Part shown: positions 1 through 44,118 of the stretch, piece by piece
How positions within the stretch are numbered: position 1 is the first letter of the stretch
Layout of the letters: each line of letters starts with the position of its first letter
Source of the DNA: Chthonomonadales bacterium
Lineage (GTDB): Bacteria; Armatimonadota; Chthonomonadetes; Chthonomonadales; CAJBBX01
Assembly (NCBI GenBank): GCA_012517255.1
Contig: JAAYVH010000168.1
Span: 1-44,118, forward strand
Length of the DNA stretch: 44,118 nucleotides
Direction: 5' to 3'
Translations under genes and position numbers: made by a program
Notes under the pieces: generated by a model
Database searches by the model: none
The model's input: the letters and a program-made list of their open reading frames with translations, nothing else
Told to the model about the DNA's origin: nothing

Positions 1-20
1 CGGGCCGCTCCGGAGCTCCC

Positions 21-1367
21 ATGACAACCCCTGTGCGACCGACGCCTGCGGTTGAGTGCGCGAGTATCCGCGCGGGCTACGTTGATCACATGGTTCTCCA
101 TGACGTCAGCTTCACGGCCGAAGCAGGCGAGTTGGTGGGACTGATCGGACCCAACGGCGCCGGCAAGAGCACCCTGCTCAAGACCCTCTCCGGTGTCGTG
201 AGGCCGACAAGCGGCGCTGTGCGCATCTATGGACGCGACCTGGCTGCCTATCGAGCCCGTGACCTGGCGCAGACCATGGCCTATGTTCCCCAATCGGAGC
301 CAACTCTATTCGACTTCACGGTCCGTGAGGTGGTGCTCATGGGCCGTCACCCGCACTCACGCAAGGCCACAGCATCTGCGAGCCGCTCCTGTACCGCAGA
401 TCGGACAGTGACGGACCATGCCATAGCCGCCCGTGCCATGGCAGCCACCGACGTCCTGCATCTCGCCGAGCGCCCTGTCACGGCGCTCTCTGGCGGCGAG
501 CATCGCCGTGTGATCCTCGCTCGGGCCATAGCTCAGTCACCGTCCATCATGCTGCTGGATGAACCGACCGCGCATCTGGACATTGCGCATCAGTCGGAGA
601 TGCTTCGGCTCATCAGCCGCATGACGCGACGCGAGGGCTTATGCGCCATCGCGGCCCTTCATGATCTCAATGTGGCCGCCGAATGGTGCGATCGGCTGGT
701 GTTGCTCGCAAACGGCCGGATCCTCGCTGATGGTCCGCCCGCAACCGTCCTTGCCAGTTCCTCGCTGCAGACGGCCTATGGCATACCGTTTCAGTTGTCA
801 GCCAATCCGGTAACGGCTCGGCCCATGGTAACCCCTGTGTTGCGCGGCGATGATAAAGCCTCGCCCGATGCTCCGTACATCCATGTGATCTGCGGCGGAG
901 GCACCGGCTCGGCCATGATGGCCGAGCTAGCGCGAGCGGGATATCGCCTGACCGCAGGAGTTCTTAACCGCCTTGACACCGACGAAGGGGTGACCTCGGC
1001 GCTTGGGATACCTTGCGCGACAGAGGAGCCGTTCTCCCCCATCTCCGATGGGTCGTATCAGATGGCGCTGGACCTCGCCGCCCGCGCGCGGCTCGTGGTC
1101 ATCGCCCCCATCCCCGTCGGCCATGGCAACCTGCGCAACCTTAACCTTGCGTCGGAGCTTGCCGGCCGGGGTGCGCGGCTGATCGTTGTGGATGATCCTC
1201 CGGTGGAAGCCCGGGACTTCACGGACGGCTCCGGCCAGCGCGCCTGGTCGCAACTGCTAACCCAGGCGGCCAGAGTACTCGTCGGAGATGACAGCGTCGT
1301 GGCCGCAGTGAGGGATGTCGTCGGCGATCCTTCGCCTCACGTTCCGCCGCCAACCGAAGCTATCTAG
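21..1367 (+). CDS. ABC transporter ATP-binding protein (FecE/BtuD-type, iron-siderophore/cobalamin uptake family) with an extra C-terminal Rossmann-like domain
   Basis: Walker A GPNGAGKST, signature LSGGEHRR, Walker B IMLLDEPTAHLD; about 165 extra C-terminal residues starting IHVICGGGTGSAMM. Confidence 0.9.
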   Translation: MTTPVRPTPAVECASIRAGYVDHMVLHDVSFTAEAGELVGLIGPNGAGKSTLLKTLSGVVRPTSGAVRIYGRDLAAYRARDLAQTMAYVPQSEPTLFDFTVREVVLMGRHPHSRKATASASRSCTADRTVTDHAIAARAMAATDVLHLAERPVTALSGGEHRRVILARAIAQSPSIMLLDEPTAHLDIAHQSEMLRLISRMTRREGLCAIAALHDLNVAAEWCDRLVLLANGRILADGPPATVLASSSLQTAYGIPFQLSANPVTARPMVTPVLRGDDKASPDAPYIHVICGGGTGSAMMAELARAGYRLTAGVLNRLDTDEGVTSALGIPCATEEPFSPISDGSYQMALDLAARARLVVIAPIPVGHGNLRNLNLASELAGRGARLIVVDDPPVEARDFTDGSGQRAWSQLLTQAARVLVGDDSVVAAVRDVVGDPSPHVPPPTEAI

Positions 1368-2538
1368 ATCTGTCTTTCGTCCACACGATCTGTTCGCCGG
1401 TGACGGGAGGGCCATCCAGCTCGACGCGCCTCCACGCTGATGCTCGCGCCTGAACGAGCCACCCGTCATCTGCCGGCTTGACAACGCACCCCTCAACGCT
1501 GACAAGACGACGTCCGCAGACCTGGACACGCCATGAGCCCGATGGTATGTACGCCCGGTACGATTCACGGGCCGTGCCCGTCGGATCGCCAGTCGGCGCG
1601 AGCGACCCATGACGAAACAGATCGGATCCGCCGAGCCACGCTTCGTAAGCGGAAAGATAGTCGGATCCGGTCGCCTGCCTTCCCGTGCGCGTGGGCAGCC
1701 AGTCGAGCATGTCGGCAAGCGCATTCGTACCGTGCAGTCTCGCTGCGTAGAGAAGCAGCGCGATCGCCTCGTCCATCCCGCGCCGGCCACGATCGTCGAT
1801 CAGGGCACGATCAACCCCGCGACGGGCGATACGCTCAACCAGCGGCTCGACCTGCTTGGCATGGTACTCATTAGCCGTGTCGGCTGTCAGATACACCGAG
1901 TCGGACGCCGGAAGAACGCCGGCGCGGATGTCGTCGCGAAGCCACCCGAGAAACAGCCGCTCCCCGAGGATGCCGTTGGACCATGGCTCCGGCTCCGCAT
2001 AGCCAGAAGGGCCGGGCAACAGGTAGTGCCCGTACTCATGGGCTAAGGTCCGAGCCCATTCGAGGTCCGACCGGTCCGCGCTCGCCTCATAGATGTGTAT
2101 GGCGTCACGGGACTGCTCGGCGCCCCCGCTGCCGTCGCGACACAGCCACACGCTCGCAACGCCGGAGCGCAATCGCGGCGACAGCACGCGGAAGCGTGTG
2201 TCGGCGTAGGCCCACAGCAGTCCGAGGAACCGCGCGACGCGCGTCGCGAGAGGCCGCATGGTATCGTCCGGCGCATAGACGACGAAGCGGGTCTCCTGAG
2301 CGCCTGCACGCTCCGCCTCGACTCGCACTGCCGCCGCGAAGCGACGACCTGCGCGTGGCTCAGTGATCCCCGCCGTCAAATCGTGCCGCCGAATCGTCAC
2401 GGGCCTGGGGTGCGCGATACGCGCGAGCACTTCAGGCTCAACGACCGAGGATGACCGGGCAACGCAAGCAACCGCCAGACCGGCGATCAGCGCAGTCCAA
2501 ACACAGACGTCTCTCAAGATATGCGTGACCGTGTGCAT
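1360..2538 (-). CDS. Putative secreted zinc metallopeptidase-like protein
   Basis: N-terminal hydrophobic signal; HExxH-type motif LAHEYGHYLLPG; stop overlaps the stop of the convergent ABC gene by 8 bp. Confidence 0.6.
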   Translation of the reverse strand: MHTVTHILRDVCVWTALIAGLAVACVARSSSVVEPEVLARIAHPRPVTIRRHDLTAGITEPRAGRRFAAAVRVEAERAGAQETRFVVYAPDDTMRPLATRVARFLGLLWAYADTRFRVLSPRLRSGVASVWLCRDGSGGAEQSRDAIHIYEASADRSDLEWARTLAHEYGHYLLPGPSGYAEPEPWSNGILGERLFLGWLRDDIRAGVLPASDSVYLTADTANEYHAKQVEPLVERIARRGVDRALIDDRGRRGMDEAIALLLYAARLHGTNALADMLDWLPTRTGRQATGSDYLSAYEAWLGGSDLFRHGSLAPTGDPTGTARESYRAYIPSGSWRVQVCGRRLVSVEGCVVKPADDGWLVQARASAWRRVELDGPPVTGEQIVWTKDRSR

Positions 2539-2662
2539 GCTACGTTCGTATACCCTACCGAGTGCATATTCAGGATGCAGCGCCAGGAGTTGATGATCCC
2601 TATGTGTCGCAGACGGCGTCTATACAGGTGAGGTACTATCGCGAGCGAGCGACTGGGGTGCA

Positions 2663-3859
2663 ATGAGCGCTTTACTGAACCGACAACTGATCCGCCTGCT
2701 GATCGCTGTCCTGGTACTGACCCTGGGACAGGCGGGTCGCGCTCAGGCTCCCCAGGATCCTGCGCCGTCTGAGGATCCCGACGTGAAGCTCGGACGCGAG
2801 AGCGCCGCTGAGCACGACAAGACGGTGAAGTTCGTGACCGACCCAGCGACGGTCGAGCGCGTCGAGCGTATCGGCAGGGAGATAGCCGGCATCGCAAATG
2901 AGGTGACGGTACCTATTCTCTGGGGGCTCTCCAGCAAGAAGCAGTTTGAGTACCGGTTCCGCGTGGTCGAGGACAAAGACGTCAACGCGTATTCGATGCC
3001 CGGCGGGTTCATCTATGTCAACAGCGGGCTCCTTGCATTCGCCAAGTCCGATGACGAGCTCGCGGGAGTGCTGGCCCATGAAGTCGTCCACGCTGCCCAT
3101 CGGCATATGATGAAGCTTATCGCCGAGCAGGAGAAGATGCAGCTGGCTGCCCTCGGCCCGGCGCTGATCTCTGTGCTTCTTGGCAAGGGTGGAACCGACA
3201 CGACGTCCAACCTTCTGCTGGCTGGCCAGCTCTGGATGACCGCAAAGCTGAGCGGGTATGGCGTGGAGGCGGAGAAGGACGCCGACAATGCCGCGGTCCA
3301 TTACCTCAAACGCACGAAGTACAATCCCGTCGGCCTCCTGACTTTCATGGAACGCCTTTACCGCCAGGAACGTCTGAAGCCCGAGGTGGAGCTCGGCATC
3401 TACCGCACTCACCCGCCTTCGGTGGAGCGCGCCCAGGCTCTGATCCGGCTCCTGCGCGAGCTCGACATACCGATCAATCGCCGCGCCACCGATCCTTCCA
3501 TTGCCGCAGGCGTGTTCCCCACGGAGAAGGACGGCGCCCAAGCATTCGACGTCAAGATGAACGGTACCGTCATCGTGCGCCTCGCGTCTTCCGAGGGCGA
3601 CGCGCCGGCGGCGCGGGCCGAGGCTCTGGCGAAATCCGTCAACGCTCTGTTCGACGACGGTCTCGTTGCGTTCGAGCTCGGACTGAGCAGCGACCAGACT
3701 CGCGTCATTGCCAGACGGCGCACCTTGCTGGCTGTTACCGAAGCTGATGCCCGTGCCAGCGAACGATCGGTTCAGGATGTCGCCAAAGGCATGGTCGAAG
3801 CTCTCCGCAACCTGCTGTGGCAGGACCAGTTCAACAAGACTCCCATGCCTCGCACGTGA
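2663..3859 (+). CDS. M48-family metallopeptidase, secreted
   Basis: Signal peptide; HEVVHAAHRHMMK motif, downstream EKDADNAAVHYL typical of M48. Confidence 0.88.
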   Translation: MSALLNRQLIRLLIAVLVLTLGQAGRAQAPQDPAPSEDPDVKLGRESAAEHDKTVKFVTDPATVERVERIGREIAGIANEVTVPILWGLSSKKQFEYRFRVVEDKDVNAYSMPGGFIYVNSGLLAFAKSDDELAGVLAHEVVHAAHRHMMKLIAEQEKMQLAALGPALISVLLGKGGTDTTSNLLLAGQLWMTAKLSGYGVEAEKDADNAAVHYLKRTKYNPVGLLTFMERLYRQERLKPEVELGIYRTHPPSVERAQALIRLLRELDIPINRRATDPSIAAGVFPTEKDGAQAFDVKMNGTVIVRLASSEGDAPAARAEALAKSVNALFDDGLVAFELGLSSDQTRVIARRRTLLAVTEADARASERSVQDVAKGMVEALRNLLWQDQFNKTPMPRT

Positions 3860-3862
3860 AAA

Positions 3863-3909
3863 GCAGGCTGTGCGGCTGGACGCCATAGACGCCCCTCCGC
3901 GCAGCCTGC
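3863..3909. terminator. Candidate bidirectional terminator hairpin between convergent M48 and trpB2 genes
   Basis: GCAGGCTGTGCGG (3863-3875) pairs with CCGCGCAGCCTGC (3897-3909), 13 bp with one G-U. Confidence 0.55.
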
Positions 3910-3946
3910 CGCATGCATCATCTGCCCTATCAGTGGCTAGCGCCGA

Positions 3947-5254
3947 TCAGACATCCTGCAGCCGCCCCGCGAGGAAGTTCTCGTAACTGGTCAGGTCGAG
4001 CATCCCGTGCCCGCTCAGCCCGAACAGGATGACCTTCTTCTGTCCGGCCTCGCGGGCCGCGATAGCCTCGTCCATCGCAACCGCGACGGCATGAGCCGAC
4101 TCCGGCGCAGGCACAATGCCCTCGGTCCTCGCGAAGGTAACAGCCGAGTCGAAGACATGAGTCTGGGGCACCGCGACCGCATCAATGAGCCCGAGCTTGT
4201 GCGCATGGCTCACCATCGGAGCCATGCCATGGTACCGAAGCCCGCCGGCATGGATCGGCGGCGGCATGAACTCGTGCCCGAGAGTCTTCATCATCATGAG
4301 CGGTGTCATGCCCGCAGTGTCGCCGAAGTCATAGCGCAGATCGCCGCGCGTCATGGACGGGCAGGCCGTTGGCTCGACCGCCACGATCTTGTATGATGCC
4401 TTGCCAGCCAGCTTCTTCTCAACGAACGGGAAAGCCAACCCCGCGAAGTTGCTGCCGCCGCCAACACAGCCGATGATGATATCGGGCTCCGGTCCGGCCA
4501 TCTCCATCTGCTCTAGAGCCTCAAGGCCGATCACGGTCTGGTGCAGGATCACGTGGTTCAGCACGCTGCCGAGCGAGTACTTCGTGCCCGGCGTCTTCAC
4601 CGTGTCCTCGATGGCCTCGCTGATGGCGATGCCAAGGCTGCCGGCGCACTCCGGATCCTGCTCGCGAACACGCCGACCAAACTCGGTCTGGTCGCTCGGG
4701 CTTGCGAACACCTCGGCGCCCCACGTCTGCATCATGAGCTTGCGGTACGGCTTCTGCTCGAAGCTCACCTTCACCATGTAGACGCGGCACTCCAGGCCAA
4801 ACAGGCTGCAGGCGAGCGCGAGGGAGGAGCCCCACTGACCGGCTCCGGTCTCCGTCGCAAGCCGCTTGGTGCCGGCGATCTTGTTGTAGTAAGCTTGCGC
4901 AACGGCCGTGTTGGGTTTGTGGCTACCGCCCGGACTGACGCCCTCGTACTTGTAATAGATCTGAGCCGGAGTCTGCAGATGTCGCTCCAAACGCACAGCG
5001 CGAAGGAGCGGCGTCGGCCGCCAGAGCGCAAGCACTTCACGCACGGGATCGGGGATCTCGACCCAGCGCTCGGGTGTGACCTCCTGCATCACCAGGTTCT
5101 CAGGGAAAATGGCGGTCAGGTCGTCCGGCCCCGCAGGCAAACGGGTAGCCGGATGAAGTGGCGGCGGAATCGGCTCAGGCATATCGGCGTTCAGGTTGTA
5201 CCAGGCCTTCGGTATTCGGTCGGATGGGAGCAAGAAGGAGGTGGGCTCGCTCAT
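3947..5254 (-). CDS. trpB: TrpB-like pyridoxal-phosphate-dependent protein (TrpB2 type tryptophan synthase beta)
   Basis: [24 protein letters not shown] (PLP lysine), [28 protein letters not shown]; long N-terminus typical of TrpB2. Confidence 0.93.
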
Positions 5255-5290
5255 AATGCACTCGTCCTCAGTGAAGTGGAATGTGGCGCG

Positions 5291-5320
5291 ATTATAGCCT
5301 TAAGTTCGATCGAGGGTCAA
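5291..5320 (-). promoter_or_regulatory. Sigma70-like promoter for trpB2
   Basis: On minus strand TTGACC (5320-5315), 18 bp spacer, TATAAT (5296-5291). Confidence 0.6.
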
Positions 5321-5381
5321 ATCGCGGGTGGGCCCGTCCTCTGGTACACTGAACCGCGCCCGTCATCTCGGCGAAGGGAGC

Positions 5382-7361
5382 ATGCAGTCACTGCAGCCTA
5401 GCACCAACGACAATCAGCCGGCGACTTCCGTGCTGCGCCACATCCGAGCGCAGCATCCTGCTGCGCCATTCCTGGCCCTGGGTCAGACCGTATGGTGGGA
5501 CGAGCCCATGAAGGCCGTCCTCCGCGTGTTGCTCGATGAGGCTGACATCGGCGGTCATATGGTGCTCGGCGTTCATGACACAGACTACTTCGCCAAAGCC
5601 CACACGCGCCTGTCCGGCGACAAGCGATTCGAGCTGCTTCCGCATAACGATGGCGCCACCAAGGACCTGTGGTCCGCTGCGGGCGAGATCTCCGCGCTCT
5701 TTGGGAGCGAGTGTTTCCCCACCCGTCATACTTTCACACGTCATGGGATTCCGTTCAATCTGGTGGCGGCGAAGCACGGCGAACGGCGACAGGCATTCAT
5801 TGACGAGGTCACGTGCGCATGGGGCTGGCGTGGTCTCGTGTACACCGCAGCCACCGACACCATCGTAAGCGAACTCAGACTCCGGGATGTTGCGCCCGGC
5901 ATCCGCCATATGCTCGAATGGGGCTTTGACGGCACAGTGGACGCCATCGATTCGCCCGACGTGCGAGAGCAAGCCCAGAGAATCGGCGCCGACCTGATCG
6001 CCGAATGCTGCGAGGGCTGCCGATCCCATCCCGAGGCGACGCTGACGCACCTCTACCAGCGCATGTACCCGCGGCTCCTGTCCCTCGTGATGGGCCGTTC
6101 CATGCACGATTACAGCGTAACCAGCACGTCGGAGCTCCTCAGGTTCGCTCCGGACACATGCCATAGGCCGCGCTTTGGATTTGTGGATCTGTTCCTGAAT
6201 CCTGCAACGCGTCGCCTTGCTGCCGATGCATATAACGACGCCGTCTCGGGCAGCGACATCTATACGCTGGACAAGTTCGGGCTCGGCGCGCTGCCGTTCG
6301 ACCTTGTCGTACCTGGACACGGGCGGGGCACACTGCGTGTTACGCTGCGCGCCGTTCACATCGAGACGCGCAACCCCATTCGCATACGGCTGGAACGCCC
6401 CATCGAGTCGGTAGCCGACCTGGCCGCAGTTCTCACGCGGCATCTCGGAAGCGATCTTGTGCTCGTTGGCAAGGCCGTGGCGCTGATCTCGATGCTGGCA
6501 CGCGAGTTCGTCTTCGTCTTCAACGAGGCAGGTTCGCTCTACGTTCACCGAACCCGAGAGATGAACAACGCGCTTCGTTCCCGCGGCGTATCGGTGCCCG
6601 CCTATCCCATCGTACGCTTGCACTACCAGACATGGGACTCTGCCGCAGAGGTGGACACAGTCGTCAGACTGCCGGAGCCGTTCCGCATACCATTCGGTGC
6701 ACAGGCCCTGCCGATGTCCACCGTCGCGTCGCGATGGCGCGCAGTGTCTCAGGAACAGCAACAACTCCTCGACGAGCTGGCCGACATCCGAAGTACCCGC
6801 GCCCTCCTAACATTCCTTGAGCAGCGTGAGCCGACGCGATGGATACGCAGTCGTGACGAGTACGATCGTCTCCTGGCCGAGCTACGGGCCGCTCACGATG
6901 CGACGCAATCCCTGGCGCGCGAAACTGCGGATCTCCATGCCGAGTTGCGTCAGATCAAAGCCGAGCTGCCGCGCCGAGAGGCGGAGAAGAGCGCGCACTT
7001 CCGGAGCGTCAAAGACTGGAATGCTGAGGAACGCAACCGACGGGCCGCGCTCAGCGGCGCTGTGACCAGCCTGCTCGAGCGTCGCCGCACCATCCTGCGA
7101 AGGTTGCGTGACCTGCGAGCCATGCGCCGCAACGCCGAACGATCCGATGCAGTTATCGGCATCCGGAACCGACTGCGCGAGATAACGCTACAAGCTGAAG
7201 AGGCCCGCCTGCGCATCGTGCGAGACGCGATCCTCGTGACCGAAGGGATGGAACACACCGACCACAGGCCGACGGCATGGTGGCTCCCCATGGTGGATCC
7301 CTCTGGCGCGTGGTTCAGGCGCATCGTCGAGACGACCCGAGCCTACCTCGAACCTCTGTAG
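5382..7361 (+). CDS. Conserved-looking hypothetical protein, 659 aa, with C-terminal coiled coil
   Basis: ATG at 5382 preceded by GAAGGGAG; N-terminal PFLALGQTVWWDEPMKAVL; Arg/Glu-rich coiled-coil C-terminus; no family recognised. Confidence 0.75.
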   Translation: MQSLQPSTNDNQPATSVLRHIRAQHPAAPFLALGQTVWWDEPMKAVLRVLLDEADIGGHMVLGVHDTDYFAKAHTRLSGDKRFELLPHNDGATKDLWSAAGEISALFGSECFPTRHTFTRHGIPFNLVAAKHGERRQAFIDEVTCAWGWRGLVYTAATDTIVSELRLRDVAPGIRHMLEWGFDGTVDAIDSPDVREQAQRIGADLIAECCEGCRSHPEATLTHLYQRMYPRLLSLVMGRSMHDYSVTSTSELLRFAPDTCHRPRFGFVDLFLNPATRRLAADAYNDAVSGSDIYTLDKFGLGALPFDLVVPGHGRGTLRVTLRAVHIETRNPIRIRLERPIESVADLAAVLTRHLGSDLVLVGKAVALISMLAREFVFVFNEAGSLYVHRTREMNNALRSRGVSVPAYPIVRLHYQTWDSAAEVDTVVRLPEPFRIPFGAQALPMSTVASRWRAVSQEQQQLLDELADIRSTRALLTFLEQREPTRWIRSRDEYDRLLAELRAAHDATQSLARETADLHAELRQIKAELPRREAEKSAHFRSVKDWNAEERNRRAALSGAVTSLLERRRTILRRLRDLRAMRRNAERSDAVIGIRNRLREITLQAEEARLRIVRDAILVTEGMEHTDHRPTAWWLPMVDPSGAWFRRIVETTRAYLEPL

Positions 7362-7452
7362 ACCCTCCTACGGATGCTGACAGCGGGCAGGAGCGTTGCA
7401 CTCCGGCGATCTCCGCCCCCCGGGCCGCACAGGCAACAACTGCCCGGCGAAC

Positions 7453-8412
7453 CTACACAGGACCCAGATGGAGCCCCCATGCACTGGCGAGTCGGCGCCC
7501 TTCGTTGGACAGTCGCGTTGTCTCTTCTGAAGTAAGGCGCTTGAAAGTCTTGGCGACCGCCACGGCCTGCCGCACCTGCTCGACGAAGTTGAACCCGATC
7601 ACTGCCGTCGTCACGCCCTCCAGACTGAGCGCGTAGCGGATGGCATCGTTGATGTGTTCTTTCGGGACGAAAGCGGGTACGGGATTGCGGTAGGCGAAGT
7701 TGGGAGCTCCGCCCAGCACCTTCATGGCGACGATGCCCGCACGCTGCTTTCGCGCGACGGGAAGCACCCTGGTCTCATAGGCGTAGATGTGCTGGTCCAC
7801 GAAGTTCAGCGCGGGCATAACCACGTCTATTTCACCTGTCGCCACGGCATCGGCCATCTTCTGCACTCTCTGATGCCCGCTCACGCCGATGAACCTGAGC
7901 TTTCCCTGTTTCCGGGCTTCCTTCAAGCCGCTCAGAGGGCTGTCGGGATCGCCGAACTTCTCGACATCGAAGTCGCCGATATTGTGGAGATGGACCAGGT
8001 CAAGGTAGTCGGTCTTCAGCAAGCGCAGGCTCTCCTCGATGGTGGCGAGCACGCGGTCCTTTGACATACCCCGCGTCTTCGTTACCACGAAGAGCTTGTC
8101 ACGCCGAGGCTTCACGATGGAGCCCAGTCGTTCCTGAGCGACATCGTAGATCGTCGCCGTGTCGATGTAGTTGACGCCGAGATCTATGGCTTCGCCGACT
8201 ACGCGGTCGAAGGTCTCCTGCGACTGGAAGCTATGACCGAGGGGCGCGGAGCCAAAGCCGATCACGGAGACTCTGGCCTTCGTGCGCCCGAGCGTGCGCA
8301 TCGGCATGGGCTTGCTCAATGCCTTGTCGTCCACGTCGGCAACGCCCAGCAATCCCAGTCCGGCGGCGGCGCTGGCCGCGACGAACTCACGCCGTGTCCA
8401 TTCCTGACTCAC
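7453..8412 (-). CDS. Aldo/keto reductase with Tat-like signal
   Basis: WTRREFVAASAAAGLGLLG Tat-like N-terminus; GFGSAPLG, YIDTATIYD, LVHLHN motifs of the AKR family. Confidence 0.88.
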   Translation of the reverse strand: MSQEWTRREFVAASAAAGLGLLGVADVDDKALSKPMPMRTLGRTKARVSVIGFGSAPLGHSFQSQETFDRVVGEAIDLGVNYIDTATIYDVAQERLGSIVKPRRDKLFVVTKTRGMSKDRVLATIEESLRLLKTDYLDLVHLHNIGDFDVEKFGDPDSPLSGLKEARKQGKLRFIGVSGHQRVQKMADAVATGEIDVVMPALNFVDQHIYAYETRVLPVARKQRAGIVAMKVLGGAPNFAYRNPVPAFVPKEHINDAIRYALSLEGVTTAVIGFNFVEQVRQAVAVAKTFKRLTSEETTRLSNEGRRLASAWGLHLGPV

Positions 8413-8414
8413 CG

Positions 8415-9521
8415 CTATCTCCCCGCCCGCGACTTGATGCGAGCGATTTCTTCTTCTGTGACGGCCCGCTCGAATGACCGAAAACCCGCTAGCCTGAAGC
8501 CGTGCCGGTCACAAATACGACCGATCTCATCCACCTGCTCCACGCTGACCGTCTTGCCCAGCGTGAAGCTCTCAAGACGACCTTCGAGAGCAAGCGCCAT
8601 CGTCTCCGACATGCACGCATAGGCCGTCCCGGGCGGGAAGCCGAAACTGAACGGAGCCTCCCCGCCGAACTTCGTGCAGCGCATGGCGCCGGGAACCTGA
8701 ACGACGCCGCCTTCAATGACCAGCACATCGTCGCGTTCACGAGCGACACGTACCGATACGTCACGAGGGCGCGCGACGTCACATACGACGCAGCCCCGCT
8801 TCAGATAGTGAGGCTCCACGATGGCATCGGCAGCGCTGCTGACTGTTACGATCACGTCTGCGTCACGCAGGCCTTCCTGCACATCGGTGTGAACGCTGAG
8901 CTCCGCGCGCGTTCCCGTGGCCAGACGAGCCGCTACATCATCGAGTCGCTCGCGATTTCGGCCAACCAGCGCCACCGACGCGGCGTGCCGCCCCAGCAGC
9001 TCGGTGCAAGTGGCGCCGATGGAGCCCGATGCGCCCACCACTGCGCCCCGTGCCTCGCCGATGGTGATGCCCATGAGCTCAGCGGCTTTCATGACACCGT
9101 CCATGGCGGTCCGAACTGTGTAGGAGTTGCCCGTCGTGACGGCGATCTTGAGCCGTTGGGACAGCGTGATGCCGCCATCACCGACCACGGAAGTGAACGC
9201 TCCCAGACCGATGATGCCCGCTCCGAGTTCCTCGGCGATCCGGCCGCATTGCTCCAGCTTGTCGTACACGAACTCAACCGGCAGCTCGACGAACTGCCGA
9301 GGGCTGAGCGGACAACCTATCAGCCAGCCGGAGGCCTCTACGCCGATTGCCGACCGTATGCCGTGAAGCTCCGCCACAGGCATCGGTTCGCGCCGCTTGA
9401 TCAACCACTCGATCACGCGCTCGGGCAGGAGTCCCAGGGCAGGGTACCGACGCGCCACATCCCGTTTCACGTCAATGGGATGAATGATGAACGCGAAGGG
9501 AGAGGGTTGCGCGGAGTTCAT
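8415..9521 (-). CDS. Acyl-ACP reductase (AAR)-like / shikimate-dehydrogenase-fold oxidoreductase
   Basis: FAFIIHPIDVKRDVARRYPALG, GAGIIGLGAFTSVVGDGG, TTGNSYTVRTAMDGVMKAAELMGI, VVGASGSIGATC (Rossmann), AYACMSETMALALEGR; ATG at 9521 overlaps upstream TGA as ATGA. Confidence 0.75.
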   Translation of the reverse strand: MNSAQPSPFAFIIHPIDVKRDVARRYPALGLLPERVIEWLIKRREPMPVAELHGIRSAIGVEASGWLIGCPLSPRQFVELPVEFVYDKLEQCGRIAEELGAGIIGLGAFTSVVGDGGITLSQRLKIAVTTGNSYTVRTAMDGVMKAAELMGITIGEARGAVVGASGSIGATCTELLGRHAASVALVGRNRERLDDVAARLATGTRAELSVHTDVQEGLRDADVIVTVSSAADAIVEPHYLKRGCVVCDVARPRDVSVRVARERDDVLVIEGGVVQVPGAMRCTKFGGEAPFSFGFPPGTAYACMSETMALALEGRLESFTLGKTVSVEQVDEIGRICDRHGFRLAGFRSFERAVTEEEIARIKSRAGR

Positions 9522-10459
9522 GAGTGCAGTGGATCGCTGTTCAGGACTGGTTGAGAGTCGTCGAATCGGCGGATCGAAGGACGCCATCCGAGATCACGCA
9601 GTCTACCCAAGTACCACTCGGGCGTCAACTCGTCGGGTCGGCGACCCGAGAGAACCACAAGCACGGCCTCCATCACATTGGTGGCGAAGGCCTCGCCTGC
9701 TATCTCGGGCGTTGTGGTCACCAGCATCCGAACACCGCGGCGCTTGAGCAGTTCAACCTCGGCGGCGCGACTGGACTGGGTCAACACGACTTTGCCGTCC
9801 AGGCGTTCGGGCATGTTCCGCCGGATGATGTGCCAGTCCCCTGCCACCACGTCCGCGCGCTCAAAGAAGCGCGGAAAGCGCGGCACGGTCTGCTCCTGTT
9901 TGGCGCCCGTGGGATAGAGCCACTCGATCGGCACGCGAACCACCAGCGGAAGCGCGATTCTGGCCAGTACCTGCAGCGTCCTCCACGACCGGATGGGCAC
10001 CGGAATGCCCAGACCGTAGATCAGGTCGCCGAAGACGATGGAACGCGCTCGGGCGGCCAGCGCCTCAGCCATGCCGAACCGGTCAACGGCGGCAACGAGC
10101 AGCACTGCGATGTTCCCGAACGGCACGATACCCTTCTCATCGAGGTACCGAACCGTTTCCCGTTCCAGCGTGTGCTTGAGGCCGCTTCCGTCCACCCACG
10201 GCGTGGCCCTCGCACCCTCCATGAGTCGGAGAGTCTCCCTGAATGCGTAGCGGCGCGTTCCGGCGTGAAGGTAGGCATCCGTCCCTCCCACGCCGAAGCA
10301 GTCAACCCGGCCATCGAGTTCTGCCACCAGCCGCGCAAACCGTCGCTTGTCGCCGTCGGTACCGATGCGTTCGATCCGGATTTCCTCGCCGCCTATCGTG
10401 GTAACGGCCGACTTATCCCGTTTCGACGTGCCAAGGCTGATGCTCACAACCCTTTTCAT
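9518..10459 (-). CDS. Family often annotated 'quinate 5-dehydrogenase'; function uncertain
   Basis: MKRVVSISLGTSKRDKSAVTTIGGEEIRIERIGTDGD, VDCFGVGGTDAYLHAG, NVMEAVLVVLSGR; ATG at 10459 overlaps upstream TAA (TAATG). The longer ORF start at 10690 is rejected. Confidence 0.7.
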   Translation of the reverse strand: MKRVVSISLGTSKRDKSAVTTIGGEEIRIERIGTDGDKRRFARLVAELDGRVDCFGVGGTDAYLHAGTRRYAFRETLRLMEGARATPWVDGSGLKHTLERETVRYLDEKGIVPFGNIAVLLVAAVDRFGMAEALAARARSIVFGDLIYGLGIPVPIRSWRTLQVLARIALPLVVRVPIEWLYPTGAKQEQTVPRFPRFFERADVVAGDWHIIRRNMPERLDGKVVLTQSSRAAEVELLKRRGVRMLVTTTPEIAGEAFATNVMEAVLVVLSGRRPDELTPEWYLGRLRDLGWRPSIRRFDDSQPVLNSDPLHS

Positions 10460-12912
10460 TAGGTCGCCTCCATCGCCGTGGTAAGGAGGTAGTGGACGCC
10501 CGCGACGACCACCACGACCTCTTCCACCGTGCACGGGCCCGTCGAAGCCAACTGACGCGCGTGGTCGAGCATCTCGCCGACCGGCCCCCAGTGGCGCGGG
10601 ATCTTCGCCAGTATCTCGCCCGCACGGCTGAGATCGCCCTCGCCGAAGGCCTCCGCCGCCGACTGCGCCAGTTTGCTTCGGCGTCTCCATCCGAAGTCGG
10701 TATCGTCCTTACGGCGCACGCCCAACTCCCGTATCATCCGCACGACGGCGAGGTCCTGATCCATCGCCCCGGAGGCAAGAACGCGGTACACACGCTGATC
10801 GCCAAGCAACACGCCGATTGCACTGGCGATCTGCTTGCGGGCCACATCATTCGTCGTGGCCCGCAGGCTGGCGTACATTGCAGGTAAAGCGGATACGCGT
10901 CCGGTGGCCGCAAGGGCGAACGCGCCATGCACGAGCACCGTGGGATCTGCCTCCTTGCGATATGCGGCTTCCACGCTGCCTCCAACGCTCGCGTCCCCGA
11001 GCTCGCCGATAGCGTCATAGACTGCGCTCCTGATGCCCCGCTGCTCATGGGTCAGCAGGTCGACCAGGCGCATGGCAGTCTCGTGATCGCCGCAGTGGCC
11101 GAGGGCCTCGACGAACGTTTGCGCCTCGTCCCACTCGCGCCGCTCCAGAGCCCGCTCCAGCGCCACGGTCAGATCATGCGCACGGGCGCGATCCCCGATC
11201 CTCGCCAGAGCGCGCGCCGCCGCCCCGCGCATTTCGCTGTTATCGGAGTCGAGCAATCTCGCAAGATGCGCCGATGACTCGGGTCCGCCGATCCGACCCA
11301 ACGCCTCGGCTGCTTCGAGCGCCACCGAGGGGGATGGATCCTCGAGTCGCTCGACCAGTGCTCGCACAGCGCTCGCGTCACCGATCTCTCCGAGCGCTCG
11401 GGCGGCCTCGCGCCTAACGCGGTGGCTCGGATCGTTCAATGCCTGCGTCAGCTCCTGCACAGCGAGGGACAGCCGGGAGGCGCTCAGGGCATTCACGGCC
11501 TTCCGGCGCTCCGTCTCGGTCTGCCCACGCTGCAGCCGTTGCATCTGAATGAGACTCGACACACGGACGGCGCCGAGCTGGCCAAGTACCTCCGATGCGC
11601 TGGCAGCGCTCGACGCTGGCAGAGCCCGAACCAGCGGCAGGGTTACGATCCTGGTGACGGCATTGATCGCGAAGAGCATGTGATAGGCGTTCATGCTGAC
11701 CCCTAGAACCGAGACGGGATGCTGCCGCAGGCCCTCGATGATCAGACCGCCGGCGATGGGAGCCAGCCCGCCTGCGAGCCCCGTGATCGCCGACAGAGCT
11801 CCCACATAGACGCTTCGGCCTTCGGATGGCGTGGCCTCTATCACGACGTTGAACTGCAGCAGTCCGACTCCCGCCCACATCACGCCGCCCATAAGGTTGC
11901 CCAGTATCAGGATGACCAGCGTGGTCACCATCGCGTCAGGACGAGCCGCAACCCATGGCAGTGGCGCCGCTGACACACCGACCACGGCGATGATGAGAAG
12001 CGGCCGATTGCCGAACCGGTCCGCTAGATACCCCCACAGAGGCATGGAGGCCAGCGCCGCCAGCGATGCCGCCGCGCCCAGCACCTGCAACCACATGTAG
12101 GACAACTTGAGTTCCTGCAGAGCGTACACGGTGTAGAACGGCGCCGCGAGGAACTGCCCCACGGCAAACAGGCCGCCGAACCACAGCACCTTCCGGAAAC
12201 CTGCATCCCTGAGCGGGGCGCGGTAGGCCGCCAACATTCCGGAAGCTCCGTGCGCCCCTTCGTGAAGGACCTTGGCCATCGGAGGCTCGGGAGTGCGCAA
12301 CAGCAGCGCGAAGCTGATCAGCCCAAACACCACTGCCACGCCGAACAGCACCGCGAATCCTGCAGGCTCCGACACCCACCCCCTGGCAACGGCACGATCA
12401 AGGAACCACGCGGGGGGCAGCGACGCTGCCATGGTGGTGAGGCCGGCGAGCATGTTCCTCCGCCCGAAGTAGCGCCCCCGATGGTCGGCCGGCACGAGAT
12501 CAGACAGCCAGGATGTGAAGGCTGGCACAGGAACCTGTATGGCGACGCTCGAAAGCGTCAGCAGGACCACAAAGCCAATCAGGCGCAGCTCGCCTGACAG
12601 AACCCAGGGCAGAAGCAGGATCGGGAGCCAGAGCGTTCTGGCGATCAGAGAGAACCACGCCGTGAGCGCCTTGCGCTCGCCCAGGCGTTCGACCAACAGC
12701 GATGAGCCGAGCTGTACAAGTGCCGCTATCGTTGGCACGGCCCCGATGACACCCATCCAGAAGCTGCTGGCGCCGAGCCATAGCGCGAAACCGGTCTGAA
12801 ACGCGCCGCCTGTCAGGGAGACATGGACCGTTGCCGCGACTGCCTCCAGGTTCGAGAGCTTCAGCGCCCGCAACGTCTCGAGGCGCGTCAGCGGCCGTCT
12901 GTCAGCGCCCAT
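10459..12912 (-). CDS. MFS transporter fused to C-terminal HEAT-like (PBS-lyase type) repeats
   Basis: Multiple TM segments, SWLSDLVPADHRGRYFGRRNML MFS loop; C-terminal repeats such as HRVRREAARALGEIGDASAVRALVERLEDPSPSVALEAAEALGRIGG. Confidence 0.88.
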   Translation of the reverse strand: MGADRRPLTRLETLRALKLSNLEAVAATVHVSLTGGAFQTGFALWLGASSFWMGVIGAVPTIAALVQLGSSLLVERLGERKALTAWFSLIARTLWLPILLLPWVLSGELRLIGFVVLLTLSSVAIQVPVPAFTSWLSDLVPADHRGRYFGRRNMLAGLTTMAASLPPAWFLDRAVARGWVSEPAGFAVLFGVAVVFGLISFALLLRTPEPPMAKVLHEGAHGASGMLAAYRAPLRDAGFRKVLWFGGLFAVGQFLAAPFYTVYALQELKLSYMWLQVLGAAASLAALASMPLWGYLADRFGNRPLLIIAVVGVSAAPLPWVAARPDAMVTTLVILILGNLMGGVMWAGVGLLQFNVVIEATPSEGRSVYVGALSAITGLAGGLAPIAGGLIIEGLRQHPVSVLGVSMNAYHMLFAINAVTRIVTLPLVRALPASSAASASEVLGQLGAVRVSSLIQMQRLQRGQTETERRKAVNALSASRLSLAVQELTQALNDPSHRVRREAARALGEIGDASAVRALVERLEDPSPSVALEAAEALGRIGGPESSAHLARLLDSDNSEMRGAAARALARIGDRARAHDLTVALERALERREWDEAQTFVEALGHCGDHETAMRLVDLLTHEQRGIRSAVYDAIGELGDASVGGSVEAAYRKEADPTVLVHGAFALAATGRVSALPAMYASLRATTNDVARKQIASAIGVLLGDQRVYRVLASGAMDQDLAVVRMIRELGVRRKDDTDFGWRRRSKLAQSAAEAFGEGDLSRAGEILAKIPRHWGPVGEMLDHARQLASTGPCTVEEVVVVVAGVHYLLTTAMEAT

Positions 12913-12923
12913 GTCGTGTGCCG

Positions 12924-14054
12924 TCAGAATACCAGCGGATCACGCCGCATGCCGATCCCGAGGAGCAAGCCGATCCCTGCCATCGTCACGATCAGGGAAC
13001 TGCCTCCGTAGGAAACAAGGGGCAAAGGCACGCCTGTCACCGGTCCGAGGCCTACATTCATCGCCATGTTGACAAGGCCGTGGAATGTGATCATGGAGAG
13101 TACGCCGGCCCCCACATTCCGGCCCAGCTCGTCTCCTGCATGGGCGACAAGGTGCCATCCCCTGAGCACGAGCGCTGCATACAGGACAACCGTGATGGTT
13201 GACAGCAGGAATCCGCCCTCCTCGGCGATGACCGTGAAGATGAAGTCCGTCTGGCGCTCGGGGATGAACTCGCCCTGTGATTGCGTGCCACGACCCAGAC
13301 CTTTGCCGAACACTCGCCCTGACCCGATCGCAATGCGCGCCTGGTTGACCTGATAGCCGGCGCCGCGCGGATCGTTCGAAGGGTTCACAAACACGAGCAG
13401 CCGCTGCAACTGATAGTCGCGCACAAAGCTCAGCTTCACCATCAGGCCGAAGAGCGCCACAGCGCAGAGGACCACCACCGCCAGATATCGGAGCGGGACA
13501 CCGGCAATGAACGCCATTCCGAACCAGATACCGCCGATGGCCAGCGTCGTGCCCAAATCCGGTTGCTTCAGGATCAATATGAGGGGCACGGCGATGTGCG
13601 CCAGACTGCGCACTACAGTCACCGGCCTGTCTATGCGCTCGCGGTACCGATAGAACAGTGTGGACAGCGTCAGAATGATGAACAGCTTGGCGAGTTCCGA
13701 CGGCTGCAAACGGAACTGACTGATGGCGAACCAACGCACAGAGCCCTTGGCCTCGTGCCCGGTGATCAGAACCGCTGCCAGCAACACGAGGTTCAGGACA
13801 TAGACCGCGCGGAGATGCCGTTGGAACCTCTCATGACCCAGCAGCGCCATGGAGACCATCACGATAAGCCCAACCAGCGCGAACGCAAGCTGCTTGCGGA
13901 AGTATGGCAGTGCGCCATCCACCTCGATGGTGTGGAGGGCTGCCAGACCGAGCGCCGTGATGCTGAGCGTCAGCAGCGCCAGCGGAACATCGAAGCGCTT
14001 GGTTAGGCGACGATCTAGAAACGCAGTAGCGGCAGGGACGGTCATGGCTTTCAT
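12924..14054 (-). CDS. rodA: RodA/FtsW/SpoVE (SEDS) family protein, likely RodA
   Basis: QFRLQPSELAKL, KGLGRGTQSQGEFIPERQTDFIFTVIAEEGG, VTGVPLPLVSYGGSS SEDS hallmarks. Confidence 0.92.
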   Translation of the reverse strand: MKAMTVPAATAFLDRRLTKRFDVPLALLTLSITALGLAALHTIEVDGALPYFRKQLAFALVGLIVMVSMALLGHERFQRHLRAVYVLNLVLLAAVLITGHEAKGSVRWFAISQFRLQPSELAKLFIILTLSTLFYRYRERIDRPVTVVRSLAHIAVPLILILKQPDLGTTLAIGGIWFGMAFIAGVPLRYLAVVVLCAVALFGLMVKLSFVRDYQLQRLLVFVNPSNDPRGAGYQVNQARIAIGSGRVFGKGLGRGTQSQGEFIPERQTDFIFTVIAEEGGFLLSTITVVLYAALVLRGWHLVAHAGDELGRNVGAGVLSMITFHGLVNMAMNVGLGPVTGVPLPLVSYGGSSLIVTMAGIGLLLGIGMRRDPLVF

Positions 14055-14124
14055 TGCAGTATATCCTCTGAGGCTGCCCGGATGGCCGTCCGGTCCGCGC
14101 CCACGAGCTGACTGCCATCCTCGT

Positions 14125-14154
14125 TTGACGGTGCTCAGCGGCCATGGGTATACT
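14125..14154 (+). promoter_or_regulatory. Sigma70-like promoter for secA
   Basis: TTGACG (14125-14130), 18 bp spacer, TATACT (14149-14154). Confidence 0.6.
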
Positions 14155-14165
14155 CAGCGCAGTTC

Positions 14166-14202
14166 CGGCCGCCGGTCCCCCCACAATCGGGGTCGGTGGC
14201 CG
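14166..14202 (+). promoter_or_regulatory. Strong leader hairpin upstream of secA
   Basis: CGGCCGCCGGTCCCC / CGGGGTCGGTGGCCG with G-U pairs; second small hairpin CCCCATTCATCGGGG at 14213-14227. Confidence 0.45.
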
Positions 14203-14248
14203 TTTGGGTGTTCCCCATTCATCGGGGTCACATTGAGGGTCCAAGCAT

Positions 14249-17200
14249 ATGACCGCATTCCTGCGTCGCATATTCGACAGCAACGAGAAGGATATCGCCC
14301 GTTATCGGGGTGCGGTCGAACGCATCAACGCGTTAGAGCCTCAGATCGAGAAGCTCAGCAACCACCAGCTCCGGGATCGAACGGATGAACTGCGCGCCCA
14401 CGTCCAACGTGAATGGGCGGCCAAGCTCGAGGCGCTCAATCGGGACGGAGTGCTCGAATCCGAGCGGAAGGACAAGGTCCGGCGTGCTCTGGACCAGGTG
14501 CTGGACGCGGTTCTGCCGGAAGCCTTCGCCATCGTCCGGGAGGCCGCAAAGAGAACCCTGGGCCAGCGGCACTACGATGTGCAGCTCATCGGCGGCATGG
14601 TGGCACACGACGGACGCATTGCAGAACTGAAAACGGGTGAGGGCAAGACCCTCATGGCGACGCTGCCGCTCTACCTGAACGCCCTCGCAGGCCGAGGCGC
14701 ACACCTTGTGACTGCCAACGACTACCTGAGCAAAGTGGGCGCCGTCTGGATGGGCCCGATCTATCATCTGCTGGGCATGAGCGTGGGGATCATCCAGGGT
14801 CAGAGCCCCGAGACAGGCGACGAGGGCGGCAGTTATATCTACGATCCGGCTTACGAGGATCCAGACCCTCGGTTCACTTTCTGCAGGCGGATCACCAGGC
14901 GAGAGGCGTACGCCTGCGACGTGACCTACGGCACCAATAACGAGTTCGGCTTCGACTATTTGCGCGATAACATGGCGTTCCATCGCGACAGTCTCGTCAT
15001 GCGAGACCTGCACTACGCGATCGTGGACGAAGTGGACAGCATCCTCATTGATGAGGCGCGGACGCCGCTCATCATCTCGGGCTTCGTCGAGCAGGACACA
15101 AGCCTCTACTACAAAGTGGACCGCGTGGTGCGCCAGTTGCGCAGAGGCAAGGACGCCACTACACAAGCCGAACGAGACGACCCGGACCACGATCGGAACA
15201 ACCCCAACATCCACTACCTGGTGGACGAGAAACAGAAGACGGTCTCGCCGACGGACGCGGGCATAGCTCGCATAGAGGCAATGCTGGGCGTTCGCAACCT
15301 GGCCGACGATCCCCAGATGATGCACTACGTCACGGCTGCTATGAAGGCGCATGCGCTGTTCAAGAAGGACATTGACTACGTCGTGCGTGACGGCGAGATC
15401 ATCATTGTGGATGAGTTCACGGGCCGGCTAATGTTCGGCCGGCGGTACTCCGACGGTCTCCATCAAGCGATCGAGGCCAAGGAAGACGTAGAGATCAAGC
15501 ATGAGTCGCAGACCCTGGCGACGATCACGTTCCAGAACCTGTTCCGCCTGTACCTGAAACTGGCGGGCATGACGGGTACGGCGAAGACCGAGGAAGACGA
15601 GTTCCGGAAGATCTACGGGCTCGACGTGGTGGTGGTGCCGACGCACCGCCCGATGATCCGCAAAGACCATCCGGACGTGATCTACAAGTACGCGGAGCAC
15701 AAGTACCGGGGAATCGCGGCGGAGATCCTCCGCCTGTACGCGCTGCAGCAGCCTGTACTCGTGGGCACCCGGTCCATCGAGATGTCGGAGCGTGTCTCGG
15801 GCCGCATCACCTACGATCGTCTGCAGGTTCTGTGCATGATCTCGCTGATCCGACGAAGGCTCGAGGCGTCCAAGCTCGACCGGGCAAAGAAGGACTCGTA
15901 CACCGCCCTTCTCAACCAGGATCTGGATACGCTGACGCTGGGCAAGCTGGCCCCGCTGGTTCGCGAGTTCGGGATGGAACCCGACCCGCTCGCAGAGGCC
16001 AATCTGCGCGAGATTGCCGAGATGCTGGGTCTCGAAACCGACGAAGAGACTCTGGACAATCTCGATGAGGCCCTGCGGCACGGCATACCGCACAACATCC
16101 TGAACGCCAAGTACCACGAGAAGGAAGCTGTCATCATCGCGCAGGCCGGTCGCAAGGGCGCCGTCACCATTGCGACGAACATGGCGGGCCGAGGCGTCGA
16201 CATCCTGCTGGGCGGAAAGCCCGTCGGCGACGAGGATCAGCAAGCCAGCAAGGATGCCGGTCCTTCCGCCGCTCCGTCCGAAGGCGACGAAGAACCTGGC
16301 GGCGCAGAGGATCAGACTGAGCCTGAACTGTCCTATCGCCGCGGCGGCAAACCGTCGGTGCTCGACTCCGTAGCATTGCAGACGCCCGAGGAATATCAGA
16401 AGGCGGCGGACGAGGTGCGGCGACTAGGGGGCTTGTTCATCCTCGGCACGGAGCGACATGAGAGCCGGCGCATAGACAACCAGTTGCGCGGACGTTCCGG
16501 CCGACAGGGTGACCCGGGCGAAAGCCGCTTCTTCGTCTCGCTCGAGGATGAGCTCTGGCGGCTGTTCGGCGATCGGAGCCAGCACCCGCTCCTGCGGACC
16601 TGGCCCGACGATCAGGCTATGGACGCGAAGATACTTTCGCGCATGATCGAACGCGCTCAGAAGAAGGTCGAAGAGCACCACTTCGAGATCAGGAAGCACG
16701 TGCTCAAGTACGACGACGTGATGAACAAGCAGCGCGAAGTGATCTATGCCGAGCGGCGGCGCATTCTCGAAGGCGCAGACCTGCGCGAAACGATCATCGG
16801 CTTCCTGCATGAGGTGGTGCGCAACGCGGTGGCGATGTTCTGCCCCGACACGCAGTCCGGTCTCGAATGGGACCTCGACGGCCTCTACAAGGGGCTGGAC
16901 GAGTACTTCCCGCTGTCGCTGGCCGCTAGCCGACGCGACCTCGACGGCAAGAGCCGGGCGGAGCTCGAAGAGTTTCTGATCCAGCTCATCACGGCTGCCT
17001 ATGAGGCGAAAGAGGCCGAGATCAACGAGGCGGTGGGTGATCCGGAGGCGATGCGCAATCTCGAGCGCCAGGTGGCGCTGGACCGGATCAACCAGAAGTG
17101 GATGGAACACCTCGCGAACATGGACTACCTGCGCGAGGGCATCAACCTGCGTGGTTACGGCCAGCAGGATCCGCTCGTCGTGTACAACAAAGAGGCCTTC

Positions 17201-17443
17201 CAGATGTTCGAGGACATGCAGCACTCGATCCAGGATGAGATCGCGCGCTACATGTTCCGGGTGCAGTTCGTTCAGCAACAGCAGCCCCGCCGGCACTATC
17301 AGGTGTTCGAAGAGGGAGCCGGCGGCGAGCCCGCATCTGGTGGAGGACGCGGCACGGCAGTGCGAACGCGCAAGCTGGGACGCAACGATCCCTGTCATTG
17401 CGGTAGCGGCAAGAAGTACAAGCATTGCCACTACCCGGACTAG
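14249..17443 (+). CDS. secA: Preprotein translocase subunit SecA, 1064 aa, with internal insertions and SEC-C zinc-binding tail
   Basis: MVAHDGRIAELKTGEGKTLMATLPLYLNAL, YGTNNEFGFDYLRDNM, TNMAGRGVDILLGG, GTERHESRRIDNQLRGRSGRQGDPG, C-terminal CHCGSGKKYKHCH. Confidence 0.98.
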   Translation: MTAFLRRIFDSNEKDIARYRGAVERINALEPQIEKLSNHQLRDRTDELRAHVQREWAAKLEALNRDGVLESERKDKVRRALDQVLDAVLPEAFAIVREAAKRTLGQRHYDVQLIGGMVAHDGRIAELKTGEGKTLMATLPLYLNALAGRGAHLVTANDYLSKVGAVWMGPIYHLLGMSVGIIQGQSPETGDEGGSYIYDPAYEDPDPRFTFCRRITRREAYACDVTYGTNNEFGFDYLRDNMAFHRDSLVMRDLHYAIVDEVDSILIDEARTPLIISGFVEQDTSLYYKVDRVVRQLRRGKDATTQAERDDPDHDRNNPNIHYLVDEKQKTVSPTDAGIARIEAMLGVRNLADDPQMMHYVTAAMKAHALFKKDIDYVVRDGEIIIVDEFTGRLMFGRRYSDGLHQAIEAKEDVEIKHESQTLATITFQNLFRLYLKLAGMTGTAKTEEDEFRKIYGLDVVVVPTHRPMIRKDHPDVIYKYAEHKYRGIAAEILRLYALQQPVLVGTRSIEMSERVSGRITYDRLQVLCMISLIRRRLEASKLDRAKKDSYTALLNQDLDTLTLGKLAPLVREFGMEPDPLAEANLREIAEMLGLETDEETLDNLDEALRHGIPHNILNAKYHEKEAVIIAQAGRKGAVTIATNMAGRGVDILLGGKPVGDEDQQASKDAGPSAAPSEGDEEPGGAEDQTEPELSYRRGGKPSVLDSVALQTPEEYQKAADEVRRLGGLFILGTERHESRRIDNQLRGRSGRQGDPGESRFFVSLEDELWRLFGDRSQHPLLRTWPDDQAMDAKILSRMIERAQKKVEEHHFEIRKHVLKYDDVMNKQREVIYAERRRILEGADLRETIIGFLHEVVRNAVAMFCPDTQSGLEWDLDGLYKGLDEYFPLSLAASRRDLDGKSRAELEEFLIQLITAAYEAKEAEINEAVGDPEAMRNLERQVALDRINQKWMEHLANMDYLREGINLRGYGQQDPLVVYNKEAFQMFEDMQHSIQDEIARYMFRVQFVQQQQPRRHYQVFEEGAGGEPASGGGRGTAVRTRKLGRNDPCHCGSGKKYKHCHYPD

Positions 17444-17451
17444 CCGTCGAA

Positions 17452-18354
17452 ATGGTGCTTGGTCCCGGCGACCATCCGACCGTCTATTCCCCGGTGCACG
17501 TTGCGCCCGGAGGCGCGCGCTACCTGACGCATCCGGGTGTCGTGACGCTCGCTCGTCCCAACGTTGCAGCGCCCCATTCCGCCATAGGTGACGCCACGAT
17601 CGAGCAGTTCCTGAGCGGCTTCGATGATTCACTCGGGTTTCGCTCGTCTCTGCAGGATCCCGTGGAGCTTCCGCCAGCGGCAGCGCTCTGCAAAGTCGCT
17701 GGCCAGTTGTGCTACATGTCGTTCGGGCCGAAGCGCACGACCAACGCCGAAGCGGCCCGGTACTTTGCCAACATCCGGGGCTCCGGCCACGGGTCGGTAC
17801 TGGAGCATGCGACGTTCACGTTCCTCTGCTATGGCATCTCCAGAAGCGTAACCCACGAGCTCGTGCGGCACCGGGCAGGATTCGCCTTTTCCCAGGTCAG
17901 TCAGCGGTATGTCTCGGCACAGACGCTCCGATTCGTCGAACGTCCTGAGTTCAGGGAGACTCCCGAGCTCCATCGAGACTTCGAAGCGCGCATTGACGAG
18001 ACGGCACGGCGTCATGCGCTGCTCGAGCAACAGCTAGCGGAGCTGCAGCTTCAGGGCTCCGAGGCGCTGGCCGCCCAGGGCAGGACCGCGCGGCGCAAGC
18101 GCATCCAACAGGCAGCCAGGGCCTTGCTTCCCAACGAGACGGAAGCCCCGGTCGTCGTCACGGCGAACGTCAGGGCCTGGCGTCACTTCATCGAGGCGCG
18201 CGCCAACGAGCATGCCGACGTCGAGATCCGCATGCTCGCCTATGCGATCTACCTGTGCCTGCGGCACATGGAACCCCTGCTCTTCGGCGACTACGATGAG
18301 ACCAAACTGCCTGACGGCACGACGGCGGTCTCGACAGCTACGCCGAAGGTCTAG
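17452..18354 (+). CDS. thyX: FAD-dependent thymidylate synthase ThyX
   Basis: ThyX signature RHRAGFAFSQVSQRY; GHGSVLEHATFTF. Confidence 0.93.
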   Translation: MVLGPGDHPTVYSPVHVAPGGARYLTHPGVVTLARPNVAAPHSAIGDATIEQFLSGFDDSLGFRSSLQDPVELPPAAALCKVAGQLCYMSFGPKRTTNAEAARYFANIRGSGHGSVLEHATFTFLCYGISRSVTHELVRHRAGFAFSQVSQRYVSAQTLRFVERPEFRETPELHRDFEARIDETARRHALLEQQLAELQLQGSEALAAQGRTARRKRIQQAARALLPNETEAPVVVTANVRAWRHFIEARANEHADVEIRMLAYAIYLCLRHMEPLLFGDYDETKLPDGTTAVSTATPKV

Positions 18355-18414
18355 GGCGCGGCATCCTGCCAGCCAACCGCGGCTGCCATAGGCCGCACAC
18401 GGAGGCCTCTCGGA

Positions 18415-21261
18415 ATGCGTTTCTCGCTTGCGCTGGTACTGGTCGTAATCGGGATGGCATTGCGACCTCCCATCGTCGTGTCACCTGGATCGCCTGAGAC
18501 ACTGTCGCAAGACGTCGAGATACGTCTCCCGTGCGTCGCTGATGCCAACCTGTCGTCCTATGAGGCCGAGACGAAACTCAACTACGGCGCGGCGACACGC
18601 ATCCGTCTCAAAGGCATCCAGATGCTCGGCGTCTTCCGCTTCGACACCGCGCCTCTTGTGGGCAAGATCGTCGAAGAGGCACGCCTCTATCTGCGCTATG
18701 CTGGCAACGATCGTAAGCTCCGCACTCTCGGGTTCTCGACGATCGCTGTCCCATGGAAGGAAGGCTCCGGCTCGGGAGACGAGCGTCCCGGTGAGCTGTG
18801 CTTCCTTGAGCCAGAGCTCGGGCGAACGCACTGGACAGCGCCGGACAGCGACTTCACGGATGCAGCGTTCTTGCCTCAGGCGTCCATGGTCTCGTATGCG
18901 GATGTGCGCCAAGAGCCGAACGACTGGATCTCCGCCCGGGTGGATCCGCGCATGGTGCAGGCCATGGCGGCAGGTCTGTCCTACGGGATGGCTGTTACCG
19001 ATGAGAAGGGCCAGACCATGGCCAACAACGATGTGTTCTCGCGTGAGCAGTCTGGATCGGCGCCCTATCTGACGGTCCGATGCCGTTCGGCCTCTTCGAG
19101 CGTCTCAGCCCCTCCGCCCCCGCCCACCCTGAAGCTCACCGTCGTACCGGATGAAGCGGACCTCCGGGGATCCGCGGCCCGCGTCGACGTGATCGTGAGC
19201 TCCGGATGCCTCGGCGTACAGGCTGTGCTCAGGATCGCCGGAGAGGAGCGCGAGCGTCCTGTGTCTCCCGCGCTCGTCGGCCTCATGCCAGAAGGCCGGA
19301 TGCAGACTGTGCTGGATGGGCTGCCCGGGGGCAGACGCGTTGCGCTGGTGGTGAGGGCCGTGGGTCAGACCGGGGCCATAGGCCCGCCGACACGCGCAGA
19401 GATCGTGACGCCGCCGGCTCCTCGCCGCCCTGCGCTCCTTTCGCCCCCGAGCGACTGGCAAAGGCTCACGTCTGCCCCTGCCCGCCGGTCAGGTCCGGCC
19501 ACGGTATCCCTTCACCCGGGCCTCATACGGCTCGAGCGACGGCCCGACGAAACCCTCCCTGCGACATTGGATCACCTGTGGGACGGCCGGATCGCCAGGA
19601 TTTCCGCATGCCGAGGGGAGCGGATCGCTCTGACTGTCGGCGTCCGGGCGCCGGCAACCGCTGCAGGCGCGGTAACGTTGCGCATGGCTTTGGACCGCGA
19701 CGCAGTGCGCACGCGCCCGTACCGGGTGCGGTTCACGAACGATCAGCGCCCCGTACCCGATCTGTGTCTGCCACACAAACACGATCGCGACACCGGTTCT
19801 CTCGATCTGGCATCCCCGTCCACCGATGGCATCCGACAGTACCTGCTGGAGATGGATGTGCCGCGCAGCGCTCCCAGAGGCTTGCATCGTGGCAGTCTCA
19901 CCGTGACCGTCGGCGACAGCCCGCCGGCTTCGTGGCCGATTTCCCTTGAGGTCATCGGCTACGCCCTGCCCCTGCGTCCCGACTTTGAGGTGAGCCTGAA
20001 CACCTACGGCAGTCCTGCCAGAGCTTCCGGTCTCGATCCGGCGACACCAACAGGGATAGCTGCCGAACGCGCCTACCATCGCCTCGCGCACGAGCACAGG
20101 TGTACGCTTGCGCCGCTCGGTTACTCTCATTCCGGCACGATCGAGCCCGGCTATGCACCCGAGCTATCCGGAACGGGCGCGTCCCGGCACGTGAGCGATT
20201 GGACGTCGTGGGACCGTCGGTTCTCCGCCTACCTGACCGGCGAGGCGTTCGAGGATCTGCCCCGCACGGGTCAGCCAGTGACGCACCTATATCTGCCGTT
20301 CCACGAGGCGTGGCCCGAAGACATCCGCCAGCACTATACGTACCGCCCGTCTACAACGGCATACCCGGGCATCATCGCGGAGCACGCATTGCTTGCCGGT
20401 CCTATCGAGACGCTGCTGAGCGCCGACTACCGCGCAGGCATCGTGTCGGTGATCAAGGACTTCGCCGAGCACATTCGCCTGAGACGCTGGAACGCATCGC
20501 GCTTCCACTTCTACCTCAACAACAAGTACTACTACCGCGACCCGGCGCAGGGCGGTCGCGGGACCTCGTGGTGGCTTCTCGACGAACCGATGCACCGCGA
20601 CGATTGGCTTGCACTGGCCTACTACGCGCGTCTCCTGAAGGACGCCACGCGCGGCGACACCGATCGCCGTATCGTCTTTCGCGCCGACATCTCGCGGCCA
20701 CAGTGGCAACGGGACTATCTGGACGGCCTTGTGGATTTGATGGTCGTCAACGACGAACTGATGCGCAGGCCGACACTGATGCGGACGATGCGCCGGCGTC
20801 TCGGGATTGCCATCTGGCACTACGGCGAAGCGCCGGCCGCCACCCAGCCGCTGGCGCGCTTCGCCGCCTGGCCTATCCGCGCGTATCTCGCTGGCGCTGA
20901 CGGCATCGTGCCATGGCAGACCATCGGATCACCGGAGGAGATTGACCGACCGTCGCCCACGGGTCTCATCGTTCCTGGCAATCGGATTGGATGGCCGGAG
21001 CCGCTGGCAACCATTCGGCTGAAGGCGCTTGCCCGCGGGGCGCAGGACGCCGAGCTCATCAGGGCGGTTGCGGCCCGGCGTGGCTGGAAGCGCGACCAGA
21101 GCGCCGCTGCGCTCGCACCCTACGTGAAGTCAGAGGACTGGCCCAGCATGCGCGCCGCTCTGCGCCATGCCCTCGGTCAGTCGAGCCGCGCGAGCCAGTC
21201 GGCACACAGCCGCGGCCATGCTGCCACCGCTCCGGCGCCCCGCGCGAGGCCGAAACCATGA
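18415..21261 (+). CDS. Secreted DNRLRE-domain protein with GH123-like (DUF4091) C-terminal catalytic region
   Basis: Signal peptide; DANLSSYEAETKLNYGAATRIRLKGIQMLGVFRFD (DNRLRE); C-terminal WHYGEAPAATQPLARFAAWPIRAYLAGADGIVPWQTIG resembling DUF4091. Confidence 0.7.
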   Translation: MRFSLALVLVVIGMALRPPIVVSPGSPETLSQDVEIRLPCVADANLSSYEAETKLNYGAATRIRLKGIQMLGVFRFDTAPLVGKIVEEARLYLRYAGNDRKLRTLGFSTIAVPWKEGSGSGDERPGELCFLEPELGRTHWTAPDSDFTDAAFLPQASMVSYADVRQEPNDWISARVDPRMVQAMAAGLSYGMAVTDEKGQTMANNDVFSREQSGSAPYLTVRCRSASSSVSAPPPPPTLKLTVVPDEADLRGSAARVDVIVSSGCLGVQAVLRIAGEERERPVSPALVGLMPEGRMQTVLDGLPGGRRVALVVRAVGQTGAIGPPTRAEIVTPPAPRRPALLSPPSDWQRLTSAPARRSGPATVSLHPGLIRLERRPDETLPATLDHLWDGRIARISACRGERIALTVGVRAPATAAGAVTLRMALDRDAVRTRPYRVRFTNDQRPVPDLCLPHKHDRDTGSLDLASPSTDGIRQYLLEMDVPRSAPRGLHRGSLTVTVGDSPPASWPISLEVIGYALPLRPDFEVSLNTYGSPARASGLDPATPTGIAAERAYHRLAHEHRCTLAPLGYSHSGTIEPGYAPELSGTGASRHVSDWTSWDRRFSAYLTGEAFEDLPRTGQPVTHLYLPFHEAWPEDIRQHYTYRPSTTAYPGIIAEHALLAGPIETLLSADYRAGIVSVIKDFAEHIRLRRWNASRFHFYLNNKYYYRDPAQGGRGTSWWLLDEPMHRDDWLALAYYARLLKDATRGDTDRRIVFRADISRPQWQRDYLDGLVDLMVVNDELMRRPTLMRTMRRRLGIAIWHYGEAPAATQPLARFAAWPIRAYLAGADGIVPWQTIGSPEEIDRPSPTGLIVPGNRIGWPEPLATIRLKALARGAQDAELIRAVAARRGWKRDQSAAALAPYVKSEDWPSMRAALRHALGQSSRASQSAHSRGHAATAPAPRARPKP

Positions 21262-21992
21262 GGCCCAACAGCAAAGCAATGAGCCTCGCACGGCACGCCA
21301 TGCGCGCGGCATGCGGCCGCATAGGCATGCGTGTTCCCAACATGGATGACCTCGTCGTCGCTGCCGTGGACGATGAAGCACGGCGGCGAACTCGGGCTCA
21401 CGAGCTCATCCGCATTCAGACCCCTGGCCAGCGCAGACTCTGCTGCGTCGCCTGTTAGCGCCGCCCGGCATCCGGGATGGGCGAGCGGCCCCGTCATGCG
21501 TATGACGGGGTAGATGAGGACCGCGAAATCAGGCCTCGCCGGATCGCCCGGAGATGAGAGATTGGCAGTGATGGCGGCGAGGTGTCCGCCTGCGCTGAAG
21601 CCAAGGATTCCGATCCGGTTCGGGCTGATCTCCCATGCATCCGAGTTTGCGCGCGCCAACCGAACCGCCTGCTGAGCGTCGTGCAGCATCACGGGGTGCC
21701 GGTACCGGGGCGCCAGACGATAACGTACGACCATGGCCGCCACTCCCAGAGAGCGCAGCCAGCGCCCAACCGGCGCGGCTTCGTGCTCCGCGTGGCCGCA
21801 GTACCCTCCTCCGGGCAGCACCACCACCAGCCGGCCGTTCCGGCGTTCGTCCCTGGGCAGATACAGCGAATACGTGTGCCTGTCGGCTTCTTCATTGCCG
21901 ACTGCTCCCGGAGCCCCATCGTGCCACAATGCGTAGGGTCGCCGCTCTTCGCCTCCCCATCGGTACATAGTATCACGCACCTTCTTTGCCAT
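21177..21992 (-). CDS. Alpha/beta hydrolase (acetyl-esterase/BD-FAE-like)
   Basis: VVLPGGGYCGHAEHE oxyanion region, GFSAGGHLAA nucleophile elbow, HGSDDEVIHV; 3' end overlaps the GH123-like gene by 85 bp antisense. Alternative start 22007. Confidence 0.85.
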   Translation of the reverse strand: MAKKVRDTMYRWGGEERRPYALWHDGAPGAVGNEEADRHTYSLYLPRDERRNGRLVVVLPGGGYCGHAEHEAAPVGRWLRSLGVAAMVVRYRLAPRYRHPVMLHDAQQAVRLARANSDAWEISPNRIGILGFSAGGHLAAITANLSSPGDPARPDFAVLIYPVIRMTGPLAHPGCRAALTGDAAESALARGLNADELVSPSSPPCFIVHGSDDEVIHVGNTHAYAAACRAHGVPCEAHCFAVGPHGFGLARGAGAVAAWPRLCADWLARLD

Positions 21993-22983
21993 GGATTTGA
22001 CGCCCATCGGTTCCAGTCATCCTGTCGAAGCGCTGGTCAAGAGCCGGGCGCTTGCTCTTGGATTCGACCTTGTCGGCATAGCTCCTGCCTGTCCATCGGA
22101 ACACCGTGAGCATCTGCTCGGCTGGCTCGCTGCAGGCCGTCATGCCGACATGGCCTATATGGCACGCGACGTCGAGCGTCGTCTCGATATACGCGAACAT
22201 CTGCCGTCGGCCCGGTCGGTCATTATGGTGGCTGTGAGCTGCTTCTCGCGGATGATCCGCTCGAGCGACTCCGCGATCTTCGCCATGTACGCCCTGAACG
22301 AAGACTACCATGACTGGATGAAGACTCGCTTGCGTGAGCTCGGAAGCGACCTCGAAGCGCTAGCCGGCAGAACGGTCGCATGGAAGGCGTTTGTGGACAC
22401 TGCGGCTGTTCTGGAGCGCGAACTCGCGGAACGGGCCGGCCTCGGCTGGATCGGCAAGAACGCCATGCTCATCAACCGACGCTTCGGGTCTCATATCCTG
22501 CTCGGAGGGCTGGTAACCGACCTTGAGCTTCCGGTGGACCAACCGGCAGGAGGTACATGCGGTCGCTGTCGGCGTTGCATCGAAGCGTGCCCCTCGGGCG
22601 CGATCATAGCTCCCCGTGTCGTTGACGCTCGATGCTGCATTGCGTATCACACCATCGAGTCTCGCGCCGACATTCCGCGCACCATAGCCAAGAATATGGG
22701 CCGGCGCATCTTCGGTTGTGACATCTGTCAGGAAGTCTGCCCGTTCAATAACGCACGGATTCCACAGACGCGCCATGATGCGTTCCGTCCGCGCCCGTCG
22801 GTTACGAACCGAACGCTACGAGACCTCGCGGTTCTGTCCGATGAGGACTTCCGAATCCAGTTCCGCGGCAGCCCGGTTCGTCGCGCGAAGGCGGCGGGAC
22901 TCCGGCGCAACGCACTCGCGGCGCTTGAGGCGGCTCCCTTGAGCGAGCGCACAGACCCGCCGAATCCGTCAGGCAAAGACTGA
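21991..22983 (+). CDS. queG: Epoxyqueuosine reductase QueG
   Basis: Two ferredoxin motifs CGRCRRCIEACPSGAI and CDICQEVCPFN; GWIGKNAMLINRRFGSHILLG. Confidence 0.95.
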   Translation: MDLTPIGSSHPVEALVKSRALALGFDLVGIAPACPSEHREHLLGWLAAGRHADMAYMARDVERRLDIREHLPSARSVIMVAVSCFSRMIRSSDSAIFAMYALNEDYHDWMKTRLRELGSDLEALAGRTVAWKAFVDTAAVLERELAERAGLGWIGKNAMLINRRFGSHILLGGLVTDLELPVDQPAGGTCGRCRRCIEACPSGAIIAPRVVDARCCIAYHTIESRADIPRTIAKNMGRRIFGCDICQEVCPFNNARIPQTRHDAFRPRPSVTNRTLRDLAVLSDEDFRIQFRGSPVRRAKAAGLRRNALAALEAAPLSERTDPPNPSGKD

Positions 22984-23013
22984 GGGGACGATCCTCAGCA
23001 GAATCGTCCCCTC
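22982..23013. terminator. Candidate bidirectional terminator between convergent queG and ppdK
   Basis: Perfect 11-bp inverted repeat GAGGGGACGAT / ATCGTCCCCTC with 10-nt loop. Confidence 0.65.
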
Positions 23014-23038
23014 AACACGTCTTGTTACGTCAAGCCTA

Positions 23039-25699
23039 CTACTTGTCGCGATCGGCCTTTGCCAGACTCGCCTGCGCCGCTGCGAACCGTGCGATCGGGA
23101 CGCGGCGCGGGGAGCAGCTCACGTAGTTCAGCCCGATCATGTGGCAGAACTCGATCGAGTTCGGATCGCCGCCGTGTTCGCCGCAGATGCCCAGTTTGAT
23201 CTTGGGGTTGACAGCCTTCGCATCCTCGACGCAGATCCGCATCAGGCGGCCCACACCGTCGCGGTCAATGGACTGGGTCGGATCGCCGGGGAAGATCTTC
23301 TCGTCAATGTACAGTTGCATGAACTTGCCAGCGTCGTCGCGGCTGATGCCGTAGGCCATCTGCGTGAGGTCGTTCGTGCCGAAGCTGAAGAAGGCGGTCT
23401 CGGGCGCGATCTGTCCCGCCGTGAGAGCAGCTCGCGGGATTTCGATCATGGTCCCGAACATGTAGTCCACTTCGACGCCTTCGGCAGCCATTGTCTCTCT
23501 GGCCGTCTTCTCGAGTCGGGACTTGACCCATGTGAGCTCGTTGACATGGCCCACGAGCGGGATCATGATCTCCGGATGGACATCCATGCCCGACTTCTTG
23601 ACTTCACATGCGGCGCCGATGATGGCGGCAACCTGCATCTGGACGATGCCCGGCATGTAGACGCTGAGTCGGCAGCCGCGCAGACCCAGCATCGGGTTGG
23701 CTTCGTGCATCGAGCGAACGGCCGCGAGCATCTTCCTGAGCTCGGGGAGCTTCGGAGACGATGGGTCTTTCGCCTCGAGCTGAGTCACCTCAACCAGCAA
23801 GTCCGTCTGTGCAGGCAGGAACTCATGCAGCGGCGGATCGATGAGCCGGACCGTCACAGGTCGGCCCCCCATCGCCTTGAAGATGCCCACGAAGTCTGCG
23901 CGCTGCAACGGAAGCAGAGCTGCCAGTGCAGCCTCGCGATCCGCCTCATTCTCCGCAAGGATCAGCTTCTGGACCAGCGGCACACGGTCACCGAGGAACA
24001 TGTGCTCGGTGCGGCACAGGCCGATACCCTCGGCGCCGAAGGCGACAGCTTGCGCAGCCTGATCGGGGGTGTCGGCATTGGCGCGTACGCCCAGTTTGCG
24101 GATCTCGTCGGACCACTGGAGCAGTTCACCGACTTCGCCGGCCACCTCGGGGTCCTTGGTCGGGAGTTCGCCGATGTAGACGACGCCTTCGGAGCCGTCA
24201 ATGGAGATCCAGTCGCCTTCCTTCAGGGTTGTGCCATTGGCCGTGACGGTCTTGGCGGCTTCATCGATATGGATATCGGAGCATCCGCAGATGGTGGGGA
24301 TGCCGAACTGGCGGGCCACCAAGGCGGCATGGGAGGTCCGACCGCCTCGGCTGGTCAGTACGCCTTTGCTGGCCAGCATGCCTGCAAGGTCATCCGGGTT
24401 CGTCTCTTCACGGACAAGGATGAGCCGGCACTTGGGATCTTCCTTGTGAAGGGCGACGGCCTTGTGAGAGTCAAGGACAATCTGGCCGGCCGCTGCGCCA
24501 GGCCCAGCATTCATGCCCTTGGCAATGATCCGGTCCTTGGGCTTGGTTACGAACTGCGGGAACATAGTCTGCTCGAGAAGCTCGGGCGTCACACGGCCTG
24601 CGATGGCCTCTTCTTTCGTGATCAGCCCCTTGTCCACCATGTTGACGGCGATCTTCACGGCGGCGATGCCGGTCCTCTTGCCTGCGCGGCACTGGAGGAT
24701 GAACAGGCGCCCGTTCTCGATGGTGAACTCAATGTCCTGAACGTCGCGATAGTGGTTCTCGAGTTTCTGCGCGATCTCGGCAAACTGCTGGTAGATGGCG
24801 GGGTTCTTCTCCGCGAGGGTCTGGATGTCCATGGGGGTGCGGACGCCTGCTACGACGTCTTCGCCCTGGGCATTCATGAGATACTCGCCGTAGAGCTTCT
24901 TCTCGCCGGTGGCGGGATTGCGCGTGAATGCCACGCCCGTGCCGCTATCTTCGCCGGTGTTGCCGAAGACCATGCTCTGCACGTTGACGGCGGTCCCGAG
25001 ACTGTCGCTGATCTTCTCTTTCTTGCGGTAGACGATCGCGCGATCGTTATTCCACGAGCGGAAGACAGCCTCGATGGCCATCTCGAGCTGCTGCATCACA
25101 TCCTGAGGAAAGTCCTTGCCGGTGCGCTGCTTGGTGTGGGCTTTGAACTGCTCACAGAGCCATTTCAGGTCGCCCGCGCCGACATCCGTGTCTTGCTTGG
25201 CTCCGAGCCGGGTCTTGAGTTCCGTGAAGATGTCCTCGTATTCCTTCTTGGGAACATCCATCACCACGTCGCTGAACATCATGATAAGACGCCGATAGGC
25301 ATCATACGCGAACCGCTGGTTGCCGGTCTTCGCGATCAGGCCCTCGATGGTGGTGTCATTCAGGCCAAGATTGAGAATGGTGTCCATCATGCCGGGCATG
25401 CTGAACTTCGCGCCTGAGCGAACGGAGACCAGCAGCGGATCCTTGGGATCGCCGAACTTCTTGCCCATCTTATCTTCTACGGTGCGAAGCGCTGCGGTTA
25501 CCTCGTCCATGAGGCCATCCGGCAAGCGTCTTCCGCTCTCGTAGTACTCGGTGCAGACCTCGGTGGTGATGGTGAATCCCGGCGGTACGGGCAGGCCGAT
25601 GTTCGTCATTTCCGCCAGGTTCGCGCCTTTGCCTCCCAGCAGGTCCCGCATGGTTGCGTTGCCTTCGTGGAAGAGCCAGACGCGCTTCTGGTTGGTCAT
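23039..25699 (-). CDS. ppdK: Pyruvate, phosphate dikinase
   Basis: LLGGKGANLAEMTNIGLPVPPGFTI, GGRTSHAALVARQFGIPTICG phosphohistidine region, GLCRTEHMF; GGAGGA RBS. Confidence 0.98.
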   Translation of the reverse strand: MTNQKRVWLFHEGNATMRDLLGGKGANLAEMTNIGLPVPPGFTITTEVCTEYYESGRRLPDGLMDEVTAALRTVEDKMGKKFGDPKDPLLVSVRSGAKFSMPGMMDTILNLGLNDTTIEGLIAKTGNQRFAYDAYRRLIMMFSDVVMDVPKKEYEDIFTELKTRLGAKQDTDVGAGDLKWLCEQFKAHTKQRTGKDFPQDVMQQLEMAIEAVFRSWNNDRAIVYRKKEKISDSLGTAVNVQSMVFGNTGEDSGTGVAFTRNPATGEKKLYGEYLMNAQGEDVVAGVRTPMDIQTLAEKNPAIYQQFAEIAQKLENHYRDVQDIEFTIENGRLFILQCRAGKRTGIAAVKIAVNMVDKGLITKEEAIAGRVTPELLEQTMFPQFVTKPKDRIIAKGMNAGPGAAAGQIVLDSHKAVALHKEDPKCRLILVREETNPDDLAGMLASKGVLTSRGGRTSHAALVARQFGIPTICGCSDIHIDEAAKTVTANGTTLKEGDWISIDGSEGVVYIGELPTKDPEVAGEVGELLQWSDEIRKLGVRANADTPDQAAQAVAFGAEGIGLCRTEHMFLGDRVPLVQKLILAENEADREAALAALLPLQRADFVGIFKAMGGRPVTVRLIDPPLHEFLPAQTDLLVEVTQLEAKDPSSPKLPELRKMLAAVRSMHEANPMLGLRGCRLSVYMPGIVQMQVAAIIGAACEVKKSGMDVHPEIMIPLVGHVNELTWVKSRLEKTARETMAAEGVEVDYMFGTMIEIPRAALTAGQIAPETAFFSFGTNDLTQMAYGISRDDAGKFMQLYIDEKIFPGDPTQSIDRDGVGRLMRICVEDAKAVNPKIKLGICGEHGGDPNSIEFCHMIGLNYVSCSPRRVPIARFAAAQASLAKADRDK

Positions 25700-25766
25700 C
25701 TAGGGGTGTCCTCCTTGCTCGTGTCGAATGCGATGTGTGGGGGTTGGGCACGAGCCAAACCCCGCT

Positions 25767-25772
25767 ATTATA
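25767..25772 (-). promoter_or_regulatory. -10 element (TATAAT) for ppdK
   Basis: GAGGTATAAT on the minus strand, 25776-25767; -35 weak. Confidence 0.4.
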
Positions 25773-25832
25773 CCTCGGTGCGTGGTGCGCTTAGCCTTGT
25801 ACGCAACGGGCACTCCTCGTTCGATGCGGAGG

Positions 25833-25838
25833 TATAAT
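25833..25838 (+). promoter_or_regulatory. -10 element (TATAAT) for def-fmt, only 6 nt from the def start codon
   Basis: GAGGTATAAT 25829-25838, ATG at 25845. Confidence 0.4.
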
Positions 25839-25844
25839 GTAGCG

Positions 25845-26444
25845 ATGATAACCTTCAAAGCACAATCTCCCAAGCATTCGGTTGCGGTCGAGATACCCGA
25901 CCTCGTGCGACCCCTCTGGAGTCGGCGGTATCCTGACATAGTGCGCCTGGGCGACCCCGTATTGCGCCAGGTAGCACGGCCCGTGCCCAAGCCGGATGCC
26001 GCCACGCGGCAACTCGTCGAGCGCATGAAGACCGCCATGCGCGCTGAGCGCGGCATCGGCCTGGCGGCGCCCCAGGTAGGCGTTCTCGAGCGCGTGATCA
26101 TCTACCGGTTGCCCGAAGAGCATGCGCCCATTCATGTGGTTGTCAATCCAAGGATCGTATCGGCCAGAGGCGAACAGACGGCCGTGGAGGGCTGCCTATC
26201 GTTGCCCTATTTGCATGGCGAGGTGACACGCGCTCACGAGATCATCGTCAAGGGCATGGATATGCTGGGTCGCCCAATCAAGAGACGAGCGTCGGACATG
26301 GAGGCGCGCGTCATCCAGCACGAGGTTGATCATCTCGACGGAATCCTGTTCATTGACCGGGCAGATCCCGACACGCTGCACTGGGAGCTGCCGGAGGCGA
26401 TCGAGGTCTCTGCAACGGACGAGGCGACCGATTCCCTACCATGA
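25845..26444 (+). CDS. def: Peptide deformylase
   Basis: GIGLAAPQVG, EGCLSLP, QHEVDHLDG motifs. Confidence 0.96.
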   Translation: MITFKAQSPKHSVAVEIPDLVRPLWSRRYPDIVRLGDPVLRQVARPVPKPDAATRQLVERMKTAMRAERGIGLAAPQVGVLERVIIYRLPEEHAPIHVVVNPRIVSARGEQTAVEGCLSLPYLHGEVTRAHEIIVKGMDMLGRPIKRRASDMEARVIQHEVDHLDGILFIDRADPDTLHWELPEAIEVSATDEATDSLP

Positions 26445-27412
26445 GCAGCCCTGACCCGGAAACGCTTCGGGTCGTGTTCTTCGGCACCGCGGATTTCGCG
26501 GTACCCGCCCTCGAAAGACTGACCGCTGGCCCTGGGGTGGAAGTGCTCTCCGTCGTGACGCAGCCCGATCGTCCGAAGGGTCGCGGCCACAAGACCGCAG
26601 CCCCGCCGGTGAAAACCGCTGCCGAGCGACTGGGTCTACCCGTTCTTCAGCCCACGCGCCTGCGATCGGGTCGGCTTGCTGAGGCCCTCGGCCTAATGGC
26701 CCCGGACTTCTTTGTGGTCGCTGCCTACGGCCGCATTCTGCCGAGGGAGATGCTCCGCATACCCCGCGTCGCGCCGGTCAACATCCACGGGTCGCTCTTG
26801 CCGCGCTACCGCGGCGCCGCGCCCATTCAACGAGCTCTGATGGACGGCTGCGTCGAGACCGGCGTCACCACCATGGTCATGACCGATGAGCTCGACGCCG
26901 GCGATATCCTGCAAACGGCCACATACCGGATCCGCGACGATGATGATGCAGGCTCCGTGACATCGGCGCTGGCAGACATGGGCGCGGCGCTGATCCTTGA
27001 GACGCTGCAGCGGATGGCGGCTGGTCAACAGACCCGAACGCCGCAGGATCACGCGCAGGCGACCTACGCACCGCCGATCACGCAGGACGATTGCATCCTC
27101 CGGTGGGGCGAGCCCGCCGAACGGGTCTGCCACCGAATACGCGCCATGTCGCCTCGTCCCGGCGCGACGACGGAGCATGCAGGCCGAAGGCTCAAAGTGC
27201 TGCGGGCACGGCCCGTCCCGTCCGAAACTGCGGCCGCGCCGGGCGAGATTATCGCCGTCACGCGCGACGGCGTCCTCGTACAAGCCGGCTGCGGGGCCGT
27301 TGGGCTCGAAACCGTCCATCCCGAAGGCCGTCGCCCCATGCCCGCCGCCGACTGGGCGCGAGGTGCGCGGGTAGTTCCGGGCACGCGTTTCGCTACAATC
27401 CCGAGTCCGTAG
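26441..27412 (+). CDS. fmt: Methionyl-tRNA formyltransferase
   Basis: VVFFGTADFAVPALE, NIHGSLLPRYRGAAPIQRAL; ATGA overlap with def. Confidence 0.97.
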   Translation: MSSPDPETLRVVFFGTADFAVPALERLTAGPGVEVLSVVTQPDRPKGRGHKTAAPPVKTAAERLGLPVLQPTRLRSGRLAEALGLMAPDFFVVAAYGRILPREMLRIPRVAPVNIHGSLLPRYRGAAPIQRALMDGCVETGVTTMVMTDELDAGDILQTATYRIRDDDDAGSVTSALADMGAALILETLQRMAAGQQTRTPQDHAQATYAPPITQDDCILRWGEPAERVCHRIRAMSPRPGATTEHAGRRLKVLRARPVPSETAAAPGEIIAVTRDGVLVQAGCGAVGLETVHPEGRRPMPAADWARGARVVPGTRFATIPSP

Positions 27413-28016
27413 GTCCGGCGCTCCAATCGAGCAGAATCGCTCGAACTGGCGATGCTTCAGCCCCGCGCCAGGGCAGCGGCGTGCACACCAGGAAGTATCT
27501 CCCCGGCTCAACGCCGTTCAGCTTGCAGTTCTCCAGAATGCAGCAACCGGCCGCTAGCAGTCTCTTGTGTGCCGGCCACTCCAGGCTGTCCGGCGCGTCA
27601 ATGGACATGCACGTCGTGCCCACCAGCCGCACCTTGCGTTCGCATAGAAACCTTGCTGCGTCTTCGGTGAGCCACATGTCGGATGCGGGTTCTTCGGGCA
27701 TAAAGAGCACGCGCGGCAGAGGCATGGGACATGCGCCCGCAAGGTCGGACCGCTGGACCGCTCCCCCGCCGACGCGGACCACATAGGCGTCCCCCAGCAG
27801 ATCGTCCAGGCGGGCAGACAGGATGTCTCCACCCCCGGCGATGAAGTGGGCCGGCGCATCAAGATGCGTCCCGCAGTGCGCCGAGCATGCCATCGCGTGC
27901 AGCGTATATCCGTCGCCGGCGCCGATGCCGCGGAGTTGCGAGAGCATCGGCAGTGGATCGCCTGGCCACGTCGTTACCTCATCGGGGATGATCCGCGAAA
28001 TGTCGTGTACAATCAT
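27393..28016 (-). CDS. Cyclase-family / kynurenine formamidase-like protein
   Basis: HCGTHLDAPAHF (HxGTHxDxPxH) motif; overlaps fmt 3' end by 20 bp. Confidence 0.85.
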   Translation of the reverse strand: MIVHDISRIIPDEVTTWPGDPLPMLSQLRGIGAGDGYTLHAMACSAHCGTHLDAPAHFIAGGGDILSARLDDLLGDAYVVRVGGGAVQRSDLAGACPMPLPRVLFMPEEPASDMWLTEDAARFLCERKVRLVGTTCMSIDAPDSLEWPAHKRLLAAGCCILENCKLNGVEPGRYFLVCTPLPWRGAEASPVRAILLDWSAGPTDSGL

Positions 28017-28066
28017 CGCATGTTCCTCGTCATTCGAGCGGTTCAGAGCGCTCTGGTTCCTACACC

Positions 28067-29917
28067 ATGAGTTTGTTCCCCCCTACCGGACGCTACCTTC
28101 GCCGGTCCACGTTGCTCTTCCTCGCTCTCATTGCATGCGGTGCGGTCGGTTCGGCCCTCGGTTGGGGCGTTCTGTCGCGCCCGTATCAGAGCCCTGGCGA
28201 GCTCGCCGCTCTGGTCGAGCGGGCTGTCAATGCGGGTGACGCCGTGACGATGGAGTCGCTGACGGCCCCGGGCATCAAGAACGACTACCGATGGGTCCGC
28301 GAATGGCGCCAGAGCGGCAACTTCAAGCGCTGGAAAGCTGGGCCGGTCTCCGTGTATGGATCGCAGCGCACCCTTCTGCACATCTCACGGCTGCAGGTGG
28401 TACAGAGCACGTATGACCATCTCTACGAGATCGCAGGCCCGAGTTCGCGACCACGGCTCGGTCGCGAGATACCGGAAGACGAGCTGGTCGGATGTCGGGT
28501 GACCGATCATCGCATCACGGTGACCTTTGATCCAGCCCGGCGCCATGTGACAGTCACCGACCGAGCGAAGGTGACAACACACGCTGACCGGTGGTCTGTC
28601 GCGCTCGTGCGCCTCAACGCGCAGTTCTCCGTGTCCCAGGTCACGCTGGATGACGCACCGACGCCGTGGCGGCAGTTCGGCGGTTTCATCATGGTTCCCA
28701 AGCCTGCAGCCCAGACGGCCACGCTTACTCTCGCGTATGAGGCTACGCTCCCGAAGACCGGCGAGACCTTCATGTCAGATAAGGAGGCGGCGCTCACCGC
28801 GTACTGGTACGCGCACACCGGCAGGCTCCCGGCGACCTCTGAGATCGAGGTTCGCGCCCCACAGGACTGGCTGGCCATCGCGCCCGGCGAACGCCAGAGC
28901 GGATCGTCCAGCGCGGTGCGGTGGAAGAACCTGCTGCCGGTCAGCTTCATCACCGTTGCTGCGGGCAAGTACAGCGTTACCCGACGGGAGGTCGGCGGCG
29001 TTACCTTGAACGCGTACCTGTTGAGACCGTCGGCGACCCGAGCGCGCGAAGTTCTCGATCAGGCCCAGTCGGCAATCGAGGTCTTCGGCCATCAGATTGC
29101 TCCTTTCCCCTACTCCGGCTACACGGTGGTCGAGTCCGATGTTTTCCCTGCTGCTCTGGAAGCCTATTCCTTCACCCTCTGCGGACGGGAAACACTGCCC
29201 GGCGTTGTGGTGCACGAGGTGTCGCACACATGGTGGGGCGGCCTTGTCCCGAACACCTACACGCGCTCCATGTGGAATGAGGCCTTCGCGACCTACTCGG
29301 AAGGACTTCACCGGAGATTAGCGGGAGCCGGCCCCGACGACCCCACTGGGCATGGCGCTCGGACAGCAGGAAACACGCTGCCTACTGCTCTGCCCCTCAG
29401 CAAAGTGACCGACGCGATGAACAGCACCCACGCGGCCATCGGCTACACGAAGGGCGCCCATGTCCTTGGGCAGCTAGAACGCATGATTGGTCCCGAGAGA
29501 ATGCGCGCCACGCTCCGCGCCTTCGTGACACGGCATCGGTGCGGCGATGCCGCCGACTGGTCGGACTTCCAGGCCGCAGTCACGGCAACGAACGGAACGG
29601 AATGGGCGGAGTGCCTGGACGCGTGGCTCAACGACCCCCGAATCCCATCGTTTGGCCTCTCCGGCGTACGCGTATCGCGGTCAGGAAGCGGCTACGAGAT
29701 CACCGGGACAGTAACCGTCGAGCCGGTTGGCTTCTGGGCACTCATACCCTTGACCGCCGGAGGCAACGAGCCCACAAGCACAGCGGTCCTTTGTCGCGGG
29801 AGCGCCACCCCATTCCGTTTCCAGAGCCGCGCCGCCCCCGAGGTGGTAACGCTCGATCCAGACGGCGTCGTGCTGCGAACGGGCGGTGATGTTCGAGCGG
29901 CACTGACGGACAAATAG
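28067..29917 (+). CDS. M1-family aminopeptidase-like metallopeptidase, membrane-anchored or secreted
   Basis: VVHEVSHTWWGGLVPN...NEAFATYSEG gluzincin motif; N-terminal TM segment. Confidence 0.88.
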   Translation: MSLFPPTGRYLRRSTLLFLALIACGAVGSALGWGVLSRPYQSPGELAALVERAVNAGDAVTMESLTAPGIKNDYRWVREWRQSGNFKRWKAGPVSVYGSQRTLLHISRLQVVQSTYDHLYEIAGPSSRPRLGREIPEDELVGCRVTDHRITVTFDPARRHVTVTDRAKVTTHADRWSVALVRLNAQFSVSQVTLDDAPTPWRQFGGFIMVPKPAAQTATLTLAYEATLPKTGETFMSDKEAALTAYWYAHTGRLPATSEIEVRAPQDWLAIAPGERQSGSSSAVRWKNLLPVSFITVAAGKYSVTRREVGGVTLNAYLLRPSATRAREVLDQAQSAIEVFGHQIAPFPYSGYTVVESDVFPAALEAYSFTLCGRETLPGVVVHEVSHTWWGGLVPNTYTRSMWNEAFATYSEGLHRRLAGAGPDDPTGHGARTAGNTLPTALPLSKVTDAMNSTHAAIGYTKGAHVLGQLERMIGPERMRATLRAFVTRHRCGDAADWSDFQAAVTATNGTEWAECLDAWLNDPRIPSFGLSGVRVSRSGSGYEITGTVTVEPVGFWALIPLTAGGNEPTSTAVLCRGSATPFRFQSRAAPEVVTLDPDGVVLRTGGDVRAALTDK

Positions 29918-29963
29918 TTTGCGCCCGACTGTAACCCGCCTATGCCGATATGACAGAAACTGC

Positions 29964-29992
29964 TTGACTATTCCGCCGGCTTTTGATATAGT
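29964..29992 (+). promoter_or_regulatory. Sigma70-like promoter for the pseudopilin gene at 30125
   Basis: TTGACT (29964-29969), 17 bp spacer, TATAGT (29987-29992). Confidence 0.6.
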
Positions 29993-30124
29993 CAGTGTGT
30001 CACAGGTGGCGTAGCGCACAGCACGTGTTGGGGCGTGTTGACGTTCGAGCGGTAGCGGACGGGCGCGCCGTACCTGCGTGAACGACATTCACCGCACCAC
30101 AGGAAGGGGAGAAAGGAAGCAACG

Positions 30125-30988
<864 letters not shown>

Positions 30989-31032
30989 CAGGCTCTTGGC
31001 GTCGCGTCGGCGCTGACGCGGCAATGCCCTGG

Positions 31033-31063
31033 GCGGCCCCTTCGCTCCGAGCGGAGGGGCCGC
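31033..31063 (+). terminator. Intrinsic terminator after the pseudopilin gene
   Basis: GCGGCCCCT-TCGCTCCGAGCGG-AGGGGCCGC stem-loop followed by TCTTTCG. Confidence 0.8.
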
Positions 31064-31144
31064 TCTTTCGTGTGCGTCGTTCACGCACACGCAACGTGGC
31101 GCACGGTGGGCACCCTGTGCATGGCCTTGGTAACGCCATCGCAG

Positions 31145-31174
31145 TTGACACCGTATGGTCATGGGCGGTATACT
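31145..31174 (+). promoter_or_regulatory. Sigma70-like promoter for the G5/3D-domain gene
   Basis: TTGACA (31145-31150), 18 bp spacer, TATACT (31169-31174). Confidence 0.75.
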
Positions 31175-31277
31175 GCGCCGCCTTCGGCATTGAGGGCCGG
31201 TCTTTTTGCCGTCTGATCCGAGGGCAACGAAGAGGCGACCTTGTCCGAGCTGCTCACGTCAGGAAAGGAGAGCCCTA

Positions 31278-31976
31278 TTGACAACGGAACACACGCTCGG
31301 CCTCAGAGCCGTGACCATTACACTATCCGCGATCGTCGCGCTAGGTGCAGGCTTGTGGGCAGTCATCATGCCGGCTACGGCAGATGATCAGAAGGACCCA
31401 ACCCCGGGAACAGCGACCCGCATCATCACAGCCGTTGAGGCTGTTCCATACACGACCCATCGCATCCCCTCGACCGAACTCCGCGTGGGCACCAGCAAGA
31501 TAGTGAGGGCCGGCGTCGCCGGCAAACGCGAAGTTCGCTACGAGATCACTTTCAGCGGAGAGGCCGAACAGTCCCGTCGAGAGCTCTCGTCTCGCATCAT
31601 CAAGGAGCCGTCTCCGGAAGTCGTTTATGTTGGGTCGGCTGACAGCGCCACCGCGCGAGGCCGCCTAAGTTCGCGCGGCTACTTCGGCGGACGACGCGTC
31701 GTCACGATGATCGCCACCGGATATGACCCGAGCCCGGCGTCCAACGGCGGCACCAACCGCACTTCCACAGGCATAAAGGTAGGCCACGGCCTCGTCGCGG
31801 TTGACCCGAAGTTCATCCCCATTGGTACCAAGCTGTACATCGAAGGCTATGGCTACGCCGTCGCGGCCGATGTAGGCGGGGCCATCAAGGGCAACCGCAT
31901 TGACCTCGGTCACGACACCGCGCGCAAAGCCCGCATGGTGGGCCGGCGTGTGGTGCGGGTTCACATCCTGAACTAG
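31278..31976 (+). CDS. G5 and 3D domain protein (YabE-like), exported
   Basis: TTG start with AGGAAAGGAG upstream; G5-like VEAVPYTTHRIPSTELRVGTSKIVRAGVAGKREVRYEITF; 3D domain MIATGYDPSP...GHGLVAVDPKFIPIGTKLYIEGYGYAVAADVGGAIKGNRIDLG. Confidence 0.88.
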   Translation: MTTEHTLGLRAVTITLSAIVALGAGLWAVIMPATADDQKDPTPGTATRIITAVEAVPYTTHRIPSTELRVGTSKIVRAGVAGKREVRYEITFSGEAEQSRRELSSRIIKEPSPEVVYVGSADSATARGRLSSRGYFGGRRVVTMIATGYDPSPASNGGTNRTSTGIKVGHGLVAVDPKFIPIGTKLYIEGYGYAVAADVGGAIKGNRIDLGHDTARKARMVGRRVVRVHILN

Positions 31977-32026
31977 CCGTCTCGCGGCAGCCCATCGATG
32001 AGGGGCGGCGACAGCGCTACACCAGC

Positions 32027-32902
32027 ATGGATCCAGCCGCCCCATCTAGCATCCGCGCCCTTCTGCGCGAACACGGGCTTCACCCTCGCAAGCGTCTCGG
32101 TCAGCATTTCCTCGCGGACGGTAACATCCTTGAACGCATTGCCCGCCTCGCCGTCACGTCGCCTGACGACCGGGTAATCGAGATCGGCGCAGGCCTCGGG
32201 GGGCTTACGCTCCGGCTTGCTGCCCTCGCAGAGCGCGTCACGGCGATCGAGGTGGATTCTGCGATGCAGCCGGCTCTGCGCCAGACGCTCGGCGGTCGAA
32301 CCAACGTAGAAACCGTCTTCGGGGATTTCCTTAATCTCGATATGCCCCATTTTCTCGATGCCGCCTTCGGCGAATCTCGAGGCGTCGTGGCAGGCAACAT
32401 CCCCTACAACATCACCTCACCCATACTCGAGCGGCTTTTCGAGCACATGGACCGGATCCGCCGCATTGTGCTGCTGGTGCAAAGAGAGGTGGCAGAGCGG
32501 CTTGCCGCCAGACCGGGAACGCGCGCATGGGGCAACCTCAGCGTGTTCGCGCAATACCATGCGTCCGTGCAGCTCGAAGGCTTCGTGCCTGCGCACCTTT
32601 TCCTCCCAGCCCCAGACGTCGCCAGCGCCATCGTCGTCCTTGAGCCGCACCCCGATCCGCCGGTAGCTGTTTGCGACTTCGCGACCTTTCGCCGCGTGGT
32701 GCATGCTGCGTTCGGCTATCGCCGCAAGACGCTGGCCAATGCGCTGGTCCAAGGCGGTGTCGTCGCGGACGCAACGATGGCTACCGAAATCCTGCTCGGT
32801 CTCGGCATGGACCCCATGCGGCGTGGCGAGACGCTCGGTCTCACCGAGTTCGGGCGACTCGCGAACGCCGTGCACTCAACCGGCGGGCGCGAGCCGAACT
32901 GA
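32027..32902 (+). CDS. rsmA: 16S rRNA (adenine1518-N6/1519-N6)-dimethyltransferase RsmA (KsgA)
   Basis: RKRLGQHFLAD, VIEIGAGLGGLT, VAGNIPYNITSPIL (NIPY motif). Confidence 0.96.
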   Translation: MDPAAPSSIRALLREHGLHPRKRLGQHFLADGNILERIARLAVTSPDDRVIEIGAGLGGLTLRLAALAERVTAIEVDSAMQPALRQTLGGRTNVETVFGDFLNLDMPHFLDAAFGESRGVVAGNIPYNITSPILERLFEHMDRIRRIVLLVQREVAERLAARPGTRAWGNLSVFAQYHASVQLEGFVPAHLFLPAPDVASAIVVLEPHPDPPVAVCDFATFRRVVHAAFGYRRKTLANALVQGGVVADATMATEILLGLGMDPMRRGETLGLTEFGRLANAVHSTGGREPN

Positions 32903-35326
32903 GGCGTAGTGCCGCAAGCCTGCCACCTGCAGAATGAGTCCCGCACCGTCTTCGGTGCAAGTCAGACGCGTCCCTTGATCTGGACTGGACAGCGCCGCGA
33001 CCGTCTTGCCTGACCACGGCGCTCGGATTCGCACCGCGATCGCCGGAGCCTCCGCGACCACATCCTTGCCCAGGTCCACGCCGATGTTGGCAAGATCAAC
33101 CATCCAGCCGGTTCTCCCTGGTTGACGCCAGACAGCAACCTCAACCGTCGTCGGAGCCGTCGCCTCCGGTATGATATGCGTGCCTCCGACCACTCCTCGC
33201 AACTCGGGCAGAGCCGCCGCCCGGCGCTCAGGCTTCAGGTAGTAGACCATGCCAACAGGATCCGCCACGCTCGAGAGGCGCCCCTTCCCTACAGGATGGC
33301 TCCTCCACTCTGACGTCAGGGGTACCCCCAGAGCCGCGTGCAAGTGCTGCGGACGGTCCATATATGCGCCGTCTGTTCCGTGGCGAATGCCGCACGGACC
33401 CGTCGTTACCAGATGTCCCCCGCCTCTCACCCATGCGATCACCGAACGAAGCGCGCCGTCACTCAAACACACCACGTCCGGCAGAATGAGGGTTCGGAAT
33501 GCGCTCAGGTCGCGACCAGTCAGCCGCCAGTCCGGCAGAACGACATACGGGATATGGGCATCCATCAGGGCGGTTCCCCATCCCCAGTGGCCGAACACAT
33601 GCGGCTGCACGTCGATGTCGGGGAAGCCGCCGGGCGCAAGCTCATAGAGCTGGCAGTCCGGAGAGAATACGAGCGCCGTGTCGGCGACGGGGATACGATC
33701 CTCGTAGCTCGCCTGATGCGCACGCACGAAGCCATTCAGCCAAGCATGCGTCTCGACAGAGCCGACGACCCGCGACTGGCCGGGGTCACAGAGCAGGAAC
33801 GCCCCGTTGGCGAGCGCTTCGGAGAGGAGAGCCTTTGCCAGCGCTTCCTTGCCGCGATGCTCGGCGTGTGGCCCGTCGAGGTAGTACCACGCAGCACAGT
33901 GCCGTCCAGATTGATGGGCAAGAGCCGCCCTATAGACAACCGCCATCTTCCCCATCGGCGGCAGCATGATTCCGCGGGTGCCCGACCCCATGTGCCAGCC
34001 CGGGGTGACTTCGGTGTGCACCATGTCGGTCCACGGCTCTCTGGCCCATCCCAGACCGTACATGGGAATGTCGTTGCAGCAGACCGCGAAGTCCCGGCAC
34101 CCGCCCTCACGAGCGCCCTTATGCAGCGCCTGGTACAGCAGCCGCAAATCCTCTCGCGCGCACACCTGTCTGCCCGCCTTCACCAGCCTCCAGAGCGGGT
34201 CGGCTGGCCACCTCCGGTCAGACCATCCAGGATCGGCCAGATTCGACGGATCCTTCACGCCGTAGTGCGCTGATCGCGACTTCAGCGCCGACCTCACCTC
34301 GAGCGACGCGACGTCGCATACGGCTGCGTCCCTGACGGCACGCAGAGGCGCACGATTGGCGATGTACTTCCTCAAGCGGTGCAGCGACCAGTCGCCAAAC
34401 GCGTGTTTGATCGGCGGATAGCCAAAGTTGTCCCAGGGCGACCAGTTATCGCACCATACGCCGTCCACTCCGGCGCGGGCGATCTCCCGGACCGATGCGC
34501 GCGCATACTCGCGCCAGAAAGGCGCCGAAAGGTCTTTATGGACGCTGATCACGCCACACCACACCGTAACGCCGGGCTCTACGCTTGCGCCATCAATCTC
34601 GTCACGACCTCCGACGGCAGCATACAGACCGCGGCGATAAGGCTCCGCGGGAGCCTCGCCCGGCGTGACTCCAGCCACGGGGCCGAAGATCGGACGCACA
34701 TCGCCATTGATATCCTTGGATGCGCACGCATCCCATACTTCGGCGTTCAGCGGCTCGCGCGGCCCGTGGAGACGGCCGGTCGCTGGTCTGCCGTCGGGAT
34801 ACCGGGGAACGGGGATGCCGCGAGCTGCGAGAGTGTAGGCTGGCTGGACGTGCTTCTCGCCACCGACCGAAGCATGGATTCCCGCCCAGCTCACTTCATC
34901 GCCCAACGGGAGACCATCGGCAACCCAGCACCAGTGCGTTCGAACCGGTTTGGCAGTCAGCGGATCTTCAGGATGCTTTTCCAGGGATCCGTCCGGGCGC
35001 CGGGCGAAAGCCACCGCGTAGATCATGCAGTCGCCGACCCCCTCGATGTACGTGATCGTGCGGACATCCTTGCCACGCAGCCGCTGCACAATGGTGCGCG
35101 TCTCCAGCACCGATAGACGCTGCGCGAACGGCCCCCACGTCGGATCGGCAGCGATGTTGCACAGCAGGACGTTCGCTCCGCTCGCCTCAAGCGCATCCAG
35201 GTCGGCGGTCTGAATCACGGTCGGAACCGCGTCGATCCACCGACGGCGTAGAGTCGCGCTATGGGCCGGCAGGCGGCGGCATGCCAGGCCCGTCAGAACG
35301 AGCCCAAGAAGCTGGCGTCGAGTCAC
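32876..35326 (-). CDS. Secreted glycoside-hydrolase-like TIM-barrel protein with C-terminal glutamine-amidotransferase/trimerisation-like region
   Basis: Tat-like MTRRQLLGLVLTGLA; VREIARAGVDGVWCDNWSPWDNFGYP; LILPDVVCLSDGALRSVIAWVRGGGHLVTTGPCG; overlaps rsmA by 27 bp. Confidence 0.65.
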   Translation of the reverse strand: MTRRQLLGLVLTGLACRRLPAHSATLRRRWIDAVPTVIQTADLDALEASGANVLLCNIAADPTWGPFAQRLSVLETRTIVQRLRGKDVRTITYIEGVGDCMIYAVAFARRPDGSLEKHPEDPLTAKPVRTHWCWVADGLPLGDEVSWAGIHASVGGEKHVQPAYTLAARGIPVPRYPDGRPATGRLHGPREPLNAEVWDACASKDINGDVRPIFGPVAGVTPGEAPAEPYRRGLYAAVGGRDEIDGASVEPGVTVWCGVISVHKDLSAPFWREYARASVREIARAGVDGVWCDNWSPWDNFGYPPIKHAFGDWSLHRLRKYIANRAPLRAVRDAAVCDVASLEVRSALKSRSAHYGVKDPSNLADPGWSDRRWPADPLWRLVKAGRQVCAREDLRLLYQALHKGAREGGCRDFAVCCNDIPMYGLGWAREPWTDMVHTEVTPGWHMGSGTRGIMLPPMGKMAVVYRAALAHQSGRHCAAWYYLDGPHAEHRGKEALAKALLSEALANGAFLLCDPGQSRVVGSVETHAWLNGFVRAHQASYEDRIPVADTALVFSPDCQLYELAPGGFPDIDVQPHVFGHWGWGTALMDAHIPYVVLPDWRLTGRDLSAFRTLILPDVVCLSDGALRSVIAWVRGGGHLVTTGPCGIRHGTDGAYMDRPQHLHAALGVPLTSEWRSHPVGKGRLSSVADPVGMVYYLKPERRAAALPELRGVVGGTHIIPEATAPTTVEVAVWRQPGRTGWMVDLANIGVDLGKDVVAEAPAIAVRIRAPWSGKTVAALSSPDQGTRLTCTEDGAGLILQVAGLRHYASVRLAPAG

Positions 35327-35331
35327 GCGGG

Positions 35332-35754
35332 TTACTCGGGGTCTGCTCCTTCATCGGCATCAGACGGGTTCGGCGCCTCGGGGGTCTCTTCCGCTTCTCG
35401 CTCAGCATCGAGCGCGGCTTTGGCGGCCGCACCGACCCGAAGCGCCAGCATCTCCGCATCGCGCCCCTCGCCGGCGTTCAGGTCCCCATAGTGCGTCTGG
35501 CCGTCCGTTCCCGTCCACGAGAACACAATGCGCGCGTTCTTAGCATGGGTGAGGAAGCCGTGCGCATGGCGGCATACATCTCTTGCCGCCGACTGAGATG
35601 TCACGGAGACCGCTATGCGCTTGAGGCCCTGCGCCTCCGCAATCTCGTCGGCCGGCGGGTCGGTCATCTGCCCTCGCAGACGCGGTGCAACGCGATCCAT
35701 GAACAGCTGCAGGTCATGATCGCGCATGAAGCCCATCGTAATCGTAAACGCCAT
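35332..35754 (-). CDS. Hypothetical protein, 140 aa, acidic C-terminal tail
   Basis: Tightly packed between two minus-strand genes (5 and 9 bp gaps). Confidence 0.65.
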   Translation of the reverse strand: MAFTITMGFMRDHDLQLFMDRVAPRLRGQMTDPPADEIAEAQGLKRIAVSVTSQSAARDVCRHAHGFLTHAKNARIVFSWTGTDGQTHYGDLNAGEGRDAEMLALRVGAAAKAALDAEREAEETPEAPNPSDADEGADPE

Positions 35755-35763
35755 TGGCTTACC

Positions 35764-36945
35764 TCACTTCCACAGACGTTTGCCGGCTCGACCGGACAGG
35801 AGCTCGTGCGTCTCCGCGAGAAGGTCGGGAATCGGCAGGTTCAGGGGACATCGCGGCAAACACTCGCCGCATCGCGTACAGAAGTCGCCTTGCGTCCCCG
35901 GGAACCAGTGTCCTGCGCCGCCCGTGCGCTCACCCGTCTCCGCGTCATGGCGCACGAACATGCCGTACCGGTATCGCCCGAAGTCCTTCATATCATACGC
36001 GAGCGCGAGGTTGCGCAGCCGCAGAATCTCGGGAATGTGCACATCTTCCGGGCAGGGCAGGCACTCATGGCAGAAACTGCAATACGTGCTGCCAAGCTCC
36101 GCCAACGCGCCATCCAGTCGCGCAACCGCTGCGCTCTCATCAGCCGACAGAGGACCATCACGGTTGACTCCCAGGAGGTGCGCATCGAACTCCTCGGGCC
36201 GCGCGGCGCCGAGCGAGAGAGTGTGCACTTCCGGCTGTGCCAGCAGCCAGCGCTGGTTCAGCTCAATCGGGGTGAACGGCTTGCACAGGTCCTGCAGCTT
36301 CTGCGGCGGATGGAACAGCTGCCCTCCCTTGTCAGACGGCGAAATGATGAACACGCCCATGTCCTTGCCCGCGGCCCGCTCGACCGCGGGCCTGTTACGG
36401 CGGTTCAGCATATAGTAATGCAGGTTCACGGACTCGAACTCATCGGTCTCGATCGCTTCGAGGATCACCTCAAGGGGCGCATGCGTAGCGAAACCGAGAT
36501 GGCCCACGATCCGCTCATCCATGGCGCGTCGGACGGCCCCCATGGTGCCATCCGCCCTGGTAGCCATCGCCAGCAGTTCGCGTGTGTTGATGCCGTGAAT
36601 GTCGAGATTGTCAATCCGGTCGACGTTCATGCGCCGCAGGGAGTCGTCGAGGGCCTCACGGAACGCATCCCGTGTTTCCATGGGAGCGATCTTGGTAGTG
36701 AGGATGAACTCATCCCGGCGGATAACGCCTTCAGCAAGGGCCGCTCCGATCAACTCCTCGCTGGGGCCATATCCGCGGGCAGTCTCTATGTGGTTGATTC
36801 CGACGTCCAGAGCTCGGCGCATTGTCGCAAAGGCGCGATCGCGTGCGGCATGCGGATCCTCATCGGCCTCCGGGGGAATGCGCATCGCACCGAACGTCAG
36901 GACAGTGGGTCGTAGATCGGTCTTGCCAAACCTGCGTGTGAGCAT
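35764..36945 (-). CDS. Aldo/keto reductase with C-terminal 4Fe-4S ferredoxin-like domain
   Basis: MLTRRFGKTDLRPTVLTFGAMR, AKR motifs; CSFCHECLPCPEDVHIPEIL and CTRCGECLPRCPLNLPI. Confidence 0.92.
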   Translation of the reverse strand: MLTRRFGKTDLRPTVLTFGAMRIPPEADEDPHAARDRAFATMRRALDVGINHIETARGYGPSEELIGAALAEGVIRRDEFILTTKIAPMETRDAFREALDDSLRRMNVDRIDNLDIHGINTRELLAMATRADGTMGAVRRAMDERIVGHLGFATHAPLEVILEAIETDEFESVNLHYYMLNRRNRPAVERAAGKDMGVFIISPSDKGGQLFHPPQKLQDLCKPFTPIELNQRWLLAQPEVHTLSLGAARPEEFDAHLLGVNRDGPLSADESAAVARLDGALAELGSTYCSFCHECLPCPEDVHIPEILRLRNLALAYDMKDFGRYRYGMFVRHDAETGERTGGAGHWFPGTQGDFCTRCGECLPRCPLNLPIPDLLAETHELLSGRAGKRLWK

Positions 36946-36993
36946 GCTTCTCCCTTCCTCGCGCGCCCATTCTAGCAGAGCCCTGAAGCGACG

Positions 36994-38166
36994 TCAACGC
37001 GACTGCGAGGATTGCCCTACATGCTGGTTCAGCGCGGCGGCGTATTCGGACAGCGCGCTGATCTCGACGACCTCGATGCCGGCGCTCCGCAACGTCGCAA
37101 CGCCGTCGCAACGCACAAAGTGCGGCGGTTCACGCTGGGCGAAGACGACCCTTCTGATGCCTGCATCAGCGATGTGCTGACAACACGAAGTCCGTCCCGA
37201 CAGACGGACCGAACATGGCTCCATCGAGGTGTAGAGCGTGGCGTCAGCAAGGTCGGCTCTGAGCCGTGCGGCCTTGCGCAGAGCTGCCTCTTCCGCATGC
37301 ACATGCTCATCGAGCTCCCGGCTGTGGCCGGAAGCGATGGGCTCGCCGTCGGGTCCGACAATCCATGCACCCACTGAATAGGCGGTCTGGCTGGCAGGAC
37401 AGCGGCGGCCGAGCTCGATGGCTTCAGCCAACCACTCGGCGTCACTCCCTGGTCGGAACGCGCCCGAGCCGGCCATGACGTTGCGCGTTAGATAGAGAAC
37501 CGATGTGTCGCCAAGCAGCTCTGAAGCGGCCGGCGCCAGGGAGAGCCGCTGCGCCAGGCCTGAGCGGAGCCGACCTGCTATGCGCGGAGACCTCGAGCGT
37601 CCGACAACGCACGGCGCGATGGCAACCCGAAGGACGTCTGCCAGATCCCGGCGCAACACCTCGGAGGAGATCGCCTCGCCGCCTTCGACAAGGACTCTGG
37701 CTATGCCGCGGGCGCTCAGGTCGCGCAGCGCCTCCACCATATCCCTGGACGCAACGCGCACATACTCCACGTTCCGGCCGTGAGCGCCCTCCGTGCCATA
37801 GACGAGCGTTGCACCGAGCCCGTCGCCGGTCACCTTGTACAGGTCGTCGAGACGACGATGTCCTGCAAGCACCACACGGAGCGGCTGCCTCGGCCTGCCC
37901 GCAAGTTGCCGTGCGGCCTGTCGGACCGGGGACCGAACCGTCAGTGCGGGATCATCCGTCATCACGGTGCCGACGCCCACCATGACAGCATCGGCCGCGG
38001 CTCGAAGTGCGTCTACAGCGTCACGGTCTGCCTCCGAGGAGAGCTGTAGACGCTCCGGGCTCAGGTCGTTCAGGTATCCGTCCAGAGTTATCGCGCAACT
38101 CAGCAGCACCTTCGGCAACGTCACATCTGTCGTTCGGGTGCGGTTCTCTGTCACGTGTCTCTCCAT
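36994..38166 (-). CDS. RibD-like bifunctional protein with reductase-then-deaminase domain order
   Basis: N-terminal RibD_C-like LLSCAITLDGYLND, ADAVMVGVGTVMTDDPALTVR, LVEGGEAISSEVL; C-terminal deaminase HAEEAALRKA...PCSVRLSGRTSCCQHI. Confidence 0.85.
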   Translation of the reverse strand: MERHVTENRTRTTDVTLPKVLLSCAITLDGYLNDLSPERLQLSSEADRDAVDALRAAADAVMVGVGTVMTDDPALTVRSPVRQAARQLAGRPRQPLRVVLAGHRRLDDLYKVTGDGLGATLVYGTEGAHGRNVEYVRVASRDMVEALRDLSARGIARVLVEGGEAISSEVLRRDLADVLRVAIAPCVVGRSRSPRIAGRLRSGLAQRLSLAPAASELLGDTSVLYLTRNVMAGSGAFRPGSDAEWLAEAIELGRRCPASQTAYSVGAWIVGPDGEPIASGHSRELDEHVHAEEAALRKAARLRADLADATLYTSMEPCSVRLSGRTSCCQHIADAGIRRVVFAQREPPHFVRCDGVATLRSAGIEVVEISALSEYAAALNQHVGQSSQSR

Positions 38167-38283
38167 TCCAGGCGAGCCAGGCCCTCGAAATGCTCATACG
38201 GCGGATTCTGCGGGAGCATCTGGGCCATGTTGGACCATACTGTTATGTAGTCCCACATCAACGTGCCATGGGAGGCCGCCGCC

Positions 38284-38934
38284 ATGCGTCGAGGTTTCAC
38301 CCTGATCGAGCTGCTGGTCGTCATCGCTATCATCGCCATCCTTGCCTCAATCCTCTTCCCTGTGTTCGCCAGAGCTCGCGAGATGGCCCGACGAACGACC
38401 TGCACCTCGAATCTTCGCCAGCAGGGCACGGGAATCATCATGTACACACAGGATTACGATGAGACATTCCCGGTGGCCAACTTCAACGACGTAACGTTCA
38501 ACTATCCGCCGCAGACGCATCGCTATGGCGACGGAACACCCATCTACATGATAGACCTCCTGCAGCCGTACTGCAAGAATCGCGCGATCTTCGTCTGCCC
38601 GACGATGCGCGGTCAGCCTGGCCGCGCACAGTCGTATCCCACGGATTACAACTACCTGTGCGCACATGGCTGGAGCCTCATACCCGGCTTCAGCAGTTTC
38701 AACAACGATCTGCACGGCGTTTGCAGCCATCCTGTGGCCTCTATCGGACGTGCGTCGCAGAAGCCCATGATCGTGTGCGATGCCATGGGCGAACACGTGG
38801 GCGAAGCGTCGTATGACGTCTACGCCAAAGGGAAGATTGGCGCTCAGAACATCATCTATGTTGACGGGCATGTCAAACTGACTCCCGGCACCTATCGCGA
38901 CATCGTCGCGCTCTACATGGCGCCCAATAACTGA
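38284..38934 (+). CDS. Second pseudopilin-like protein, DUF1559 / H-X9-DG family
   Basis: [58 protein letters not shown]. Confidence 0.92.
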
Positions 38935-38948
38935 GGAGCCTCCATCCA

Positions 38949-39980
38949 GTGGACGTGCCTTCTACGATGCGCGCTCTGGTCTATACCGCGCCCCATCGAG
39001 TCGAGCTTCGGGATGTCCCGACGCCGCACACGCGCCCAGAGCAAGCTCTCATTCGGGTCGAGTGCGCCGGCATATGCGGTTCCGATCTGGCGGGCTTCGA
39101 GGGGCGGAGCACGCGTCGTCAGCCTCCGCTCATCCTCGGTCACGAGGTGGTCGGTCGGGTTGTCTCAGCGCCTGTCGGTGCATCGGTATCCCCGGGTGAG
39201 CGCGTAGTGGCCAATCCCCTCCAGACCTGCGGCGTCTGCCCCGCATGCCGACACGGCCATGACAACATCTGCTCCAACTGGCGGCTTCTTGGCATGGACG
39301 ATGTACAGGGGGCCTTCGCCGACTATGTCGCTGTGGACGCTGCCAACCTTACGTCGGTACCCGACATGATGCAGCCAACCGCGGCCCTCATGGTGGAGCC
39401 GCTGGCGAACTCCGTTCATGTGCTCGGTCTCGCGGAGGCTGGCCGATTCCAGTCCCTCGCCATCATCGGGGGCGGCACGCAGGGCGTGCTGGCCCTGGCT
39501 CTCGCGCGGCTTCTGGGACATCGCGATATTGCCGTCGTTGAGAGCCATCCTGATCGTCGCACCATCGCCGCCGAACTGGGAGCATCCCTGGTGATCAATC
39601 CCGCAGAGACCGACCCCGTAACCGAGATCCGCGCATGGTCCGACGGAGGCGTCGACGTGGCGATCGAGGCCGTAGGCATCGGCATCACGCGGTCTGCCGC
39701 CGTCGCTTCTGTGCGAAAAGGCGGAACGGTCATCATGCTCGGCCTCCACGATCAGAGTTCGGAGCTCGACTTCGCGGGCATGGTCCGCAACGAGATCGCC
39801 CTCAAGGGGAGCTTCGCGTATACGTCGGCCGACTTCAGCCGGGCTCTCAGGCTTCTGGTTACCCAGGAGATCGATCCGACCCCCTATGTCAGCGTCATGC
39901 CGCTGGACGATGGTCAGGAGGCTTTCCGAAATGCCCTGCATCCAACCGGTCGAACCCTGAAGATCGCCCTCTCGCCCTGA
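38949..39980 (+). CDS. Zinc-dependent medium-chain alcohol dehydrogenase family protein
   Basis: ECAGICGSDLAGFEG, GHEVVGRVV, CGVCPACRHGHDNIC structural zinc cysteines, GGGTQGVLALALA. Confidence 0.93.
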   Translation: MDVPSTMRALVYTAPHRVELRDVPTPHTRPEQALIRVECAGICGSDLAGFEGRSTRRQPPLILGHEVVGRVVSAPVGASVSPGERVVANPLQTCGVCPACRHGHDNICSNWRLLGMDDVQGAFADYVAVDAANLTSVPDMMQPTAALMVEPLANSVHVLGLAEAGRFQSLAIIGGGTQGVLALALARLLGHRDIAVVESHPDRRTIAAELGASLVINPAETDPVTEIRAWSDGGVDVAIEAVGIGITRSAAVASVRKGGTVIMLGLHDQSSELDFAGMVRNEIALKGSFAYTSADFSRALRLLVTQEIDPTPYVSVMPLDDGQEAFRNALHPTGRTLKIALSP

Positions 39981-40278
39981 TTCCGCCGTCTCTGGGCTTC
40001 AGACGTGTATTGCCCTACCGCGCTGGCAGTTGCGTAGCAGACGAGCCCGGCAGATAGGATCTCGGTGATCCTTCTCATTGCGGACCTCAGCCGCAACCGG
40101 CCAATGCGCCCTCGTACAGGCAATCGCGGCGAACCAACTGCGTGAGACCGCACTCCTTCCCTCGTCGGTTACGCTCGACGGGTGATTCGCGCCTACGGAG
40201 GTCGCGACCCAGCCGTAGCGGCACATCGGCCGGAAAGACCACGCGTCGATTGAACCGTCTGAGGCGGCAACTGGTCGG

Positions 40279-40307
40279 TTGACATCCGTGCGCATGGCGG
40301 CTACAAT
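40279..40307 (+). promoter_or_regulatory. Sigma70 promoter for tRNA-Gly
   Basis: TTGACA (40279-40284), 17 bp spacer, TACAAT (40302-40307). Confidence 0.8.
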
Positions 40308-40318
40308 AGGGATGTCAA

Positions 40319-40390
40319 GCGGGAATAGCTCAGTGGTAGAGCATCTGCTTCCCAAGCAGAGGGCCGCGGGTTCGAATCCCGTTTCCCGCT
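40319..40390 (+). tRNA. tRNA-Gly (anticodon CCC)
   Basis: GCGGGAA acceptor pairs with TTCCCGC + T discriminator; anticodon loop TTCCCAA in CTGC/GCAG stem; T-arm GCGGGTTCGAATCCCGT; CCA not encoded. Confidence 0.97.
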
Positions 40391-40484
40391 CAAATCAAAC
40401 AGAAGCCAGGCTAACGTTGAGCTCAAACTGAGCTTCTGCCTGTTGTCCGGGCCGCCCCTCCCCCCGCCCAATAGGAGGGACGGA

Positions 40485-41444
40485 ATGAAGAACTGTCAAT
40501 CTGCCTCGCAGGTTCAAATCCCTGCGGCCCTTGTGCGCGACTCCCTCTTGCGGGCCGTCCAGGGATGGCTGCTCTCCGGTGAAATCGCCGGATGGTCCCG
40601 CAAAACCCTCGACGATCGCTGCATCTGGATGGGCCGACTCCGCCAGTACCTCGACGCCAACGACCTCGCCTTCGACGTCAACGGCCTCCGAGCCTACTTC
40701 GCCGCCTACCAGAAAGGCCGCGACGGAAGATCCGTCCGTCCGCCCAAACCCGCATCCGTCAAACACGTCCATTCGCTCGTATCAGCCTTCGGCTCATGGT
40801 GCGTCCAGGAAGAACTCCTCGAAGCCAACCCCATGAAGCGCATACCCGCACCCATCATCCGCGACGACGGCATCGAGCCCTACACCGACGCCGAACTGAA
40901 CGCACTCCTGCGCGCCGCCGCCAACTGCCAGAAAAACGGCCTCCGCAACACCGCCATACTCCACTTCCTCGCCGACACAGCCGTCCGAGCAAGCGAACTC
41001 TGCGCCATGACCGTCGACGACGTCAACTTCACCGACCGAACCGCCCACGTCCGTTGCGGCAAAGGCGGCAAGGCACGCATCGTCGCATTCGGCAAGACCA
41101 CCGCCAACGTCCTCTCTCGATACCTGCTCAACACCGCCCGCGATCCCGAAGATCCACTCTTCATGTCCGAACGCGGCGGACCCATGACCCCCGGCAGCCT
41201 CTTCCAGCTCTGCAAACGCCTCGGCAAGGCCGCCGGCGTCCGGGGCGTCCATCCCCATCGCTTCCGCCACGACGCCGCCGTCCGCCTCCTCCGCAATGGC
41301 GCTCACGCCTTCGGTGTCATGAGCCTCCTCGGACATACCCGAATACAGACCACCCAGGTCTACGTCAAACTCGCCGAAGCCGACGTCAAAGACATGCACC
41401 GCACCGCCAGCCCCATGGACAACCTCAACAAAAAGGGAAGATGA
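40485..41444 (+). CDS. Tyrosine recombinase/integrase
   Basis: AGGAGG RBS at 40472-40477; catalytic residues in DTAVRASELCAM (R), HPHRFRHDAAV (HxxR), LLGHTRIQTTQVYVKL (H, Y). Confidence 0.96.
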   Translation: MKNCQSASQVQIPAALVRDSLLRAVQGWLLSGEIAGWSRKTLDDRCIWMGRLRQYLDANDLAFDVNGLRAYFAAYQKGRDGRSVRPPKPASVKHVHSLVSAFGSWCVQEELLEANPMKRIPAPIIRDDGIEPYTDAELNALLRAAANCQKNGLRNTAILHFLADTAVRASELCAMTVDDVNFTDRTAHVRCGKGGKARIVAFGKTTANVLSRYLLNTARDPEDPLFMSERGGPMTPGSLFQLCKRLGKAAGVRGVHPHRFRHDAAVRLLRNGAHAFGVMSLLGHTRIQTTQVYVKLAEADVKDMHRTASPMDNLNKKGR

Positions 41445-41468
41445 GCATCGAGACCCCGACGACAGCCG

Positions 41469-42380
41469 CTAGCCGGACGCGGCCCCACACGCCTTACGCG
41501 CCCGGCATTGCCGAACCCGCTCCCTGCTCTCGACCTCGCGGCACTCCTCGCAGTACGCCGCCCCGCCAGACCGGTTGGGCGCCCGTCGCCGCTCGTGGAG
41601 ACGCCCGCACCGGGTGCACGGGTGCCACCGATCGGCCCCCAGCACGAACCAGATCAAACACGAGACGAGATAGCCCCACAGCGCACTCGGACGGAGCGCG
41701 CAGTAGGCTTCGGTACTCCCGTCCGGCTTCACCCGCATCTTGACCTGCCGGTAGCCCGCGTCATAGGCCCGAACCGCGTCCGCGTCAAGGCTGGGCCCGG
41801 TCCCGATTCTATATCTGTCGCCATCCCAGACGACCCACGGCTGCAGCCCGGCCTCGGCCGCTAACCGGCTCAACTGGACGCCTAGCATAACGCAACGCTC
41901 ACGCCAGTCAGGCAAGGGATCGCCGTCTTCCAGACGGATCCCGACGCCCCGAAGCTCCCGAGCCGAAAGCGTCCCCCGATTTCGCAGGGACCAGGCCGCG
42001 TCACGCAACAGACGCACCTCTTCGGCGAGTCCTACGTACACCTCAACCGGCTCCCGCCAGACCTCCCCGTCCCCCTCCTCCACACGCTCCGGCCTCCGGC
42101 GCAGGGCGCCGTAGCGCCGCACGAACGCCGCTGCGTCCTCGCCCGTCTTGATCTCGACGAAGCGCCCCAGGGCATCCGTCTCCTTGGACAGGTCCCTCGA
42201 GCACAACCTCCCCCGTTTGGCCCTCATTCGCCGCTCCCCTTCCTTCCCCAGCCCTATCGCCAAGGCCCCGTCCTTCCACTCGATCCAGTCGCCCACGACC
42301 CGCACCTCCTCGGGCACTATTGAGAAAACCGAAAGCCCACCGGTCTGTAACGGCGCCATGCGCGCGCGTCGTTTTCTCAT
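41469..42380 (-). CDS. Element-encoded protein of unknown function with C-terminal zinc-ribbon-like cysteines
   Basis: ATG at 42380 preceded by GGAGGG; C-terminus HPCTRCGRLHERRRAPNRSGGAAYCEECREVESRERVRQCRARK. Confidence 0.75.
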   Translation of the reverse strand: MRKRRARMAPLQTGGLSVFSIVPEEVRVVGDWIEWKDGALAIGLGKEGERRMRAKRGRLCSRDLSKETDALGRFVEIKTGEDAAAFVRRYGALRRRPERVEEGDGEVWREPVEVYVGLAEEVRLLRDAAWSLRNRGTLSARELRGVGIRLEDGDPLPDWRERCVMLGVQLSRLAAEAGLQPWVVWDGDRYRIGTGPSLDADAVRAYDAGYRQVKMRVKPDGSTEAYCALRPSALWGYLVSCLIWFVLGADRWHPCTRCGRLHERRRAPNRSGGAAYCEECREVESRERVRQCRARKACGAASG

Positions 42381-42424
42381 CTCATTCCCTCCCCGCCCGG
42401 TCCGCACCCGGGCTCGACCAAGTA

Positions 42425-42448
42425 TGTAACGCCTTCTGTAACGCGTTA
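42425..42448. promoter_or_regulatory. Candidate operator in the divergent intergenic region of the element
   Basis: Direct repeats TGTAACGC at 42425-42432 and 42437-42444 (12-nt period); perfect palindrome TAACGCGTTA 42439-42448. Confidence 0.45.
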
Positions 42449-42513
42449 GCTGTTGCATGAGCATACCCCAGGCATGTACGATGGAGACCACCATGATTCC
42501 AGGAGTGATAGAC

Positions 42514-42717
42514 ATGAACGTCCGACATCCCGCACGGATGAAGCGCTTCCTGCTTCAACTGCCAGAGGCGACGCTGAAAGCAATCCGCGTGGAAGCCCGC
42601 AAACGCGGCGCACGCTCCCGGGCCGAGGCCATCAGAAGCCTCATCGCCGATGGATTCGCGTTCAGGAAGTGGGTCGAAACCCCCGATGTCGAACCCGATC
42701 CGCCGTCTGCGAACTGA
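42514..42717 (+). CDS. Ribbon-helix-helix (Arc/CopG-like) DNA-binding protein
   Basis: AGGAG RBS at 42500-42504; KRFLLQLPEATLKAIRVEARKRGARSRAEAIRSLIADGF fits the RHH fold. Confidence 0.75.
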   Translation: MNVRHPARMKRFLLQLPEATLKAIRVEARKRGARSRAEAIRSLIADGFAFRKWVETPDVEPDPPSAN

Positions 42718-43102
42718 ACGCGGCCTCTCAGTCCGCCACATCGCCAATGCCGTCGGGTGCTCCAGCGGCCACATCTATGCCCTGGAACGCGCAGACGCGG
42801 CGCTCACGCTCCCGATGGCACGAAAGCTCGCGGCGATCCTCGACGTCCCGATCCAGAAACTCATCAACGGGCGGCCCGGACCATCCAAGCCCGGAGCCCG
42901 GCGCGGGCGGCGCCGGCGCTCCATGAAGATCGGAGATATCGTCGAGATCGCCGCGGGCGACTTCGCCGGCATCCGCGGCGTCGTCGACAAACCGCCGGAC
43001 GAACGCCCCAACCCCGGCCAGATCGGCGTTCGCGCCATCGGCCCCGTCGGCTCAGGCTCCTACGAGCCCGCCTGCGTCATTCATTGGGAACCCGAACCAT
43101 GA
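42686..43102 (+). CDS. XRE-family HTH protein with C-terminal KOW-like segment
   Basis: MSNPIRRLRTERGLSVRHIANAVGCSSGHIYALERADAALTLPMARKLAAILDVPIQKLI; C-terminal MKIGDIVEIAAGDFAGIRGVV. Confidence 0.8.
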   Translation: MSNPIRRLRTERGLSVRHIANAVGCSSGHIYALERADAALTLPMARKLAAILDVPIQKLINGRPGPSKPGARRGRRRRSMKIGDIVEIAAGDFAGIRGVVDKPPDERPNPGQIGVRAIGPVGSGSYEPACVIHWEPEP

Positions 43103-44118
43103 CCGCCTCCGACCTCGCCCAGCGCCTCCAAGCCCGTCCCTCCGGCAACGGATGGACAGCCCGCTGCCCGGCACATCCCGACCGCGCTCCCAGCCTCTCG
43201 ATCTCCCAGGCCGACAACGGACGCATCCTCCTCCACTGTCACGCCGGATGCACGCCGGAGGCCGTCTGCAGCGCCATCGGCATAGCCCTGCGCGACCTCA
43301 TGCCCCCCGGAGACCCCGCAGGCCACAACGGCGCCGGCCCACGCATCGTCGCAACCTACGAGTACACCGACGAGCAAGGCCGACTGCTCTACGAGGTCGT
43401 CAGAATGGACCCCAAGGCGTTCCGCCAGCGCAGGCCCGACGGCCACGGCGGCCACGTCTGGGACATGAAGGGCGTCCGTCGCGTCCTCTACCGTCTGCCA
43501 GCCGTCCTCGACGCCGTCCGCCACCGCAAGCCCGTGTGGATCGTCGAAGGCGAGAAAGACGCCGACGCCCTCGCCACCATCGGCCTCTGCGCAACCACCA
43601 ACTCCGGCGGCGCGGGAAAGTGGCTCCCCGACGCTGCCGAAACCCTCCGCCAGGCCCACGTCGTGGTCATGCCCGACAACGACGACCCGGGCCGCGCCCA
43701 CGCCGACATCGTCGCCAACGCCCTTCACGGCATCGCCGCGTCCGTCCGCATCCTCGCCCTGCCAGACCTCCCGCCCAAAGGCGACGTGTCCGACTGGCTC
43801 AGCGGCAAAGACCCGCAGGCCGCCGCTGCCGAACTCCGAAAACTGGCCAGAGCGACGCCCATCTTCAGCCCGACCGCCAGACCAGCCCCCCGCGAGCGAC
43901 CGATCCCGGTCTCCGAGGTACCCATCCGTCGCATCGAGTGGCTGTGGCCCGCCCGTCTCGCGCGCGGCGAAATCACCGAAATATGCGGCGACCCGGGACT
44001 CGGCAAGTCCATGCTCGGCGTGGAGATCGCGGCCCTCCTGTCCCGCGGCGCCCCATGGCCCGACGGCACACATCCGCCGGAGCCCGTGTCAACCATGCTC
44101 CTCAGCGCCGAAGACGAC
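43099..44118 (+). CDS. Primase/helicase-like replication protein (CHC2-type zinc finger, TOPRIM, RepA-like AAA ATPase), truncated by the window end
   Basis: Open frame to the last base, absent from the ORF track because it has no stop; CPAHPDRAPSLSIS...LLHCHAGC, VWIVEGEKDADAL (TOPRIM), EITEICGDPGLGKSMLGVEIAALL (Walker A); ATGA overlap with upstream gene. Confidence 0.9.
   Translation, partial: MTASDLAQRLQARPSGNGWTARCPAHPDRAPSLSISQADNGRILLHCHAGCTPEAVCSAIGIALRDLMPPGDPAGHNGAGPRIVATYEYTDEQGRLLYEVVRMDPKAFRQRRPDGHGGHVWDMKGVRRVLYRLPAVLDAVRHRKPVWIVEGEKDADALATIGLCATTNSGGAGKWLPDAAETLRQAHVVVMPDNDDPGRAHADIVANALHGIAASVRILALPDLPPKGDVSDWLSGKDPQAAAAELRKLARATPIFSPTARPAPRERPIPVSEVPIRRIEWLWPARLARGEITEICGDPGLGKSMLGVEIAALLSRGAPWPDGTHPPEPVSTMLLSAEDD

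Follow-up and report, generated by a model that had tools for sequence, protein, structure and literature searches.

A bounded, probably helper-dependent integrative element of about 10.3 kb at tRNA-Gly(CCC) in an Armatimonadota genome

The window analyzed here is a stretch of 44,118 nucleotides that makes up the whole of contig C2 in a 327-contig Armatimonadota MAG (G000). Its right end holds the left third of an integrative element of roughly 10.3 kb, bounded at both ends, the remainder of which lies on contig C95 of the same genome. Very probably, this is a complete tyrosine-integrase element residing in the 3′ half of tRNA-Gly(CCC), which probably replicates by itself and is most likely moved by a helper, in the manner of a satellite or an IME. 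The kind of element is already known, since hitchhiking elements without transfer genes of their own are common (PMC11389934). The hitchhiker lifestyle is, however, little described in Armatimonadota; a literature search on mobile elements of this phylum found little, and both the element and its Armatimonadota family appear to be undescribed in the literature searched, which is a part of all literature. Being ordinary in kind, the element draws its interest from the phylum, from an orphan gene and from the hot spot that it occupies. With its own ends defined, an unoccupied site and a decayed copy in related genomes, and relatives that are bounded in turn, it provides a concrete test case for the spread of small elements lacking transfer genes in a phylum of which few members have been cultured.

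The left end is defined by the tRNA gene and by the integrase beside it (Table 1). The initial annotation had placed the integrase about 94 bp beyond tRNA-Gly(CCC), and this holds, with an ATG at 40485 preceded by AGGAGG and located 93 nt from the tRNA end. It had also proposed that a repeat of the tRNA 3′ end would mark the other attachment site, and such a copy is indeed present at the far end of the element, on C95. The match between attL and attR was absent from all shuffled sequence in a shuffling control, and at the attR position of C95 there is no complete tRNA but only its 3′ half. The tRNA 3′ half now found in the window was probably brought by the element, because at the one base that separates attL from attR, attR carries the G that most relatives with an empty site have at this position, while attL carries another base. 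Tested as att sites, the tRNA-like matches on C251, C105 and C319 of the same genome were rejected, as they are complete tRNA genes.

Just inside the two ends lie the palindromes TTGAGCTCAAA and TTTGAGCTCAAA, the latter one base longer. The 44-kb window has no other match to the former, and 20 kb of C95 no second site of the latter kind (expected number 0.00 in each case), and a variant, TTTGAGATCAAA, occupies the corresponding place in the sister element of genome G001. These palindromes are likely candidates for integrase arm sites. Close to the right boundary, 54-bp tandem repeats were also observed immediately before attR (C95:6041-6263).

Table 1. Features of the element and of three related elements (window coordinates unless a contig is named)
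Feature	Position	Strand	Details
tRNA-Gly(CCC)	40319..40391	+	integration target; ARAGORN
attL core, 49 bp	40344..40392	+	DNA search of own genome
TTGAGCTCAAA palindrome	40417..40427	.	candidate integrase arm site
Tyrosine recombinase (integrase)	40485..41444	+	Pfam PF00589 (Phage_integrase) 4e-37; phrog_1 6e-48
Orphan protein	41469..42380	-	303 aa (348 aa from 42515); C-terminal Cys4 zinc-ribbon-like motif
RHH (CopG-type) DNA-binding protein	42514..42717	+	PF01402 (RHH_1) 1.6e-5
XRE-type regulator with C-terminal extension	42686..43102	+	PF01381 (HTH_3) 3.9e-8
Primase-helicase (Toprim-like + AAA_25), N-terminal part	43099..44118	+	first 340 residues; AAA_25 1.1e-12, weak Toprim
Primase-helicase, rest	G000:C95:2-961		after about 17 missing nt
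TubC_N protein	C95:965-1198
orf94, orf193, orf384	C95		without family
DUF6804 protein	C95		Pfam
HicA + HicB	C95, about 5480-5931	-	near right end
TTTGAGCTCAAA	C95:6490-6501
attR copy	G000:C95:6510-6558		48/49 identical (98%) to window 40344-40392
L045	tRNA-Gly(TCC)		5.8 kb; RHH, XRE, DnaB_N-AAA_25 helicase, two further small ORFs
L046	G000:C298:6776-11750, tRNA-Gln		4.9 kb, complete; RHH-like gene, AAA_25
L043	G010:C39, tRNA-Asp		9.9 kb; lone tail tape-measure gene (PF20155 3e-13)

Relatives show what the site looks like when it is empty. Five genomes of the same family (G002, G003, G004, G006 and G008) carry a complete tRNA-Gly(CCC) before a gene for an M16 peptidase, with no integrase between them; the two genes are about 0.8 kb apart in G006. 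In the host, the M16 peptidase gene lies beyond attR on C95 and is followed by a dapB-like gene (both named by eye from translations). Moreover, a GC-rich, terminator-like hairpin that follows the tRNA in most empty-site relatives is found in the host directly past attR, and thus the element has separated the tRNA from its hairpin. To judge from the sequences compared, the element belongs among the tRNA-targeting integrative elements: its integrase lies beside a tRNA 3′ end, direct repeats flank it, and relatives have an empty site. The tRNA 3′ half that it carries evidently keeps the tRNA whole.

In the sister species G001, the same tRNA bears a decayed version of 3.0 kb with integrase, DUF6804, HicAB and an attR of its own. 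Its integrase, 84% identical to that of the window, has one in-frame TGA. Both the left end (integrase, 85% identity at the DNA level) and the right end (HicAB and the attR flank, 87-89%) are located on one contig, running from tRNA-Gly(CCC) to attR. The M16 gene of G001 lies about 16 kb further on, and the host chromosome has therefore been rearranged there too. The roughly 15 kb in between (G001:C34, 4728-20000) look chromosomal, with genes that were assigned by eye as PQQ-repeat, dprA, sod and glmS, among others.

The initial annotation had reasoned that identical gene content in all relatives would speak against an integrative element. The site proved to be empty in five relatives, to hold the 3.0-kb version in G001, and to hold unrelated genes of restriction type in G010 and G011, both of which have a partial tRNA-Gly 3′ end before M16. 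The tRNA-Gly(CCC)/M16 locus is thus an integration hot spot that receives restriction-type genes too. The set in G010, beside the partial tRNA, consists of a C5 DNA methyltransferase, a GHKL ATPase, Z1 and DUF4420 (PD-(D/E)XK-like), and no integrase was seen there. It is spread over two contigs (C99 and C1) whose link is tentative, because the overlap between their ends amounts to just 12 bp, inside the gene for the methyltransferase. In G011 (C116:1-3453), a ResIII-type helicase and a DUF559-type endonuclease-like gene precede the partial tRNA-Gly 3′ end.

The gene content of the left part agrees with the initial annotation in its main lines. The catalytic R/K/H..R/H/Y columns are invariant across the members of the integrase family, and RHH and XRE regulators followed by a primase-helicase were recovered as had been claimed. 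PADLOC matches of the XRE protein were dismissed as generic HTH. For the supposed zinc-ribbon protein, the reverse-strand gene stands, with GC by codon position of 0.70/0.54/0.81 across 41469-42515, the pattern of a genuine gene; the label “Zn-ribbon” has as its sole basis a CxxC...CxxC motif read at the C-terminus of the translation. This orphan matched nothing in the profile libraries Pfam, PHROGs, NCBIfam and PADLOC. Nor did a relative turn up among 250 further genomes of the phylum or in collections of viral contigs, genome contigs, plasmids and phages, although a negative pattern-based scan excludes close relatives only. A single-sequence AlphaFold model reached a pLDDT of only 38 and was unusable. 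Another reading frame, overlapping the end of the integrase gene by ATGA (41441-41743), resembled iolg of the PICMIs in position but was discounted: GC by codon position of 0.63/0.83/0.65 is not that of coding DNA, and the frame runs antisense to the orphan.

Small plasmids encode relatives of the primase-helicase, as do phages, in which the annotation reads primase-helicase; related proteins of Arthrobacter phages show 32-34% identity. At the 3′ end of its gene, 42-bp tandem repeats were observed (C95:712-953), which may serve as an origin or may simply be repeats in coding sequence. Further to the right follow a TubC_N protein, four mostly unknown cargo ORFs (orf94, orf193, orf384 and the DUF6804 gene) and HicAB.

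The initial annotation had left the choice between a phage, a satellite and an ICE. The complete gene list lends no support to a self-sufficient phage or to an ICE, while a satellite-like or helper-dependent element fits best. Capsid, portal, terminase, tail or packaging genes were not recognized between the att sites among the main ORFs of both parts (Pfam; PHROGs, covering those other than orf94, DUF6804 and HicAB; NCBIfam, covering those other than TubC_N, DUF6804 and HicAB). Relaxase, coupling protein and T4SS genes were likewise not recognized in the Pfam and NCBIfam scans of these ORFs, so that the search for capsid or conjugation genes that had been advised came back empty. Temperate phages and cryptic prophages share with the element tRNA integration, an integrase, an XRE-type regulator and a primase-helicase, but the element has no recognized structural or packaging gene between its att sites.

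Among described systems, a general account of phage satellites (PMC13376191) gives 7-20 kb, an integrase, regulators, replication genes and no structural genes, between att sites; the element fits this on every point visible in its sequence. PICMIs of Vibrionaceae, whose model comprises int, AlpA and a primase of the DUF3987/DUF5906 type and whose insertion site is next to fis, are similarly small and carry an integrase, a regulator and a replication gene, no capsid genes, and an unknown gene beside int (PMC10803314). The element differs in having a Toprim/AAA_25 primase-helicase, no AlpA/HTH_17 match among its proteins in Pfam, and tRNA-Gly(CCC) rather than fis as its target. Membership of the PICMIs as defined in that work is excluded, because AlpA is absent and the target site is different. 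Tycheposons of Prochlorococcus are described in PMC10872708 as tRNA-bordered cargo carriers of 4-200 kb with a tyrosine recombinase. On these general features, the element is alike in its tRNA border, recombinase and cargo, but it resides in another host phylum and has no recognized metabolic cargo. With IMEs (PMC5704250), it shares an integrated, excisable layout and, presumably, helper-dependent transfer, but it has no recognized relaxase.

The insertion with its restoring repeat, the gene content, the empty site and the decay of the sister copy can be read from the DNA itself, and the following steps are proposed around them. The integrase, encoded beside attL, would recombine a tRNA-identical attP with tRNA-Gly(CCC). 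Excision would be performed by the same enzyme, with RHH/XRE or the orphan protein possibly acting as a directionality or control factor, and the RHH and XRE proteins are likely to exert control. The excised circle would probably be copied by the Toprim/AAA_25 primase-helicase of the element, and HicAB near the right end probably favors retention. The least certain step is transfer: the element probably hitchhikes between cells, because it has no recognizable particle or conjugation genes, and the route would most likely be a helper, through phage packaging as a satellite or mobilization in trans.

A narrower reading is that of a strict phage satellite packaged by a helper phage. It is possible, although held with less than even confidence. 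Size and layout match those of phage satellites as described in PMC13376191 and those of PICMIs (PMC10803314), phages and phage-like contigs contain numerous relatives of the helicase, and a single tape-measure gene lies within the att boundaries of the related element L043. However, AlpA, TerS and capsid-interference genes were not recognized in the element (Pfam, PHROGs, NCBIfam), there is no known helper, and the tape-measure gene belongs to another element.

Somewhat unlikely is an integrative mobilizable element or integrated plasmid that is conjugated in trans through an unrecognized oriT. HicAB is common on plasmids, and the N-terminal part of the helicase also matches plasmids, 48 of 122 being predicted mobilizable, but the Pfam and NCBIfam scans detected no relaxase or coupling protein. 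That the element is a fixed island which has lost its mobility seems unlikely. The 3.0-kb remnant in G001, with its in-frame TGA in the integrase, does mean that decay occurs at the tRNA-Gly(CCC) site; in the window, by contrast, the integrase frame is open with catalytic residues kept, the att sites are identical in 48 of 49 positions, and both helicase halves are open. The broader reading, a helper-moved element that probably replicates by itself, remains preferred.

Related integrases were drawn from relatives and genome contigs, and 28 distinct Armatimonadota loci were inspected. In about 20 of them, the integrase is located a short way (mostly <200 bp) 3′ of a tRNA and in the same direction, the tRNAs used being Gly, Asp, Gln, Leu, Val, Ala, Pro, Ile and Glu. 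Three further elements that begin in the same manner are bounded by att repeats (L045, L046 and L043; Table 1). The int-RHH-XRE-helicase layout recurs, while the orphan gene was found solely in the window element among the collections searched. A far-reaching interpretation would see in the window element, L043, L045, L046 and contig C112 of G000 a family of phage satellites 5-10 kb in size, anchored at tRNAs, typical of the phylum and so far undescribed. Its defining traits would be integrases of one retargeting clade, regulators of the RHH and XRE types and an AAA_25 helicase whose N-terminal part is exchangeable (Toprim primase, DnaB-N or other), and the orphan would be a new helper-interaction or excision factor; taken as a whole, this satellite-family reading is improbable. 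L043 also contains a second tyrosine recombinase which, with the tape-measure gene, spans 5387-7171; at 11655 lies another tRNA-Asp 3′ end, which points the opposite way. On contig C233 of G000 (4037-6313), a related integrase at tRNA-Asp(GTC) is followed by a Macro-domain protein.

The extent of the window element depends on the joining of C2 and C95. The initial annotation recognized that the window edge cuts the element, and as the window is the whole of contig C2, the cut at 44118 is an assembly end. C95 begins within the very primase-helicase gene that is interrupted there: in the AAA_25 profile (Pfam), the window end accounts for positions 16-83 and the opening of C95 for positions 90-194, and a single intact ORF on C112 is matched by the two halves alike. 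Alignment with the helicases of C112 and L045 indicates that exactly 6 codons (about 17 nt) are missing between the contigs, which gives an element length of 3727 + 17 + 6557 = about 10.3 kb. Since the intervening bases are missing from the assembly, the link is an inference from homology, albeit a strong one. That C2 and C95 are the ends of two distinct elements joined by resemblance only, as their lack of connection in the assembly and further related elements or genes in G000 (C298, C233, C112) might suggest, is highly improbable, given that one ORF accommodates both halves with 6 aa missing, that the att repeat of C95 derives from the tRNA-Gly(CCC) of the window, that this tRNA precedes M16 in relatives, that G001 has both element ends together, and that G000 offers no other partner half save the intact C112 gene. 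Contig C112 itself (3424 bp) carries this gene, for a 700-aa AAA_25 helicase, along with a small HTH gene, and is possibly a piece of another element.
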